Under the pieces are notes generated by a model that was not told the DNA's origin, searched no databases, and saw only the letters and a list, made by a program, of their open reading frames with translations. Both the position numbers and the translations under genes were made by a program. A stretch of 64,000 nucleotides of DNA from Mesorhizobium sangaii (GTDB lineage: Bacteria; Pseudomonadota; Alphaproteobacteria; Rhizobiales; Rhizobiaceae), in NCBI RefSeq assembly GCF_014207355.1, contig NZ_JACHEF010000008.1:62001-126000 (forward strand), in the 5' to 3' direction. Positions 1-64,000 of the stretch are shown here, in pieces (within the stretch, counting starts at the first letter, position 1; every line of letters begins with the position of its first letter).

Positions 1-1
1 T

Positions 2-460
2 CTGCAATGGCTGATTGACGCCTGGCTGTCGCTGCCGGTCGTCGGCGGCAATTCGCTGTCGGTGTCGTTCACCGGCACCTTCATCGTCTTCGTCTATGTC
101 TGGCTGCCGTTCATGATCCTGCCGGTGCAGGCGGCGCTCGAGCGCGTGCCGGGCAATCTGGTCGAGGCTTCGTCCGATTTGGGGGCTTCGCCAGGACAGA
201 CCTTTCGCAATGTGCTGTTCCCGCTGGCGCTGCCGGGCATCGTCGCCGGATCGATCTTCACCTTCTCGCTGACGCTCGGCGATTACATCATCCCGCAGAT
301 CATCGGCACCTCGCGCCTGTTCATCGGCCAGGCGGTCTATTCGCAGCAAGGCACCGCCGGCAACATCCCGCTCGCAGCCGCCTTCACCGTCGTTCCCATC
401 GTCATCATGGGCTTCTACCTCTGGGGCGCTAAGCGCATGGGGGCCTTCGATGCGCTCTGA
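2..460 (+). CDS. ABC transporter permease, PotB/YdcU type (5' truncated by window)
   Basis: This is the C-terminal ~152 residues of an inner-membrane permease of the spermidine/putrescine (PotB) family. The open frame runs into the left edge, so the true start lies outside. Visible features are hydrophobic membrane segments and the EAA loop (around [18 protein letters not shown]), which contacts the ATPase subunit. The next permease gene overlaps its 3' end by 11 bases (ATG at 450, stop at 458-460), so the two are translationally coupled. With the downstream aminobutyraldehyde dehydrogenase the order resembles the E. coli ydcSTUVW polyamine locus; the binding protein and ATPase genes would lie to the left. 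Substrate is inferred from this context only. Confidence 0.9.
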
Positions 461-1265
461 CGGCTCACAGTCGGCTCCGCTCAGCCTGAAGATCGCCGCC
501 GCCTGCGGTCTGCTGTTCCTGCATCTGCCGATCCTGCTGATCTTCGTTTACGCCTTCACGACGGAGGAGAAGAGCTTTGTCTGGCCGCCGCCCGGCCTGA
601 CCACGCAGTGGTTCGCCGTCACCTGGAACAGGCCCGATGTCTGGCAGGCACTGTCGCTGTCGGTCAGGGTTGCCGCGATCTCGACAGCGATCGCGCTGGT
701 CCTCGGCACGCTGTGTTCGGCGGCGGTGTCGCGGACCAAATTCTTCGGCCGTGAGACCATCTCGCTGCTGGTCATCCTGCCGATCGCATTGCCCGGCATC
801 ATCACCGGCATCGCGCTGCGCTCGGCCTTTTCGCTGGCAGACATTCCATTCTCATTCTGGACGATCGTGCTCGGCCACGCCACCTTCTGCGTCGTTGTCG
901 TCTACAACAATGCCGTCGCCCGTTTCCGCCGCACCTCGGGTTCGATGATCGAAGCGTCGATGGATCTCGGCGCCGACGGTTTCCAGACCTTCCGCCATGT
1001 TGTGCTGCCCAACATCGCCACCGCGCTGCTGGCCGGTGGCATGCTGGCCTTCGCTCTGTCCTTCGACGAGGTCATTGTCACCACCTTCACCGCCGGCCAG
1101 CAGCAGACGCTGCCGATTTGGATGCTGGAAGAGCTGATCCGACCACGCCAGCGCCCGGTCACCAATGTCGTGGCCATGGTCGTGGTGCTGGTGACGCTGC
1201 TGCCGATCCTCGCCGCCTATTACCTGACCCGCGACGCCGACCAGATCGCCGGCTCGGGCAAATAA
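450..1265 (+). CDS. ABC transporter permease, PotC/YdcV type
   Basis: A 271-residue inner-membrane permease, the partner of the preceding PotB-like subunit. It shows about six hydrophobic segments and an EAA loop (around [18 protein letters not shown], roughly residue 168 onward), as in PotC/YdcV. The ATG at 450 lies inside the end of the upstream permease gene, a normal coupling arrangement. The next gene starts 29 bases after its stop and has its own ribosome binding site. The likely role is ATP-driven uptake of a polyamine or similar cation, with 4-aminobutyraldehyde oxidation supplied by the downstream dehydrogenase. The exact ligand cannot be read from the permease. Confidence 0.9.
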
Positions 1266-1294
1266 ATCCACGAATTCGTAAGGGAGAGACACCC

Positions 1295-2722
1295 ATGGAC
1301 ACCCAGATGCTGATCGGCTCGAAATTCGAAAAGGGCACCGAAACCGAGGAGCCGATCCTCAATCCAAAGACCGGGGCGACCATTCTCAACCTGCCCGAAG
1401 CCAGCCCGGCCCAGATTGAGGCGGCGGTCATGGCCGCCGAACAAGCGTTCGTCTTGTGGTCGCGCACCACACCGGCGCAACGCTCCGGCTATCTCCTGAA
1501 GATTGCCGACCGCATCGAGGCCGAGGCACAGGGGTTCGCGACGCTCGAAGCCCTCAACTGCGGCAAGCCGATCAACGCCGTGCTCAACGACGAGATCCCG
1601 GCGATCGTCGATTGCTACCGCTTCTTTGCCGGCGCCGTTCGCTCGATGCCAGGCGTCGTCGCCGGCGAATATTTGCCCGGCCATACCTCGATGGTACGCC
1701 GCGACGCCATTGGCATCGTCGCCTCGATCGCGCCGTGGAACTATCCGCTGATGATGATGGCCTGGAAGCTGGCGCCAGCGATCGCCGGCGGCAACACCGT
1801 CGTCTTCAAGCCGTCGGAGCAAACGCCGCTGACGGCGCTGAAGCTGGCAAAGATCCTCGCCGAAATCCTGCCGGAAGGCGTCGTCAATGTCGTGCTCGGC
1901 CGCGGCGACAGCGTCGGCAACACGCTGATCAATCACCCCAAGGTCAACATGATCTCGATCACCGGCGATGTCGCCACCGGCAAGAAGGTGCTGCAGGCGG
2001 CCGCCAAATCGGTCAAGCGCACGCATCTCGAACTCGGCGGCAAGGCGCCGGTCATCGTCTTCGACGACGCCGACCTCGGCGCGGTGGTCAACGGCCTGCG
2101 CGCCTTCGGCTACTACAATGCCGGCCAGGACTGCACCGCCGCCTGCCGCATCTATGCCGGCAAGAAGATCTACGACAAGCTCGTCGCCGATCTGTCCTCG
2201 GCTGTCTCGACCATCAAGTACAATCGCCCCGACGACACCGAAAACGAGATCGGGCCGCTGATCTCGCGCCGCCAGCGCGACCGTGTCTCGAGCTTTGTCG
2301 AGCGCGCCTCGGAACTGAAGCACATCGAGATCACCACCGGCGGAAAGCCGGGCGAGGGATCAGGCTTCTACTACCAGCCGACCGTCGTTGCCGGCGCGCT
2401 GCAGGAAGACGAGATCGTGCGCCGTGAGGTATTCGGCCCGGTCGTCTCCGTCACCCGTTTTTCCGAGGTCGACGAGGCGGTGAACTGGGCCAACGACAGC
2501 GACTATGGCCTGGCGTCATCGGTGTGGACCAAGGATGTCTCGCGCGCCATGGCGACGGCTGCCCGCCTGCAATATGGCTGCACCTGGATCAACACCCACT
2601 TCATGCTGACCAACGAGATGCCGCATGGCGGGTTGAAGCAATCCGGCTACGGCAAGGACATGTCGCTCTATGCGCTGGAAGACTACACCGCCGTGCGCCA
2701 TGTGATGGTGGCTCACGGCTAG
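1295..2722 (+). CDS. patD: Gamma-aminobutyraldehyde dehydrogenase (aldehyde dehydrogenase superfamily)
   Basis: A 475-residue NAD(P)-dependent aldehyde dehydrogenase, the same size as E. coli PatD/YdcW. It would oxidise 4-aminobutyraldehyde, from putrescine transamination, to GABA. The catalytic Glu is at residue 246 (LELGGKAP) and the nucleophilic Cys at residue 280 ([11 protein letters not shown]). The Asn of the SIAPWNYP oxyanion region is at about residue 149. The ATG at 1295 is chosen because AGGGAGAG sits just upstream; the open frame continues upstream only as overlap with the permease gene. Placement after PotBC-like permeases supports polyamine catabolism, but betaine aldehyde dehydrogenases are close relatives, so substrate is moderately sure. 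Confidence 0.85.
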
Positions 2723-2771
2723 CGCGCTGAAGGAAGCCATCAAGAAGCCATCAACAAGGGAGGAAGGAACC

Positions 2772-3257
2772 ATGCATCGCCGCCAATTTCTGACATCCGC
2801 AACTGTCGCCGCCGCGCTCTTCGTCGCGGCGCCGTCCTTTGCCGCCGACACCGCGCAATCGGTGGTCGAAGCCTATGTCGCCGCCTGGAACGCCCATGAC
2901 GCGGCCAAGGCGGCCGGCTACTTCGCCGACGACGTCACCTACTACGACGCTTCTGTCGGCAAACCGGTCAAGGGCAAGGAAGCCGCCAAGACGGGCGTCA
3001 TCGACAATTTCCTGAAAGCAGTCCCCGACGCAGTGTGGACGATGAAGGGCGCGCCCGTGGTAGAGGGCGACCGCGTCTCGTTCGAATGGGAATTTTCCGG
3101 CACCAATACCGGCCCCTGGGCCGACGGCACCGCCGCCACAGGCAAGAAGTTCTCCTTCACCGGCGCCTCGATGTTCTCGATCAAGGACGGCAAGATCGCC
3201 ACCCAGAGCGACTATTACGATGCGCTCGGTTTCTACAAGCAGCTTGGCCTGATGTAG
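2772..3257 (+). CDS. Exported SnoaL/NTF2-like protein
   Basis: A 161-residue protein with an N-terminal export signal (MHRRQFLTSATVAAALFVAA, cleavage expected after AAPSFA) and a single NTF2/SnoaL-like alpha+beta barrel. The typical opening VVEAYVAAWNAHDAAKAAGY and a late FSIKDGKIA strand are visible. The twin Arg followed by FLTS makes Tat export possible. Proteins of this fold bind or isomerise small hydrophobic molecules; no specific catalytic assignment is possible. A GGGAGGAAGG ribosome binding site lies just before the ATG. It follows patD after 49 bases and may be read from the same transcript. The opposite-strand cluster just downstream also encodes an NTF2-like protein. Confidence 0.8.
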   Translation: MHRRQFLTSATVAAALFVAAPSFAADTAQSVVEAYVAAWNAHDAAKAAGYFADDVTYYDASVGKPVKGKEAAKTGVIDNFLKAVPDAVWTMKGAPVVEGDRVSFEWEFSGTNTGPWADGTAATGKKFSFTGASMFSIKDGKIATQSDYYDALGFYKQLGLM

Positions 3258-3272
3258 CAGCGCCACCTGCTT

Positions 3273-3300
3273 CCCTTCTCCCCGTTGCCGGGGAGAAGGG
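3273..3300. terminator. Perfect hairpin between convergent genes
   Basis: Arms CCCTTCTCCCCG and CGGGGAGAAGGG (12 bp, perfect) flank a TTGC loop, 16 bases after the stop of the exported NTF2 gene and 10 bases before the stop of the convergent gene. It could terminate from both sides, although there is no clean T-run. The same type of C/T-rich stem recurs as an interspersed repeat in rhizobial genomes, from general knowledge. Confidence 0.55.
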
Positions 3301-3309
3301 GGTCGGCCA

Positions 3310-3624
3310 CTACTCCACGATGCGGTAGATGTTCCACAGGCTGGTGCCCGACACGACATAAGGCTCGATGTCCTTGCCCCATTTGGCGTGCGCGTCGATC
3401 TTGCCGATCTTGGCGAAGAACGCCTCCAACTGGGCCAGGCTTTCGACCTTGTGGTGGGATTCGATCGTCGCCTCCCGCGCGCCGATCGATCCGGTCATGA
3501 TCTGGAATTCCAGGTCGGCGAGGCCGACCTGCGAGCCGATCTCGCGTTCCCATTTCTTCATCAGTTCGAGCACGGTCTGCTTGTGCCCGAACTTGGCGTC
3601 GATCTGCCATCTGGCGCTGAACAT
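3310..3624 (-). CDS. Small protein of unknown function (possible dimeric alpha/beta-barrel fold)
   Basis: A 104-residue soluble protein with no signal or membrane segment. It starts MFSARWQIDAKFGHKQ, and its strand-helix-strand pattern recalls small dimeric alpha/beta-barrel (ABM or NIPSNAP-like) proteins, but I do not recognise a named family. It is the last gene of a minus-strand group: AhpD-like protein, NTF2-like protein, then this one, separated by short gaps. A GGAGGAGAA ribosome binding site precedes the ATG. The group sits behind the LuxR-type regulator at 4687-6240, so a role in a stress or small-molecule response is possible but unsupported directly. Confidence 0.65.
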   Translation of the reverse strand: MFSARWQIDAKFGHKQTVLELMKKWEREIGSQVGLADLEFQIMTGSIGAREATIESHHKVESLAQLEAFFAKIGKIDAHAKWGKDIEPYVVSGTSLWNIYRIVE

Positions 3625-3651
3625 TGTCTTCTCCTCCAGGTTTGCGGTGAC

Positions 3652-4014
3652 CTATTCGTCCCACGCCTGCACCACGGTCTGCCGTGCGATCCGTCCGTTC
3701 TTCATCTCCAGCATCGCTGCCGCGAACACTTTCGTGCCGTCCGGGTAGGTGCAGGCCTGGGTGAAGGCGAGGCTGTCGCCATCGGCGATCGTGGTATCGA
3801 CCTTGTGGGTCATCGCCCGGCTGCAGATGTCGTCCCAGAACGTGCTGATCGCGGCGCGCCCGCGGATTTCGCGCGGCTTGCTCGGCGGGTTGTTGCGGTC
3901 GATCACCCGCACCAGCGCATCGTCCGAATAGAAGCTCGACAGCATCTTTCCATCACGGCCTTCGATCGCCTTCTTGATCGCCGCGCCGTCTACGGTCTGT
4001 GTCTTGGTCAGCAT
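3652..4014 (-). CDS. NTF2/SnoaL-like protein
   Basis: A 120-residue cytoplasmic NTF2-like protein (SnoaL/DUF4440 type), with KKAIEGRDGKMLSSFYSDDA near the start and a C-terminal MKNGRIARQTVVQAWDE. The ATG at 4014 is chosen because GGAGG lies six bases upstream. An in-frame ATG four codons earlier overlaps that ribosome binding site, and the longer open frame further upstream is low-complexity Arg/Gln-rich sequence not expected in a real gene. It follows the AhpD-like gene by 83 bases and precedes the small unknown protein by 27. Function is unknown; the fold suggests binding of a small hydrophobic ligand. Confidence 0.75.
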   Translation of the reverse strand: MLTKTQTVDGAAIKKAIEGRDGKMLSSFYSDDALVRVIDRNNPPSKPREIRGRAAISTFWDDICSRAMTHKVDTTIADGDSLAFTQACTYPDGTKVFAAAMLEMKNGRIARQTVVQAWDE

Positions 4015-4097
4015 TTTATCCTCCATATGCCCGTCTTCGCGATCGGGCGGTCGATGATCATGATGCTGCCGGGCGCTCATCGCCGGGCAGGATTTCT

Positions 4098-4577
4098 TCA
4101 CTGTGACTTGGCCTTGACGGCTGCGAATACGGCGTCGGTCTGCTTCTTGAAGGTCGCGAGGTCGACCTGGCTGCCATTGAGCATTGTCGACCAGTGGCGC
4201 ACGATCGCCGCCATCGCCACCGCCTCTTTGATCTCCTCGTCGCTGGCGCCGTTGAGCTTGGCCGCCTCCGTATGGAAATAGATGCAGTATTGGCATGGGA
4301 TCTGCGCCGCGACGGCGAGCCCCAACAGTTCCTTGGTCTTGCCGTCGAGCGCGGTCTTCGGGTTGAGCTGCACGCCCTTGATCTCGGCCCAGGCGCCGGC
4401 GACGGCCACATCAGGCAGCGTCTTGAACATGTCCGGGACCGAGCCGAGCGTCGCCTGGATATCCTTGTAGGCGGCTGTCGCAGACGCGTCCTCGGCCTTT
4501 GCGGGAGCGATGGCGAACAACGCTCCAACACCTGCCGCAATCACCAGCGATCCGAGTGTCCGGTTTGACTTCAGCAT
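4098..4577 (-). CDS. Exported carboxymuconolactone decarboxylase/AhpD-family protein
   Basis: A 159-residue protein with a Sec signal (hydrophobic stretch LGSLVIAAGVGALFAIA, cleavage after AKA) followed by a CMD/AhpD domain. The redox motif CxxCxxxH is present as PCQYCIYFH near residue 95-102. AhpD-like proteins with this motif act as thiol peroxidases or reductase adaptors. A periplasmic location is less usual than the common cytoplasmic AhpD. It heads a three-gene minus-strand group, with the LuxR-type regulator gene ending 109 bases upstream. An AGGGAGGA ribosome binding site precedes the ATG. Confidence 0.82.
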   Translation of the reverse strand: MLKSNRTLGSLVIAAGVGALFAIAPAKAEDASATAAYKDIQATLGSVPDMFKTLPDVAVAGAWAEIKGVQLNPKTALDGKTKELLGLAVAAQIPCQYCIYFHTEAAKLNGASDEEIKEAVAMAAIVRHWSTMLNGSQVDLATFKKQTDAVFAAVKAKSQ

Positions 4578-4686
4578 TTGATCCTCCCTTGGCAGGCCTT
4601 TCCCGGCGACATCCGCCTGGCCCGCATGGAGAGAATTGATAGCGCCTGCAGGCCTCGTGCCGCTTCGCCCGAAAGCGCCATGGCTC

Positions 4687-6240
4687 CTATGGCCCGTCCG
4701 GGCCAGTGTGCCTGGCGGAAAATGCCGCTGCCGCTGCCCTCGACGGTAAATCCAGCTTGAGCAGTATGTTGGCGACGTGGCGCTTGACCGTGTGCTCGCT
4801 CAGCCCGAGCTCGGCGGCAATCGCGGCATTGCTCTTGCCATCGGCAATCAGGCTCACAACCTCGCTCTCGCGCGCCGTCAGCGAAGCCGGCTCCGTCGCC
4901 CTGGCCTTGGGACGGCAGGCCGGTTCCAGATGCTGTTCGGACATCGCCAGCACGAGCCCCAGCGGCTCGTCCAGTTCGTCGATGCTGATGCGGCCGGCAT
5001 CGGCGAAATGGAGCCCCGAGCCGGCCGCCAGTTCCGCGACCAGCCGCGATGCCAGGATGTCGCCGCGCCCGGCACGAGCAGCGAGTTGCATCGTCACGCG
5101 AGCTGTCAGCCCTTCCGGCGATCCGCGCAACTCGATCTCGCCGACATGCGCCCCCTGCGCGCTCGCGACGCCGATGTCCTGTGCGGCTTCGCGCAATGCC
5201 GCCGCGCACCGCAAGGCCCGCCCCGGTCCGTCGAAACGTGAAATCATCACCTCGCCATGCGTGTCCACGCAGCGGCCGCCATGGCGTCCGACAAGGGTTC
5301 GCCATGTTTCCTGGAAGCGCTGGCTGCGTTCGCTCCACATGCGGTCGCCGAGCCGCGCCGTGTCATGGATGCGTGTCACCAAAAGCGCCGCCAGCACGCG
5401 CTCCGCTTCCGCCACGGCGCGTGCGCCGGTCAGGAATTCCTCGATCAGGTCAGCCACCCGATCGACATCGCCGGTCCAGATCGGATGGTCGCGCCCGGGG
5501 ATTTCCGCCAGCCGTGCATTCGGGATGGTCTTGGCCAGGAAGCGGCTGGCGTCAGGATCGACCCGCACATCGTTGCGGCGATGGATCAGCAGCGTTGGCG
5601 CGCTGATAGCCGACAGCACGCCGCGCACGTCGATCCCGGCGTTCATCCGCGCCAGCGCCGCCGCTGCGGTCGGGCTTGCCGACAAGCGCTCGAAGCGCGC
5701 CCACCACTGCGTGAAATGCGGGTCGTCGACCCGGCCCGGTGCGAAGCTGGGCAAGGTAGCACCCGTGCCCCATGACGTTTCAGCCGTCTCGATGAAGGCC
5801 TTGAGGCGTTCCGGCGGCATCACCCATTTGTGGAAATGCGCATAGCCGCCATAGAGCGCCAGCGCCCGCGTCCTTTCCGGATAGGTGGCGGCGAACAGCA
5901 TCGCCATGGGCGCTCCTTCCGAGGCGCCAAGCAGTGCCGCGCGGCCGCTGCCGGTCGCGTCCATCACGGCACGCACATCGTCCATGCGCGTTTCGAGGCT
6001 GGGCAGGTGATGCGCGTCGACACGGTCGGACAGACCCGTGCCGCGCTTGTCGAACAGGATCAGCCGCGAGAACGCCGAAAGCCGCTTCAGCAGCCGGCTG
6101 TAGCCTTCGTCTTCCCAGTGAAGGTCGAGATTGGAAATGAAGCCGGGCACGAAGACGAGATCGAACGATCCCTGCCCGACCACCTGATAGGCGATCCGCA
6201 CATCGCCGCTACGGGCATATCGGGTCTCGATCGGCCTCAC
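4687..6240 (-). CDS. Alpha/beta hydrolase - degenerate nucleotide-cyclase-like - LuxR HTH fusion regulator
   Basis: A 517-residue three-domain protein. Residues ~1-275 are an alpha/beta hydrolase with nucleophile elbow GASEG, acid in RRNDVRVD and His in GRDHPIW. Residues ~285-425 align with class III adenylate/guanylate cyclase domains: LGDRMW, the GPGRALRCAAALR helix and GEIELRG are recognisable. However, the two metal-binding Asp positions are changed: the TDIVGST-like strand reads TRIHDTA, and GDG reads GEV. Residues ~445-505 are a LuxR/GerE helix-turn-helix (SLTARESEVVSLIADGKSN). A GTG start is used. The likely role is a ligand-sensing transcription regulator, perhaps of the downstream AhpD/NTF2 group. 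Loss of cyclase chemistry is inferred. Confidence 0.85.
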   Translation of the reverse strand: MRPIETRYARSGDVRIAYQVVGQGSFDLVFVPGFISNLDLHWEDEGYSRLLKRLSAFSRLILFDKRGTGLSDRVDAHHLPSLETRMDDVRAVMDATGSGRAALLGASEGAPMAMLFAATYPERTRALALYGGYAHFHKWVMPPERLKAFIETAETSWGTGATLPSFAPGRVDDPHFTQWWARFERLSASPTAAAALARMNAGIDVRGVLSAISAPTLLIHRRNDVRVDPDASRFLAKTIPNARLAEIPGRDHPIWTGDVDRVADLIEEFLTGARAVAEAERVLAALLVTRIHDTARLGDRMWSERSQRFQETWRTLVGRHGGRCVDTHGEVMISRFDGPGRALRCAAALREAAQDIGVASAQGAHVGEIELRGSPEGLTARVTMQLAARAGRGDILASRLVAELAAGSGLHFADAGRISIDELDEPLGLVLAMSEQHLEPACRPKARATEPASLTARESEVVSLIADGKSNAAIAAELGLSEHTVKRHVANILLKLDLPSRAAAAAFSARHTGPDGP

Positions 6241-6350
6241 GAGGTTCCGCCCCGGCCTGACGACTTCTGGTCGTCAAACCATAGCAGAACAGCTTGGTTG
6301 CGGCAGTTCAAACTTTAGCGATGGAAAATATAAAGCGCGGTGCCTCGGCG

Positions 6351-6662
6351 CTATTTTTGCGAGGCGGCGACGTCGGCCGGGGAGGCCTCGAGCCCGAGTC
6401 GGAGGTCGGCCTCGGCCGGCGTGATCGGTCGCCTGATCTTGGCCGAGGCGGCGACCACCAACTCGTTGAAATTCTCGGTGTCGCCATCCAGCAAATCGAA
6501 CAGCTGCCGACGCATCCTCGGCTCCCAGAACTTGTTGATATGCTCGGCGACGCCGGCAATGCCTTCCTCGCGCGGCTTGGAATGGAAAAAATCGGCGATC
6601 TGGTTTGCCATGCGCACCAGCTTCTCGCTGGTGCTCATGATGTGTTCTTCGTCATGCGACAT
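6351..6662 (-). CDS. fdsD: NAD-dependent formate dehydrogenase delta subunit
   Basis: A 103-residue small subunit or assembly protein of the Fds formate dehydrogenase. Recognisable features are EKLVRMANQIADFF and the HINKFWEPRMR segment that is typical of FdsD. The start at 6662 (MSHDEEH) overlaps the fdhD stop by 11 bases, which fits the coupled operon; MSTSEK eight codons later is an alternative start. FdsD is needed for correct cofactor insertion or stability of the alpha subunit in related systems. It is the last gene of the fdsGBA-fdhD-fdsD operon. Confidence 0.9.
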   Translation of the reverse strand: MSHDEEHIMSTSEKLVRMANQIADFFHSKPREEGIAGVAEHINKFWEPRMRRQLFDLLDGDTENFNELVVAASAKIRRPITPAEADLRLGLEASPADVAASQK

Positions 6663-7482
6663 GCTTGGCAACTCCGCAAACCACCCGGTCGGGGTGGGTG
6701 AAAATATCGAAATCATCGCCGCGAACCAGCGCAACGAGGGTCATCCCGGCGGCCTCCGCAGTGCGGATGGCGAGCGCGGTCGGCGCCGAAACGGCGATGA
6801 TGATGGCGGCGCCGATAGCTGCCGTCTTCTGCACCATTTCCACCGAAACGCGCGATGTCACCACGACAGCACCCGTCGAGCCGTCGATGCCGGCTTTCGC
6901 CAACGCGCCTGCGAGTTTGTCGAGCGCATTGTGGCGGCCGACGTCCTCGCGCGCCATGACGACGCCCTTGCCCGGCATATAGAAGCCGGCGGCGTGCACG
7001 GCTCCGGTCTCGGTGTGCAGTGGCTGCACTTTCGACAAAAGCTTGACCGAGCCGACGATATCGTCGGCATCCAATGTAAGCGTCGACGAACCGACCGCGT
7101 CAACCGAACGCATCGCTTCCTCGATCGATTCGATGCCGCACAATCCGCAACCGACCGGTCCTGCCAACCGTCTGCGCCGCGCTTCGAAGCGCGTATTGGC
7201 GCTGTCCTTCAACCGGATCTGGATATCGATACCGGCGCCATGATCCTCGACCTCGATGGCGTCGATCTCGTCAGGCTTGGCGATGATGCCTTCGGTCAGC
7301 GAGAAGCCGAGCGCGAAATCCTCGAAATCGGCCGGGCTTGCCATCATCACCGCATGGGTGGTGCCGGCAAAGGAGAACGCCACCGGCGTCTCTTCCGGCA
7401 CCATCCGGTTGGCAGCCGTCGTCCCGCTCGCGCGACGCGCCAGCCGCGATACCTGCGTCGTGGCTTGGCGGCGCTCGCTCAA
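6652..7482 (-). CDS. fdhD: FdhD sulfurtransferase for formate dehydrogenase
   Basis: A 276-residue cytoplasmic FdhD. It carries sulfur from IscS to the bis-MGD molybdenum cofactor, which formate dehydrogenase needs for activity. The conserved Cys pair is present as GCGLCGIES. The C-terminal region MAREDVGRHNALDKL is the usual FdhD cofactor-binding signature. The start is a TTG at 7482 with GGAG five bases before it, and that ribosome binding site lies over the fdsA stop codon (fdsA ends at 7485). It is coupled to fdsA upstream and fdsD downstream. Confidence 0.95.
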   Translation of the reverse strand: MSERRQATTQVSRLARRASGTTAANRMVPEETPVAFSFAGTTHAVMMASPADFEDFALGFSLTEGIIAKPDEIDAIEVEDHGAGIDIQIRLKDSANTRFEARRRRLAGPVGCGLCGIESIEEAMRSVDAVGSSTLTLDADDIVGSVKLLSKVQPLHTETGAVHAAGFYMPGKGVVMAREDVGRHNALDKLAGALAKAGIDGSTGAVVVTSRVSVEMVQKTAAIGAAIIIAVSAPTALAIRTAEAAGMTLVALVRGDDFDIFTHPDRVVCGVAKHVA

Positions 7483-7484
7483 GA

Positions 7485-10397
7485 CTACTCCGCCGCTTCC
7501 AATTTCGCGATGCGCCGGCTCTGCTTGGCCTGCTCGTCATAATCGCGCTGCCATTCCGACGGGCCGTTCGAGGCGCCGACCTGCACCGCCGTCACCTTGT
7601 ATTCCGGACAATTGGTCGCCCAATCGGAGAAGTCGGTCGTGATGACGTTGGCCTGCGTGTCCGGATGATGGAACGTCGTATAAACCACGCCGGGCGACAC
7701 ACGGTCGGTGATCAGCGCACGCAACGTCGTCTCGCCCGAGCGGCTGGTCAGCCGGACCCAGTCGCCGTCGCGCAATCCGCGATTCTCCGCATCGTGCGGG
7801 TGGATCTCCAGCCGGTCCTCGCTGTGCCACACGACGTTGTCGGTGCGCCTGGTCTGCGCGCCGACATTGTACTGCGACAGGATGCGGCCGGTGGTCAGCA
7901 GCAGCGGGAAGCGCGGGCCGGTCCTTTCGTCCGTCGCCACATATTCGGTGCGGATGAACTTGCCCTTGCCGCGCACGAAACCATCGACATGCATGATCGG
8001 GGTGCCGAGCGGTGCCTTCTCGTTGCAGGGCCATTGCACGGATCCGACACGGTCGAGCAATTCGAAGGAGACGCCGGCGAAGCTCGGCGTCGTCTGGGCG
8101 ATCTCGTCCATGATCTCGGAGGGATGCTGGTAGTTCCAATCCAGCCCGATCGCGCGGGCAAGCTCCTGCGTCGCTTCCCAATCGGCGTAGCGCGCCTTCG
8201 GCTTCAGAACCTTGCGCACCATGTTGATGCGGCGCTCGGCATTGGTGAACGTGCCGTCCTTCTCGAGGAAGGTCGAGCCGGGCAGGAAGACATGCGCGTA
8301 GTTTGCAGTCTCGTTGAGGAAGAGGTCATGCACGACGACGCATTCCATGGCAGCCAGACCGGCAGCGACATGCTTGGTGTCGGGATCGGACTGCAGAATG
8401 TCCTCGCCCTGGATGTAGATGCCCTTGAAAGTGCCGTCGACGGCGGCATCCAGCATGTTGGGGATGCGCAGGCCGGGCTCGTCGTCCAGCTTCACCCCCC
8501 ACAGGCTCTCATAGATGTCGCGCACGGCTTCGCCGGAGATATGACGGTAGCCGGGCAGTTCGTGCGGGAACGAACCCATGTCGCAGGAGCCCTGCACATT
8601 GTTCTGGCCGCGCAGCGGATTCACGCCGACGCCTGGCCGGCCGATATTGCCGGTGGCCATGGCGAGGTTGGCGATCGCCATCACCGTGGTTGAACCCTGG
8701 CTGTGTTCCGTCACCCCGAGGCCGTAATAGATCGCGCCGTTGCCGCCGGTTGCGTAGAGACGCGCCGCGCCGCGGATCAACTCCGGATCGACGCCCGACA
8801 ACTTGCCGACGGTTTCGGGGCTGTTTTCCGGCAAGGCGACGAACGAGGCCCAGTCCTGGAACTCCGCCCAGTCGCAGCGTTCGCGGATGAAGGCTTCGTT
8901 GAAAAGACCTTCGGTGACGATCACATGCGCCAGCGCCGTCAGCACAGCCACATTGGTGCCGGGCTTCAGCGGCAGGTGATAATCCGCCTCAACATGTGTC
9001 GACTTGACCATCTCGGTGCGACGGGGATCGAGCACGATCAACTTGGCGCCCTGACGCAGCCGCTTCTTCAGCCGCGAGGCGAACACCGGATGGGCTGAAA
9101 CCGGATTGGCACCGATAATGACGGCAACATCAGTGTAATCGACGGAGTCGAAATCCTGTGTGCCGGCCGAGGTGCCATAGGTCTGGCCGAGCCCGTAGCC
9201 CGTCGGCGAATGGCAGACGCGCGCGCAGGTGTCGACATTGTTGTTGCGGAACCCCTGCCGCACCATCTTCTGGACGAGGTAGGTTTCCTCGTTGGTGCAG
9301 CGCGACGAGGTGATGCCGCCAATCGCGGTGCGGCCGTACTGATACTGGATACGGCGGAATTCCTTGGCCGTGTGGGCGATAGCCTCTTCCCAGGTCACCT
9401 CGCGCCATGGGTCGGTGATCTTTTCGCGGATCATCGGCGACAAGATGCGGTCCTTGTGGGTGGCGTAGCCATAGGCAAAACGGCCCTTCACGCAGGAATG
9501 ACCGTGGTTCGCCTTGCCCTCTTTGTAGGGCATCATGCGAATGACCTCGTCATCCTTCGCTTCGGCCTTGAACGAGCAGCCAACGCCGCAATAGGCGCAG
9601 GTGGTGACGACCGAGCGCTCCGGCAGGCCTTTTGCAAGGACTGTTTTTTCGCGCAGCGCATCGGTCGGGCAGGCCTGCACGCAGGCGCCGCAGGACACGC
9701 ATTCCGAATCGATGAACGCCTCGTGCATTCCCGCCGAAACCCTGGATTCGAAACCACGCCCTTCGATAGTCAGCGCGAAGGTGCCCTGCACCTCTTCACA
9801 GGCCCTCACGCAGCGCGAACAGACGATGCATTGCGTGGGATCATAGGTGAAATAAGGGTTGGTTTCGTCGCGGGCGATGTAATCGACCGTCAGCGAGCCG
9901 TGGCCGGGCGCCACGCCGTTTTCCTGCTTGACGTGGTTACGGCCCTCGATGCCGTAGCGGTTCTCGGTCAAGCCGATCGACTTCGCCACCGTGTCGAACT
10001 CGCTGGCGCCGGTTCCGGCCGTCTCGTTCCAGCCGGTCGGATGGTCGGAAACGTAAAGCTCCATGACGCCGCGGCGAATGGCGTCAAGTCGCCCGGACTG
10101 CGTATGCACCACCATGCCTTCGCCGACAGGTGTCGTGCAGGACGCTGGCGTGCCGCCGCGCCCTTCGATCTCGACAAGGCAGACACGACATGAACCGAAG
10201 GAGTCCAGCATGTCGGTGGCGCAAAGCTTCGGGATCTCAACCCCGCCTTCCATCGCCGCACGCATGATCGAGGTGCCTTCCGGCACGGTGATGCTGCGGC
10301 CGTCGACGCTCAGCGTGACCTGCTTGTGCGCCGCCGATTGCGGAGTCCCGTAGTCGATCTCTTCGACGAGTGATGGGAAGTCGGCCTTGATGTTCAT
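7485..10397 (-). CDS. fdsA: NAD-dependent formate dehydrogenase, molybdenum alpha subunit
   Basis: A 970-residue catalytic subunit oxidising formate to CO2 at a bis-MGD molybdenum site. Order: N-terminal [2Fe-2S] domain (CATDML, GSCRVC, ASCTTP, ~residues 58-90), a NuoG-like region, two [4Fe-4S] motifs (CIVCSRCVRACEE and CVSCGACVQACPT), a further [4Fe-4S] site (CAYCGVGC), then the molybdopterin domains. The Mo-ligand Cys and its His are in ARVCHSPT. Oddly, the His-Cys3 cluster motif HxxxCxxCxxxxxC keeps its His, but the Cys positions read W, T and S (HPTGWNETAGTGAS). The frame is continuous there. The gene lies ten bases after fdsB. Confidence 0.95.
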   Translation of the reverse strand: MNIKADFPSLVEEIDYGTPQSAAHKQVTLSVDGRSITVPEGTSIMRAAMEGGVEIPKLCATDMLDSFGSCRVCLVEIEGRGGTPASCTTPVGEGMVVHTQSGRLDAIRRGVMELYVSDHPTGWNETAGTGASEFDTVAKSIGLTENRYGIEGRNHVKQENGVAPGHGSLTVDYIARDETNPYFTYDPTQCIVCSRCVRACEEVQGTFALTIEGRGFESRVSAGMHEAFIDSECVSCGACVQACPTDALREKTVLAKGLPERSVVTTCAYCGVGCSFKAEAKDDEVIRMMPYKEGKANHGHSCVKGRFAYGYATHKDRILSPMIREKITDPWREVTWEEAIAHTAKEFRRIQYQYGRTAIGGITSSRCTNEETYLVQKMVRQGFRNNNVDTCARVCHSPTGYGLGQTYGTSAGTQDFDSVDYTDVAVIIGANPVSAHPVFASRLKKRLRQGAKLIVLDPRRTEMVKSTHVEADYHLPLKPGTNVAVLTALAHVIVTEGLFNEAFIRERCDWAEFQDWASFVALPENSPETVGKLSGVDPELIRGAARLYATGGNGAIYYGLGVTEHSQGSTTVMAIANLAMATGNIGRPGVGVNPLRGQNNVQGSCDMGSFPHELPGYRHISGEAVRDIYESLWGVKLDDEPGLRIPNMLDAAVDGTFKGIYIQGEDILQSDPDTKHVAAGLAAMECVVVHDLFLNETANYAHVFLPGSTFLEKDGTFTNAERRINMVRKVLKPKARYADWEATQELARAIGLDWNYQHPSEIMDEIAQTTPSFAGVSFELLDRVGSVQWPCNEKAPLGTPIMHVDGFVRGKGKFIRTEYVATDERTGPRFPLLLTTGRILSQYNVGAQTRRTDNVVWHSEDRLEIHPHDAENRGLRDGDWVRLTSRSGETTLRALITDRVSPGVVYTTFHHPDTQANVITTDFSDWATNCPEYKVTAVQVGASNGPSEWQRDYDEQAKQSRRIAKLEAAE

Positions 10398-10407
10398 CTG
10401 CCAGCTC

Positions 10408-11964
10408 CTATTCAGCAGCCACGCGCACTGGCGCAGGCTTGAAGTCGTCGGGGAAATGGGTGATCGAGCTCATAACCGGGTAAGGCGTGAAGCCGCCCAG
10501 CGCACAGAGCGAGCCGAATTTCATCGTGTTGCAGAGGTCGGCGACCAGAGCGAGGTTCTTCTCCGGCTCGATGCCAGCGGCAAGCTTGTCGATGGTCTCG
10601 ACACCGCGCGTCGAGCCGATGCGGCAGGGCGTGCACTTGCCGCAACTTTCGATGGCGCAGAACTCCATGGCGAAGCGTGCCTGTTTCAACATGTCGGCAG
10701 TGTCGTCGAACACCACGATGCCGGCATGGCCGATCAGCCCGTCCTTGGCCGCGAAGGCTTCATAGTCGAACGGCGTGTCGAATAGCGCGCGCGGGAAATA
10801 GGCGCCGAGCGGTCCGCCGACCTGCACCGCCTTGACCGGACGCCCCGTCGCCGTGCCGCCGCCGATGTCGTCGACGATCTCGCCCAGCGTCATGCCGAAG
10901 GCCGCTTCGAACAGGCCGCCATACCTGATGTTGCCGGCGATCTGGATCGGGATCGTGCCGCGCGAGCGGCCCATGCCGAAATCCTTGTAGAAGGCCGCAC
11001 CCTTGTCCATGATGATTGGCACCGAGGCCAGCGAGATGACGTTGTTGATCACCGTCGGCTTGCCGAACAGCCCCTTGTGCGCCGGCAGCGGCGGCTTTGC
11101 CCGTACCATGCCGCGCTTGCCTTCAAGCGAGTCAAGCAGCGCCGTCTCCTCGCCGCAGACATAGGCGCCTGCTCCGACCCTGATCTCCATGTCGAAAGCG
11201 TAGGGTGAACCCAGCACGCTGGCGCCAAGCACACCGGCCTTGCGGGCAACCTCGACGGCTTTGTTCATCATCGCCACCGCATGCGGATATTCCGAGCGGA
11301 CATAGACGAAGCCTTTGGTCGCACCCGTTGCGATCCCCGCAATCGTCATGCCTTCGATCAGCACGAAGGGGTCACCCTCCATGATCATGCGGTCGGCAAA
11401 GGTGCCCGAGTCGCCTTCGTCGGCGTTGCAGACGATGTATTTGCGGTCGCCAGCGGTATCGAGCACCGTCTTCCATTTGATGCCGGTCGGGAAGCCCGCG
11501 CCACCGCGCCCGCGCAGCCCGGATTCGGTGACTTGGGCGACAATGGCGGCGGGCGTCAATCCCAACGCGTTCGTCAGCCCATTCAAACCGCCATGCTTCT
11601 TGTAGGATTCGAGTGACAGCGGATCGATGACGCCGCAACGCGCGAAGGTCAGCCGCGTCTGCTTTGCCAGGAAGGGGATTTTGTCCGGGGCGCCCAGCCA
11701 GCGCTTGTGGTGGCCGCCGGTGAGGAAGCCGCTTTCGAACAGGCTCTTGACGTCGGATGGCTTGACCGGCCCATAGGCAACGCGGCCGTTGGCGGTCGCA
11801 ACTTCGACCATCGGTTCGAGGAAATAAGCGCCGCGCGAACCGTTGCGCACGATCTTGGCCTCGATGCCGCGCTCTGCCAGTTCACTGGCGATCGCCTTGG
11901 CGACCTTTTCGGCGCCAAGCGCCAGTGCCCCGGAATCGGCGGGAATGTAGATACGCGGGATCAT
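10408..11964 (-). CDS. fdsB: NAD-dependent formate dehydrogenase beta (NuoF-like) subunit
   Basis: A 518-residue diaphorase subunit, homologous to NuoF, that passes electrons from the alpha subunit to NAD+. It has an N-terminal thioredoxin-like ferredoxin segment (~100 residues), the glycine-rich NADH/FMN motif GRGGAGFPTGIKW (about residue 150), NADEGDSGTFADR, the FMN-contacting GAGAYVCGEETAL, and a C-terminal [4Fe-4S] motif SCGKCTPCRIG. Its ATG overlaps the fdsG stop (ATGA). The whole enzyme is soluble and cytoplasmic in characterised relatives such as Rhodobacter capsulatus. Confidence 0.95.
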   Translation of the reverse strand: MIPRIYIPADSGALALGAEKVAKAIASELAERGIEAKIVRNGSRGAYFLEPMVEVATANGRVAYGPVKPSDVKSLFESGFLTGGHHKRWLGAPDKIPFLAKQTRLTFARCGVIDPLSLESYKKHGGLNGLTNALGLTPAAIVAQVTESGLRGRGGAGFPTGIKWKTVLDTAGDRKYIVCNADEGDSGTFADRMIMEGDPFVLIEGMTIAGIATGATKGFVYVRSEYPHAVAMMNKAVEVARKAGVLGASVLGSPYAFDMEIRVGAGAYVCGEETALLDSLEGKRGMVRAKPPLPAHKGLFGKPTVINNVISLASVPIIMDKGAAFYKDFGMGRSRGTIPIQIAGNIRYGGLFEAAFGMTLGEIVDDIGGGTATGRPVKAVQVGGPLGAYFPRALFDTPFDYEAFAAKDGLIGHAGIVVFDDTADMLKQARFAMEFCAIESCGKCTPCRIGSTRGVETIDKLAAGIEPEKNLALVADLCNTMKFGSLCALGGFTPYPVMSSITHFPDDFKPAPVRVAAE

Positions 11965-12440
11965 GAGCGCACCTCGGCAACGATCTCGTCGAGCTTTTCG
12001 TCATCGAGCCGCCCAATCACTTCGCCATCGAGCATGGCGGCGGGCGAACAGGCGCACAGGCCGAGACAATAGACCGGCTCCAGCGTCACCGAACCGTCGC
12101 GGGTCGTCTCGTGGAAGCCGATGCCCAGCAATTGCTTCAGTTTGGCGGCGATGGCGTCGGAACCCATCGACTGGCACGATTCTGCCTGGCAGAGCTTCAG
12201 CACATGCCGGCCGGCCGGATGGCGGCGGTAATCGTGATAAAAGGTGACGACGCCGTGCACCTCGGCCCTGGAGATGTTCAGCGCTTCGGCGATGACCGGC
12301 AGCGCATCCTGCGGCACATGGCCGAACTCTTCCTGGATTCCGTGCAGGATCGGCAGCAACGGCCCTTCGAGGCCTTTCAACTCCTGGATGATCGCGGTCG
12401 TGCGCGATGTGATCTCGGTACTTGCAGGCTGCATTGGCAT
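11961..12440 (-). CDS. fdsG: NAD-dependent formate dehydrogenase gamma (NuoE-like) subunit
   Basis: A 159-residue [2Fe-2S] thioredoxin-like subunit, homologous to NuoE. The cluster ligands are seen as CQAESC and CLGLC (C-x4-C and C-x3-C). It is the first gene of the fds operon, giving the order fdsG-fdsB-fdsA-fdhD-fdsD. An AGGGAGGG ribosome binding site precedes the ATG. The 134-base upstream gap holds a perfect palindrome likely bound by the LysR regulator encoded just upstream on the same strand. Confidence 0.93.
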   Translation of the reverse strand: MPMQPASTEITSRTTAIIQELKGLEGPLLPILHGIQEEFGHVPQDALPVIAEALNISRAEVHGVVTFYHDYRRHPAGRHVLKLCQAESCQSMGSDAIAAKLKQLLGIGFHETTRDGSVTLEPVYCLGLCACSPAAMLDGEVIGRLDDEKLDEIVAEVRS

Positions 12441-12527
12441 GCAGCGCCCTCCCTGGTCGATAGCTTTTCTCGCTAAGTCTTTACAAAATCAGAGGAAACC
12501 TTCGGAATCAATAAAGCTGTTTCGTTG

Positions 12528-12550
12528 CTCGATAGAAATCTTCTATCGAG
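12528..12550. promoter_or_regulatory. Perfect palindrome, probable LysR-type operator upstream of fdsG
   Basis: CTCGATAGAA and TTCTATCGAG are perfect inverted arms around ATC. The centre gives the T-N11-A core typical of LysR-family sites (ATAG-N7-CTAT). It lies 88 bases upstream of the fdsG start and 25 bases beyond the LysR stop codon. A terminator is less likely because no T-run follows on either strand. Confidence 0.6.
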
Positions 12551-12574
12551 CTTGGTCAGCCGGTATTGTCTAGC

Positions 12575-13474
12575 CTAACGGCGGGCGTGGAAATCGTCCG
12601 CCAGCGCCATCGCCTCGTCCAGCAGCGCCGAGACCAGCGGCGTGTGCGGCTCGCTCGGCGTCGCCACCAGGCCGACCGTGTGGCTGGCGTCCGGCTCGAC
12701 GATCGGAATGGCCCGGATCGGTTCGGAAAAGCCGAATGTTTCCGCGAGGTTGAGGGGCATGATCGATGACCATTTGCCGGTGCGGATGTGCGAAAACAGC
12801 ACGATCATCGAATTGGATTCGAGTGTCGGGCGCACCTGCACCCCGGCCTCGGCCAGGTGCTGATCGATGATGCGGCGGTTCTGCATGTCCGGCGTCAGCA
12901 GGCAGAGCGGCAGGCTGCTGAGCTCCGCCCATGTCACTTTGTCGCGGTCGGAATAGGGATTTCCCATCGCGGTGATCAGTTGATAGCGCTCGTCATAAAG
13001 CGGCACGCTGGTCACCCGCCCCAACGGTTCGTTGTCGAGATAGGTGATGCCGGCGTCGATATCGAAATTGCCGAGCAGGGACAGCACCTCGATCGAGGTC
13101 CGCGACAGCACCGAGAAGGTGACGCCGGGATGTTTTGCCCGAAACGGCGTCGTCAGCCGCGCCACCATGGCGAGCGCCGTCGGGATGGCGGCAATGCGGA
13201 TGCGACCAGACAGGCCGTGGCGCGCCGCCCGCATCTCTTCTCTCATGGTCCTGGTATCGCCGACGATGCGGCGCGCCCACACCAAAACTTGCTTGCCCTC
13301 GGGCGTCAGCCCCTGGAAGCGTGAGCCGCGCAGCACCAGCATCACGCCGAGCTGACCCTCCAACTGCTTGATGCCGGCCGACAGCGTCGGCTGGGTGACT
13401 CCGCACACGTCGGCTGCCCGGCCGAAATGCTCTTCCTTGGCCAGTGCGATGAAGAATTCCAGCTTGTCGATCAT
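12575..13474 (-). CDS. LysR-family transcription regulator, probable activator of formate dehydrogenase
   Basis: A 299-residue LysR-type regulator. The winged helix-turn-helix covers ~residues 1-60 (FIALAKEEHFGRAADVCGV, then PTLSAGIKQLEGQLG). The substrate-binding domain follows (~90-295), with RIAAIPTALAMVARLTTPF at its first strand. It lies directly upstream of fdsG in the same orientation, the usual place for FdsR-type regulators of NAD-linked formate dehydrogenase. The palindrome at 12528-12550 between the two is the natural target. The effector, perhaps formate or a redox signal, cannot be told from sequence. Confidence 0.88.
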   Translation of the reverse strand: MIDKLEFFIALAKEEHFGRAADVCGVTQPTLSAGIKQLEGQLGVMLVLRGSRFQGLTPEGKQVLVWARRIVGDTRTMREEMRAARHGLSGRIRIAAIPTALAMVARLTTPFRAKHPGVTFSVLSRTSIEVLSLLGNFDIDAGITYLDNEPLGRVTSVPLYDERYQLITAMGNPYSDRDKVTWAELSSLPLCLLTPDMQNRRIIDQHLAEAGVQVRPTLESNSMIVLFSHIRTGKWSSIMPLNLAETFGFSEPIRAIPIVEPDASHTVGLVATPSEPHTPLVSALLDEAMALADDFHARR

Positions 13475-13615
13475 GAACGGAAGCTAGAGCATTTTGGCGT
13501 CCGCATAAATGCAGCAGGACAAACGGTTAGAGCGAGCCACCGTCTCCAGGAAAGCCGGCCAGGAGTGCCCGTTCCGGATCATGCGGGCGCCACCTCCCCG
13601 AAATGCGGAACAAAC

Positions 13616-13993
13616 CTATTTGTCGACAAGGTTCAGGATGTTGCCGTCGGGGTCCTTGAACCATGCGACCTTTATGCCGGAGCCGACATGGACGTCGCCC
13701 TCCAGCGTCAGGCCGGGCATCTCATAGTGCTCGAAGGCGACACCCTTCGACTTCAACGACTTGACGATGGTCTCGATCGCGTCGCCCACCGTCCACGTCA
13801 CCGCCGTCGCCTTGTTGGTGCCTGCAAATTGCGAATGATAGACGTTGATAAGCGTGTCGCCGCTTTTGTAGACGATCAGTTCGCCACCCATATCATCCAC
13901 CTGCTTGAGGCCCAGCGTCCCTTCATAAAAGGCCTTTGCCCTCGCCAGGTCTTTCACCGCGACATTGGCCGTTGCATTGCTGTTTGCGAGCAT
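13616..13993 (-). CDS. VOC-superfamily (glyoxalase/bleomycin resistance-like) protein
   Basis: A 125-residue single-module vicinal oxygen chelate protein. It shows ATANVAVKDLARAKAFYEGTLGL at the start and KVAWFKDPDGNILNLVDK at the end, the usual paired beta-alpha-beta modules. Such proteins include lyases, dioxygenases and antibiotic-binding proteins; no substrate is indicated. It is a lone minus-strand gene. The 219-base gap to the divergent Mrp gene carries a tandem 17-base-period repeat that might regulate it. Confidence 0.8.
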   Translation of the reverse strand: MLANSNATANVAVKDLARAKAFYEGTLGLKQVDDMGGELIVYKSGDTLINVYHSQFAGTNKATAVTWTVGDAIETIVKSLKSKGVAFEHYEMPGLTLEGDVHVGSGIKVAWFKDPDGNILNLVDK

Positions 13994-14009
13994 GATCGTC
14001 TCCTTCCCT

Positions 14010-14041
14010 GATTGCTCATCTCGATTGATTGCTCATGTCGA
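14010..14041. repeat. Tandem direct repeat upstream of VOC gene
   Basis: Two copies of GATTGCTCATNTCGA occur at 14010-14024 and 14027-14041, a 17-base period. They lie 17 to 48 bases upstream of the minus-strand VOC gene, in the divergent gap shared with the Mrp gene. The remainder of the gap (14042-14212) shows no further clear signal apart from the AAGGAAG ribosome binding site of the Mrp gene. Confidence 0.5.
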
Positions 14042-14212
14042 GGCTTGAATTAGATCAGGGGCGCTGTTTGGCGACCGCCAGTCTGCAAAATGCCGCCCGC
14101 CCCGACACCGCCCGTCGTTTTTGCGGGCACGCCAAGGCAGCTATTGCTCCACGGCTTGGTTCTGTCCGGAAACTGCACTATCTCAGGGCAAAGCTTGCAT
14201 AAGGAAGAACTG

Positions 14213-15391
14213 ATGTCCGTCACCAAGGAAATCGTCACCGAACGACTGAAGACGGTCAACGGGCCGGATTTCACCGGCAACATCGTCGACCTTGGTATGG
14301 TTTCCGAGATTTTCATCGCCGATTCCAAGGTCTTCTTCTCGATAACCGTTCCCGCCGCCCGCGCCCAGGAGATGGAACCGCTACGCGCCGCCGCCGAGCG
14401 TGTCGTCAAGGCTATTCCCGGCGTTGCCGGCGCCGTCGTCGCACTGACGGCGGAAAAGAAGGGCGGCGGCATGGAGGCGCCGGTTCCATCGCGCCCCGCA
14501 CCCAGGCCAGCGCCGCCAGCTCCGCCCGCCGCCGCGCCGCGCGCCGCGCCGCACGCCCCTGCCTCGCACAGCCAGGGCAGGCGTGGCGTGCCCGGTATCG
14601 AAGCGATCATCGCCGTCGCTTCCGGCAAGGGCGGTGTCGGCAAGTCGACCACCGCAGTCAACATCGCTCTTGGCCTCGCCGCCAATGGTTTGCGCGTCGG
14701 CGTGCTCGACGCCGATATCTATGGCCCGTCCATGCCGCGGCTGCTCAACATCCACGGCCGGCCGCAGACCGTCGACGGCAAGATCCTGAAACCGATGGAG
14801 AATTACGGGCTTAAGGTGATGTCGATGGGCTTCCTCGTCGATGAGGAGACACCGATGATCTGGCGCGGTCCGATGGTGATGTCGGCGCTGACGCAGATGC
14901 TGCGTGAGGTCGAATGGGGCCGGCTCGACGTGCTCGTCGTCGATATGCCGCCCGGCACCGGCGACGCGCAACTGACAATGGCCCAGCAAGTGCCACTGGC
15001 TGGCGCCGTCATCGTCTCGACGCCGCAGGATCTGGCGCTGATCGATGCCCGCAAGGGCCTCAACATGTTCAAGAAGGTCGACGTGCCACTGCTCGGCATC
15101 GTCGAGAACATGAGCTATTTCATCGCTCCGGATACGGGCAAGCGCTACGACATCTTCGGCCATGGCGGCGCGCGCCGCGAAGCCGAGCGTCTGGGCGTCA
15201 CCTTCCTTGGCGAAGTGCCGCTCGAGATGGGCATTCGCGAAAGTTCGGATGCCGGTACGCCGGTGGTTGTCTCGAAGCCCGACGGTGCCGAGGCAAAGAT
15301 CTATCGGGATATCGCTTCGAAGGTTTGGGACCGGATCAATGAAGAGCGTGGTGCGGCCGCGGACGCGGTGCCGAACATCGTGTTCGAATAG
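14213..15391 (+). CDS. apbC: Mrp/NBP35-family iron-sulfur cluster carrier ATPase
   Basis: A 392-residue cytoplasmic P-loop ATPase of the Mrp/ApbC family, which delivers iron-sulfur clusters to apo-enzymes. An N-terminal MIP18/DUF59 domain (~1-90) is joined by an Ala/Pro-rich linker (~95-125) to a MinD-like ATPase. That domain has deviant Walker A GKGGVGKST and the conserved DADIYGPSMPR, VVDMPPGTGDAQLT and VENMSYF segments. The ATG at 14213 is chosen because AAGGAAG lies upstream; the frame upstream is non-conserved. The nearby iron-sulfur enzymes (formate dehydrogenase, sugar-acid dehydratase) are plausible clients, though Mrp proteins act generally. Confidence 0.92.
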   Translation: MSVTKEIVTERLKTVNGPDFTGNIVDLGMVSEIFIADSKVFFSITVPAARAQEMEPLRAAAERVVKAIPGVAGAVVALTAEKKGGGMEAPVPSRPAPRPAPPAPPAAAPRAAPHAPASHSQGRRGVPGIEAIIAVASGKGGVGKSTTAVNIALGLAANGLRVGVLDADIYGPSMPRLLNIHGRPQTVDGKILKPMENYGLKVMSMGFLVDEETPMIWRGPMVMSALTQMLREVEWGRLDVLVVDMPPGTGDAQLTMAQQVPLAGAVIVSTPQDLALIDARKGLNMFKKVDVPLLGIVENMSYFIAPDTGKRYDIFGHGGARREAERLGVTFLGEVPLEMGIRESSDAGTPVVVSKPDGAEAKIYRDIASKVWDRINEERGAAADAVPNIVFE

Positions 15392-15397
15392 TTTTTC

Positions 15398-15441
15398 GCT
15401 CGGTAGGCGCTGGCTCCAGAGAAGCCAGGCGTCGTTCGAGC
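15398..15441. terminator. Stem-loop between convergent genes
   Basis: Nested inverted repeats, outer GCTCG/CGAGC and inner CTGGCT/AGCCAG, fill the gap between the Mrp gene (ends 15391) and the convergent CoxG-like gene (ends 15453). A T-run precedes rather than follows the stem, so a classical intrinsic terminator is uncertain. Confidence 0.4.
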
Positions 15442-15452
15442 GAGGACGTAAC

Positions 15453-15905
15453 CTAAGCCGCGCCGACCTTTTCGCCGAAGCTTGAAAAAAACTGTCCGGC
15501 CAGCTTCTTCGAGGTCGATTCGATCAGCCGGCTGCCGAGTTGCGCGATCTTGCCGCCGACATCGGCCTTGGCGGCGTATTTCAACACCGTGGTATCCGGC
15601 CCGTCCTCCGTCAGCGTCACGTCGGCGCCGCCCTTGGCGAAGCCGGCTATGCCGCCCTTGCCTTCGCCCTGGATGGTGTAGGAATGCGGCGGCTTGAGAT
15701 TCTTGAGCGTTACCTCGCCGTTGAACGTCGCCTTGATCGGCCCGATCTTCACCACCACGGTCGCCGCCATCTCGGTCGGTGACTTCATCTCCAGGCTCTG
15801 GCAGCCGGGAATCGTCGCCTTCAAGACCTCAGGATCGTTCAGCGCTTCCCACACCTTTTGCAGGGGCGCGGCAATGCGCTCCTCGCCTTCGATCACCAAA
15901 GCCAT
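15453..15905 (-). CDS. CoxG-like SRPBCC-domain protein (carbon monoxide dehydrogenase subunit G family)
   Basis: A 150-residue single-domain START/SRPBCC protein of the CoxG family: ALVIEGEERIAAPLQKVWEALNDPEVL at the start, then ATIPGCQSLE and a long C-terminal helix (AQLGSRLIESTSKKLAGQFF). The ATG at 15905 follows GGGAGG by five bases; a longer frame upstream lacks support. CoxG proteins anchor or mature molybdenum CO dehydrogenase-like enzymes, but no coxLMS genes are visible here, so it may serve another enzyme. It is convergent with the Mrp gene and divergent from the dehydratase. Confidence 0.85.
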   Translation of the reverse strand: MALVIEGEERIAAPLQKVWEALNDPEVLKATIPGCQSLEMKSPTEMAATVVVKIGPIKATFNGEVTLKNLKPPHSYTIQGEGKGGIAGFAKGGADVTLTEDGPDTTVLKYAAKADVGGKIAQLGSRLIESTSKKLAGQFFSSFGEKVGAA

Positions 15906-16051
15906 GAAAACCTCCCTGACACGATTGATCGAAGCCCTAACGCACGGCTGCATGCATGTCTATCGCACCAAAGTCTGGATGCGACCCTGCGCCCTCTTGC
16001 CTGCTCCCGCGCGTTGCCATATCGATTTGTCTTACAAATACGGAGACCACG

Positions 16052-17857
16052 ATGGCAGGCGCCCCCACCAGGAAGAAAAAATTTCGCTCGCAGGAGTGGT
16101 TCGACAATCCCGACAATCCGGGCATGACGGCGCTCTACCTGGAGCGCTACCTCAATTACGGCCTGACGCGGGCCGAACTGATGTCCGGCAAGCCACTGAT
16201 CGGCATCGCCCAGACCGGTTCGGATCTGTCGCCCTGCAACCGCCACCATATCGAGCTGGCCAAGCGCGTGCGCGAAGGCATCGTCTCGATGGGCGGCATT
16301 CCGTTCGAATTCCCGTGCCATCCGATCCAGGAGACCGGCAAGCGCCCGACCGCGGCTCTTGACCGTAACCTTGCCTATCTCGGCCTGGTCGAAGTGCTCT
16401 ACGGCTATCCGCTTGACGGCGTCGTGCTCACCATCGGCTGCGACAAGACAACGCCGGCCCTGCTGATGGCGGCGGCCACCGTCAACATCCCGGCGATCGC
16501 GCTGTCGGTTGGCCCGATGCTCAATGGCTGGCACAAGGGCAAGCGCACCGGCTCCGGCACCATCGTCTGGGAATCGCGCCAGCGCCTGTCTGCCGGCGAG
16601 ATCGATTACGACGAGTTCATGGACATCGTCGCCTCTTCGGCGCCGTCCACCGGCTATTGCAACACCATGGGCACCGCCACGACCATGAACTCGCTGGCCG
16701 AGGCGCTTGGCATGCAATTGCCAGGCTCGGCTGCCATCCCGGCGCCTTACCGCGAGCGCGGCCAGATCGCCTACGAGACGGGCAAACGTATCGTTGACAT
16801 GGTGCATGAAGACCTCAAGCCGTCCGACATCATGACGAGAGAGGCTTTCGAGAACGCCATTGTCGTCAATTCGGCAATTGGCGGTTCGACCAACGCGCCC
16901 ATCCATCTCAACGCCATCGCCCGCCACCTCGGCGTCAAGCTCGACAATGACGACTGGCAGACGGTCGGCCTCAATGTGCCGCTGCTGGTCAATTTGCAGC
17001 CGACGGGCGAATACCTTGGCGAGGACTACCATCATGCCGGCGGCGTGCCGGCGGTGATCGCCGAACTGATGAAGGGCGGGCTGTTGCCGCATCCCGGCGC
17101 GCGCACGGTCAACGGCAAGTCGATCGGTGAGAACAGCGAGGGTGTCGCCAACGAGAACACCGACGTCATCCGCACCGTTGCCGAGCCGCTGAAGGCCAAT
17201 GCCGGCTTCATCAACCTCAAGGGCAATCTGTTCGATTCCGCGATCATGAAGACCAGCGGCATCTCGCCGGAATTCCGCGAGCGCTATCTCTCCAATCCGA
17301 AGGATCCCGAGGCTTTCGAAGGCAACGCCATGGTCTTCGACGGGCCCGAGGACTATCACGCCCGCATCGACGATCCGGCGCAAGGCATCGATGAACACAC
17401 GATCCTGTTCATGCGCGGCGCCGGCCCGATCGGCTATCCCGGCGGCGCCGAGGTCGTCAACATGCAGCCGCCGGCCTATCTGATCAAGAAGGGCATCCAT
17501 GCTCTCGCCTGCATCGGCGATGGCCGCCAGTCAGGCACGTCGGGTTCGCCTTCGATCCTCAACGCCTCGCCGGAAGCCGCGATCGGCGGCGGGCTGGCGC
17601 TGCTCAAGACGGGCGACCGTGTCCGCATCGACCTGCGCAAGGGCACGGCCGACATCCTCGTCACCGACGATGAGATCACCCGGCGCCGTGCCGAACTGCA
17701 GAACAATGGCGGCTATGACTATCCCAAGCACCAGACGCCCTGGCAGGAGATCCAGCGCGGCATGGTCGCGCAGTTTTCAGAGGGAATGGTGCTGAAGCCG
17801 GCGGTGAAATACCAGGATGTCGCGCACACCAGAGGTGTCCCCAGGGACAATCACTGA
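16052..17857 (+). CDS. IlvD/Edd-family sugar-acid dehydratase, probably L-arabinonate type
   Basis: A 601-residue iron-sulfur dehydratase converting an aldonic acid to its 2-keto-3-deoxy product. The three presumed cluster Cys are at residues 62 (GSDLSPCN), 130 (IGCDKTTPA) and 203 (GYCNTMGTA). Their spacing of 68 and 73 equals that of the [2Fe-2S] L-arabinonate dehydratase of Rhizobium leguminosarum. The catalytic Ser region reads [11 protein letters not shown]. The ATG at 16052 follows a CGGAG ribosome binding site; upstream in-frame residues are not family-like. No other sugar-acid genes adjoin it, so D-xylonate or D-fuconate are alternative substrates. Confidence 0.88.
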
Positions 17858-17860
17858 GCG

Positions 17861-17922
17861 AGCATCTGTTCGTAGATGCTTACATAAATGACAAACGGCG
17901 GCTTGATCCGGATCAGGCCGCC
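17861..17922. terminator. Two successive palindromes after the dehydratase gene
   Basis: AGCATCT/AGATGCT with a six-base loop at 17861-17880 is followed by an almost perfect 26-bp palindrome at 17897-17922 (GGCGGCTTGATCC against GGATCAGGCCGCC, one mismatch). They fall between the dehydratase stop and the chromate genes. The first looks like a terminator stem; the second could be an operator for the chr genes. Confidence 0.4.
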
Positions 17923-18043
17923 GCCATCCTTGACAAGCCCGCGCGATGCATCCACCATCGTGACAAGGGGTGTATCGCGACGACCCCGTGAGGCGTCAGC
18001 CCAACGTTCGCGTCCAAGCTTCTCATTCCAGGAGGTGGACGCC

Positions 18044-18868
18044 ATGCCGTCAACAACCGCTATCACCGTATCGCAGCTATCCCGCCTGATCGGTATGCCA
18101 GGCGCGCCTGTCATCATCGATGTCCGTATCGATGATGACTTCGACGCCGATCCGCGCCTTCTGCCGGTCTCGAGCCGGCGCGATTTCAAGACCGTTTCGA
18201 CCTGGGCCGCCGAGTTCGCCGGCCAATCGGTGACGGTCGTTTGCCAGAAAGGGCTGAAACTCTCGCAAGGCGTCGCCGCATGGCTGCGCCACGAAGGCAT
18301 TTCCGCCGAAAGCCTCGAGGGTGGGTTCGAAGCCTGGCGCGATGCGAAGGGTCTTCTGGTTCGCACCGACACCTTGCCATCGCGCGACGAAAGGGGCCGC
18401 ACGGTGTGGGTGACGCGAGCCCGCCCGAAGGTGGATCGCATCGCTTGCCCGTGGCTGATCCGGCGTTTCGTCGATCCGCACGCGATCTTTCTGTTTGTCG
18501 AGCCGGCCGAAGTTCTTGCCGTGGCCGATCGCTTCCAGGCCGTGCCTTTCGACATCGACGATGTGTTCTGGAGCCATCGCGGTGAACGCTGCACCTTCGA
18601 CACGATGATCGAGGAGTTCGGGCTGGAATCCGAGGCGCTCGATCGCCTTGCCCTGATCGTGCGCGCGGCCGACACGGCAAGCCTCGACCTTGTTCCCCAG
18701 GCTGCCGGCTTCCTGGCGGCTTCGCTTGGCCTGTCGCGTATGTTTCGCGACGATCTGGAACAGCTGGACGCAGGCATGCTGCTCTACGATGCGTTCTTCC
18801 GTTGGTGTCGCGACGCCACTGAGGAAACGCACAACTGGCCCGGTGCAGGTGCGGGCAAATCGTCATGA
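18044..18868 (+). CDS. chrB: Rhodanese - ChrB C-terminal domain fusion, chromate resistance regulator/accessory
   Basis: A 274-residue protein. Residues ~1-110 are a rhodanese-like domain (VIIDVR strand, VVCQKGLKLSQ loop carrying the presumed persulfide Cys, LEGGFEAW). Residues ~125-260 are the ChrB C-terminal domain (TRARPKVDRIACPWLIRRFVD). ChrB proteins act as chromate-sensing regulators or accessory proteins for ChrA; in classical ChrB the N-terminal part is not a rhodanese. An AGGAGGTGG ribosome binding site precedes the ATG at 18044. Its stop overlaps the chrA start (ATGA), so the pair is co-translated. Confidence 0.88.
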   Translation: MPSTTAITVSQLSRLIGMPGAPVIIDVRIDDDFDADPRLLPVSSRRDFKTVSTWAAEFAGQSVTVVCQKGLKLSQGVAAWLRHEGISAESLEGGFEAWRDAKGLLVRTDTLPSRDERGRTVWVTRARPKVDRIACPWLIRRFVDPHAIFLFVEPAEVLAVADRFQAVPFDIDDVFWSHRGERCTFDTMIEEFGLESEALDRLALIVRAADTASLDLVPQAAGFLAASLGLSRMFRDDLEQLDAGMLLYDAFFRWCRDATEETHNWPGAGAGKSS

Positions 18869-20250
18869 GCGCGCTCGAGTCGCAAGACGCGGTGGTCCAG
18901 GGCCCGGCTGCGCCGACCTTCACCGAAGCCGTTAAGCTCTGGGCAAAAATCGGACTGCTCAGCTTCGGCGGGCCGGCCGGGCAGATCGCATTGATGCACA
19001 AGGAACTGGTCGAGGAGCGCCGCTGGATCGGTGAGCAGCGTTTCCTGCATGCGCTGAACTACTGCATGCTGCTGCCTGGCCCCGAAGCCCAGCAACTCGC
19101 CATCTATGTCGGTTGGCTGCTGCACAGGACGATCGGCGGCCTTGTCGCCGGCATCTTGTTCGTCGTGCCGGGCGCTGTCGTCATGCTCGTCCTGAGCAGC
19201 CTCTACGTGCTCTACGGCGACATCCCGCCCGTCGAGGCTCTGTTTTTCGGGGTGAAGGCGGCGGTGCTCGCCATTGTCATCCAGGCGGTGATCAGGATCG
19301 GACGGCGTGCCCTTAAGAACCGGGTCATGGTGTCGATCGCCGCCTCGGCTTTCATCGCCATCTATGCGTTGAATGTGCCGTTCCCACTCATCATCCTGCT
19401 CGCCGGCCTGACGGGATGGCTGGGAAACCGCGTTGCTCCGGCGCTGTTTTCCGGATCGGCACATGGCAAGGACGATGTTGCCGACATCAAGGGAGCGGTC
19501 GACCTGATGTTCGAGCGAGGCGAGTTGGCCCACCTCAGGCCGACGAAATGGCATGCGCCGCGCACGATTGCGATCTGGCTGCCGATCTGGTTCGGGCCTG
19601 TTCTGCTGATCTGGTGGCTGACCGGCTCTGCAAGCGTTTGGACCGAGATCGGCCGGTTCTTCAGTCTCATGGCGGTCGTTACCTTCGGCGGCGCCTACGC
19701 GGTGCTCGCCTATGTCGCCCAGGCAGCCGTCCAGTCCTTCGGCTGGCTCGCCCCTGGCGAAATGGTCGACGGTCTTGGGCTTGCCGAAACGACGCCTGGT
19801 CCACTCATCCTGGTGCTGCAGTTCGTTGGCTTCATAGCAGCGTTCCGCCATCCCGGCTCGCTGGACCCGTTGCTTGCCGGATCGCTGGGGGCGTTGCTGA
19901 CGTTGTGGGTTACGTTCACGCCCTGCTTCTTCTGGATATTCCTCGGCGCACCCTATATCGAGGCCCTGCGCGGCAACAAGGTTTTGTCGGCGGCACTTGG
20001 CGCGATCACCGCCGCTGTTGTCGGGGTGATCATGAACCTGGCCCTGTGGTTTGCCTTGCACGTCATTTTCCATGAGGTGCGCGCGATGGGCCTCGGCATG
20101 AATGTGCCGGTGTTTTCGTCGATCGACTGGCGCGCGGCGCTGCTTTCCTGCGCCACCATGATCGCCGTCCTGAAGCTTAAGATCGGCATGCTGCCGACGC
20201 TTGCCGGATCCGCCCTTGCCGGTGTCTTGCTGCTGGCGGCGAGTGGCTGA
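18865..20250 (+). CDS. chrA: Chromate efflux transporter, long two-domain type
   Basis: A 461-residue inner-membrane transporter of the CHR family, exporting chromate. Two homologous halves are visible. The N-terminal one has SFGGPAGQIALMHKELVEE and LLPGPEAQQLAIYVGWL; the C-terminal one has TFGGAYAVLAYVAQ and ETTPGPLILVLQFVGF. About ten hydrophobic segments are present, as in long-chain ChrA. The ATG overlaps the end of the rhodanese-ChrB gene. A conserved small unknown gene follows after the palindromic repeat. Confidence 0.95.
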   Translation: MSALESQDAVVQGPAAPTFTEAVKLWAKIGLLSFGGPAGQIALMHKELVEERRWIGEQRFLHALNYCMLLPGPEAQQLAIYVGWLLHRTIGGLVAGILFVVPGAVVMLVLSSLYVLYGDIPPVEALFFGVKAAVLAIVIQAVIRIGRRALKNRVMVSIAASAFIAIYALNVPFPLIILLAGLTGWLGNRVAPALFSGSAHGKDDVADIKGAVDLMFERGELAHLRPTKWHAPRTIAIWLPIWFGPVLLIWWLTGSASVWTEIGRFFSLMAVVTFGGAYAVLAYVAQAAVQSFGWLAPGEMVDGLGLAETTPGPLILVLQFVGFIAAFRHPGSLDPLLAGSLGALLTLWVTFTPCFFWIFLGAPYIEALRGNKVLSAALGAITAAVVGVIMNLALWFALHVIFHEVRAMGLGMNVPVFSSIDWRAALLSCATMIAVLKLKIGMLPTLAGSALAGVLLLAASG

Positions 20251-20269
20251 CAGGCACAACCACAAAGAC

Positions 20270-20315
20270 TTAAAGCGCGTCGCGTGAATGCGTTTCAACG
20301 CGACACACGTTAAGT
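20270..20315. repeat. Short palindromic intergenic element
   Basis: GTCGCGT and ACGCGAC are inverted arms, 12 bases apart, flanked by TTAAAG-like and GTTAAG ends (an imperfect larger palindrome). It lies between chrA and the small gene at 20371. The composition (GCGCGTCGCG) resembles dispersed palindromes of Mesorhizobium-type genomes, from general knowledge. Confidence 0.5.
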
Positions 20316-20370
20316 CACTGCTTTGTATTCCGCTTGCCAACCACCTAAGTGGTTGGAAACGGATTGGAAC

Positions 20371-20772
20371 ATGATGGCGCCACGACGCTCTTCCCTCGGC
20401 TTCCTCGGAATGTTCGGCCGCTCGGGCGACTTGAGACAGCTCGATGCGGCATTGCGCGGCGCTGACCTTCATCCAGCCCTCGTGCCGGAGGGGGTAAAAC
20501 TCACCATCGTCAATCTGATGAAGGATCGCTGGCCCGACGAGCCGCCTGCCCACGCTTATCCAGGCGTGGCGCGACTGTTCAGCTATTGCATCGCCGGCCC
20601 GGAAGCCTTCGAGCGATCCAATGGTCTTCAGAACAGGCTGGAGGCAGAACGCCGGATCGAGGCCGCCCTTGAAACCGGCGACAGCTTCGATGCGCAAATC
20701 GTACTGATGACGCTGCACGCCAAGCTGATCAATGCCCAAGTCGTCGAGCGCTATGGGCTGGTTAGCGAGTGA
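20371..20772 (+). CDS. Small protein of unknown function downstream of chrA
   Basis: A 133-residue soluble protein beginning MMAPRRSSLGFLGMFG. It is mostly helical, with no signal, membrane span or metal motif apart from one Cys. I do not recognise the family. The start could be either of the paired ATGs at 20371 and 20374; no strong ribosome binding site is seen. It follows chrBA in the same direction after 120 bases containing a palindrome, so joint transcription is possible but unproven. It ends 15 bases before the stop of the convergent methyltransferase gene. Confidence 0.65.
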   Translation: MMAPRRSSLGFLGMFGRSGDLRQLDAALRGADLHPALVPEGVKLTIVNLMKDRWPDEPPAHAYPGVARLFSYCIAGPEAFERSNGLQNRLEAERRIEAALETGDSFDAQIVLMTLHAKLINAQVVERYGLVSE

Positions 20773-20787
20773 TTGTTTTGCGAGGGC

Positions 20788-22374
20788 CTACCCGCCCATG
20801 CTAGCGCGCGGCAGCTTGATCATCTCGCCAAAGCGGGCGCGCAGCCTGTCGTCGATCAGCTTCGGCACATGGCGCGGAAAGCGCTCGGCAAGCACGCGTT
20901 TCTTTTCGAGGATCGCCCGCTGCAGGATGTCGGGCCGGCCCTTCTCGTTCCATTCCTTGGGCGAAAAGCGGTCGCCGACGGCCGGATAGAAATATTCGGT
21001 CTGCATCAGGCGCAGCGTCTGCTCATTGCCGAGATAGTGGCCCGGTCCTTTCAGGCAGACATCGGCGATGGTGTCGATCGACAACGCCTCGTCCGTCACC
21101 TCGATGCCGCGCACGCAGCGCAGGCAGTGGCCGAGCATGTCGTTGTCGATGATCAGGCTTTCCAGGCAGAAACCGAGCAGCGAGGCGTGCATGCCGGCCG
21201 ATTCGTACACCAGGTTGAGCCCGGCAAGGCCGGCCATGACATCGGTGATGCCTTTTTCATAGCCTGACTGGATATCGGGCAGTTTCGAATCCGTCATGCC
21301 CGCGGCCGAGCCGCCCGGCAGGTCGTAGAATTGCGCCATCTGCGCACAGGCCGCGGTCAGCACCGCCTGCTCGGCCGAACCGCCCGACATGGCGCCGGTC
21401 CTGAGATCCGATACGAACGGCCATGTGCCGAAGATCGCCGGATGGCCAGGCTTGATGGCGTTGACATAGATAAGGCCGACCAGCACTTCGGCCACCGCCT
21501 GCACCACCGCACCGGCAATCGCCGCGGGGGCCGTAGCACCTGCCTGTCCGGCCGACAGCAAGAGGATCGGGATGCCGCCTTCGACGCAGGCCTCGAGCAC
21601 GCCGCAGGCGTCCTCGGCGAACTTCATCGGAGGCACGACGAAGCAGTTGGAGTTCGAGACGAACGGCCGGGCGCGGAAATTCTCCTCGCCGCCGGCAATG
21701 GCATAGAGCATTTCGAGCGCCGGTTGCACGTTCTCGCGCACCGTGAATGAGGTGCCGACATGCTTCGACGTCCCCATCACGCAGGCATAGAGCGTGTTGA
21801 AATCCATATCGAGCGGATCGGGAATGTCGCGCGGCACCATCGGCCGCTGGAAGAAATGGATGTTGTCGAGCCCTTCGACGAGGCGGGCGGCGTCATAGAT
21901 GTCCTGCAGCAGCGACTCGCGATATTCGCGCTTTTCGACATCGACCAGATGCACGGCGGCGCCCGCCGTGCCGTAATGCACGCGTTTGCCCTTGATCAGC
22001 ATGTCGTGCTTGGGGTCCTGGCCGTGCAGCGTGAAATGCCGGGCCGCTTTCTTGATCGTGTCGAGCACGAGCGCGCGCGGGAAACGGATGCGGCCATCGT
22101 CGCCATAGCCGGCACCGGCCTCGGTCAGCGCTTCGATGCAGGAGGGAATGGCATTGGCGAAGCCAACCGTTTCCAGGAGCGTCAACACGGCTTCGTGGAT
22201 GCGTTCCTGGTCGTTCTCGGTCAGCGGCCCATAGCTGCCGCCTTCGAGGCCGGCGCGCACCGGTTTGATGTCATCGGCCAACGGTGCTGCCCGCATGGCG
22301 CGGCGAGCTTCGCGCCCGCCGGAGCGGCGCGAACGCTGATCCGCCGCCGCTTCCTGCTTTTCAAGAACTGACAT
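20788..22374 (-). CDS. MttB-family methyltransferase, non-pyrrolysine type
   Basis: A 528-residue member of the trimethylamine methyltransferase (MttB/COG5598) superfamily, a TIM-barrel enzyme that transfers methyl groups from quaternary amines to a corrinoid protein. The frame is uninterrupted, so the in-frame amber codon for pyrrolysine found in archaeal MttB is absent. Characterised relatives of this kind demethylate glycine betaine or similar compounds. No corrinoid protein or methylcobalamin:THF transferase gene is in the window. Conserved-looking segments include HGQDPKHDMLIKG, SNSNCFVVPPMKFAED and GSAAGMTDSK. A MocR regulator lies 191 bases upstream on the same strand. Confidence 0.88.
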   Translation of the reverse strand: MSVLEKQEAAADQRSRRSGGREARRAMRAAPLADDIKPVRAGLEGGSYGPLTENDQERIHEAVLTLLETVGFANAIPSCIEALTEAGAGYGDDGRIRFPRALVLDTIKKAARHFTLHGQDPKHDMLIKGKRVHYGTAGAAVHLVDVEKREYRESLLQDIYDAARLVEGLDNIHFFQRPMVPRDIPDPLDMDFNTLYACVMGTSKHVGTSFTVRENVQPALEMLYAIAGGEENFRARPFVSNSNCFVVPPMKFAEDACGVLEACVEGGIPILLLSAGQAGATAPAAIAGAVVQAVAEVLVGLIYVNAIKPGHPAIFGTWPFVSDLRTGAMSGGSAEQAVLTAACAQMAQFYDLPGGSAAGMTDSKLPDIQSGYEKGITDVMAGLAGLNLVYESAGMHASLLGFCLESLIIDNDMLGHCLRCVRGIEVTDEALSIDTIADVCLKGPGHYLGNEQTLRLMQTEYFYPAVGDRFSPKEWNEKGRPDILQRAILEKKRVLAERFPRHVPKLIDDRLRARFGEMIKLPRASMGG

Positions 22375-22565
22375 GGAGACGCTCCACCTTTCCGAGAAGC
22401 AGGACGCGGCGGTTGGTCCACCATCGGCTGCTTCTTCCCCTTTGTGCCCCGACTATGCCGCCGGCATTGGCACAGCCTATGGGCCAGACGGTCCGGCTGC
22501 ATATGCCAGAGCGAATGGCGCCGGAGCCACACTGTGTGGCTCCGGCCAGGGGATCGGATGGTGGA

Positions 22566-24059
22566 TCAGGCGGCGGCCGGCCTGCGTCCGGCGGCAGTGG
22601 CCAGTTCGCGGATGCCTGGCTCGATGTGCTGCAGCGCGATCGAGGAAATGCCCAGCCGCATGAAACGCGAAGGCTTTTCAGTGCGATCGAAGAAACGGTC
22701 GCCCGGCTCGATGATGACACTACGCGAGGCCGCAGCCTCGGCCAGCCCACGCGCATCGGTGCCGCGCGGCCCTTCGAGCCACAGCGACGTGCCGCCGGCC
22801 GAATCGGTCGAACGCCATTCCGGCAGGAAAGCGGAAATCGCATGGACCAGGCGCTTGCGCCGCTCGTCGAAGGCGCTCGACAGCCGCCGCACAAGGGCCT
22901 CGTGATGGCCGAGCGACAGGAACAGCGCGACGGCGCGCTGGTTGTTGGCCGGCGGATGGCGCAGCATGAAGCGGCGCAGCGCCCTGAGTTCCGAGATCAG
23001 CCCAGCCGAGGCGACGATGTAGCCCAGCCGCAGGCCCGGAGCCAGTGTCTTCGACATCGAGCCGACATAGACGACGCGGCCGGAGCGGTCGAGGCTCTTC
23101 AAGGCCTGCTGCGGCGCCTCGTCGAGAAGCTGGCTGTCATAGCCGTCCTCGATGATGATCTGGTTGTAGCGGTTGGCCCGCGCCAGGAGATCCTGCCGCC
23201 GTTCCGCCGACAGCGGCACCATGGTCGGGCAATGATGGCTGGGCGTGACGAAGACGAACCCGGAATCATTGGGAATAGAAGCGGTTACGATGCCGGACTG
23301 GTCGACCGGCACCGGCTGTATGTCGGCACCCGCAAGGCGGAAGATCGAGCGTGCGTCGGGGTAGCCAGGGTCTTCCATCGCCACCTTGGAGCCCTTGCTC
23401 ATCAGCAGCGTCGCCAGCATGTAGAGCGCGTTCTGGGCACCCAGCGTGACGATGATTTCGTCGGGATTGGCGAAGATGCCGCGCCGCGGCAGCAGCCGCG
23501 CCTGGATCTGTTCGATCAGCAGCGGATCGTCGCGATCGACCATGTCGGACGCCCAGTTGCGGATTTCGAGCACGGCAAGCGCCATGCGGTTGCACTCGCG
23601 CCACTCGGCGGTCGGGAACAGCGCCGGGTCGAACTGGCCGTAGACGAAGGGGTAGGATGACTTGATCCAGTTCTCGTGCTTGGCCGGTGGCGGCATGTCG
23701 CTGGCGGCGATCTTGCGGCGTGCCTTCCAGTCGATCTCGTTGGCCTGGTCGGGCGCCTTCTGGTGCGGCTTGGCCGGTGTCGCCAGCACATCGGGATTGA
23801 CGAAATGGCCACGCCGCTCGCGTGCCACCAGGAAGCCCTGGTCGACGAGCTGCTGAAAGGCCAGCACCACGGTTCCCCGTGCCACGCCGAGTTTTTCGGC
23901 CAGGATCCGGCAGGAGGGAAGCGGCATCGAAGCGGCGATCTGGCGGTCGAGAATGGCGGCCACGATGGCTTGGCGGATCTGTGCCTGCAGGGTCTGGCCG
24001 GATTCGGCCGAAATCCGGAACAGGCCGGACCATATCGCCGTGTCGTTTCGCTGGGGCAT
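22566..24059 (-). CDS. MocR-type regulator (GntR winged helix + aminotransferase domain)
   Basis: A 497-residue PLP-dependent transcription regulator. The GntR-type winged helix is at ~residues 15-80 (LQAQIRQAIVAAILDRQ, then LAEKLGVARGTVVLAFQQL). A type I aminotransferase-like domain follows, with the PLP Lys expected in VGSMSKTLAPG. The start at 24059 gives the usual MocR N-terminus; the longer frame upstream has no domain. It probably controls the mttB-like gene downstream. Repeated inverted TGACG sequences in the 324-base gap upstream, shared with pgi, are candidate operators. Confidence 0.88.
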   Translation of the reverse strand: MPQRNDTAIWSGLFRISAESGQTLQAQIRQAIVAAILDRQIAASMPLPSCRILAEKLGVARGTVVLAFQQLVDQGFLVARERRGHFVNPDVLATPAKPHQKAPDQANEIDWKARRKIAASDMPPPAKHENWIKSSYPFVYGQFDPALFPTAEWRECNRMALAVLEIRNWASDMVDRDDPLLIEQIQARLLPRRGIFANPDEIIVTLGAQNALYMLATLLMSKGSKVAMEDPGYPDARSIFRLAGADIQPVPVDQSGIVTASIPNDSGFVFVTPSHHCPTMVPLSAERRQDLLARANRYNQIIIEDGYDSQLLDEAPQQALKSLDRSGRVVYVGSMSKTLAPGLRLGYIVASAGLISELRALRRFMLRHPPANNQRAVALFLSLGHHEALVRRLSSAFDERRKRLVHAISAFLPEWRSTDSAGGTSLWLEGPRGTDARGLAEAAASRSVIIEPGDRFFDRTEKPSRFMRLGISSIALQHIEPGIRELATAAGRRPAAA

Positions 24060-24383
24060 GGAAGATGTTCCTCGATGGCCAACTTTTTTCGCTTGGCTGG
24101 ACCAGTCGAATGTAACGGTGGCACAAGGGGTTGCGCCAATCAATTTTTCTGATCGTTGGGATTTATGCCAGTGATCCTTCGGCGGAAAATCCGGCACCGC
24201 GCCCACCCTCGTGACGCGGACACGTCATCACCGCGTGGGGATTTTGAGTCATGCCGCGTGACGATTCGCGTCATCGCCGCGTATTGACCGCACGGAATTC
24301 GGCTCACTAGTTTTGGCGCGACGACACGCGCCGGAAACATCCGGTCTGATATGCTGTGTCGAAAACGCCAGGAGTCCCCGCCA
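24060..24383. promoter_or_regulatory. Divergent gap between mocR-like gene and pgi
   Basis: No gene is seen in these 324 bases. It holds two related inverted-repeat blocks, cGTGACG-N6-CGTCATCaCCGCGT (24210-24236) and cGTGACG-N5-CGTCATCgCCGCGT (24257-24282). There is also a GGCGCG/CGCGCC palindrome with a six-base spacer at 24315-24332. A weak sigma70-like pair reading toward pgi is TTGACC at 24284 and CTAGTT at 24307, 17 bases apart. Confidence 0.5.
24210..24282. repeat. Two direct copies of an inverted TGACG/CGTCA block
   Basis: Each copy is about 26 bases with TGACG and CGTCA arms and a shared CCGCGT tail; the copies are 47 bases apart. MocR and GntR regulators commonly bind paired repeats, so these are candidate operators of the divergently oriented MocR-like gene. 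Confidence 0.5.
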
Positions 24384-26027
24384 GTGGATCAGTCAGCTTT
24401 CCAGAAACAGCTCGCCGCCTTGCGCGATCATCGCGCCGCGGCGCCATCCAGCATGCGCCAGGCCTTCGCCGCCGATCCGCAGCGGTTCAAGACATTCTCC
24501 GCCACCGACGGCGACCTGTTGCTCGACTGGTCGAAATGCGCGGTCGACGCGCTCACCATGGACATGCTGGAGAAACTTGCCAAGGCAGCCGATCTCGAAG
24601 GCCGCCGGGCGGCGATGTTCGCCGGCAAGAAGATCAACGTCACCGAAGACCGTGCAGTGCTGCACACCGCGCTGCGCAACCTGACCGGCAAGGGCGTCAC
24701 CGTCGATGGCCAGGACGTCAAGGCGGACGTCATTGCGGTGCTCGACGCGATGGGCGCCTTTGCCGATGCCGTGCGCTCCGGCAAGGCGGCCGGCGCCACC
24801 GGCAAGAAGATCACCGACATCGTCAACATCGGCATCGGCGGTTCCGATCTCGGCCCGGCCATGGCGACGCTGGCGCTGGCGCCCTATCATGACGGGCCGC
24901 GCGCGCATTACGTCTCCAACATCGACGGCGCCCATATCCATGACACGCTGAAGGGCCTGTCGGCGGAAACCACGCTTTTCATCATCGCCTCCAAGACTTT
25001 CACCACCGTCGAGACGATGACCAATGCCGAGACGGCGCGCAAATGGGTGCAGAAGGCACTCGGCAAGGAAGCGGTCGGCAAGCATTTCGCCGCCGTCTCG
25101 ACTGCGCTCGAGCTGGTGGCCAAGTTCGGCATCGAATCGGATCGCGTTTTCGGCTTCTGGGACTGGGTCGGCGGCCGCTATTCGGTCTGGGGCGCGATCG
25201 GCCTGCCGGTGATGATCGCTGTCGGGCCACGGAATTTTCGCGCCTTCCTCGATGGCGCGCACGAGATGGACGAGCATTTCCGCACCGCGCCGGTGCAGGA
25301 GAACCTGCCGGCGCTGCTGGGATTGGTCGGCTGGTGGCATCGCGTGATCTGCGGATACCCGGCGCGCGCCGTCATTCCTTACGATCAGCGCCTGTCCCGG
25401 CTGCCGGCCTATCTTCAACAGCTCGACATGGAATCGAACGGCAAGAGCGTCACCCTCGAAGGCGGTGCGGTGACGACGCCGACCGGACCGCTGGTCTGGG
25501 GCGAGCCTGGCACCAACGGACAGCATGCCTTTTTCCAGCTGTTGCACCAGGGCACCGATTTCATCCCGGTCGAATTCCTCGCCGCGGCAGTCGGCCACGA
25601 GCCGGACCTCAAGCATCAGCATGATCTGCTGCTCGCCAACTGCCTGGCGCAGTCGGAAGCGTTGATGAAGGGCCGCACGCTGGAGGAGGCGCGCGCCCAG
25701 ATGCTGGCCAAGGGCATGAAGCCGGCAGAGGTCGACAAGATCGCGCCGCACCGCGTCTTCTCCGGCAACCGGCCCTCGATGACCATCCTTTACCGTAAGC
25801 TCGACCCGCGCACCTTCGGCCGGCTGATCGCGCTCTACGAGCATCGCGTCTTCGTCGAGGGAACGCTGTTCAACATCAACTCCTTCGACCAGTGGGGCGT
25901 CGAGCTCGGCAAGGAACTGGCCACCGGCCTCTTGCCTGTCGTGGAGGGCAAGGAAAGTGCCGCGAAGCGGGATGCCTCGACCGCTGGCCTAGTGGGATAC
26001 ATCCAGCATTTGCGTGGATCGGAGTAA
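24384..26027 (+). CDS. pgi: Glucose-6-phosphate isomerase
   Basis: A 547-residue cytoplasmic enzyme interconverting glucose-6-phosphate and fructose-6-phosphate. Family signatures are [13 protein letters not shown] and the C-terminal signature region [21 protein letters not shown]. The start is the GTG at 24384 ([10 protein letters not shown]): AGGAG lies nine bases upstream and the preceding frame is unrelated. A HAD phosphatase gene follows after five bases, so the two form an operon. Confidence 0.96.
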
Positions 26028-26032
26028 GCAGT

Positions 26033-26755
26033 TTGGCAGACATCAAGGGCATATTGTTCGACAAGGACGGGACGCTTGTCGACTTCAACGCAACATGGCT
26101 CGGCATTGCCGACTTCATGGCCATGGATGCCGCCGAGGGCGATCGCTGGAAGGCCGACAGGCTGCTTTCGGCGGCGGGTTTCGATTTCGTCAACAAGCGG
26201 TTCAGGCCCGACTCGATCTTTGCCTCGGGCACCAACATGGATGTCGTCGAACTGTGGTTCCCGCGCCTGTCCGACGAGGACCAGATGCTGGCCGTCGCCC
26301 GCTTCAACGAAATCACGTCCGTGCAAGGCTCGTCGATGGCGGTGGCGCTGCCCGGCATCGTCGAAACGCTGACAGCGCTGCACAAGCGATCCTACCGGCT
26401 CGGCGTCGCTACCAACGATTCGACCAGCGGCGCGGAGAAAACCATGGTCACGCTGGGCGTCGCCCAGCTCTTCGACGCAGCCTATGGCTATGACGCTGTG
26501 GCCAATCCCAAACCGGCGCCAGACACGATCTACGCCTTCTGCGACCTGACCGGGCTGAAGCCGGCGCAGATCGCCATGGTCGGCGACAATCGCCACGACC
26601 TGGAGATGGCGCGAGCCGGCGGCTGCGGGCTGGCGATCGGCGTGCTCTCTGGCACTGGCACGCGTGAATCGCTGTCGTCGATCGCCGATATCGTGCTGGA
26701 TTCGGTTGCCGATCTGCCGGACTTCCTTGCGGCACGGGTCAAGGAAACGATCTAG
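26033..26755 (+). CDS. HAD-superfamily phosphatase, phosphoglycolate phosphatase-like
   Basis: A 240-residue HAD hydrolase. Motif I is FDKDGTLVDF, with nucleophile and acid/base Asp near the N-terminus. Motif II Thr is in GVATNDST. The motif IV region is MVGDNRHDLEMA. It resembles Gph-type phosphoglycolate phosphatases, but the true substrate is unknown. The start is a TTG at 26033, five bases after the pgi stop, with GGAG in front and the conserved DIKGILFDKDG immediately following. It is co-transcribed with pgi and convergent with the methyltransferase gene, one base apart. Confidence 0.85.
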   Translation: MADIKGILFDKDGTLVDFNATWLGIADFMAMDAAEGDRWKADRLLSAAGFDFVNKRFRPDSIFASGTNMDVVELWFPRLSDEDQMLAVARFNEITSVQGSSMAVALPGIVETLTALHKRSYRLGVATNDSTSGAEKTMVTLGVAQLFDAAYGYDAVANPKPAPDTIYAFCDLTGLKPAQIAMVGDNRHDLEMARAGGCGLAIGVLSGTGTRESLSSIADIVLDSVADLPDFLAARVKETI

Positions 26756-26756
26756 T

Positions 26757-27488
26757 CTAGCGGCTGGATTTACCCTCGAAACGAAAGACACCACTCTTCG
26801 GCGCGCTGTCTTTCGTCTGGCCGAAATCCGGCACCTGGTATTCGGCAAGCAAGCGCAGCCGCGATCGCGGCAGGTAGGCGCGGCCTGGGTCGCCGACCAG
26901 AACCTCGATACCGGCATCAAGGCAGCGGTCGAGGAAAGGCATGACGCGCTCGGCGACGTCCTGTCCATAAAAGACGTCGCCGGCGGTCACGACATCGACC
27001 GTGGGCGGCGATCCGCCGGTAATATCCTGCGCCATGACCGTCATCGCGACCCCGTTCGCCGCCGCGTTGAGCGCGAGGGCGGCAACGCCGTTGCGATCGA
27101 TCTCGGCCGCGATCACCGCGCTCGCCCCAGCCTTGGCCGCGGCGATGCCGACAAGGCCGGAACCGGCGCCGAGGTCGAGCACGCGGCGGCCGGCCACGGT
27201 TTGCGGATGGTCGAGTATATAGCGCGCAAGCACCGCGCCGCCGGCCCAGGCGTAGGCCCAATACGGCGGCTGCGGCTCGGGTCCATCTTCTTCCGCCTCG
27301 GCCGTGTCGTCATCGGAGCCTTGCCGCGGATCGGTAAGCCGCCTCAGGCCGCTGGCCGGATGAGGCGTATAGAGCAGGATCTCGGGAAGCGACGGCACCG
27401 GGGCGATGCGCATGTTCGCCCTGATGAACTCAGCCGGGTCAGGACGGCAAGGTGCATCCACGGCGCCCAGGCCGTCGGCTGCCGTCAT
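26757..27488 (-). CDS. METTL20-like (ETF-beta lysine) methyltransferase
   Basis: A 243-residue class I SAM-dependent methyltransferase. N-terminal features FIRANMRIAPVPSLPEI and PPYWAYAWAGG, the SAM motif VLDLGAGSGLVGIAA and the post-motif II sequence GDVFYG (DxxY) match the ETFB lysine methyltransferase family. That family includes human METTL20 and its Agrobacterium homologue, which methylates the electron transfer flavoprotein beta subunit. The start at 27488 overlaps the stop of the acyl-CoA synthetase gene (ATGA), so both are made together. This fits a fatty-acid oxidation context, since ETF accepts electrons from acyl-CoA dehydrogenases. Confidence 0.82.
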   Translation of the reverse strand: MTAADGLGAVDAPCRPDPAEFIRANMRIAPVPSLPEILLYTPHPASGLRRLTDPRQGSDDDTAEAEEDGPEPQPPYWAYAWAGGAVLARYILDHPQTVAGRRVLDLGAGSGLVGIAAAKAGASAVIAAEIDRNGVAALALNAAANGVAMTVMAQDITGGSPPTVDVVTAGDVFYGQDVAERVMPFLDRCLDAGIEVLVGDPGRAYLPRSRLRLLAEYQVPDFGQTKDSAPKSGVFRFEGKSSR

Positions 27489-29503
27489 TCCCGCAGCGCC
27501 CGCCGCAGGATCTTGCCGACCGGCGTCTTCGGCAGCTCGGTCCGGAATTCGATGTATTTCGGCCGCTTGTAGCCGGTCAGGTTCTCGCGGCAATAGGCGG
27601 TGAGCGTCTCTGCGGTCAGCGCCGGATCCTTCTTGACCACGAACAGCTTCGGCACTTCGCCCGAATGCTCGTCCGGCACGCCGATCGCCGCCACTTCGAG
27701 CACGCCCGGATGCATCGCCACGACTTCCTCGATCTCGTTCGGATAGACGTTGAAGCCCGAGACCAGGATCATGTCCTTCTTGCGGTCGACGATCTTGGTG
27801 TAGCCGCGCTCGTCCATGAAGCCCATGTCGCCGGATTTGAAGTAGCCGTCCTTGGTCATCACCTTGGCGGTCTCATCCGGCCGGTTCCAGTAGCCCGCCA
27901 TCACTTGCGGTCCCCGGATGCAGATTTCGCCGACCTCGCCGAGCGGCAGATTGGTGCCGTCGTCGTCACGGATCGCGATCTCCGTCGATGGCAGGGGCAG
28001 GCCGATGGTGCCGGTGAAGTCGCTGGCGCTGAACCTGTTGGCGGTGACCACCGGCGAGGTTTCGGAAAGACCGTAGCCCTCCGAGACCGAACAGCCGGTC
28101 AACGCTTTCCAGCGCTCGGCAACGCCCTTCTGCACCGCCATGCCGCCGCCCAGCGTCAGGACCAGCGGCTTGAAGTCGAGCTTGCGGAAATCCTCATTGT
28201 TGAGCAGCGCGTTGAACAGCGTGTTGAGGCCGGGAAAGATGTGGACCGGATATTTCTGCAATTCCTTGACGAAGCCGGGAATGTCGCGCGGGTTGGGAAT
28301 GAGGATGTTCTGGCCACCCATCTGCATGCCCATCAGCGCATTCACCGTCAGCGCGAAGATATGATAGAGCGGCAATGCGCAGATAAGGTTCAGATGCGCC
28401 GGTTTCGGCTTGATCGTGTAAGCGTCTTCCAGCCACAGCGCATTCTGCGCGACATTGGCCAATACGTTCCTGTGCAACAGCACCGCGCCCTTCGAAACAC
28501 CGGTGGTGCCCCCCGTATATTGCAGGAAGGCGACATCGTCGGCCACGACCTTGACGGGCTTCAGGCTGATGCCGGTACCAGCCTTGAGCGCCGCATTGAA
28601 CTTGACATGGCCGGGCAGCGCCCATGCCGGCACCATCTTCTTGACGCGGCGCACGACGAAATTGACGATCGTGCCCTTCAGGCCGCCGAGCATGTCGCCC
28701 ATCGCGGCGACCACGACATGCTTGACCGCCGTCCTGGCGATCACCGCCTGCAAGGTGTTGGCGAAGTTTTCGAGAATGACGATGGCCTGCGCGCCGGAAT
28801 CCTTGAGCTGGTGCTCGAGTTCGCGCGGCGTGTACAGCGGGTTGATGTTGACCACGATATAGCCGGCTCGCAGGACGGCCATCATCGCCACCGGATATTG
28901 CAGCACGTTCGGCATCATCAGCGCGACGCGCGCGCCCTTCTGCAAGCCTTTCGACTGCAGATAGGCGCCGAAGGCAGCCGACAGCCGATCGAGATCGCCA
29001 TAGGTGATCGCCTTGCCCATGCAGATGAACGCCGGCTGGCCGGAAAACTGTTTGCAGGCGGCGGTAAGCAGGTCGCCAATGGAACTGTAGGCCAGGGGGC
29101 CCATTTCGGCCGGAACGACTTTCGGATAGCTCTTGAGCCAAGGCTTTTCCGGCAACCCGGCAGCCAGCGCCGTCAGCGCCTTCGGCAATGGCGAGGTCAC
29201 TGCCGGCTTCGCCGCCGGTGGGGCCTTCGCCGCTGCAGCCGTCGTTATCGGCTTGGCAACAGCAGGCTTGACTGCCGCGGCCTTGGCGGCGGCGGGCTTT
29301 GCCTTGGATGCCGGCTTTGCGGCGGCAGGCTTGGCCGGGGCCTTGGCCGCAGGTTTTGCGCTTGTCTTCACCGGCACCGGGGCCGCCTTCGGCTTGGCCG
29401 CGGCGGCTTTGGCAACGGGCGCTTTCGGCTTGACCACGCCGGCGGCTGCCTTAGGAGCCGCCTTGGCTCTCACCGGCGCCGTCGTCTTTGATGCTTTTGC
29501 CAC
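27485..29503 (-). CDS. fadD: Long-chain acyl-CoA synthetase with Ala/Lys/Pro-rich N-terminal tail
   Basis: A 672-residue AMP-forming ligase activating fatty acids to acyl-CoA. The core (~residues 125-672) has P-loop YTGGTTGVSKGA, GYGLSETSP, YFKSGDMGF and the C-terminal catalytic Lys in VGKILRRALRE. The first ~110 residues are unusual: runs of AKPA, KAAA and KPAAK without acidic residues, like histone H1 or HU tails of alphaproteobacteria. The start is the GTG at 29503, with GGAGG six bases before it; a longer ATG start at 29575 is possible. It is followed by an overlapping METTL20-like gene. Confidence 0.9.
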   Translation of the reverse strand: MAKASKTTAPVRAKAAPKAAAGVVKPKAPVAKAAAAKPKAAPVPVKTSAKPAAKAPAKPAAAKPASKAKPAAAKAAAVKPAVAKPITTAAAAKAPPAAKPAVTSPLPKALTALAAGLPEKPWLKSYPKVVPAEMGPLAYSSIGDLLTAACKQFSGQPAFICMGKAITYGDLDRLSAAFGAYLQSKGLQKGARVALMMPNVLQYPVAMMAVLRAGYIVVNINPLYTPRELEHQLKDSGAQAIVILENFANTLQAVIARTAVKHVVVAAMGDMLGGLKGTIVNFVVRRVKKMVPAWALPGHVKFNAALKAGTGISLKPVKVVADDVAFLQYTGGTTGVSKGAVLLHRNVLANVAQNALWLEDAYTIKPKPAHLNLICALPLYHIFALTVNALMGMQMGGQNILIPNPRDIPGFVKELQKYPVHIFPGLNTLFNALLNNEDFRKLDFKPLVLTLGGGMAVQKGVAERWKALTGCSVSEGYGLSETSPVVTANRFSASDFTGTIGLPLPSTEIAIRDDDGTNLPLGEVGEICIRGPQVMAGYWNRPDETAKVMTKDGYFKSGDMGFMDERGYTKIVDRKKDMILVSGFNVYPNEIEEVVAMHPGVLEVAAIGVPDEHSGEVPKLFVVKKDPALTAETLTAYCRENLTGYKRPKYIEFRTELPKTPVGKILRRALRE

Positions 29504-29959
29504 CCGTTTCCTCCCTGGATAGTTCTTGTTCGCCCGTGCCGCGCTCGCCCCCGAATTGACGGAGACGTCCCCCAATGCCGCCAGGATGTGTTCTATGTAT
29601 TGCCTCTATCGGCGGCCGTGCAAGTCTTGCCCCTGCGGCAAGGCGGCGAAAGATTTGCCGCCGAAAATCTTCCCTCCCGCCGATACTGCGGGCCGGTGTC
29701 CTGCCGCATCCTCGGCCGGGCCAACGCCTGCGCACGACCTGTATCGCCAGATCGGAGATCAATAAAAAAATGCGGTCGTTAACAATCCCGTGAATGGAAA
29801 GAACTGCTAATTTTTTCTGCCATTTAGCAAAATCGCGGATTTTTTTCCTGCTTCCCGAGGGGTAAGCAAACGGGGTGTTCCAAAGCCGGAAAAACGGTGC
29901 TTATATGCGCGCTTCGCGAGCCTGATAGAGGGGCTTGGAAGAACATCAGGGAGTGCTCA
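29504..29959. promoter_or_regulatory. 456-base divergent gap between fadD and dppA-like genes
   Basis: I find no convincing gene. Short open frames here lack conserved features. Overlapping palindromes AAGATTT/AAATCTT (29650-29671) and GGCGGC/GCCGCC (29642-29662) lie about 150 bases upstream of fadD. The right part is A/T-rich with T6-T7 runs (29780-29855). A possible -10 TTATAT sits at 29901, about 50 bases before the dppA start, with only a weak -35. CAGGGAG serves as the dppA ribosome binding site. Confidence 0.45.
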
Positions 29960-31558
29960 ATGAAAAAGAAACTCGCTTTTGCGGCCGCGTTGCTGGCCGC
30001 AAGCGTCCTGGGCGGCATGGCCAATGCAAAGACGCTTGTCTATTGCTCGGAAGCGTCGCCGGCCAATTTTGATCCGGGTACGACGACGGGCGGCAACGAT
30101 TTCGATGCCTCGTCGCGTACCGTCTATTCGCGCTTGGTCGAATTCAAGCATGGCGGCACCGAGGTCGAGCCCGGTCTCGCCGACAAGTGGGAAATCTCCG
30201 ACGACGGCCTGGTCTATACTTTCCACCTGCACCCGGGCGTGAAGTTCCAGACCACCGACTATTTCAAGCCGACCCGTGACCTCAATGCCGACGACGTCGT
30301 CTTCTCCTTCGACCGCCAGTTCAACAAGGCGAACCCGTGGAACGGCGACAAGTATCTGCCCAACCTGACCTGGGACTACTACACCGGCATGGACATGCCG
30401 AAATACGTCGCCAAGTGGGAAAAGGTCGACGACCTGACCGTCAAGCTGACGCTGACCGAGCCGAATGCGCCGATGCTGGCCAACCTCGGCATGGACTTCG
30501 CCTCGATCGTGTCGAAGGAATATGCCGAGCAGTTGGAGAAGTCCGGCAAGATGGCCGATTTCTCGACCAAGCCGATCGGCACCGGCCCGTTCCAGTTCGT
30601 CGACTATCAGCTGGATTCGGTCATCCGCTATGCGGCCCATCCGGATTATTTCAAGGGCAAGGAGAAGATCGACGATCTCGTCTTCGCCATCACCCCTGAC
30701 GCGACCGCCCGCATCCAGAAGGTGCTTGCCGGCGAATGCGACATCGCGCCCTATCCGAATCCGGCCGACATCGGCACGATCAAGGCCAACCAGGACGTGA
30801 CCCTGATGGATCAGGCCGGCCTGAACATCGGCTACATGAGCTACAACACCACCATCCCGCCGCTCGACAAGCCTGAGGTGCGCCATGCGCTCAACCAGGC
30901 CATCGACCGGGAAGCCCTGATCAAGTCGCTGTTCCAGGACGCCGGCGCCACGCCCGCCGAAAACCTGATCCCGCCGACCATGTGGTCGTGGGATAAGGAT
31001 GTGAAGGCAGACGCCTATGATCCGGATGCGGCCAAGAAGGTTCTGTCCGCTGCCGGGCTCACGGAAATCCAGCTCTGGGCTTCCGATCGCGTTCGTCCTT
31101 ACAACCCGAACTTCCAGCGCGCCGCCGAACTGATCCAGGCCGACTGGGCTAAGGTCGGCGTCAAGGCCGAGATCGTCAACTACGAGTGGACCAAGTATCG
31201 CTCGGAGGGCAAGAAGAAGGACCGTCCAGGCGCCTTCCAGATTGGCTGGACCGGTGACAATGGCGATCCGGACAACTTCTTCGCCACCCTGTTCGCCTGC
31301 TCCGCCATCGGCGTCTCGAACTACTCGAGCTGGTGCGACAAGGACTTCGAGGACCTGATCCAGAAGGCCAAGAAGACCAGTGACCAGGCCGAGCGCACCA
31401 AGCTCTATGAGCAGGCGCAGGTCGTCTTCCAGAAGCAGGCTCCGGCCTTCCTGCTGGCACACAGCCAAGTCTACGCAGTCGTGCGCAAGAATGTCAGCGG
31501 TTTCATGATGGACCCGCTCGGCATTCACCGCTTCGACGGCGTCGACAAAGCCGAATAA
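29960..31558 (+). CDS. dppA: Dipeptide-type ABC transporter periplasmic binding protein
   Basis: A 532-residue SBP family 5 protein (DppA/OppA type) with a Sec signal (MKKKLAFAAALLAASVLGGM, cleavage near NAKT). The mature start LVYCSEASPANFDPGTTTGG is the DppA pattern. The body carries the usual TVRFxLR-type strands and a WTGDNGDPDNFF hinge segment. It is first in a complete five-gene importer with both permeases and both ATPases, spaced by 43 bases from dppB. Ligands are probably dipeptides or small peptides, including 5-aminolevulinate or heme in relatives. Confidence 0.92.
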   Translation: MKKKLAFAAALLAASVLGGMANAKTLVYCSEASPANFDPGTTTGGNDFDASSRTVYSRLVEFKHGGTEVEPGLADKWEISDDGLVYTFHLHPGVKFQTTDYFKPTRDLNADDVVFSFDRQFNKANPWNGDKYLPNLTWDYYTGMDMPKYVAKWEKVDDLTVKLTLTEPNAPMLANLGMDFASIVSKEYAEQLEKSGKMADFSTKPIGTGPFQFVDYQLDSVIRYAAHPDYFKGKEKIDDLVFAITPDATARIQKVLAGECDIAPYPNPADIGTIKANQDVTLMDQAGLNIGYMSYNTTIPPLDKPEVRHALNQAIDREALIKSLFQDAGATPAENLIPPTMWSWDKDVKADAYDPDAAKKVLSAAGLTEIQLWASDRVRPYNPNFQRAAELIQADWAKVGVKAEIVNYEWTKYRSEGKKKDRPGAFQIGWTGDNGDPDNFFATLFACSAIGVSNYSSWCDKDFEDLIQKAKKTSDQAERTKLYEQAQVVFQKQAPAFLLAHSQVYAVVRKNVSGFMMDPLGIHRFDGVDKAE

Positions 31559-31601
31559 GATATTGAGTGGGGCGGCGCTGTAGAGCGCCGCCCCCTTCGC
31601 C

Positions 31602-32609
31602 ATGCTCAAATATATTCTTCACAGAATTGCACTTTTGATCCCGACGCTTGTCGGCATCACTATCTGTGCCTTCGCCTTCGTCAGGCTGCTGCCCGGCGAT
31701 CCCATCCTTGCCATGGCCGGCGAACACGGCGTGGCGCCGGCGCGTTACGAGGAGCTCAAGGAGCAGTTCGGCTATAATCTGCCGATCTGGCAGCAATACG
31801 CGCGCTATGTCGGCGAGGTCGTGACCGGCGATTTCGGGGTCTCCATCTCGTCCAAGCGCCCGGTGATGGAAGAGTTCAAGATCCTTTTTCCGGCGACGAT
31901 GGAACTGTCGTTTTTCGCCATGATTTTCGCCATGGTGCTCGGCATTCCGGCCGGCATCTTCGCGGCCGTCAAGCGCGGCTCCTGGTTCGATCAATCGCTG
32001 ATGGGCACGGCGCTCGTCGGCTATTCGATGCCGATCTTCTGGTGGGGCCTGCTGCTGATCATCTTCTTCTCCGGTTACCTCGGCTGGACGCCGGTCTCGG
32101 GCCGGATCGGCCTGCAGTTCTTCTTCAAGCCGATTACCGGCTTCATGACCATCGACACCTTGCTCTACGGCAAATGGGATGCCTTCCGCTCGGCGCTCAG
32201 CCACCTGGTGCTGCCGGCGATCGTGCTCGGTACCATTCCGCTGGCGGTGATCGCCCGCCAGACGCGTTCGGCGATGTTGGAAGTTCTGGGTGAGGACTAT
32301 GTCCGCACGGCGCGCGCCAAGGGCCTGTCGCCGTCGCGGGTGATCGGCCTGCATGCCTTGCGCAATGCGCTCATCCCCGTGGTCACCACCATCGGCCTGC
32401 AGGTCGGCACGCTGCTTGCCGGGGCCATCCTCACCGAAACCATCTTCGCCTGGCCGGGCATCGGCAAATGGATGGTCGATTCCATCTTCAAGCGCGACTA
32501 TGTCGTCGTGCAGTCAGGTCTGCTTTTGATCGCCCTCATCGTCATGGCCGTGAACCTCATCGTCGACGTGCTCTATGCCGTCATCAACCCGCGCATACGG
32601 GCGTCGTGA
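31602..32609 (+). CDS. dppB: Dipeptide ABC transporter permease
   Basis: A 335-residue inner-membrane permease of the DppB family. It has the N-terminal YILHRIALLIPTLVGI, the conserved LPGDPI segment after TM1, six hydrophobic spans and an EAA loop near YVRTARAKGLSPSRV. Its stop overlaps the start of the next permease gene (TGATG). It forms the heteromeric channel with DppC. Confidence 0.93.
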   Translation: MLKYILHRIALLIPTLVGITICAFAFVRLLPGDPILAMAGEHGVAPARYEELKEQFGYNLPIWQQYARYVGEVVTGDFGVSISSKRPVMEEFKILFPATMELSFFAMIFAMVLGIPAGIFAAVKRGSWFDQSLMGTALVGYSMPIFWWGLLLIIFFSGYLGWTPVSGRIGLQFFFKPITGFMTIDTLLYGKWDAFRSALSHLVLPAIVLGTIPLAVIARQTRSAMLEVLGEDYVRTARAKGLSPSRVIGLHALRNALIPVVTTIGLQVGTLLAGAILTETIFAWPGIGKWMVDSIFKRDYVVVQSGLLLIALIVMAVNLIVDVLYAVINPRIRAS

Positions 32610-33520
32610 TGAGCCAGTCGACCGAAATCGCCCCAATGGCCGCCGGCAACCCTGACCGTCTGACGGGCTTCAGGACCTTCTGGCACTATTTCTCGGTCAA
32701 TCGCGGCGCCGTGATCGGCCTGTTCGTCTTCATCCTGCTGGTGCTGGCGGCCCTGTTTGCGCCGCTGCTCGCGCCCTATGCGCCCGACATTCAGGACAAG
32801 ACCGCGTTTCTGAGGCCGCCAGCCTGGCAGGCCGGTGGCAGCGCCCAATATCTGCTCGGCACCGATCCAGTCGGCCGCGACATCCTTTCGCGCCTGCTCT
32901 ATGGCGCGCGCTTTTCGCTGCTCATCGGCGCGGTCGTGGTCACGCTGGCGCTCACCGGCGGCATTACGCTCGGACTGCTGGCCGGCTATTTCCGCGGCTG
33001 GGTCGATGTGGCGATCATGCGCGTGATGGACCTTATCCTGGCGTTCCCGTCGCTGCTTCTGGCGCTCGTTCTGGTCACCATCCTTGGCCCTGGTCTGTTC
33101 AATGCGATGCTGGCCATCGCGCTTGTCCTGCAGCCGCATTTCGCGCGGCTGGTGCGCGCTGCCGTGATGGCGGAGAAGAGCCGCGAATACGTCGTGGCGG
33201 CGAAGGTCGCCGGCGCCGGCCATATCAGGCTGATGCTTCGCACCATCCTGCCGAATTGCCTGGGACCGTTGATCGTCCAGGGCACGCTGTCCTTCTCCAA
33301 CGCCATCCTCGAGGCGGCTGCTCTCGGCTTCCTCGGCCTCGGCGCCCAGCCGCCGACGCCCGAATGGGGAACGATGCTCGCTTCGGCGCGCGAATTCATC
33401 CTACGCGCCTGGTGGGTGGTGACCTTCCCCGGTCTCGCCATCCTAATCACCGTGCTTGCCATCAACCTGATCGGCGACGGCCTGCGCGACGCGCTCGATC
33501 CGAAACTGAGGAGGTCGTGA
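32609..33520 (+). CDS. dppC: Dipeptide ABC transporter permease
   Basis: A 303-residue inner-membrane permease of the DppC family. The N-terminal cytoplasmic segment is followed by TM1 (GAVIGLFVFILLVLAALFAPL), the typical LLGTDPVGRDILSRLLYGAR motif, and an EAA loop YVVAAKVAGAGHIRLMLRTI. It overlaps dppB by one base and dppD by one base (TGATG at both ends), showing tight coupling. Confidence 0.93.
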   Translation: MSQSTEIAPMAAGNPDRLTGFRTFWHYFSVNRGAVIGLFVFILLVLAALFAPLLAPYAPDIQDKTAFLRPPAWQAGGSAQYLLGTDPVGRDILSRLLYGARFSLLIGAVVVTLALTGGITLGLLAGYFRGWVDVAIMRVMDLILAFPSLLLALVLVTILGPGLFNAMLAIALVLQPHFARLVRAAVMAEKSREYVVAAKVAGAGHIRLMLRTILPNCLGPLIVQGTLSFSNAILEAAALGFLGLGAQPPTPEWGTMLASAREFILRAWWVVTFPGLAILITVLAINLIGDGLRDALDPKLRRS

Positions 33521-34371
33521 TGGCGCTGCTCGATATCCAGAACCTCGTCGTCGAGTTCCAGACTGTTTCCGGTTCTTTCCGCGCTGTTGATGGCGTGTCG
33601 CTCCATGTCGACGAGCGCGAAGTGCTGGCGATCGTTGGCGAATCCGGCTCCGGCAAATCGGTGTCGATGCTGGCGGTCATGGGGCTTTTGCCATGGACGG
33701 CCACGGTCACCGCCGACCGCATGAACTTCAATGGCCGCGATCTTCTGAAGTTGAGCTCTGCCGAGCGGCGCAAGATCGTCGGCAAGGACATGTCGATGAT
33801 CTTCCAGGAGCCGATGGCCAGCCTCAATCCCTGCTTCACCGTCGGCTTCCAGATCGAAGAGGTGCTGCGTTTCCATATGGGTATGGACAGTGCGCAGCGC
33901 CGCGAGCGCGCCATCGAACTGCTGACCCAGGTCGGTATTGCCGAGCCGGCGGAAAGGCTCAACTCGTTCCCGCACCAGATGTCGGGCGGCCAGTGCCAGC
34001 GCGTCATGATCGCGATCGCCATCGCCTGCAATCCGAAGCTGCTGATCGCCGACGAGCCGACCACCGCGCTCGACGTCACCATCCAGAAGCAGATCCTCGA
34101 TCTCCTGGTCTCGTTGCAGGCCAAATACGGCATGGGCCTGATCATGATCACCCACAATATGGGCGTCGTTGCCGAGACCGCGGACCGCGTCATCGTTCAG
34201 TACAAGGGCCGCAAGATGGAAGAGGCCGACGTGCTGTCGCTGTTTGAATCGCCGAAGAGCAATTACACGCGCGCACTTTTGTCGGCACTGCCGGAGAATG
34301 CCGTCGGCGACCGGCTGCCGACCGTTTCCGACATGATGTTCGAGCCGGCGCCTTCGGGAGCCGCCGCATGA
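33520..34371 (+). CDS. dppD: Dipeptide ABC transporter ATP-binding protein
   Basis: A 283-residue ATPase. Walker A is GESGSGKSV, the signature is MSGGQCQRV, Walker B is LLIADEPTTALD, and the switch His is in MITHNMGVVAE. It lacks most of the Cys-rich C-terminal extension seen in some DppD proteins. AGGAGG overlapping the end of dppC supplies the ribosome binding site. It pairs with the DppF-like ATPase whose gene overlaps it by four bases. Confidence 0.93.
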   Translation: MALLDIQNLVVEFQTVSGSFRAVDGVSLHVDEREVLAIVGESGSGKSVSMLAVMGLLPWTATVTADRMNFNGRDLLKLSSAERRKIVGKDMSMIFQEPMASLNPCFTVGFQIEEVLRFHMGMDSAQRRERAIELLTQVGIAEPAERLNSFPHQMSGGQCQRVMIAIAIACNPKLLIADEPTTALDVTIQKQILDLLVSLQAKYGMGLIMITHNMGVVAETADRVIVQYKGRKMEEADVLSLFESPKSNYTRALLSALPENAVGDRLPTVSDMMFEPAPSGAAA

Positions 34372-35198
34372 GCATCAAGGTCGTCGAAGGCAAGAATATC
34401 GTCCGCGACTATCATGTCGGGGGCGGGCTGTTTCGCGCACAGCGCACGGTGCATGCGGTCAAGGGCGTTTCGTTCAGCGTCGACAAGGGCAAGACGCTCG
34501 CAATCGTCGGCGAAAGCGGCTGCGGTAAGTCGACGCTTGCCCGCATCATCACGCTGATCGATCCTGCGACTTCGGGTGAGTTGTTCATCGACGGCAACAA
34601 GGTCGACATCGCCAAGGACGGGCTGAGCAAGGAGATGCGCCGCAAGGTGCAGATCGTTTTCCAGAACCCTTACGGGTCGCTCAACCCGCGCCAGAAGATC
34701 GGCGACGTGCTGGGCGAACCGCTGCTCATCAACACCGGCAAGCCGGCCGAGGAGCGGCGCGACCTCGCCATGAAGATGCTGAAGAAGGTCGGTCTCGGAC
34801 CCGAGCACTACAATCGCTATCCGCATATGTTTTCCGGCGGCCAGCGCCAGCGTATCGCCATCGCCCGCGCGCTGATGCTCAACCCCAGCCTCTTGGTGCT
34901 GGACGAGCCGGTCTCCGCTCTCGATCTGTCTGTACAGGCGCAGGTGCTCAACCTGCTCGCCGACCTGCAGGACGAGTTCCAGCTGACCTACGTCTTCATC
35001 AGCCACGATCTGTCGGTGGTGCGCTACATCGCCGACGATGTGATGGTGATGTATTTCGGTGAAGCGGTCGAATACGGCTCGCGCGAAGAGGTCTTCGCCG
35101 ACCCCAAGCACAGCTACACCAGGACGCTGTTCGCCGCGACGCCGCGCGCCGACGTCGCCTCGATCAAGGCGAGGCTGGCAAAGAAGAAGGCGGCCTGA
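34368..35198 (+). CDS. dppF: Dipeptide ABC transporter ATP-binding protein
   Basis: A 276-residue ATPase with Walker A GESGCGKST, signature FSGGQRQRIAIARAL, Walker B LLVLDEPVSALD and switch FISHDLSVV. It ends with a basic KKKAA tail. It is the last gene of the dppABCDF operon (ATGA overlap with dppD). A large intergenic palindrome follows directly. Confidence 0.93.
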   Translation: MSIKVVEGKNIVRDYHVGGGLFRAQRTVHAVKGVSFSVDKGKTLAIVGESGCGKSTLARIITLIDPATSGELFIDGNKVDIAKDGLSKEMRRKVQIVFQNPYGSLNPRQKIGDVLGEPLLINTGKPAEERRDLAMKMLKKVGLGPEHYNRYPHMFSGGQRQRIAIARALMLNPSLLVLDEPVSALDLSVQAQVLNLLADLQDEFQLTYVFISHDLSVVRYIADDVMVMYFGEAVEYGSREEVFADPKHSYTRTLFAATPRADVASIKARLAKKKAA

Positions 35199-35200
35199 CC

Positions 35201-35342
35201 GGGCGTGTCGATATTCAGGTGAGGCCGGCCTGCGAATGGCGGCTTCCTGCGCTTCCGGTGCTCACGTACTTTAAGTACGCTCCGCTCCGGTTCTCGGAAG
35301 CCACCATTCTCGACTCGGCCTGACCCGAATCTCAACACACCC
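35201..35342. repeat. About 140-base imperfect palindrome after the dpp operon
   Basis: Nested arms are visible from the outside in: GGGCGTGT with ACACACCC, AGGCCG with CGGCCT, and AATGGCGGCTTCC with GGAAGCCACCATT. The centre is GTACTTTAAGTAC. The whole could fold into one long hairpin and lies between convergent genes (dpp operon and the class V PLP enzyme). Its GTGCTCACGTACTTTAAGTA-type core resembles dispersed intergenic palindromes; it may also terminate transcription. Confidence 0.65.
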
Positions 35343-35355
35343 TAAGCCAAGCCGC

Positions 35356-36630
35356 TTACGACAGCTTGGCGATGATGGTGCGCAGCGCTTCGCCGAAACG
35401 GTGGATCTCATCGACCGTGTTGTAGTGGACCAGCGAGGCGCGGATGGCGCCGCTGTCCATCGACAGGTTGAGCCGCTTCATCAGCCGCGGCGCGTACATG
35501 TGGCCATCGCGGATGCCGATCTGCATGTCGGCCATTTCCTCGACGATCCTTTGCGGTGACAGCTTGCCGATGTTGAAGCAGAAAGTCGGCACGCGTTCGG
35601 TGATACGGGCTTCGTCGGAAACGCCGTAGATCGTCGCGCCGCAATCCTTGAGCACGCCAAGCATCTCGCGCGCCAGCACCAGCTCATAGTCGCGGATGGC
35701 ACCCATGCCGGCGACGATGTTTTCGCGCCGCGAGCGGTTGTTGGATGGCGCGAGATTGCGGCCGATCAGTTCGAGATACTGCACGGCCGCATCCATGCCC
35801 GAGACGTTCTCATAAATGAAGGTGCCGGCCTCGACCTTGTAGGGCGGCTCGTCGGGAATGAAATCCTCGCGGAAGGTCGGCAGCCGCTTCAGCGTCTCGA
35901 AGCGCCCCCACAGGAACCCCATATGCGGCGAGAAGTTCTTGTAGCCGGAGCAGACGAGGTAATCGCAGTCCCAGGCCTGCACGTCGATCAACCCATGCGG
36001 CCCATAGTGCACGCAGTCGAGGAACACCTCGGCGCCGGCCGCGTGCGCGATCTTGGCCACCGAAGCGACATCGACGATCGAGCCGATCGAATGTGCGGTG
36101 ACCGTGCAGGCGACCAGCCGGGTACGGTCGGAAACCAGCGGGCGCAGGTCGTCGACATGCAGATTGCCGTCCTCGCGCATACGCCACCATTTGAACTTGG
36201 CGCCGGCGGACTCCAGCGCCAGCCACGTGGCGATGTTGGCGTCGTGGTCCATGTCGGTGATGACGATCTCGTCGCGCTCTTGAAGCATCTGGCCGATGCC
36301 GAGGCTGACCAGGCGGATGAACGAGGTGGCGTTCATGCCGAAGCAGATTTCGGCTGGGCTGGCGGCGTTGATCAGCAGGGCGACACTCTCGCGGGCGTCG
36401 GCGACCGACTGGTCGACGGTGACGCTGCGGCCATAGCGGCCACCGCGCTGCACATTGTGCGAAACCAGATGGTTGGTCACCGCGTCGAGCACGCTCTGTG
36501 GAATCTGCGCGCCGGCGGCATTGTCCATGAAGATGAAATCGCCGGCCCGCTGCAAGGCTGGAAACATGGTGCGGATGGTGTCGACGGGGAACGCGGCGGC
36601 GTTCGCATTGTCGGTTTGATGCTTGTTCAA
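35356..36630 (-). CDS. Class V aminotransferase, cysteine desulfurase-like (VC1184/TIGR01976 type)
   Basis: A 424-residue PLP enzyme. [17 protein letters not shown] at the start, [16 protein letters not shown] and the PLP Lys in [11 protein letters not shown] match the cysteine-desulfurase-like subgroup rather than true IscS, SufS or kynureninase. The start is taken as TTG at 36630 with GCAGGAGCC in front; an in-frame ATG at 36711 would add 27 non-conserved residues and overlap the upstream permease gene. It lies downstream of an amino-acid permease and binding protein on the same strand. The actual reaction is unknown. Confidence 0.8.
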
Positions 36631-36676
36631 GGTTGGCTCCTGCGAAGGGCTTGGCGGGTGGGATCGGTTGGCGAGG

Positions 36677-37351
36677 TCAGCGCGTCTTCTCGGTCTTGAA
36701 GCGTTCTTCAAGCAGGCTGACGAGGCGGACCATCGGCCAGAGGAAGATGAGATAGACTAGAGCGGCGCCGATCAGCGGCGAGGGGTTGGCGTAGAGCGAC
36801 TGCGCGTTGGTCGCTTCCTTCAACAGTTCCGGCAGCGCCACGGTCGAGGCAAGCGAAGTGTCCTTGAACATCGAGACGCAGTTGCTGGTCATCGGCGGGA
36901 TGACCACGCGGATCGCCTGCGGCAGCACCACCTTGCGCAAGGTCAAAAAGAACGGCAGGCCGAGTGCCTGCGACGCCTCGAACTGGCCGCGCGGAATGCT
37001 TTCGATGCCGGAGCGGAACACTTCGGCCGAGTAGGCCGACATGATGATGGCGAAGGCCGTCACGGCGGACGCCCAGGACGACAGGCGGATGCCGAGGAAG
37101 GGCAGCGCATAGTAGATCAGGATCAGCACGACCAGCACCGGCAGGGCGCGGAATATGTCGGTGTAGCCGACCGCGAGCCACCGCAGCGGCTTCGGCGCAT
37201 AAAGCCGCACCAGGCTGATCGTCAGGCCGATCGGGATGCCGATGCCGATGCTCAAGATGCCGAGCAGCAGCGTGTTCAGGAAGCCGCGCAGCAGCGCCGG
37301 CAGGCTGGACATGATGACATCTGGGTTGAAGAAGGTGTCGATCAGCGACAT
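36677..37351 (-). CDS. Polar amino-acid ABC transporter permease (HisM/GlnP type)
   Basis: A 224-residue inner-membrane permease. It has [39 protein letters not shown] and an EAA loop [35 protein letters not shown]. The start at 37351 (MSLIDTFF) fits the family; the longer frame has no support. It pairs with the binding protein encoded 160 bases upstream. No second permease or ATPase gene is present here, so the importer is incomplete in this locus and must borrow a subunit encoded elsewhere. Confidence 0.88.
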
Positions 37352-37452
37352 GGGAGCGTTCCCGAACCGTTTTGCGTCCCGTGACGCCAGAGCAAGACCC
37401 GAACACCGAAATCGGTGAGCCACATCGATGGCGGCTCCGGGAAGGGCATGAA

Positions 37453-37488
37453 TGAAAACAGGACGTGCCGGCCTTTCGAGCCGGCACG
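37453..37488 (-). terminator. Intrinsic terminator/attenuator between binding-protein and permease genes
   Basis: CGTGCCGGC and GCCGGCACG form a perfect 9-bp stem with a seven-base loop, followed on the minus strand by TCCTGTTTTC. It sits 23 bases after the binding-protein stop. Partial termination here would keep the binding protein in excess over the permease, a common arrangement. Confidence 0.7.
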
Positions 37489-37510
37489 CCTGCGTTCTGT
37501 CAGTCGCCGC

Positions 37511-38308
37511 TCAGGCCTTCGGCAGCGGCATTTCCTTGACGGTCGAAGAATCGGCTGGCGCGTCGCTTCCGAACCACTTCTTGTGGATCGCGGCCAGCGT
37601 GCCGTCCTTCTTCATCGCGGTGAGCGCGTCGTTCAGTTTGCCGAGCAGCGGGTGGTCCTTGGTCATCATCAGCCCGTACTGTTCGCCGGTCTTGATGCGC
37701 TCCTTGACCGTCAGGTCCTTCATCTTGGTGAAGGAGTACTGCATGCCAGGGATGTCGCTGACTGCCGCATCGACGCGTCCGGCGCTGAGATCGAGCAGCA
37801 GGTTCTGCTGCGTGTCATAGCCCTTCACGTCGGCGAAGCCATCGGCTTCCTGATGCGCCTTGACCCAGGTTTCGCCCGTCGAGCCGGACAGCACGCCGAC
37901 GATCTTGCCCTTGAGGTCGGCTTCGGCCTTGATCGGGCTGTCGGTCTTGGTGGCGATGCCCATGTCGGAATCATAATAGGGCTGCGTGAAAGACTGCGAC
38001 TTCAGCCGCTCCGGCGTGATGGTGATCGACGAGATGGCGACATCGATGCGCTTCGAGGTTGTGGCGGCGAACAGTGCCTGGAAGCCGAGGTCGGCAATAT
38101 CCGTGGTCATGCCGACGCGCTTGGCCGCCTCGTTGACGATGTCGACTTCATAGCCCTCGAACGTCCCGCTCTCGTTCTTGTACTCGAAGGGCGGATTGGT
38201 CGGGTAGGCACCGACATTGAGCACATCGGCGGCATAGGCGGTAGCCGGGCCGGCGGCGATGCCGATGGCGGCGGCGAGAAGCATGAGATTGCGACGGTTC
38301 AGGTTCAT
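37511..38308 (-). CDS. Polar amino-acid ABC transporter periplasmic binding protein
   Basis: A 265-residue SBP family 3 protein (FliY/GlnH/opine-binding type). It has a signal peptide (LMLLAAAIGIAAGPATAYAA) and the typical LNVGAYPTNPPFEYKNESG and FEGYEVDIVNEAAKRVG. TSKRIDVAISSITITPERL and LKGKIVGVLSGST follow. The start at 38308 follows a duplicated AGAGGGA ribosome binding site. A strong terminator separates it from the permease gene. The ligand class is a polar or aromatic amino acid; the details are unknown. Confidence 0.9.
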   Translation of the reverse strand: MNLNRRNLMLLAAAIGIAAGPATAYAADVLNVGAYPTNPPFEYKNESGTFEGYEVDIVNEAAKRVGMTTDIADLGFQALFAATTSKRIDVAISSITITPERLKSQSFTQPYYDSDMGIATKTDSPIKAEADLKGKIVGVLSGSTGETWVKAHQEADGFADVKGYDTQQNLLLDLSAGRVDAAVSDIPGMQYSFTKMKDLTVKERIKTGEQYGLMMTKDHPLLGKLNDALTAMKKDGTLAAIHKKWFGSDAPADSSTVKEMPLPKA

Positions 38309-38309
38309 T

Positions 38310-38337
38310 GGTGTTCCCTCTGGGGTGTTCCCTCTGG
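38310..38337 (-). repeat. Tandem duplication of a Shine-Dalgarno segment
   Basis: Two perfect adjacent 14-base copies, on the minus strand CCAGAGGGAACACC twice, end one base before the ATG at 38308. Each contains AGAGGGA, so the binding-protein gene has two consecutive ribosome binding sites, one at normal spacing. Confidence 0.6.
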
Positions 38338-38397
38338 TTGTTGATCGGGCGGGGCTGGCCCCGCACGGTTTCTTGCCGCCCCACCTTCGGCAGGGCG

Positions 38398-39588
38398 TCA
38401 ATTCATGGCCGCGACCATGCGGTCGAGCGCGGTCGCTATCTCCTTGCGTTCACGGCACACGCACATCCGCAGGAAGGCCGTTGCCGAACTTCCGAAGAGA
38501 TGGCCGGGCGCCAGCCCGACGCGCGCCGTCTCGAGAATCCTGGTGCAGGCGCGCCGGGCATCGCTCTCGCCTTCCATGGCAAAGAAGGCATACATGCCGC
38601 CGCGCGGTTTCGTTGGCAGGATGACACCCGGAATTTGCGCCAGCCGGTCATAGGCGAGGTCAAGGCCAGTCCTGATCCGCTGCCTGATCCCCTCGACCAG
38701 CGGCTCGCCCTGGCGGATCGCTGCAACCGCACCGGCCTGGATTGGCGCGGCGGTGCCGCTGTTGACATATTGCGTCATGGCGCCGAGTTGGTCGGCCACC
38801 CCGGACGGATGCGTCAGCCAGCCGATGCGCCAGCCGGTCATCGCCCAGGCCTTCGAGAAGCTGTTGACCGACAGCACCCTGTCGCCATCCTCGGCGATCT
38901 GCAGGATGGAGGGCGCAACATCGCCATCGAAATAGAGCCGGCCGTAGACCTCGTCGGAGATGATCCAGATGCCGGTGCGCCGGCTGAACTCGAGCAGCGC
39001 GCGCATTTCCTCGGCAGAGGCGGTCCAGCCGGTCGGGTTGGACGGCGTCGACAGGAAGATCGCCCGCGTGCGGGCGTCGCAGGTCGCGAACAGCCGGTCT
39101 AGGTCGAGATGCCAGTCGCCATTGAAGTCGAGCGAGAACGGCCGTGGCTCGCCGCCGATCAAGTGGATGGCGTTGTGGATGTTGGGCCATTGCGGCGCGA
39201 CATAGACGACGTTGGTGCCGGTATCGACCAGCAGCTCCAGCGCCAGGTACAGCGCCTGCATGCCGCCCGGCGTGACCGTGGTGCGCGCGACCGGGATCGG
39301 CCGGCCATGGATGCCCGTCTGGTACTCCGACAGCGCCTCATTCAAGGGGCCATGACCGCGCATGTTGGGAACGTAGAAGGTCAGGCCTTCATCGAAGACC
39401 GCCTTGGCGGCGTCGCGGATGAAAGCGGGCGTCACCATGTCGCCTTCGCCGTACCAGAGCGCGATGACGTCGCCGAGTTCGCGCGCCCGAACGGCAAGAT
39501 TGGCGATGTTCTCGGTGTGCAGGTCACGGATCTGCGCGCGAATGCCATCGAAGGCATAGCGCGCGCTGGACGATGACTGGGGCAGCAT
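38398..39588 (-). CDS. Class I/II PLP-dependent aminotransferase
   Basis: A 396-residue aspartate-aminotransferase-fold enzyme. PLP phosphate and substrate regions VTPGGMQALYLALELL, the STPSNPTGW segment, ISDEVYGRLYF and the PLP Lys in SVNSFSKAWAMTGWRIGW are visible. The ATG at 39588 lacks a good ribosome binding site; GGAGGGG lies 18 bases further up, so a TTG at 39597 is an alternative start. It lies upstream of the amino-acid binding-protein gene, separated by 89 bases. A TTTTAAGCTTAAAA palindrome lies 130 bases upstream. It would supply a 2-oxo acid, possibly for the IorAB enzyme further along. Confidence 0.88.
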   Translation of the reverse strand: MLPQSSSSARYAFDGIRAQIRDLHTENIANLAVRARELGDVIALWYGEGDMVTPAFIRDAAKAVFDEGLTFYVPNMRGHGPLNEALSEYQTGIHGRPIPVARTTVTPGGMQALYLALELLVDTGTNVVYVAPQWPNIHNAIHLIGGEPRPFSLDFNGDWHLDLDRLFATCDARTRAIFLSTPSNPTGWTASAEEMRALLEFSRRTGIWIISDEVYGRLYFDGDVAPSILQIAEDGDRVLSVNSFSKAWAMTGWRIGWLTHPSGVADQLGAMTQYVNSGTAAPIQAGAVAAIRQGEPLVEGIRQRIRTGLDLAYDRLAQIPGVILPTKPRGGMYAFFAMEGESDARRACTRILETARVGLAPGHLFGSSATAFLRMCVCRERKEIATALDRMVAAMN

Positions 39589-39717
39589 AAACGACAAGGA
39601 CTGAAACCCCTCCCACCCGGAGCACCACGATGGACTGGCCGGCAAGCCCGTCCGGCACCGCAGTCGCCACCGATCTTGGAATGCTTATCCAAAGCGCGGC
39701 GCTTTTCAAGGCGAAAG

Positions 39718-39731
39718 TTTTAAGCTTAAAA
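39718..39731. promoter_or_regulatory. Palindrome TTTTAAGCTTAAAA upstream of aminotransferase
   Basis: A perfect 14-bp palindrome, extended by GCGAAAG on the left and a matching CTTTCGC-like end on the right (left GCGAAAG, right AGTTTCGC). It is one of four similar sites (consensus TTTMAAGCTTRAAA) in promoter regions between 39 and 56 kb. A G/C hairpin next to it may terminate the HpaI aldolase gene. Confidence 0.55.
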
Positions 39732-39772
39732 AGTTTCGCCGGCCTGTTGCCGGGCCGATACGCCTTTTTGCG

Positions 39773-40549
39773 CTAGCTGCGCCCTTCTCGTGCCAACTCG
39801 GCACGCGCGGCGGAGGCGCCGGCGGCAGCGCCCGCACCGAGAAACATCGTGTCGCTGGCCAGCACGAAGAAGCTAGCACCGATGGCGGCCCATTGGGCCA
39901 CGTCCTGCGGCTTTGCGCAGAAGATGCCTGATGTCCTGCCATGCGCAACCGTGACGCCGATGATCCTGCGGATCGCATAGGTGAGCTTGTCGGCGCCTTT
40001 CGGTCCGATCGCATCGATCGACACCGAGAGATCCCCGGGGCCGACGAAGATCACGTCGACGCCGTCGACGGCGGCGATCACTTCGATGTTGGCCAGCCCT
40101 TCCGATGTCTCGACCTGGACCGCGACGACGATCCTGTCATTGGCGCCGGCGAGATATTCTGGAATGCGATAGCCGTAGCCGGCCGCCCGGCCGGGCCCGA
40201 CGCCGCGCTCGCCCTGTGGCGGATAGCGCGAGGCTTTGACGGCCATCGCCGCCTGGGCGGCGGTCGAGACGCGTGGGATCAGCACCCCTTGCGCGCCACT
40301 GTCCAGCGCCGCCTGGATGGCTTCCGGCGCATGGCCGGGAACGCGGACCATGGCAGGCACGCGATGCACGTCGGCCGCTCGCACCATGGTCTCGATCATG
40401 TCGCGCGAGACCTGCGCATGCTCCCAGTCGATGCAGACAAAATCGAGGCCGGACTGCGCCATCACTTCGACTGCGACGGGGTGGGGAATGGCGGCAAAGG
40501 AACCGACGAGGCTCGTCTTGCCGATACACTTCTGGCGGAACTCGCTCAT
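39773..40549 (-). CDS. HpcH/HpaI-family aldolase
   Basis: A 258-residue class II metal-dependent aldolase. Family features: GSFAAIPHPVAVEVMAQSG, FVCIDWEHAQVS, the catalytic-region Arg in MVRVPGHAP, and the metal-binding Glu/Asp in VQVETSEGLAN and FVGPGDLSVSID. These enzymes cleave 4-hydroxy-2-oxo acids or related compounds to pyruvate or oxaloacetate plus an aldehyde. The second of two ATGs (40549) is preferred because AAAGGG then lies at a normal distance. It is divergent from the LLM monooxygenase with a shared palindromic site between them. Confidence 0.88.
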   Translation of the reverse strand: MSEFRQKCIGKTSLVGSFAAIPHPVAVEVMAQSGLDFVCIDWEHAQVSRDMIETMVRAADVHRVPAMVRVPGHAPEAIQAALDSGAQGVLIPRVSTAAQAAMAVKASRYPPQGERGVGPGRAAGYGYRIPEYLAGANDRIVVAVQVETSEGLANIEVIAAVDGVDVIFVGPGDLSVSIDAIGPKGADKLTYAIRRIIGVTVAHGRTSGIFCAKPQDVAQWAAIGASFFVLASDTMFLGAGAAAGASAARAELAREGRS

Positions 40550-40608
40550 GCCCATCCCTTTCTCGCTCTGCCGGAATCCATATCCGCAAACGACCGTCAG
40601 GCGAAGCT

Positions 40609-40624
40609 ATTTCAGGCTTGAAAT
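40609..40624. promoter_or_regulatory. Palindrome ATTTCAGGCTTGAAAT between aldolase and LLM genes
   Basis: ATTTCA and TGAAAT are perfect arms around a GGCT centre, midway between the two divergent starts (60 bases to 40549, 48 bases to 40672). It matches the TTTMAAGCTTRAAA sites near the aminotransferase, monooxygenase and cyclase genes. Confidence 0.55.
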
Positions 40625-40671
40625 ATTTTCGCGCGAGCCTAGCGTGTGCTCTCCCGCCACGAGTTCCAGAC

Positions 40672-41763
40672 ATGATCAAAGCGCATCCCCTGCACGGCCC
40701 GAACAAACTGAAGCTCGGCGTCTTTTCGACCAATGCCGATGGCGGCCTTGCCATCACCGACGTTCCGGAACGCTGGGCGGCAGGCTGGCAGGACAATCTG
40801 ACGGCGGCCCAGATCGCCGACCGCGCCGGGCTGGAATTCATGCTGCCGATCGCACGCTGGCGCGGCTTCGGCGGCCGCAACAAGGTGCGTGAATGGTCGT
40901 TCGAGACCTTCACCTGGGCGGCGGCACTCAGCATGGCTACCGAACAGATCGGCCTGTTCATGACCGTGCATGTGCCGCTCGTGCATCCGCTCTACGCTGC
41001 CAAGGCGCTGGCGACGGTCGATCACATCAGCCAGGGCCGCGCCGGGCTCAACATCGTCTGCGGCTGGAACCCGAAGGAGTTCGGCATGTTCGGCACGCCG
41101 CTGGTCGAAAAGGGCTACGACCAGGCGGCCGAATGGATCGAAATCCTCGAACAGCTTTATGCCTCGAGCGAGCCTCTAGACTATGAAGGCACCTATTATC
41201 GCCTCAAGGAAGCTGTGAGCCGGCCGGCCAGTTTGCAAGTTCCGCGCCCGGTGACGATGAACGCTGCTTTCGGCGGGCCGGGTCGCGATTTCGCCGCCGC
41301 CAGATGCGACTACCTGTTCACGACCTTTTCCGAGATGAGCGATGCCGGCAAGCACGTCGCCGACATTCGCGAGCGCGCCGACAAGGTGGGCCGTGATGTC
41401 GGCGTCTACACGGTGGCGCATGTCGTCTGCCGCCCGACGATGGAAGAGGCGCAGGCCTATTACACGCGCTATGCCGTCAATATGGCCGACCACGACGCGG
41501 TCGATGCCCACATGGCCGGCAAGAAGGAATTCTCGCAATCGCACGACCCGCATGCCTATGACCGCTACCGGCAGCGTTTTGCCGGCGGCGCCGGCACTTA
41601 TCCCCTGATTGGAACGCCCGAAACGATTGCCGCCGACATGGCCGCCATTGCCGAGCAGGGCTACCACGGGATCGCGCTGTCCTTCGTCAACTACACGCAG
41701 GAATTGCCCTATTTCTGCGATCATGTGCTGCCGCTTTTGAGGCGGGCTGGCTATCGAGGATAA
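40672..41763 (+). CDS. LLM-class flavin-dependent monooxygenase (RutA/SsuD-like)
   Basis: A 363-residue bacterial-luciferase-like enzyme using FMNH2 and O2. Features: KLGVFSTNADGG at strand 1, AQIADRAGLEFMLPIARWRG, VDHISQGRAGLNIVCGWNPKEFGMFG and a C-terminal GTPETIAADMAAIAEQGYHG. These match the subgroup with RutA, dimethylsulfone monooxygenase and SsuD. RutA relatives cleave amide or lactam C-N bonds oxidatively. The ATG at 40672 begins the conserved sequence; upstream frame is antisense to the aldolase gene. No flavin reductase adjoins it. The Rid-family gene ends convergently seven bases after its stop. Confidence 0.85.
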   Translation: MIKAHPLHGPNKLKLGVFSTNADGGLAITDVPERWAAGWQDNLTAAQIADRAGLEFMLPIARWRGFGGRNKVREWSFETFTWAAALSMATEQIGLFMTVHVPLVHPLYAAKALATVDHISQGRAGLNIVCGWNPKEFGMFGTPLVEKGYDQAAEWIEILEQLYASSEPLDYEGTYYRLKEAVSRPASLQVPRPVTMNAAFGGPGRDFAAARCDYLFTTFSEMSDAGKHVADIRERADKVGRDVGVYTVAHVVCRPTMEEAQAYYTRYAVNMADHDAVDAHMAGKKEFSQSHDPHAYDRYRQRFAGGAGTYPLIGTPETIAADMAAIAEQGYHGIALSFVNYTQELPYFCDHVLPLLRRAGYRG

Positions 41764-41770
41764 GCAAAGG

Positions 41771-42166
41771 TCATTCTGGGATGACGGCTGTGGCCTGGAT
41801 CTCGACCTTGGCGCGGTCCTCGACCAGCGCCATCACCTGCATGGCGGCCATCGCCGGAAAATGCCGGCCGATCACCTCGCGATAGGCCTCGCCGATGCCC
41901 CGGAGGTTGGCGCGGTATTCAGCCTTGTCGGTGAAATACCAGGTCATCGAAGTGATGTGCCGCGGCCCGGCCCCGGCTTCCGCCAGCACCGCCACGATGT
42001 TCTGAAGCGTCTGCCGCACCTGGCCGACGAAATCGTCGGTCTCGAACTGGCACTGGCCGTTCCACCCGACCTGTCCGCCAACGAAGACGAGCTTGCCGCG
42101 CGCGGCGACGCCATTGGCGTAACCGACAGGTTTTGCCCAGCCCTCCGGCTGCAGAATCTCGTGCAT
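41771..42166 (-). CDS. Rid (YjgF/YER057c) family protein, lacking the catalytic Arg
   Basis: A 131-residue trimeric chorismate-mutase-fold protein. The opening FVGGQVGWNGQ and late KVEIQATAVIPE strands are typical of the family. In RidA proper a PAR motif carries the Arg needed for enamine/imine hydrolysis; here the corresponding segment reads FPAMAAMQV, so that Arg is absent. It is the last gene of the operon led by the monooxygenase/reductase at 45421-47715, 63 bases after the acyl-CoA dehydrogenase gene. The substrate may be an enamine intermediate of that pathway, but the chemistry must differ from RidA. Confidence 0.85.
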   Translation of the reverse strand: MHEILQPEGWAKPVGYANGVAARGKLVFVGGQVGWNGQCQFETDDFVGQVRQTLQNIVAVLAEAGAGPRHITSMTWYFTDKAEYRANLRGIGEAYREVIGRHFPAMAAMQVMALVEDRAKVEIQATAVIPE

Positions 42167-42229
42167 TCAAAACCTCCCGGTAGTCCAAAAACCAAGTCTC
42201 AAAATCGAATACCCGTCAATTTCCTGCCG

Positions 42230-43378
42230 TCAGGCCGCGCCCATTACCTGTCGCGCAATCACCACCTTCTGCACGTCCGAGGCACCCTCGTAGATGCGCA
42301 GCGCGCGGATCTCGCGATACAGGCTTTCGACGATATGACCTTTGCGAACGCCGTCGCCGCCATGCAGCTGTACTGCCTTGTCGATCACCTCTTGCGCCTT
42401 GTCGGTGGCGAACAGCTTGGCCATCGCCGCCTCGCGCGTCACCCGCGGGGCACCCATGTCCTTGGTCCATGCGGCGCGGTAGACCAGGAGCGCCGCCGCA
42501 TCGACGTCGAGCGCCATGTCGGCGACATGGCCCTGCACCATCTGCAACTCGGCCATCGGCGCGCCGAACAGTTTGCGCTCGGCCACCCTTTTGATGCTTT
42601 CATCCAGTGCGCGACGGGCAAAGCCGAGCGCTGCCGCACCCACAGTCGAACGGAACACGTCGAGCACCGACATGGCGATGCGGAAGCCGTCGCCCGGTCT
42701 GCCGATCAGCGCCGAGACGGGCAGGCGGACCTGCTCGAACGACAGCCGCGCCAGCGGATGCGGCGCGATGACTTCAAGGCGCTCGGCGATGCCAAGGCCT
42801 TTGGCATCGCCCGGCACCAGAAAGGCGGAAAGCCCCTTGGCGCCCGGCGCTTCGCCGGTGCGGGCAAAGACGACATAGAGATCGGCGATGCCGCCATTGG
42901 AGATCCAGGTCTTTTCACCGGACAGAACATAGCTGTCGCCGTCGCGGGTCGCCATCATCTCCGTGTTGGCGACGTCCGAGCCGGAGCGCGGTTCCGACAG
43001 GGCGAAGGCGGAAATCGCCTTGCCGGCACGTGTCTTCGAAAGCCATTGCTGCTGCTCGGGCGTGCCGAACAGGCTGAGCGCGCCGGTGCCGAGCCCTTGC
43101 ATGGCGAAGGCGAAATCGGCCAGCCCGTCATGGCGGGCGAGCGTCTCGCGCGTGATGCACAGCGTGCGCACGTCGAGGGGGCCGGGATTGTCCGTGTCTA
43201 CAGCCGTCGGCTTCAGCCATCCGTCCGTGCCGAGCTTGCCCACCAGTTCGCGGCAGGCGGCATCGACGTCATGATGGTCGACAGGCAGGTTCTTCGAACA
43301 CCATGCCTCCAGCCGCTCGGCCAGTTCGCGATGGCGGTCTTCGAAGAACGGCCAGGAGAGGAAACTCTTGTCAGCCAT
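42230..43378 (-). CDS. Acyl-CoA dehydrogenase
   Basis: A 382-residue FAD-dependent acyl-CoA dehydrogenase passing electrons to ETF. FAD-binding and substrate segments [15 protein letters not shown] and [14 protein letters not shown] are present. [29 protein letters not shown] and the catalytic Glu in IYEGASDVQ follow. The start at 43378 overlaps the crotonase stop (ATGA). It fits a ring- or chain-dehydrogenation step in the CoA-thioester pathway of this operon. Confidence 0.93.
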
Positions 43379-44190
43379 CAATTGCCCTCGAACACCGGCT
43401 TTTCCTTGGCCACGAATGCCTTGTAGGCGCGCTCGAAATCGCGTGTCTGCATGCAGATCGCTTGTGCCTGCGCTTCGGCTTCGATCGCCTGGTCGAGACC
43501 CATCGACCATTCCTGGTTGAGCTGCGTCTTGGTGATGCCGTGGGCGAAGGTCGGGCCGGAGACGATACGCGCCGCCATGTCCAGCGCGTCGGCCTCCAGC
43601 GATGCGGCATCGACCAGCCGGTTGTAGAAACCCCAGCGCTCGCCTTCCGCTGCCGTCATGGTGCGGCCGGTGTAGAGCAGTTCGGCGGCGCGGCCGTGGC
43701 CGATGATGCGCGGCAGGATCGCGCAAGCGCCCATGTCGCAGCCGGCAAGGCCGACGCGCGTGAACAGGAATGCCGTCTTGGCCTCCGGCGTGGCGATGCG
43801 GATGTCGGAACTCATGGCGATGATGGCGCCGGCGCCGACCGCAACGCCGTCAACCGCCGCAATGATCGGCTTACCGCAATTCAGCATTGCCTTGACGAAA
43901 TCGCCAGTCATTCGGGTGAAGGCCAAGAGCTGCTTCATGTCCATCTTAACCAGCGGCCCGATGATGTCGTGGACATCGCCGCCGGAGCAGAAATTGCCGC
44001 CATTGGACAGGAACACCACCGCGTCGACGTCGTCTGCATAGACGAGGTCGCGGAACGTATCGCGCAGCTCGGCATAGCTGTCGAAGGTCAGCGGGTTCTT
44101 GCGCTCAGGTCTGTCGAGCCGAACCTTGGCGATCCTGCCCTCGACCTGCCAGAGGAAATGCTTCGGCTCGAGGCCGGCCATCCCGGTCAT
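43378..44190 (-). CDS. Enoyl-CoA hydratase/crotonase family protein with MenB/BadI-like Asp
   Basis: A 270-residue crotonase. Oxyanion-hole regions are [10 protein letters not shown] and [12 protein letters not shown]. Where ordinary hydratases carry the second catalytic Glu, the sequence reads [10 protein letters not shown], placing an Asp there as in the ring-acting crotonases MenB and BadI (the alignment is my reading). It could therefore be a ring-opening hydrolase or a specialised hydratase acting on an alicyclic CoA thioester. It overlaps the MarR gene upstream by four bases and the acyl-CoA dehydrogenase gene downstream. Confidence 0.88.
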
Positions 44191-44657
44191 TCGCGTCCCT
44201 CCCAGTTGCTGCGGAACGAGGTCAGCATGCCGGTCAGCCGGCGCGCGTCGTCCTCGCTTACCTTGCCCAGCAATTCACCGATCCAGCCTTCATGCGCGGC
44301 GGCGATGATGCCGAAGGACTTCACACCGTCCTCGGTCAGCCGCACCATCGAGGTGCGGCGGTCGCCATTGCGCCGCGCGCGGGCGACAAGTCCTTCCGAC
44401 ACCAGCCGATCGACGATGCCCGTGACATTGCCGTTGGATACCAAAAGAAAGCGCGACAGGTCGCTCATCAGCATGCCTTCCGGCGCGCGATAGAGAGCGG
44501 CCATCACGTCGAAGCGCGGCAGCGTCGTGTTGAAGTCCTTCTTCAGGCGCTCGCGCAAGTCGGCCTCGATCGTGCGCGAGGCACGCAGCAGCCTTATCCA
44601 GAGGCGCAAGCGGTCCTTGCCGGGTCCCGACGGGGCGGGCAGGGGGCCGGCTACCAT
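44187..44657 (-). CDS. MarR-family transcription regulator inside the aryl-CoA operon
   Basis: A 156-residue winged-helix regulator. The helix-turn-helix and wing are visible as [28 protein letters not shown] and [18 protein letters not shown]. The start at 44657 overlaps the SDR stop by seven bases, so it is translated within the operon. MarR proteins in aromatic degradation (BadR-, CouR- or HpaR-like) usually sense a pathway CoA thioester or acid and relieve repression. The palindrome at 47770-47783 ahead of the operon is the natural candidate target. Confidence 0.9.
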
Positions 44658-45424
44658 GTTTCGCCTCCTGAAATGGAAATCGCCTGTCCGGTGATCGACT
44701 GGGCGGCATCGCCACACAGCCACAGCACGGCGGCAGCAACTTCTTGCGGCTGGATGAAGCGGCCTTGCGGATTGGTCGAGGCAAGGCTCGACCGCGCCTG
44801 CTCGACAGAGCGGCCGGTCTTTTCGACGATACGCTGGATGGACTCCTCCAGCATCTCGGTCTCGACGAAACCCGGACACACCGCGTTGACGGTGACGCCG
44901 GATTTGGCGGTCTCGGCCGCCAACGCCCGCATCAGGCCGACGACACCATGCTTGGCGGCGACATAGGGTGCAACATAGGCGTAGCCTTTCAGGCCGGCCG
45001 TCGAGGCGATGAAGACGATCCGGCCCGCCTTTCGCGCGGCCATGCCGGCCAGCGCCGGCTTCACCGTCAGGAAGGCTCCGGTCAGGTTCACATCCAGCGT
45101 CCGCTGCCAGTCGGCAAGGGTGGTCTTGTGCGCCGCTGTGCTGCCGGCCATGCCCGCGTTGGCGACGACGATGTCTATCGGCCCGCGCGCGGCTTCCGCC
45201 GTCTCGTAAAGCGATGCCATGGCTGCCTCATCGGTGACGTCGGCGGCAATGTCGAAGATGCGGTCGCTTTCCCCGGCCACCTTGGCGAGCTCCGACTGGC
45301 GGCGGCCGCAAATAGTGACTTCAATGCCCGCACCCGCCAGTGCCAGCGCGATGGCCCGGCCGACGCCGGAGCCGCCGCCGGTAACCAGCGCATGCTTGCC
45401 GGCAATCGTTGCAGCGGCGCTCAT
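44651..45424 (-). CDS. Short-chain dehydrogenase/reductase
   Basis: A 257-residue classical SDR. Cofactor motif [13 protein letters not shown] motif VVANAGMAG, catalytic Ser in IASTAG and YxxxK in YVAAK are all present; the C-terminus [12 protein letters not shown] is typical. It probably acts as a 3-hydroxyacyl-CoA-type dehydrogenase in the operon. The start at 45424 overlaps the stop of the upstream monooxygenase/reductase gene (ATGA); the longer open frame upstream is antisense-like Arg-rich sequence. Confidence 0.9.
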
Positions 45425-47715
45425 ACTTTCAGCCCCGCCGCGGCGTCGCGCTCGGCCAGCCGGTAGAGTTGGTCGCGCCCTGGTAGATAGGGATCCGGCC
45501 ATTTGACGCCACGGTCGCCGAGCGTCACCGCCGCATGCAGCGTCCAGTAGGGATCGGCGAGATGCGGCCGGGCCAGCGCCACGAGATCGGCGCGGCCGGC
45601 CATCAGGATCGAATTGACATGGTCCGGCTCGTAAATGTTGCCGACCGCCATCGTCGCCATGCCGACCTCGTTGCGGATGCGGTCGGAAAACGGTGTCTGG
45701 AACATGCGGCCGTAGACCGGCTTTGCCAATGCCGAGGTCTGGCCGGCCGAGACGTCGCAGATGTCGACTCCGGCCTCATGCAGCAGCCGCGCGATTTCGA
45801 CCGCATCGGCCGGGGTCACGCCCTCGATGCCGACCCAGTCATTGGCCGAAATGCGCATCGAGATCGGCTTCTCCGCTGGCCAGGCGGCGCGCACCGCGCG
45901 GAAGATTTCGAGGGGATAGCGCATGCGGTTTTCGAGCGAGCCGCCATAGGCGTCGGTGCGCCGGTTGGTGACCGGCGTAATGAAGGACGACAGCAGATAG
46001 CCGTGCGCGGCATGGATCTCGAGCATGTCGAAGCCGCAGCGATCGGCCATCTCCGCCGAGGCCACGAATTCGTCGCGCACCCTGTCCATGTCGGCGCGGT
46101 CCATTGCCTTCGGCACCTGGTTCTGCGGCGACCATGCAACGGCCGATGCGGCCATCACAGGCCAGTTGCCTGAGGGCAGCGGGACATCTGTGCCTTCCCA
46201 GCCGAGCCGGGTCGAGCCCTTGGCGCCGGAATGGCCGATCTGGGCGCAGATCTTTGCCTCTGTCTCGGTATGGACGAAATCGACCAGCCGCTTCCACGCC
46301 ACCTCATGTTCGGGCGCATAGAAGCCGGGACAGCCTGGTGTGATGCGGCCCTCGGGACTGACGCAGGTCATCTCGATATAAATGAGGCCAGCGCCGCCCT
46401 TGGCGCGCTCGGCATAATGGGTGAAATGCCAGTCGGTCGGGCAGCCGTCGACGGCCCTGTACTGCGCCATCGGCGAGACGACGATGCGGTTCTGCAGCGC
46501 CATGTCGCGCAGCTTGAACGGCGCAAACATCGGCGCGCGGCGCAGGCTGTTGCCGCCGGCACCGGCCTGGCGCTGGAACCATTCCTCGGCGCCGCCCAGC
46601 CATTCGGCATCGCGCAGACGCAAATTCTCGTGGCTTATGCGTTGCGAGCGGGTCAAGAGCGAATAGTTGAACTGCACCGGATCGAGGCCGAGATAGCGCT
46701 CGACCTCCTCGAACCATTCGAGCGAATTGCGCGCCGCCGACTGCAGCTTCAGCACTTCGGTGCGGCGGGCATCCTCATATTTGCGGAACGCGGCGTCAAG
46801 GTCCGGCTCGGACTCGACATACTCGGCCAACGCCACCGCACTCTCCAGCGCCAGCTTGGTGCCGGAGCCGATCGAGAAATGTGCCGATGCGGCCGCATCG
46901 CCCATCAGCGCCAAGTTCTTGTAGGACCAGCGTTCGCACAGCACGCGCGGGAAATTGATCCAGGCCGAACCGCGGATGTGGTTGGCATTGGTCATCAGCG
47001 CGTGGCCGCCAAGATGCCTTGCGAAGATGCGCTCGCAGACGGCGATCGATTCCTGCTGCGACATCGCGCCGAAACCGAAGGCAGCCCAAGTCTTTTCGCT
47101 GCACTCGACGATAAAGGTCGCGGTGTCGCTATCGAACTGGTAGGCGTGCGCCCACACCCAGCCATGCTCGGTCTTTTCGAAGATGAAGGTGAAGGCGTCG
47201 TCGAATTTCTGGTTGGTGCCCAGCCAGACGAACTTGCATTTGCGGGTGTCGATGTCGGGCTTGAACACGTCGGCGAAGGTGTTGCGCGCTTTGGAATTCA
47301 GGCCATCGGCGGCGACGACAAGATCATGCGTCTCCATAAAGGGCCGGGGATCGGCGATGTCGGTTTCGAACATCAGCTTGACGCCGAGTTCGCGTGCGCG
47401 ACGCTGCAGCAGAACCAGCAGCCGCTTGCGGCCGATGCCGCAGAAACCGTGTCCGGTCGAAACCGTGCGCACACCGTCATGGATGACGGCGATATCGTCC
47501 CAATAGGCAAAATGCTTCTTGATCCAGACGGCGCTGACCGGATCGTTCTTCGACAAATTGTCGAGCGTCTCGGCCGACAGCACGACGCCCCAGCCGAATG
47601 TGTCGTCGGCGCGGTTGCGCTCGAACACCGTCACCTCGTGCGCGGCGTGCCTCAGCTTCATCGAGATGGCAAAGTAGAGGCCGGCTGGTCCGCCGCCGAG
47701 AACCGCAACCTTCAT
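45421..47715 (-). CDS. Aryl-CoA monooxygenase/old-yellow-enzyme fusion (2-aminobenzoyl-CoA monooxygenase/reductase or salicylyl-CoA 5-hydroxylase type)
   Basis: A 764-residue fusion. Residues ~1-375 are a class A flavin monooxygenase: [10 protein letters not shown] dinucleotide fold, VVAADGLNS, and [16 protein letters not shown]. Residues ~395-755 are an old-yellow-enzyme/2,4-dienoyl-CoA reductase-like barrel ([45 protein letters not shown]). This architecture is that of 2-aminobenzoyl-CoA monooxygenase/reductase from Azoarcus evansii, which hydroxylates and reduces anthraniloyl-CoA to a non-aromatic amino-oxo-cyclohexene thioester. Databases often call such fusions salicylyl-CoA 5-hydroxylase/oxidoreductase. 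It leads a six-gene operon. Confidence 0.88.
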
Positions 47716-47769
47716 CTGTGCGATCTCCTCTTCGCTCGCTGGTTCCAGTATCGCGCCGGCGGCAAATTA

Positions 47770-47783
47770 TTTCAAGCTTAAAG
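47770..47783. promoter_or_regulatory. Palindrome TTTCAAGCTTAAAG upstream of the monooxygenase operon
   Basis: A near-perfect inverted repeat around AAGCTT, 54 bases upstream of the ATG at 47715, inside an A/T-rich promoter-like stretch (TATAAAAC on the minus strand). It matches the sites at 39718, 40609 and 55408. Confidence 0.6.
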
Positions 47784-47817
47784 TTTTATATCGAAATGAT
47801 TGTCCGGATATCACGAA

Positions 47818-47849
47818 GGCACGCTTGCGTGACCTCGCGCAAGCGCGCC
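47818..47849 (-). terminator. Stem-loop after the periplasmic VOC gene
   Basis: GGCACGCTTGCG and CGCAAGCGCGCC pair over 12 bp with one mismatch and an eight-base loop, just after the VOC stop at 47857. No T-run follows, so it is a moderate terminator candidate that insulates the monooxygenase promoter. Confidence 0.45.
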
Positions 47850-47856
47850 GCCCCGA

Positions 47857-48456
47857 TTATTTTTCCGGGTTCTTCGGGCTCCACAGCACGGTCTCGGCGC
47901 CTTTCTCGTAAGCCATCCCCGAGGGGTAGCTGATCGCTTCCAGTTGCAGACCCCACGGCGCCTGGAAATAGAGAATGGTCTGGCCGGCGGCCGGCCCTTC
48001 GGAAACCGGTATCGGCCCCATGCGCGTCTTGACGCCCCTGGCGTCGAGATAGGCTTTGGCGGCGGCGACGTCATCGACATAGAAGGCGATGTGGAAGCCG
48101 CCTATGTCGCTGTTCTTCGGCGTCAGATCCTTCTGGTCGGGCGCGGTGTATTTGAACAGTTCGATGTTCGATCCGCTGCCGCAGCGAACCATGGTGATCT
48201 GCTCGATTACCGCCTTCTTGTCGACGCCAAGCACGTCCTGCATGAAGGTGCCCTTGTCGTCGGCGAACGGACCGAACGACATCGCCTTCTTGCAGCCGAC
48301 CACCCCGGTGAAGAAGTCGACCGCCTGTTTCATGTCGGGAACCGTGATGCCGGTGTGATCGTGGCCGCGCATGCCGGGTATCGAGCTGGCGGCGGCCGTT
48401 CCGGCGCTGCCAAGGATAGCGGCGGCGAGCGTTGCATTTCGAAGTATCGTCTTCAT
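47857..48456 (-). CDS. Exported VOC/glyoxalase-like protein
   Basis: A 199-residue protein with a signal peptide (ILRNATLAAAILGSAGTAAA) followed by a VOC domain: HDHTGITVPDMKQAVDFF, GGFHIAFYVDDVAAAKAYL and LYFQAPWGLQLEAISYPSG. The His and Glu spacing is compatible with a metal site. A periplasmic location is unusual for this family. The start at 48456 begins the signal; upstream residues are not hydrophobic. It sits between the monooxygenase operon and the second peptide-type importer, on the same strand, and could bind or convert the imported substrate. Confidence 0.82.
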   Translation of the reverse strand: MKTILRNATLAAAILGSAGTAAASSIPGMRGHDHTGITVPDMKQAVDFFTGVVGCKKAMSFGPFADDKGTFMQDVLGVDKKAVIEQITMVRCGSGSNIELFKYTAPDQKDLTPKNSDIGGFHIAFYVDDVAAAKAYLDARGVKTRMGPIPVSEGPAAGQTILYFQAPWGLQLEAISYPSGMAYEKGAETVLWSPKNPEK

Positions 48457-48535
48457 GTCAGTCCTCCTCCATGGCGGGGCCTGGGTCATGTGGCGGTCGC
48501 ACGTCCGAGGCCCGCTTTTCGGCGTGCGTATGCAA

Positions 48536-49369
48536 TCATGTCGCCTTGGCAGCGGAAGGGATGTCCAGCCAGCCCGGGTCGATTTCCGGCAGCGGGATCG
48601 CTGAGATCAGGTCGCGCGTGTAGCTTTGCTGCGGATGATCGAACAAGGCATCGGTGGCGCTCGCTTCGACGATCACACCTTCGCGCATGACGATCACTTG
48701 CCGGCACAGCCGCCGAATGACCGACAGATCGTGGCTGATGAAGGCGACGGTCAGGCCCATCTCGGCTGCAAGCTTTTCCAGCAAGGTCAGGATCTGTGCC
48801 TGGGTGGACACGTCGAGGCCGGAGACGATCTCGTCGGCCAGCACGAATTTCGGCGCCAGCGCCAGCGCGCGCGCAATGCCGACGCGCTGGCGCTGGCCGC
48901 CCGACAGTTCGTGGCGATAGCGGCTGGCGAAGCTTTGCGGCAGGCCGACGCGCAGCAAGGCCTCGGCGACGCGCGCCTTCAGATTGTCGCCAAGGCCATT
49001 CTGCTTCAGCGGCGCGGCGATGATGCTGGCAATGGTGCGGCGCGGGTTGAGCGACGACATCGGATCCTGGAAGATCATCTGCAGGTTGCGGCGCAGTGGC
49101 CTGAGTTCCGGCTCCGGCAGATGCGTGATGTCACGGCCGTCGAAGCTGATGCTGCCGGCGCTGGGTTCCAGCAGGCGCACCAGGGCGCGACCGAGCGTCG
49201 ACTTGCCCGATCCGGATTCGCCGACGATGCCGGTCACCGAGCCCCTGGGTAGGTCGAAGTCCAGGCCTTTCAGGATCTCGGCCAGCGGCGCGCGGCCTAT
49301 CAGCGGCTTGCGCGTCATGTCGGGCAGCGCGACCTTCAGCCCGCGCACCTTGAACAGCGGCTCAGCCAT
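48536..49369 (-). CDS. Oligopeptide-type ABC transporter ATP-binding protein (DppF/OppF-like)
   Basis: A 277-residue ATPase: Walker A GESGSGKSTLGRAL, signature LSGGQRQRVGIARAL, Walker B VLADEIVSGLD (Ile in place of the usual Pro after Asp-Glu), and switch FISHDLSVIR. The start at 49369 overlaps the upstream ATPase gene by eight bases. It is the last gene of a minus-strand importer operon (binding protein, two permeases, two ATPases). Being inside the catabolic island, the importer may take up the pathway substrate rather than peptides. Confidence 0.92.
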   Translation of the reverse strand: MAEPLFKVRGLKVALPDMTRKPLIGRAPLAEILKGLDFDLPRGSVTGIVGESGSGKSTLGRALVRLLEPSAGSISFDGRDITHLPEPELRPLRRNLQMIFQDPMSSLNPRRTIASIIAAPLKQNGLGDNLKARVAEALLRVGLPQSFASRYRHELSGGQRQRVGIARALALAPKFVLADEIVSGLDVSTQAQILTLLEKLAAEMGLTVAFISHDLSVIRRLCRQVIVMREGVIVEASATDALFDHPQQSYTRDLISAIPLPEIDPGWLDIPSAAKAT

Positions 49370-50240
49370 GGGGCCGCCTCCAAGCCTGGTCTGCCGCCGC
49401 GATCTCGGTGGCAAGCCCGGCCAGCACCGCCTCGTCCACCGGCTTTAGCGAGGCGAATGGGTCGGTGTAGCGCGGCGTGGCGGCCATCAGCGCCCGCGTA
49501 TAGGGGTGCTGTGGGCTGGCGAAGAGAGCTGCAGTCTCAGCCTCTTCGACGACCTTGCCGGCGTAGAGCACCGAGACCTTCTGGCTGATCTTGGCGACGA
49601 CGCCGAGATCATGGGTGACGAACAGGATCGCGGTGCCGTGCTCGCGCTGCAACTGCACGATCAGCCGCAGGATCTGTTTCTGCACGGTGACATCGAGTGC
49701 AGTCGTCGGCTCGTCGGCGACGATCAGCCGTGGTTCGGCGGCGAAGGCCGCGGCGATCAGCACGCGCTGGCGCATGCCTCCGGAAAGCTCGTGCGGATAG
49801 CTCTTCAGCACGCGGTCGGGGTCGCGGATCTGCACTTCGTCGAGCAATTGGCGAATTCGGGTATCGGCCCTCTCACCGCTCCAGCCCAGGATGCGCACCA
49901 GCCGGTCGGTCATCTGAGAACCGATGCGGCGTGACGGGTTGAGCGCGGTCAGCGGGTCCTGCGGGATCAGCGCCGTGCGGGCACCGATCAGCGTGCGCCT
50001 TGCCTTTGGCTGCAGCCTGCCGAGGTCTTCGCCCTCAAGCATCATGTCGCCCTCGACAATGCGCACGCTCGACGGCAGCACGCCAAGCACAGCCTTGCCG
50101 ATCATCGTCTTGCCGGCGCCGCTCTCGCCAACCAGCGCGCGGACTTCGCCGGGTTGCACGCAGAGCGACACCGAGCGCAGCACGCGCTGGCCGTTCGGCA
50201 GCACGGCGCTCAAATCCCTGATGTCGAGACAGGCGCTCAT
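49362..50240 (-). CDS. Oligopeptide-type ABC transporter ATP-binding protein (DppD/OppD-like)
   Basis: A 292-residue ATPase with Walker A GESGAGKTMIGKAVLG, signature LSGGMRQRVLIAAAF, Walker B LIVADEPTTALD and switch FVTHDLGVVAK. The C-terminal region HPYTRALMAATPRYTDPF is characteristic of OppD/DppD. Its ATG at 50240 overlaps the permease stop at 50237 (ATGA). Confidence 0.92.
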   Translation of the reverse strand: MSACLDIRDLSAVLPNGQRVLRSVSLCVQPGEVRALVGESGAGKTMIGKAVLGVLPSSVRIVEGDMMLEGEDLGRLQPKARRTLIGARTALIPQDPLTALNPSRRIGSQMTDRLVRILGWSGERADTRIRQLLDEVQIRDPDRVLKSYPHELSGGMRQRVLIAAAFAAEPRLIVADEPTTALDVTVQKQILRLIVQLQREHGTAILFVTHDLGVVAKISQKVSVLYAGKVVEEAETAALFASPQHPYTRALMAATPRYTDPFASLKPVDEAVLAGLATEIAAADQAWRRPHG

Positions 50241-51085
50241 CGCAGCACCGGGTCGAAACGCGTCTTCAACGCCTCGCCGAACTGGCTGAACGACAGCACC
50301 GTCAGGATCAGCGTGATCAGCGGAAATACCAGTACCCACCAGGCCTGGTGGATCGACAGCCGCCCCTCGGCGATGATGCCGCCCCAGGTCGGATCGTCGG
50401 TCGAGATCGACAGATTGACGAAGGACAGGATCGCCTCGACGATGACGGCGATGCCCATTTCCAGCGACAACAGGGCGACGATCGACGGCACCACATTTGG
50501 CAGCACTTCGCGCAGCATGATGCCGATGCGGCCATAGCCGGCGATGCGTGCATTCTCGACGTAGTCCATGCGCGACTGACCCATGGTCTCGGCGCGGATA
50601 ACCCGGCAGAAACGCGTCCAGTCGATGACGGCGATGGCGATGATGACCGAACTCAGGCCGGTGCCCAGCACGGCGACCAGAAGGATGGCGAACAGCACCG
50701 GCGGAAACGCCATCCAGACGTCGACGATGCGCGAGATGATGCGGTCGGCCCAGCCGCCGAAATAGCCTGATATCAGCCCGAGCGTCGAGCCTACCACACA
50801 GGCGGCGATGGCTGCGGCGAAAGCGACGACAAAGGCGATGCGGCCGCCGAAGATCAGCCGCGACAACAGATCCCTGCCAAGGCTGTCGGTGCCGAGCCAA
50901 TAGCCGGGCTCGGCGCCGCTCATCCAGAACGGCGGCAGCCGCTCCAGCATCAGGTCCTGCGCCAGCGGATCCTGCGGCGCTACCAGCGGCGCGAAGATCG
51001 CGGCCAGCAGCGCCAGCAGCAGCCAGCCGCCGGCCAGCCACAAGCGGGGGGATACGCCACGCCTCGGAGCACGCGCCTCATCCAT
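50237..51085 (-). CDS. Oligopeptide-type ABC transporter permease (DppC-like)
   Basis: A 282-residue inner-membrane permease with the DppC motif WLGTDSLGRDLLSRLIFGGR after the first membrane span, and an EAA loop YVENARIAGYGRIGIMLREV. The start at 51085 (MDEARAP) is inside the family range. It overlaps the DppB-like gene upstream by eight bases and the ATPase gene downstream by four. Confidence 0.9.
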   Translation of the reverse strand: MDEARAPRRGVSPRLWLAGGWLLLALLAAIFAPLVAPQDPLAQDLMLERLPPFWMSGAEPGYWLGTDSLGRDLLSRLIFGGRIAFVVAFAAAIAACVVGSTLGLISGYFGGWADRIISRIVDVWMAFPPVLFAILLVAVLGTGLSSVIIAIAVIDWTRFCRVIRAETMGQSRMDYVENARIAGYGRIGIMLREVLPNVVPSIVALLSLEMGIAVIVEAILSFVNLSISTDDPTWGGIIAEGRLSIHQAWWVLVFPLITLILTVLSFSQFGEALKTRFDPVLR

Positions 51086-52085
51086 GGCGCAGCCTCGGAT
51101 TGAGCAGCGCATACATCATGTCGACGGTGAGGTTGATCAGCACGAACAGCAGCGCGAAGACCAGCACGATGCCCTGGATCAATGGCAGGTCGCGGTTGAT
51201 AACGGCATCGATCGCCATATTGCCGAGGCCCTCATAGGAGAACAACCGCTCGACGATGACCGTGCCGCCGATCAGGAAGGTGAACTGAACGCCGATCAGG
51301 GTCAGCGTCGGCAGGGCGGCATTCTTCAGCGCTTCGCGCAGGATGACCTGCGTTTCCGAAAACCCTTTCACCCGCGCCAGCACGACATAGTCGAGGTCGA
51401 GCACTTCCTTCAGCGACTGTTTCAGCAGCTGCGAGATGATCGCCGCCAGCGGCAGTGCCAGCGCAACCGCCGGCATCAGCATGTGCTTGAGGAGATCCCA
51501 GGTGAGGTCGAAGCGGAGTCTCAGGATGCTCTCGGCGAGATAAAACTGGGTGACGAAGGGAAGGTCGAGTTGCGGCGACACCCGGCCGGAAATGTCGAAG
51601 ATCGGCACCAGCACGCCAAACAGCAGGATCAGCACGAGGCCCCACAGGAAATCGGGAATGGACAGCGCCGCCCCGCTGGCGATGTCGATGCCGGCCTCGA
51701 CCGCCGTGCCGCGTTCGCGCGCACCGAGGATCGCGGTCGTGCCGCCCATCGCCACCGCCATCACAAGGGCAACGATGGCAAGCTCCAGCGTCGCCGGCAG
51801 CCGGTTGAAGACAAGCCCCAGCACATCCTGCCGCAGCGAGATCGAGGTGCCGAAATCGCCCCTGACAACGCCGGACAGCCAGATGAAGAACTGCTGCACG
51901 ATGGTCTTGTCTAAACCGTAGAGTGCGCGCAGCCGGGCGATGTCGGCGTCCGTGGCGCCGGGCGGCAGCATCATCGCGATCGGATCGCCCGGAGCAACGC
52001 GAATCACGACAAAGACGACGACGGCCACGCCGAACAGCGTCACCAGCATCGTCAAAAGACGGATCAGGAATCTTTGCAGAAGCAT
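51078..52085 (-). CDS. Oligopeptide-type ABC transporter permease (DppB-like)
   Basis: A 335-residue inner-membrane permease: FLIRLLTMLVTLFGVAVVVFV first span, APGDPIAMMLP, EAA loop YVVLARVKGFSETQVI and six predicted spans. The ATG at 52085 is chosen by family length. A 20-base-offset duplication (AATCTTTGCAG on the plus strand) spans the start, so the segment around the first codons is repeated upstream. It follows the binding-protein gene by 89 bases. Confidence 0.9.
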   Translation of the reverse strand: MLLQRFLIRLLTMLVTLFGVAVVVFVVIRVAPGDPIAMMLPPGATDADIARLRALYGLDKTIVQQFFIWLSGVVRGDFGTSISLRQDVLGLVFNRLPATLELAIVALVMAVAMGGTTAILGARERGTAVEAGIDIASGAALSIPDFLWGLVLILLFGVLVPIFDISGRVSPQLDLPFVTQFYLAESILRLRFDLTWDLLKHMLMPAVALALPLAAIISQLLKQSLKEVLDLDYVVLARVKGFSETQVILREALKNAALPTLTLIGVQFTFLIGGTVIVERLFSYEGLGNMAIDAVINRDLPLIQGIVLVFALLFVLINLTVDMMYALLNPRLRHG

Positions 52086-52174
52086 GTAAATCTTTGCAGG
52101 AGCCCGCTGGCTCGTATGCCGGATAGAAATGCGCGCCGTCTCGATGGACGGCGCGCGGCAATCCCAGGCCGCTG

Positions 52175-53704
52175 TCAGGCCGGGGTCATCAAAGCCGGCA
52201 GCAACGCGCCGGAGACATGCTGGACGACGTTGACGCCCTTGGCATGCACGATCGGCTGCGCATACTGCATCAGCGGCAGCACGTAGGCCTGCTCGGCGAT
52301 GTACTTGTCGACCGCCTTCCAGCCGGCAATGCGCTTGGCCTCGTCCTTCTCGCCCCACAGCGGGTTGATCATGTCGATCAGGTCCTGGCTGTCCCACACC
52401 GAGTGCGGGCTCGGGCCATACATGGCAAAGCCGGTCGAGGTGGTCGGATCGCCGATGGCATTGCCCCAATTGTAGAAGGCGGCCGGCGCCAGCTTGTCGG
52501 CGGCGCGCAGCTCGTAGTGCTTGGCGATCTCGTAGACCTCGATCGTCGCCTCGATGCCGACCTTGCGCCACATGCCGACGATCGCCTGGATCATTTCGTA
52601 GTCCTTTGGCTTGAAGCCCTTGGTCGTCTGTATGGTGAACTTGACCGGCTTTTCCGGCGAATAGCCGGAGGCGGCGAGCAATTCCTTGGCTTTATCCGGA
52701 TTGTGCTCGACCTTGATCGACGCGTCGTAGGCCGTGTATTCCGGCGTCTCAAGCGTGTCGATCGGCTGGCCGTAGCCGCGCAGCAGGCGGTCGACCAGCA
52801 GCTTCTTGTCGATCGACATCACGGCTGCCTGGCGGACATTCTTGTCGAGCATCGCTTCGATGTCGTTGAAGAAGATCATGCCGATGTCGGACACGTTCTT
52901 GCAGGTGCCGGCAAGCCCGTCCTTGGCGATCAGCCGGTCATACTCCTCATAAGGGATTTCGAGCGTCACCTGCGAGGAGCCGGACTCGACTTCGGCGACG
53001 CGGCTCGCCGCATCGGCGACGAACTTGATCGTCACATTCTCGAAGGCCGGCTTGCCGCCCCAGTAGTGCGGATTGGCTTTCAGCCGCAGGAAGGCGTTGC
53101 GCTCGAATTTTTCCACCATGTAGGGGCCAGTGCCGATCGGCGCCTTCTCAAAACCTTCCGCACCCACTTTCTCGTAGTAGGCCTTGGGCATGATGTAGCC
53201 GGTCAGGAACGACATCCATTTGAAATACACCGGGTCGAATTGGACGACGTCGCCGGTGATCTTGTTGCCGTCGATCTTGAAGTTGCTGACGTTCTTCCAG
53301 ACGAACTGGATCGGGTTGCCAGTCTTTTCGTCACCCGCCCTTTGCAGCGACCAGACCACGTCCTCGGCCGTGAATGGCGAGCCGTCATGCCAGGTGACGC
53401 CTTCGCGCACCGTCATCATGATCTTCGTGCGGTCGTCGTTCCAGCCCCATTCGGTGAGCAGGCCCGGCGCAAAGGAAAGGTCCGGCTTTTGCGGGATGAA
53501 CTGGTCGAACACCGACTGGTAGAGGCCCTGGATCGTCGGGTTGACGGCCGAAGGTCCGGTCGTCGGATCCCAGGACGGCAGGTTGACATTGTAGGCGATC
53601 GTCAGTTCGCCGGCCGCCGCCTTGGCCATCTGCGGCAGGCCGATTGCAGCCGCGCCGAGTGCCGCGGCACTGTATCCGAGCAATTCGCGTCTGTTGATTG
53701 TCAT
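52175..53704 (-). CDS. Oligopeptide-type ABC transporter periplasmic binding protein
   Basis: A 509-residue SBP family 5 protein. The N-terminus TINRRELLGYSAAALGAAAIG contains a twin Arg and is a plausible Tat signal, ending near AKAA. The mature part has ELTIAYNVNLPSWDPTTGPS, VREGVTWHDGSPFTAEDVVWS and IGTGPYMVEKF, all typical. It is first of the minus-strand importer operon, with the divergent-cluster FAD oxidoreductase gene 112 bases upstream on the same strand. The ligand is unknown; its catabolic neighbours suggest a pathway substrate. Confidence 0.92.
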   Translation of the reverse strand: MTINRRELLGYSAAALGAAAIGLPQMAKAAAGELTIAYNVNLPSWDPTTGPSAVNPTIQGLYQSVFDQFIPQKPDLSFAPGLLTEWGWNDDRTKIMMTVREGVTWHDGSPFTAEDVVWSLQRAGDEKTGNPIQFVWKNVSNFKIDGNKITGDVVQFDPVYFKWMSFLTGYIMPKAYYEKVGAEGFEKAPIGTGPYMVEKFERNAFLRLKANPHYWGGKPAFENVTIKFVADAASRVAEVESGSSQVTLEIPYEEYDRLIAKDGLAGTCKNVSDIGMIFFNDIEAMLDKNVRQAAVMSIDKKLLVDRLLRGYGQPIDTLETPEYTAYDASIKVEHNPDKAKELLAASGYSPEKPVKFTIQTTKGFKPKDYEMIQAIVGMWRKVGIEATIEVYEIAKHYELRAADKLAPAAFYNWGNAIGDPTTSTGFAMYGPSPHSVWDSQDLIDMINPLWGEKDEAKRIAGWKAVDKYIAEQAYVLPLMQYAQPIVHAKGVNVVQHVSGALLPALMTPA

Positions 53705-53816
53705 GGTCGTTCCCCTTGTTGGTTTATTGTCTTTGCGCGGCAATCTCAGTTCATCGGTTCAGGCTCCTTGGGCAGCAGCGCCTTGCCCTTCTTCACCCAG
53801 AAAAATCCCAGGGCTC

Positions 53817-55391
53817 CTACCTCCCGCCAAGTTGTTGCGCGAGCATGTAGCCCGAGGCGGCACCGGTGCCGGCGCCCGGCCACGTCGCGGCTCCCGTGAG
53901 ATGCAGGTGCGCCACTGGCGTGTTCCAGCCCGCAAAACCGCGCGCTGGACGGAACAGGAAATTCTGCGCCAGATGGTGGCTGCCGCAGACCTGGTCGCCG
54001 CCGACGAGGTTCGGGTTCTCGCGTTCGAGGTCGATGGGCGAAAACACCGCCCGGCCGAGGATCTTGTTGCGCAGGCCGGCTGCGTAGCTCTCGATGATGT
54101 CGAGAACGCGCTCGGCGTAGTTGTCCTTGACCTTGTCCCAATGCGCGGGTGCGATCTTGCCGGCCGCGTCGCCGAGGATTTCGGCGGGCAGCATGCGCAC
54201 CTGCACCCACAGCACGTGTTTGCCTGCGGGCGCTCGTGTCGGATCGATCGCTGTCGGCTGGCCGACGACCAGCACAGGTTCGTCCGGCAGCATGCCCGCC
54301 ATCGCCTGCTGATAGGTGCGCGACATGGCGTCGAGCGAGGGAGACAGATGCACATAGGCAAACTGCCGCAACTCGGCGCCGGCGCGCCAGTCCGGCAGGT
54401 CGTCGAGCGCTAGGTGGATCATCATCGTGCCCGGTGCGTGGCGGAATTTCCGCATTGCGCTATCGAACCCGGCGTCGCCCGAACCATTGGGCAGCAGCTT
54501 GCCGGTCAGTGCGCTCGGCGCGACGCCGGCGATGACCGCCTTGGTCGCGGTGTGCGTCTCACCGGAGGCGAGCCGCACGCCGGTTGCCTTGCCTGCGGTA
54601 ATCGTGATCTCGGCGACATCGGCACCGGTGACGATTGTGCCGCCGGCGGACGTCACCATGCCGGACAGTGCCCGGATGATGGTATCTGCCCCGCCCTTGC
54701 CCAGCACCATGCCGAAACTCTGGTTGGCCATCGATTCCAGATACGGGAACACCGCGCCGCCGGCGATGTCAGGCGCGAAGTCGAGATGCATCCCCCAGGT
54801 GGCGAGCGTCGCCCGCACATAAGGCGACTCGAAATTTTCCTCCAGCCACGCGCGAGGTGAAGACAGCAACAACCGGCCGGTGTCGAGCGCGCCGGACACA
54901 CCCTTCTTGCGCCATAGGTTCCATGCCGTGCCGGCAAGGGCGCGAGCGGTCATCGGCGATCCCAGCAGCCGGAATAGATGTTCGGCCTCTGCGGGAAAGG
55001 CGGCAACCAGCCTGCGCCATGTCGCGGCATCCGCGGCCGAAAAGGCAGCCATGCGCGCCGCGGTCTTTTCCAGGTCGCTGCTGACGCCGAACCAGCGTCC
55101 GTCCGGGAAGGCACTGGCGAAACAGTCGGCGACCGGTGCGAATTCCAGTCCTTTGCGGTTCAATTCATTTGCATATTTCCGGTGGAACGCCGAGCCGGCA
55201 AACAAGCTCAGATTCATCGCCCCGAAATCGTGGCGGAAACCCGGAAGGGTGAATTCGCGGGTCTGGACGGCGCCCCCGATTGCTGCATTGCGCTCGAAAA
55301 TCCCGGTTTTCCAGCCTTTGAGCGCCAAATGCGCGGCGCATGCCAGACTGTTGTGGCCCGCTCCGACAAAGATGGCGTCGAACTCGCTCAC
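53817..55391 (-). CDS. Phytoene-desaturase-like FAD oxidoreductase (PYROXD2/CrtI fold), copy 1
   Basis: A 524-residue NAD(P)/FAD-dependent oxidoreductase. The dinucleotide fold FDAIFVGAGHNSLACAAHLA is followed by GIFERNAAIGGAV, and the C-terminal FAD closing region reads LHLTGAATWPGAGTGAASGY. It is related to the CrtI/PYROXD2 flavoproteins but has no carotenoid neighbours. The start is a GTG at 55391. It is divergent from the cyclase-family gene, and a second related oxidoreductase lies just beyond that. A palindromic site (55408-55421) lies 16 bases upstream. Confidence 0.87.
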   Translation of the reverse strand: MSEFDAIFVGAGHNSLACAAHLALKGWKTGIFERNAAIGGAVQTREFTLPGFRHDFGAMNLSLFAGSAFHRKYANELNRKGLEFAPVADCFASAFPDGRWFGVSSDLEKTAARMAAFSAADAATWRRLVAAFPAEAEHLFRLLGSPMTARALAGTAWNLWRKKGVSGALDTGRLLLSSPRAWLEENFESPYVRATLATWGMHLDFAPDIAGGAVFPYLESMANQSFGMVLGKGGADTIIRALSGMVTSAGGTIVTGADVAEITITAGKATGVRLASGETHTATKAVIAGVAPSALTGKLLPNGSGDAGFDSAMRKFRHAPGTMMIHLALDDLPDWRAGAELRQFAYVHLSPSLDAMSRTYQQAMAGMLPDEPVLVVGQPTAIDPTRAPAGKHVLWVQVRMLPAEILGDAAGKIAPAHWDKVKDNYAERVLDIIESYAAGLRNKILGRAVFSPIDLERENPNLVGGDQVCGSHHLAQNFLFRPARGFAGWNTPVAHLHLTGAATWPGAGTGAASGYMLAQQLGGR

Positions 55392-55407
55392 GCCCCGTTC
55401 CCATTTC

Positions 55408-55421
55408 CTTTATGCTTAAAG
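55408..55421. promoter_or_regulatory. Palindrome CTTTATGCTTAAAG in the divergent promoter
   Basis: CTTTA and TAAAG are perfect arms around TGCT, between the minus-strand FAD oxidoreductase (start 55391) and the plus-strand cyclase gene (start 55511). It is the fourth member of the TTTMAAGCTTRAAA-like set. The rest of the 119-base gap is A/T-rich with no other clear element. Confidence 0.55.
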
Positions 55422-55510
55422 ATAATTGCAGATGCATATGTTTTCGTCTAGTAGGATATTAAGGGCCGAGACGAGCCTTGATCATCATCACGAAAGAGGG
55501 AACAGAGACC

Positions 55511-56302
55511 ATGGACACGCAAAAACTCCTAGGCGAAGTCGCCGGCCAGCTTCTTTCAGGCGCCATCAAGGTGGTCGACCTGTCGGCGTCGCTCGGGCCC
55601 GATACGCCATTGATCAAGCTGCCGCCGGAACTCGCCGTCGACACGCCGAAGGTCGAAATCCATAGCATCTCCCGCTATGACAAGAACGGCCCGTGGTGGG
55701 CGTGGAACTGGCTGAAGCTCGGCGAACACTCGGGCACGCATTTCGACGCGCCGCAGCATTGGATCACCGGCAAGGACTATCCCGACGGCGCCACCGACAC
55801 CATTCCTGCACAGAACTTCGTCGGCCCCGTCAATGTCATCGACTGCTCGAAGGAAGCCGCCGCCGACCACGATTTCCTGCTCACCGTCGACCACGTCAAG
55901 GCGTGGGAAGCCAAGCATGGCGCCATCAATGCCGGCGAATGGGTGGTGATGCGCACCGACTGGTACAAGCGCAATGGCTCCGAAGCCGAGTTCCTCAACG
56001 CCAACGAGACCGGCCCGCATACGCCGGGCCCGACGGCCGAAGCCATCCAGTTCCTGATCAGCAAGGACATCAAGGGCTGGGGCAGCGAGACGATCGGCAC
56101 CGACGCCGGCAAGGCCGGTGGCATGGAGCCGCCATTCCCGGCGCATACGCTGATGCACAAGGCCAATCGCTACGGGCTTGCCAGCCTCTGCAACCTCGAC
56201 CAGTTGCCGCCGAAGGGTGCGATCCTGATCGCAGCCCCGCTCAAGATCGAACATGGCACCGGCAGCCCGATCCGCGCGCTGGCGCTTGTTCCGAAGGGCT
56301 AG
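55511..56302 (+). CDS. Cyclase-family metal hydrolase (isatin hydrolase/kynurenine formamidase superfamily)
   Basis: A 263-residue metal-dependent hydrolase of the KynB-like cyclase superfamily. The signature HxGTHxDxPxH reads HSGTHFDAPQHW (about residue 79), giving the metal-binding His, His and Asp residues. Other conserved parts are VVDLSASLGPDTPLI, GEWVVMRTDW and GTDAGKAGG, with a late PPKGAILIAAPLKIEHGTGSPIR. Members include isatin hydrolase (isatin to isatinate) and arylformamidase (N-formylkynurenine to kynurenine), both leading to anthranilate. The anthraniloyl-CoA-type operon nearby makes either attractive but unproven. The ATG at 55511 follows AGAGGGAA. Confidence 0.86.
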   Translation: MDTQKLLGEVAGQLLSGAIKVVDLSASLGPDTPLIKLPPELAVDTPKVEIHSISRYDKNGPWWAWNWLKLGEHSGTHFDAPQHWITGKDYPDGATDTIPAQNFVGPVNVIDCSKEAAADHDFLLTVDHVKAWEAKHGAINAGEWVVMRTDWYKRNGSEAEFLNANETGPHTPGPTAEAIQFLISKDIKGWGSETIGTDAGKAGGMEPPFPAHTLMHKANRYGLASLCNLDQLPPKGAILIAAPLKIEHGTGSPIRALALVPKG

Positions 56303-56317
56303 GCGAAGGCGTTTGAC

Positions 56318-57889
56318 GTGAGCCCGCCGGATCACATCATCGTCGGCAGCGGCATCAACGCGCTGGTCTGCGCGGCGATGCTTGGCGGCAAGGGGGCGAA
56401 GGTGCTCGTCCTCGAGCGCAACGACCGCATCGGCGGCTGCATGCGCACCGAGGAGATCACCGCGCCCGGCTTCATCCATGATGTGATGGCGACCACCTTC
56501 GTGCTGTTCATCACCTCTCCGGCCTTTGCAGCACTGGGCGCCGACCTCGCCCGGCACGGGCTGGAATTCTGCCACACCGGCACGCCGACCGGCGTGCTGC
56601 GGCCGGACGGCAGCCATGCCGCGCTCAGCACCGACCGCGCCGCCAACATCGCGGCGCTCAATGCCATCGCGGCCGGCGATGGCGACCGGCATGCAGACGA
56701 TGTCGGTGGCATCGAACGCAACGCCGGCCTGTTGTTCGGCCTGCTCGGCGGCAGCTTGTGGTCCTATCCGACGGCGAAGCTTTTGGCCGGTGACGGCTGG
56801 CGGCGCGGCCCGCGCGGCCTTGCCGCCTTTCTCGGCGAAGCGCTGGTGCCGGCGCGCAATTGGCTCGAAAGCACCTACCAGTCCGAGACCATCCGCGCGC
56901 TGTGGGCACCCTGGGTGCTGCATGCCGGGCTCGGACCGGAAGATGCTTTTTCCGGCCAGATCGCCAAGGTCATCGCCTTTGCGCTGGAGGCGGCCGGCGC
57001 GCCGATCGTCAAGGGCGGGGCGAAGAACCTGCTGTCCGCCTTCGAAGCGCTCATCATCGAGCGCGGTGGCGTCATTGCCACCGAAGCGGACGTTGCCTCC
57101 ATCATCCTGACTGGAGGCCGGGCCACCGGCGTGCGGCTGGCTTCGGGCGAAGCGGTCAACGCGAAGAAGAGCGTCATCTGCTCGGTCACGCCGACGCAAC
57201 TCTATGGCCGGCTGCTCGGCGCCGATGCTCCAAAGGACGATGCCGAGGCGACGCGGAAATACCGCTACGGCAAAGGCAATTTCCAGATCCACTACGCCCT
57301 GGACAGACCGCCGGCATGGCGCGGCGAAGGTCTCGACAAGGTCGCGTTGCTGCACCTGACGCCGGGACTGGATGGCGTGTCGAAGGCCTGCAACGAGGCG
57401 GCGCGCGGCATGCTGCCGGAGGTTCCGACCATCTGCGTCGGCCAGCCGCATGCGCTCGATCCGTCGCGCTGCCCGCCGGGCAAGGCGATCCTGTGGCTGC
57501 AACTGCCCGAGGCGCCGAGGCATATCAAGGGCGACGCCGCCGGCAAGTTGGGGACACCGGCTGATGGCCAATGGACCGAGGCGCTGCGGGAAGCCTATGC
57601 CGACCGCGTCGAGGCCATCCTCGCCAGCCATATCGACGGCTTCAAGGATAGCGTCATCGCGCGCCGCGCCTTTTCGCCGGCCGATCTCGAAGCGATGAAC
57701 ATCAATCTGGTTGGCGGCGACCCTTATGGCGGCTCGTCGACCATCGACCAGTCGTTCCTGTGGCGGCCGTTCAAGACCAGCCGCAACCACGAGACCGGCA
57801 TCAAGGGCCTTCACCATATCGGCGCCTCGACCCATCCGGGCGCCGGCCTCGGCGGCGGCTCCGGCTTTCTCCTGGCGGGGAGGCTGTGA
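56318..57889 (+). CDS. Phytoene-desaturase-like FAD oxidoreductase, copy 2
   Basis: A 523-residue flavoprotein related to the one at 53817-55391. It has HIIVGSGINALVCAAMLGGKG, then VLVLERNDRIGGCM, and a C-terminal GLHHIGASTHPGAGLGGGSG. The shared ATGVRLASGE and MLPE/MLPDEP segments show paralogy. The start is GTG at 56318, 15 bases after the cyclase stop; the stop overlaps the MarR start (TGATG). The order cyclase-FAD-MarR-iorA-iorB forms one plus-strand operon. Whether the two flavoproteins act serially or as a complex is unknown. Confidence 0.87.
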   Translation: MSPPDHIIVGSGINALVCAAMLGGKGAKVLVLERNDRIGGCMRTEEITAPGFIHDVMATTFVLFITSPAFAALGADLARHGLEFCHTGTPTGVLRPDGSHAALSTDRAANIAALNAIAAGDGDRHADDVGGIERNAGLLFGLLGGSLWSYPTAKLLAGDGWRRGPRGLAAFLGEALVPARNWLESTYQSETIRALWAPWVLHAGLGPEDAFSGQIAKVIAFALEAAGAPIVKGGAKNLLSAFEALIIERGGVIATEADVASIILTGGRATGVRLASGEAVNAKKSVICSVTPTQLYGRLLGADAPKDDAEATRKYRYGKGNFQIHYALDRPPAWRGEGLDKVALLHLTPGLDGVSKACNEAARGMLPEVPTICVGQPHALDPSRCPPGKAILWLQLPEAPRHIKGDAAGKLGTPADGQWTEALREAYADRVEAILASHIDGFKDSVIARRAFSPADLEAMNINLVGGDPYGGSSTIDQSFLWRPFKTSRNHETGIKGLHHIGASTHPGAGLGGGSGFLLAGRL

Positions 57890-58371
57890 TGGAACAGAAG
57901 GTCGGGGAAAAGCGCCAGCGCATTTCGACCCTGGGGCAGATCGGCCTGCAGCAATTCGCGCCCTATCTGATGAACCGCATCATGGGCCGCTACAACGCCA
58001 CCCTGCGCGACGATTTCCGCAAACAGGGGCTGACCATTCCGCAGGTCCGCACGCTGGCCGTGCTGTCGGTCACCGACGGCATCACCGTCAACGACCTGTC
58101 GGTCTATACGGTGATCGAGCAGTCGACCTTGAGCCGGACGCTCGACACGCTGGAGGGCCAGGGCCTTGTGCGGCGCGAGCAGGGTGTCACCGACAGCCGC
58201 ATCCGCCATGTCTTCCTGACCGACGATGGCCGCGCCGAGTTCACCCGCGCCTGGCCGGCCATGCATGACGCGTTCGAGGCGATGTTCAACGATATCGACG
58301 ACGCCGAATATTCCGCGCTCATCGCCACACTTTTGAAGATGCTCAAAAACATTCGCAAGCACGACATCTAG
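57889..58371 (+). CDS. MarR-family transcription regulator, second copy
   Basis: A 160-residue winged-helix regulator: LTIPQVRTLAVLSVTDG, VNDLSVYTVIEQSTLSRTLD recognition region, then the RREQGVTDSRIRHVFLTDDGRAEF wing. It is not a close copy of the MarR at 44187-44657. It is co-translated with the preceding oxidoreductase gene (TGATG) and precedes iorA by 44 bases. It may control this operon through the palindrome at 55408 and perhaps related sites. Confidence 0.9.
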   Translation: MEQKVGEKRQRISTLGQIGLQQFAPYLMNRIMGRYNATLRDDFRKQGLTIPQVRTLAVLSVTDGITVNDLSVYTVIEQSTLSRTLDTLEGQGLVRREQGVTDSRIRHVFLTDDGRAEFTRAWPAMHDAFEAMFNDIDDAEYSALIATLLKMLKNIRKHDI

Positions 58372-58380
58372 ACCTACGCG

Positions 58381-58396
58381 CCGCCAGCGCTGGCGG
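58381..58396. promoter_or_regulatory. Perfect GC palindrome before iorA
   Basis: CCGCCAGCGCTGGCGG, 16 bp, perfect, lies between the MarR stop (58371) and the iorA ribosome binding site (GGAAGGGAG at 58401). It could be an operator, an mRNA hairpin adjusting iorA expression, or chance in GC-rich DNA. Confidence 0.35.
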
Positions 58397-58415
58397 TAAC
58401 GGAAGGGAGAAAAAA

Positions 58416-60569
58416 ATGGCCGAACGGTCTTTTGCCAAGGAAGTCGAAAAGCTGCGGCTCGGCGCCGGTGAGGAATTTGCCGGCGAAGGCATTCTCGCCA
58501 TCACCAAGGCGCTGCTGCAATGCGGCGTCGGCTATGTCGGCGGCTATCAGGGCGCGCCGATCAGCCATCTGATGGACGTGCTGGCCGACGCGCAGGACAT
58601 TCTGGGCGAACTCGGCGTGCATTTCGAAGCCAGCGCTTCGGAGGCCACCGCCACCGCCATGCTGGCCGCATCGGTGCATTACCCGATCCGCGGCGCGGCG
58701 ACCTTCAAGTCGACCGTCGGCACCAATGTCGCCTCCGATGCGCTCGCCAATCTGGCGTCGGGCGGCGTCACCGGCGGTGCGCTGATCATTGTCGGCGAGG
58801 ATTACGGCGAGGGCTCCTCGATCATGCAGGAGCGCAGCCATGCCTTCGCCATGAAGAGCCAGGTCTGGCTGCTCGACCCGCGTCCCAATTTGCCGTCGAT
58901 CGTCAAGGCGGTGGAGGACAGTTTCGAGCTGTCGGAGATTTCCAACACGCCGGTCATGCTGCAGGTCCGCATCCGCTGCTGCCATGTGCACGGCCATTTC
59001 ATCGCCAAGGATAACAAGCGGCCGCCGATGACGGTGGCCGATGCGCTCGACGCTCCGCGCCGCGACACCGGCCGCATCGTGCTGCCGCCCGCCTCCTTCC
59101 TGCACGAGAAGGAGAAGGTGCAGAAGCGCTGGCCGGCAGCGGTGGATTTCATCCGCAAGAACAAGATCAACGAGATGTTCGGCTCGGACCACGGCTCGGT
59201 CGGCATCGTCATGCAGGGCGGCATGTACAATTCGGTCATCCGCGCGCTGCAGCGGCTCGGCCTCGCCGACACCTATGGCGATACCGATGTGCCGCTCTAC
59301 GTGCTCAATGCCGTCTATCCGCTGATCGACGACGAGTTCCTGTCCTTCTGCGAGGGCAAGCAATCCGTGCTGGTCGTCGAGGAAGGCCAGCCCAATTACA
59401 TCGAGCAGGCGTTTGCGGCGATGCTGCATAAGGCCGGGCGCGGCACCAGGCTGGTCGGCAAGGAGCATCTGCCGATGGCTGGTGAATACACCGGCCAGGT
59501 CATGCTCGACGGCATCGGCGCCTTCCTGCGCGCCGAGGCCCCGCATCTGTTGCCGGGCGAGGTGCGCGCGCCCAACAAGGTCGGCGACGGCGTTGACACC
59601 GCTGATCTGATCAACGTCGTGCCGGGCCGTCCGCCGGGCTTCTGCATCGGCTGCCCGGAACGACCGATCTTTGCCGCCACCAAGCTGGTCGAGCAGGAAC
59701 TCGGCAAGCACCACATCGCTTCCGACATCGGCTGCCATCTGTTCTCGATCATGCCGCCATTCGAGCTCGGCGCCACCACCATGGGCTACGGGCTGGGGCC
59801 GGCCTCGGCCTCTGCCTTCAATTCGCCCGACGCCAAGCGCCGCTCGATCTCCTTCGTCGGCGACGGCGGCTTCTGGCACAACGGCCTGACCTCCTCGATC
59901 GGCAATGCGGTGTTCAACAAGAACGACGGTGTCATCGTCATCGTCGACAATTATTACTCCGCCGCCACCGGCGGCCAGGACATCCTCTCGTCGCGCGCCG
60001 GCAACAAGACCAAATCGACCAAGCATCCGATCACCGAGGCGGTGAAAGGCATGGGTGTCAAATGGTTGCGCCACATCGACCGCACTTATGACGTGACCAA
60101 AATGCAGGACACGCTACGCGAGGCGCTGACCACCGACGAGAAGGGGCCGAAGGTCATCGTCGCCTCGTCCGAATGCATGCTCAACCGGCAGCGCCGCGAA
60201 AGGCCGCTTGTCGACAAGGCGATCAAGGGTGGCGAGCGCGTGGTGAAGCCGAAGTTCGGCATCGACGAAGACATCTGCACCGGTGACCATGCCTGCATGC
60301 GGCTGTCCGGTTGCCCGTCGCTGTCGGTCAAGTCGCTCGACGATCCGCTGCGCGACGATCCGGTCGCGCATATCGACCAGAGCTGCGTCGGTTGCGGCAA
60401 TTGCGGCGAGGTCGCCGATGCGGCGGTGCTCTGCCCGTCCTTCTACCGCGCTGATGTCGTGCACAATCCGGGCCGCTGGGACCGCTTCCTCGAAGCAGCG
60501 CGGCGCGCCACCATCAGCCTGTTGCAGCGCCGCCGCGAAAGCCGGCGCCTGACCTTCGCCGATGCTTGA
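58416..60569 (+). CDS. iorA: Indolepyruvate ferredoxin oxidoreductase, alpha subunit
   Basis: A 717-residue thiamine-pyrophosphate enzyme that, with IorB, oxidatively decarboxylates an aryl 2-oxo acid to aryl-acetyl-CoA with ferredoxin as acceptor. An N-terminal pyrimidine-binding domain (GYVGGYQGAPISHLMDVLADA) is followed by the TPP-binding segment VGDGGFWHNG and later NKNDGVIVIVDNYYSA. The C-terminal iron-sulfur part has CTGDHACMRLSGCP and CVGCGNCGEVADAAVLCPS. It is larger than archaeal IorA. Oxygen-living bacteria do carry such enzymes. The stop overlaps the iorB start by eight bases. Confidence 0.9.
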   Translation: MAERSFAKEVEKLRLGAGEEFAGEGILAITKALLQCGVGYVGGYQGAPISHLMDVLADAQDILGELGVHFEASASEATATAMLAASVHYPIRGAATFKSTVGTNVASDALANLASGGVTGGALIIVGEDYGEGSSIMQERSHAFAMKSQVWLLDPRPNLPSIVKAVEDSFELSEISNTPVMLQVRIRCCHVHGHFIAKDNKRPPMTVADALDAPRRDTGRIVLPPASFLHEKEKVQKRWPAAVDFIRKNKINEMFGSDHGSVGIVMQGGMYNSVIRALQRLGLADTYGDTDVPLYVLNAVYPLIDDEFLSFCEGKQSVLVVEEGQPNYIEQAFAAMLHKAGRGTRLVGKEHLPMAGEYTGQVMLDGIGAFLRAEAPHLLPGEVRAPNKVGDGVDTADLINVVPGRPPGFCIGCPERPIFAATKLVEQELGKHHIASDIGCHLFSIMPPFELGATTMGYGLGPASASAFNSPDAKRRSISFVGDGGFWHNGLTSSIGNAVFNKNDGVIVIVDNYYSAATGGQDILSSRAGNKTKSTKHPITEAVKGMGVKWLRHIDRTYDVTKMQDTLREALTTDEKGPKVIVASSECMLNRQRRERPLVDKAIKGGERVVKPKFGIDEDICTGDHACMRLSGCPSLSVKSLDDPLRDDPVAHIDQSCVGCGNCGEVADAAVLCPSFYRADVVHNPGRWDRFLEAARRATISLLQRRRESRRLTFADA

Positions 60570-62118
60570 CGCTGTCCCACCATTGCGCGCTGGCGCTCAC
60601 GACGACGAGCGCGTCATCAAGCTTGCCGTGCTGGCGGTCGGCGGCCAGGGTGGCGGCGTGCTGGCCGACTGGATCACCGATGTCGCCGAGCGCAATGGCT
60701 ACGTCGCGCAATCGACCTCGGTCGCCGGCGTCGCCCAGCGCACCGGCGCCACCATCTACTATGTCGAGATGGCCCGCGACACCGGCCGGCTGCCGGTCTT
60801 CGCGCTGTCGCCCTCGCAAGGGGACGTCGACATCCTGATCGCGGCGGAGTTGATGGAGGCCGGCCGCGCCATCATACGCGGCTTCGTCACGCCCGAGCGC
60901 ACGACACTGATCGCATCGTCGCACCGCATCGCCGCCGTCTCGGAAAAGATCGAGCCGGGCGACGGCCGGGCGTCGTCTTCCAAGGTGCATGCGACGGCGG
61001 AGGCCGCATCGAAGCGTTTCATCGCTTTCGACATGGAGAAGATCGCCGCCGACAATGGCTCGATGATCTCGGCCAGCCTGCTCGGCGCGCTGGCCGGGTC
61101 CGACGCGCTGCCGTTCACCCGCGAAAGCTACGAGCAGGCGATCGGCGCCGGCGGCCGCGGTGCGAAGGCCAGCCTCGCCGCCTTTGGCGCCGCGTTCGAT
61201 CGCGCGCGCGGCACGGCGGCCCCTACGCCAAGTATGGCAGAGCCAGCGACTGTCGGATCTGCCCCGGGCGCAGGGCAGGTGAGTGGCCCGCAAAATCTGC
61301 TGCAAGGCTGGCAGACCTTGGCCGCCCGCATCGATGTGATGCCCGAGGCAGTACGCGACATGGCACTCAGGGGCCTGAGAAAGGTCGTCGACTATCAGGA
61401 CATCGCTTACGGGGGCGAATATCTCGACCGGCTGGACAAGGCCATCGCGCTGGAGGGGCCGGATCTCGGATATGACTTGTCGGTCGCTGCCGCGAAGCAT
61501 CTCGCCAACGCCATGTGCTACGACGACATGATCCGTGTCGCCGATCTCAAGACGCGCTCGACGCGCGACCGGCGGGTGCGCCGCGAGGTCGGCGTCAAGG
61601 ACGGTTCGATCCTGCAGGTGACCGAATATTTCCATCCGCGCATCGAGGAATTCTGCGGTACTTTGCCGGCAAGGCTTGGCGGATATATCGAGAGCCGGCC
61701 GAAACTCGCCGCGTTTCTCGACCGCCGCATCAACCATGGCCGCCGGATCCGCACCGACAGCTTCGTCGGCTTTGCCGCGCTCTGGTTCATCGGTGGCCTG
61801 CGCCGCTGGCGCCGCAGCCTGCTGCGTCACCAGGTGGAGACTGCGCATCTCGAACGCTGGTACGCGATGGCGCTTGGCTACGTGCCGGTGGACTACACGT
61901 TGGCCGTCGAAATCCTCAACTGCCGCCGCCTGATCAAAGGCTACAGCGACACCCACGTCCGCGCCCAGTCGAAATTCGACCGGGTGCTGTCGGCGCTTGA
62001 TCTGGTCAAGGGCCGCCCGGACGCCGCCGACTGGATCCGCCGCCTGCGCGAGGCAGCGTTGAAGGACGAGAAGGGCGACATGCTCGATGGCGCGCTGAAG
62101 ACCGTGGCGACGCTCTGA
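60562..62118 (+). CDS. iorB: Indolepyruvate ferredoxin oxidoreductase, large beta subunit
   Basis: A 518-residue subunit. Residues ~15-210 are the gamma-type catalytic domain of 2-oxoacid:ferredoxin oxidoreductases (LAVLAVGGQGGGVLADWI, QSTSVAGVAQRTGATIYYVEM). The C-terminal ~280 residues form an additional helical Arg-rich domain found in large proteobacterial IorB proteins and absent from the ~200-residue archaeal ones. It starts within the end of iorA. As the last gene of the operon it converges on the DUF1501 gene 11 bases away. Confidence 0.88.
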   Translation: MLDAVPPLRAGAHDDERVIKLAVLAVGGQGGGVLADWITDVAERNGYVAQSTSVAGVAQRTGATIYYVEMARDTGRLPVFALSPSQGDVDILIAAELMEAGRAIIRGFVTPERTTLIASSHRIAAVSEKIEPGDGRASSSKVHATAEAASKRFIAFDMEKIAADNGSMISASLLGALAGSDALPFTRESYEQAIGAGGRGAKASLAAFGAAFDRARGTAAPTPSMAEPATVGSAPGAGQVSGPQNLLQGWQTLAARIDVMPEAVRDMALRGLRKVVDYQDIAYGGEYLDRLDKAIALEGPDLGYDLSVAAAKHLANAMCYDDMIRVADLKTRSTRDRRVRREVGVKDGSILQVTEYFHPRIEEFCGTLPARLGGYIESRPKLAAFLDRRINHGRRIRTDSFVGFAALWFIGGLRRWRRSLLRHQVETAHLERWYAMALGYVPVDYTLAVEILNCRRLIKGYSDTHVRAQSKFDRVLSALDLVKGRPDAADWIRRLREAALKDEKGDMLDGALKTVATL

Positions 62119-62133
62119 AGCAAGCTACTTCAG
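62115..62133. terminator. Small hairpin between convergent iorB and DUF1501 genes
   Basis: CTGAAG and CTTCAG form a six-bp stem with a seven-base loop overlapping both gene ends. It is weak and lacks a T-run. Confidence 0.3.
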
Positions 62134-63365
62134 GCTACGAGCCCCCGCATCGGCTTCACCGCAGCGGACTCCGGAAACACCTTGTCGCCAAGCACGGCGG
62201 CCGAAAGGCCGAACTGATCGGCAAGCAGCCCTTTCAACACGGCCCTGACATCGCTGGTCGGCGCCAGATCGCGTTGTTCGTAAAGCTGAGCCGGCTTCAA
62301 CCCCGGCCAGTCGGCGATAACGCGGCCGCCCTTGATCGCGCCGCCGGCCAGCAGCACCACGGTGCCGGTGCCGTGATCGGTACCGACGGTGCCGTTGACC
62401 TGCGCCGTGCGCCCGAACTCGGTGATGGTGACGATCGCCGTGTCCTTCCAACGCTCGCCGAGACCTTTCTCGAATTCCTCGAAGACGCCGTCGAGGCCAC
62501 CGAGCAAGGTGGCGAGCCGGCCGGTCGCACCGCCTTCATTGACATGCGTGTCCCAGCCATCGAAGGCCAGGGCTGCAACGCGCGGCCCGTCATCGGCCGC
62601 GATCAGCCTGGCGGCGCCTTGTGCTGCCTGACGCATCCCCGCAGCACTGTCGAGGCCGCCCTTCGGCTTCATTGTCTTGCCCATCTTGTCGTCCACGGCC
62701 ATCCGGTCAGCGTCGAGCCCGTTTTGCAGGGCCACCGCGAGAACCGGGTCGCGGTGCTGGTAGAGATCGAGAACGCGCGACGCGAGCCCGTCGCCGGGCA
62801 TCGGCAGCGATAGCGGCGCCCAGCCAAGCACCGGCGCCGGCCCACGGATCACCAGTGGTGTCGACGGCCCGACGGCCAGACCGCCAAGCGTTGCCACGCG
62901 GTCGCCCGCTGGCAGGCTTTCCAGCGCCCGGTTGAGCCAGCCGGTCGTGACATGGCCGGGGCCGGCAAAGCCGCTTTCCAGCACATCCTGGCCATCGAAA
63001 TGCGAGCGCTCGCGATAGGCGGTGGCGGCCGCATGCACGACCGCCGCCTGGTTATTCCTATACAGCCGCGCAAACACCGGCATCGCCGGGTTGAGCGCGA
63101 AGAAGCCGTCGAGCGGCAGCGCTGCATGCGGGCCTGCCAGCGACAGGGCGATGTCGCCATGCAGGCCGGCATAGTCGGGATCGCCGACCGGACCGACCGC
63201 CGAGAGCCCGTCAAGCGCGCCGCGCAGCACGATGACGATCAGGCGCGGATCGCGATTGTCGGCAGCACGGGCAAAGCGGGGCATGTAGGCCCATGCAAAC
63301 AATGCGCCGCCGGTCGTCAACACGGCGCGACGGGAGGGATTGGGAATTTCGCACAGCAGGCTCAT
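62130..63365 (-). CDS. DUF1501 protein (Tat-exported, sulfatase-like)
   Basis: A 411-residue protein with an N-terminal twin-arginine-like signal (PSRRAVLTTGGALFAWAYMP, ending FARA). It carries a DUF1501 alkaline-phosphatase-like fold: LIVIVLRGALDGLSAVGPVGDPDY near the start, VAALAFDGWDTHVNEGG in the middle, and TITEFGRTAQVNGTVGTDHG followed by GGAIKGG toward the end. DUF1501 genes usually neighbour DUF1800 genes, as here. The biochemical role is unknown; periplasmic hydrolase activity is likely from the fold. The ATG at 63365 is the natural start. Confidence 0.88.
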   Translation of the reverse strand: MSLLCEIPNPSRRAVLTTGGALFAWAYMPRFARAADNRDPRLIVIVLRGALDGLSAVGPVGDPDYAGLHGDIALSLAGPHAALPLDGFFALNPAMPVFARLYRNNQAAVVHAAATAYRERSHFDGQDVLESGFAGPGHVTTGWLNRALESLPAGDRVATLGGLAVGPSTPLVIRGPAPVLGWAPLSLPMPGDGLASRVLDLYQHRDPVLAVALQNGLDADRMAVDDKMGKTMKPKGGLDSAAGMRQAAQGAARLIAADDGPRVAALAFDGWDTHVNEGGATGRLATLLGGLDGVFEEFEKGLGERWKDTAIVTITEFGRTAQVNGTVGTDHGTGTVVLLAGGAIKGGRVIADWPGLKPAQLYEQRDLAPTSDVRAVLKGLLADQFGLSAAVLGDKVFPESAAVKPMRGLVA

Positions 63366-63384
63366 GACTTCGTCTCCGCGGCAG

Positions 63385-63429
63385 CGATCTTCGCTGGAAC
63401 TATCTGCGCTGGAATTATCTTCGTTGGAA
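63385..63429 (-). repeat. Three 15-base tandem repeats spanning the DUF1800 stop codon
   Basis: On the minus strand the units are TTCCAACGAAGATAA (63429-63415), TTCCAGCGCAGATAG (63414-63400) and TTCCAGCGAAGATCG (63399-63385). The first supplies the FQRR ending and TAA stop; the second repeats it with an in-frame TAG. The third has lost the stop. Confidence 0.65.
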
Positions 63430-64000
63430 TTCGGGAGCCATCAGCAACAGCGCCAGCCCTTGCTGCTTGGATTCGGCCCTTGCGATCGCTTGCCTCGTCT
63501 CCGGTGAGGCGGCAGGGCCGATCAGCGCATCGAGCATGTCGTTGGGATTGCCGATATCCCTGGCCTGCCGCGCTGCCTGCCAGGCGATGTCAAGGCGGGT
63601 CTTCATGCCCTCCGCCGATGCCCAGCCGTCGGCCCCGTCGGGAAAGCCGTTGGGTCCCGGCGGTTGCCACAGCGGCTCGCCCAGCGCGTTGAGCCAGCCG
63701 AGCGACTGGCCGGGATCGTTGGCCGGACCGGGGCCGGTCGCCCTTCGGATGGCGACGACATACTCGAAGGGCGAACGCATCTTCGCCAACGGCGTCGACC
63801 ACGCCTCCGGCATGGCGATGAGGGCGGCGGCCAGCGCCCGCAGATTGCCGTCGGTCTTGGCGAAGACCTTGGCGAGGCGGGCGATTGCAGACGGCGGCGG
63901 CGTGTCGGCGATGAAATGGCGGGCCAGCTTGGTGGCGATATGCAGGGCCGTTGCCGGGTGGCGGGCGATATCGTTGAGCGCGGCCTCTGCCTGTCCCATT
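63415..64000 (-). CDS. DUF1800 protein (5' truncated by window)
   Basis: The C-terminal ~195 residues of a DUF1800 family protein. HPATALHIATKLARHFIADTPPP and RSPFEYVVAIRRATG are typical segments, and it ends LALLLMAPEFQRR, the usual DUF1800 finish. The frame continues past the right edge, so the apparent ATG there is not taken as the start. It lies upstream of the DUF1501 gene in the same direction with a 49-base gap occupied by tandem repeats. The pair is probably co-expressed and exported or periplasmic; function unknown. Confidence 0.85.
   Translation of the reverse strand, partial: MGQAEAALNDIARHPATALHIATKLARHFIADTPPPSAIARLAKVFAKTDGNLRALAAALIAMPEAWSTPLAKMRSPFEYVVAIRRATGPGPANDPGQSLGWLNALGEPLWQPPGPNGFPDGADGWASAEGMKTRLDIAWQAARQARDIGNPNDMLDALIGPAASPETRQAIARAESKQQGLALLLMAPEFQRR

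Follow-up and report, generated by a model that had tools for sequence, protein, structure and literature searches.

A probable LuxR-type transcription factor of Mesorhizobium sangaii that joins an alpha/beta hydrolase to a degenerate class III cyclase domain, with its companion gene cassette and a candidate operator

What role could a nucleotide cyclase fold with altered catalytic residues play inside a transcription factor? The question is raised by one gene in a stretch of 64,000 nucleotides of Mesorhizobium sangaii DNA (the window), which an initial annotation had read as a hydrolase, a dead cyclase and a LuxR-type helix-turn-helix (HTH) in a single polypeptide. The open reading frame runs on the minus strand from 6240 to 4687 (4687..6240), has GTG as its listed start codon and encodes 517 amino acids; its three-part architecture was assigned from the list of open reading frames, Pfam and a match of the sequence to a solved structure. 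An alpha/beta hydrolase domain (residues 5-271; 5428..6228, minus strand), detected by Pfam, NCBIfam and structure search, is followed by a degenerate class III cyclase domain (residues 280-420; 4981..5403, minus strand), detected by its match to structure 1ybt, by a profile and by a domain model, and then by a GerE/LuxR HTH (residues 453-506; 4723..4884, minus strand), for which the Pfam domain PF00196 scores 62.9 bits, above its gathering score of 23.5. Alignment of LuxR-fused with unfused relatives outlines a linker motif, EQHLEP, ahead of the HTH (residues 435-440; 4921..4938, minus strand); E435, H437, L438, E439 and P440 are invariant in 15 LuxR-fused rows, whereas the same columns are mostly gaps in 18 unfused rows. 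The N-terminus is formed by the hydrolase, and the Pfam result for the regulator, in which weak relatives may be missed, contains no autoinducer-binding domain family. The NCBIfam LipJ equivalog model (NF058673) aligns with residues 5-418 at 269.7 bits, below its cut-off of 800. The closest match bearing an organism name, found in a pattern-based scan of genome contigs, is from M. sophorae at 97% identity.

Comparison with solved structures supports the early assignment of the middle domain to the class III cyclase fold. Pfam PF00211 misses this domain, and the regulator locus is not one of the 29 PF00211 places in the M. sangaii genome. From the single sequence, the domain matches the solved CHD of LipJ/Rv1900c (1ybt) at 2.7e-13, and a profile search of the PDB returns the same structure as best match at 1.1e-16. 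Structure prediction, proposed at the outset as a check, gave models of moderate confidence (mean pLDDT of 67.4 for the full-length protein and 62.6 for the cyclase domain alone). A fold search with the model of the isolated domain ranks class III cyclases first (4wp9, 5d0e, 1ybt, and 1ybu), the top matches being the CHDs of Ma1120 and Rv1900c, and the full-length model finds its fold matches mainly over residues 4-273.

The architecture is no product of chance: full-length orthologues of the regulator are present in 17 of the 24 other genomes of the genus; one more genome carries the gene split over two contigs, another has it cut by a contig end, and five are without it. No full-length three-part match outside the bacterium's own family was among the matches listed in scans of the class (385 genomes) and of the phylum (398 genomes); these scans scored a few candidates per genome and listed the best matches, and rare or diverged cases may be missed. 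Beyond the phylum, the search covered a plasmid collection and the pattern-based scan of genome contigs.

Three genes follow the regulator on the minus strand. The first encodes an AhpD/carboxymuconolactone-decarboxylase-like protein (4098..4577) whose N-terminus looks, by eye, like a signal peptide; the second encodes an NTF2/SnoaL-like protein (3652..4014), both being identified by Pfam and the neighbor survey; and the third encodes a protein of 104 amino acids without a Pfam or NCBIfam match (3310..3624), a usual member of the cassette. The initial annotation had tied the regulator to this gene group (3310-4577), and gene order bears the link out. In a set of 80 loci, two of which (L173 and L174) end inside the regulator, the NTF2/SnoaL gene lies downstream in all 78 that include the regulator's 3' end; 75 of these 78 also have the 104-amino-acid gene, and 69 have the AhpD gene. 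The NTF2/SnoaL gene also follows the regulator in nine of nine divergent loci (L176, L237, L238, and L273-L278), the Shinella yambaruensis locus being counted in both sets. The five genus genomes lacking the regulator yielded no NTF2 protein match, and one genome whose regulator is cut by a contig end (G024) has both genes. Likewise, the NTF2 gene was not found in the stretches surrounding L280, L282 and L283, two of which are unfused relatives and the third a BTAD relative. On two plasmids with unrelated surroundings, from Shinella zoogloeoides and Phyllobacterium zundukense, the regulator and the NTF2/SnoaL gene travel together.

Directly upstream, on the same strand, lie fds-type formate dehydrogenase genes and fdhD (6351-12440), with overlapping fdsD and fdhD reading frames. 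The fds genes are just upstream in most of the Mesorhizobium and Aminobacter loci examined. Formate dehydrogenase was considered as a constant partner and rejected, being not found around the regulator in G006 (L163), Shinella, Phyllobacterium and L273-L278, and lying about 2.5 kb away in G005.

A conserved element of 47 bp (4660..4706, minus strand), recovered by intergenic alignment and model scans, extends across the regulator's stop codon and is a candidate operator. Within the window it reads CTGGCCC-N4-GGGCCAT-N8-TGGCGCTTTCGGGCGAAGCGG, and an alignment of 18 diverse loci is 47 columns wide, with a gap of a single base. In Mesorhizobium and Aminobacter, the regulator's final codons run into the first dyad, whereas this dyad falls after the stop in L176, L237, L238 and L273-L278; because it is inside codons in some loci and beyond the stop in others, the constraint acts on the nucleic acid. 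An overlapping coding frame (WPxRAIxxMALSGEA) was rejected as an explanation, since it contains in-frame stops in 3 of the 18 rows (L273, L238, and L164), it is not in the same register with the regulator gene in Shinella L176 as in L237, and first, second and third codon positions all include invariant columns.

Searched with the 18-row model, 78 of the 80 loci show the element where the regulator gene ends; the exceptions are L173 and L174, which break off within that gene. A scan of 247 genomes of the family, run with stricter filters under which weak matches are lost, found it in all 12 genomes with an intact regulator and elsewhere gave two weak matches only, in genomes without the regulator (G692, 6e-6; G608, 8.6e-4); the model itself included rows from 9 of the 80 loci and from 8 of the 12 genomes. 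The 80 loci include 13 with a second copy, exactly those that carry a FAD-binding gene (PF01565; an oxidase by eye), and this copy lies directly upstream of that gene, for example at 8154-8200 in L100. In an overlapping set of 31 loci, the second copy precedes the FAD gene in 5 of 5 cases (L080, L081, L082, L090, and L092). Loci in which the AhpD gene was not found still have the first element (e.g., L144, L163, and L167). The element thus stands before differing first genes, as would be expected if it served the transcription units of the cassette as operator or leader, and we infer that the LuxR domain may bind it.

Alternatively, the element might be a promoter used by another factor, a processing site or an attenuator acting as RNA, and not an operator of this regulator. 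It sits between transcription units in the coding direction, and its two hairpin-like dyads have 97.1% of cells paired; an alternative hairpin, slid by one column, reaches 87.5%, so that two hairpins may compete. Covariation in the hairpin, however, is no better than in shuffled alignments (130 of 500 as high), a T run was not seen after the element, there is no Rfam match up to an E value of 1, and strong matches occur solely in regulator-bearing genomes, also ahead of a second transcription unit. We consider this alternative somewhat unlikely and prefer the reading of the element as a candidate operator of the regulator.

The hydrolase triad, which had looked intact at first reading, is indeed complete: alignment places the nucleophile at Ser107 (GASEG; 5920..5922), the triad acid at Asp224 (5569..5571) and the triad base at His252 (5485..5487), all on the minus strand, giving the Ser-Asp-His set of alpha/beta hydrolases. 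Across 101 LuxR-fused rows, the nucleophile is Ser in 98 and Ala in 3, the latter representing two genes, L238 on the P. zundukense plasmid and L250 in G731, which share the motif GEADG and keep the triad Asp and His. Since the nucleophile is Ala in these two relatives of the same clade, hydrolysis does not appear essential in every member. The earlier suggestion that the protein may hydrolyze its own ligand accordingly does not extend to the group as a general rule. A further candidate for loss of the nucleophile, L255 in G556 (Ser to Phe, without a LuxR part), was rejected, as the gene ends near a contig end and adjoins a transposase-like HTH frame that we take, by eye, to be IS21-like; it was left out as evidence of nucleophile loss and retained as a row in the trees. 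The same genome holds a relative (L279) that stops before the LuxR part, near a contig end and beside a transposase-like HTH frame. In a structure search, the plant receptor D14 and RsbQ are among the best fold matches of the hydrolase, but generic esterases match equally well, and the parallel with receptors is therefore no more than a lead.

Residue changes in the cyclase domain were read from an alignment in which 157 rows passed a coverage filter. These comprise 101 LuxR-fused rows (distinct, with a few shortened second copies of the same gene among them and four rows that start late), 22 rows with both metal-binding Asp and no added domain, 4 short rows (L032, L170, L185, and L255) that were read as fragments of fused genes and set aside after inspection, 12 rows with a long N-terminus, and 18 without alignable cyclase columns, mostly of reverse domain order. 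The 12 long rows are BTAD, winged-HTH and FlgO/TolB-like fusions, three of them fetched twice and one (L271) low-scoring and poorly aligned. Aligned against its unfused relatives, the M. sangaii regulator has Arg290 (TRI; 5371..5373, minus strand) in place of the first metal-binding Asp (Asp1), Glu330 (GEV; 5251..5253, minus strand) in place of the second (Asp2), and Gln385 (5086..5088, minus strand) in place of the transition-state Arg, and so has neither the two metal-binding Asp nor the transition-state Arg of catalytic class III cyclases. Its residues place a cyclase fold without the catalytic set within a probable transcription factor.

The three positions differ in how uniformly they have changed among the 101 LuxR-fused rows. 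At position 290, 100 rows have Arg and a single row (L120) has His. At position 330, 89 rows have Glu, 10 have Asp and 2 have Gln. Position 385 is Gln in 85, Arg in 9, Lys in 4 and His in 3, the transition-state Arg being lost in 92. The initial claim that both metal-binding Asp are changed therefore stands for Asp1, lost in 101 of 101 rows, and is softened for Asp2, where replacement by Glu is conservative and Asp is kept in 10. Across the aligned rows, the constant change is Asp1 to Arg, with Asp2 conservatively replaced or retained. In the rows used for the divergence comparison, position 290 is Asp in 18 of 18 unfused proteins and Arg in 15 of 15 LuxR fusions, which suggests an altered rather than a missing role for this position. 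Shinella has Arg at the Asp1 position, in an alignment without a deletion there, and keeps Asp2 and the transition-state Arg; the change of Asp1 to Arg was thus probably an early step.

A survey for parallel loss of the two Asp across fusions, also proposed at the outset, found such losses outside the LuxR group. Both Asp are kept in 22 of 22 whole hydrolase-cyclase rows without an added domain and in 0 of the 12 rows with a long N-terminus. The degenerate cyclase domain accompanies the hydrolase and an N-terminal BTAD in L034-L038, L032, L259 and L322 (BTAD being assigned by Pfam for L034 only, and by tree and by eye for the other members), with Glu, Ala or Asp at position 290. It accompanies a winged HTH in L303 and L320, both from genome G1049 (the HTH being recognized by eye in both), and a FlgO/TolB-like N-terminus that looks membrane bound, by eye, in L185 and L186, the FlgO match of L186 falling below the Pfam cut-off. 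In L185/L186, too, Arg stands where Asp1 would be, a likeness to the LuxR fusions that seems to be convergent. DNA-binding fusions of the same hydrolase in which the cyclase domain was not found were seen as well, with a winged HTH (L039), BTAD (L043) or LuxR (L195). In L195, the hydrolase is joined directly to the LuxR HTH, with no Pfam cyclase domain in between.

A 49-row tree placed the LuxR fusions in a single clade (100/100) beside the intact L256 and L301. Separate clades near intact relatives were formed by the BTAD proteins with L322 (100/99), by the winged-HTH pair (100/100), which is sister to the intact unfused L323, and by L185/L186 (100/100). The starred branches of this tree require the "unfused" label to change four times, and those of an earlier 43-row tree without the winged-HTH pair require three changes; both trees are unrooted, and events are counted on sampled rows. 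In the second tree, L320, L322 and L323 carry the label "new," which bears on the label counts (two changes for BTAD, four for unfused), and L262 and L040 were dropped for long branches. The sample hence contains four separate degenerate clades, and every whole unfused row is intact. As L185/L186 is not a DNA-binding fusion, decay accompanies fusion to another part and not only to DNA-binding domains. Collectively, these rows suggest that the cyclase domain decayed repeatedly as the hydrolase-cyclase module joined larger proteins.

Is the decayed domain still under selection? Among 68 close orthologues, the cyclase-like domain has a median dN/dS of 0.155, compared with 0.100 in the hydrolase and 0.065 in the HTH. 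The ratio of cyclase to hydrolase divergence, from which L262, L040, L245 and L259 were dropped, is 0.93 in unfused proteins, 1.50 in LuxR fusions and 3.58 in BTAD fusions. From both measures, constraint on the cyclase-like domain appears weaker, yet a folded domain is retained. The faster divergence could equally reflect the slow decay of an unneeded linker, and the domain might then be no more than a relic that is loosely constrained and links its neighbors passively, with no part in signaling. Its divergence ahead of the neighboring domains is what a relic would show, and a cyclase domain was not found in the fusions L039, L043 and L195. The dN/dS value, however, is well under 1, and core residues including F336, G338, G367 and G377, together with Arg290, are identical in 15 of 15 diverse LuxR-fused rows, which makes the relic unlikely in our judgment and favors a domain kept for its fold.

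Another reading gives the pseudo-cyclase the role of a nucleotide or cyclic-nucleotide sensor, in which Arg290 would touch the phosphates and nucleotide binding would control the HTH. Arg is kept at 290 in 100 of the 101 rows, unlike the residues at the variable positions 330 and 385, it is shared by the separate group L185/L186, and the same idea has been proposed for mycobacterial Mclx2/3 (PMC4452763). A conserved pocket would not be expected to show the variability seen at position 330 and at the transition-state Arg, nor the loop ahead of residue 377 that is shorter by one residue in Mesorhizobium; in the BTAD fusions, position 290 is occupied by Glu, Ala or Asp. We regard a nucleotide sensor as quite improbable. 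Catalysis at a displaced metal site formed by Asp293 and Glu330, or through pairing with another active cyclase, is highly improbable, for although Asp293 is present in 90 of the 101 LuxR-fused rows and Glu can bind metal in principle, two rows (Shinella) have the Asp one place earlier and nine have none at 292 or 293, so that the shifted ligand is no general feature, and the transition-state Arg is gone in 92.

The reading that we prefer, and hold on balance to be probable from these sequence comparisons, is a dedicated one-component regulator in which the hydrolase would sense a small molecule, the pseudo-cyclase would relay its presence and the HTH would act on the 47-bp element. The hydrolase domain may bind an ester-, lactone- or enol-like molecule, in most members perhaps turning it over; this ligand class is a guess from the neighboring genes. 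The cyclase-derived domain, with Arg290 in the place of the first metal ligand, would make no cyclic nucleotide and would be kept as a folded spacer or dimerization part that passes the ligand state to the LuxR HTH. By acting at the element near the 3' end of its own gene, the HTH would control the downstream cassette, that is, the AhpD-like, NTF2/SnoaL-like and 104-amino-acid proteins and, in some strains, the FAD-binding oxidase-like protein. The cassette plausibly handles a reactive aromatic- or polyketide-like compound, and a private ligand tied to the AhpD/NTF2/FAD set is plausible. A bolder version, which we think improbable, would make the protein a portable single-polypeptide receptor-regulator whose hydrolase reads a rhizosphere compound in the manner of D14/KAI2, whose Arg-converted, metal-free cyclase domain senses the nucleotide state, and which has a private operator for each transcription unit. 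If true, the cyclase domain would have been turned repeatedly from an enzyme into a signal relay on joining larger proteins.

The sampled proteins form a natural series from active-looking hydrolase-cyclases to putative signaling proteins of the hydrolase-pseudo-cyclase-HTH type, with four separate degenerate clades and with living intermediates in Shinella, where Asp2 and the transition-state Arg are kept. Given the series and the intermediates, cyclase-domain signaling without catalysis becomes directly testable, and the private candidate operator with its small cassette offers a ready reporter for finding the ligand. In the titles and opening parts of abstracts that we searched, the hydrolase-cyclase-LuxR architecture, the repeated loss and the element are not described.

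Hydrolase-cyclase proteins are known from LipJ. LipJ/Rv1900c (NF058673) and the regulator have the same order of hydrolase then cyclase, and the LipJ CHD is the closest solved structure by profile; the regulator differs in falling under the 800-bit cut-off, in the loss of the metal-binding Asp and in the added LuxR HTH, unlike the sampled LipJ-type relatives, whose whole rows all keep both Asp (22 of 22). D14/KAI2 and RsbQ, which act as receptors or signal proteins, resemble the regulator in their alpha/beta hydrolase fold, as the fold search with the predicted model indicates for D14 and RsbQ, but have about 20% identity to it and no fused HTH or cyclase. As far as the consulted parts of the sources tell, Mclx1-3 (Rv0386, Rv1358, and Rv2488c) likewise carry a LuxR HTH at the C-terminus and have a class III cyclase domain, but their cyclase is N-terminal, an AAA/NB-ARC part lies between in some predictions, and those parts mention no hydrolase; Mclx2/3, described there as without some canonical cyclase residues and as possibly allosterically modulated regulators (PMC4452763), set the precedent in print for a LuxR protein whose cyclase domain is residue-poor (PMC4452763, PMC3466318). 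The BTAD (SARP-type) proteins L034-L038 and the winged-HTH proteins L303 and L320 share the same hydrolase and a degenerate cyclase with the regulator but carry their DNA-binding part at the N-terminus and belong to clades separate from the LuxR fusions.
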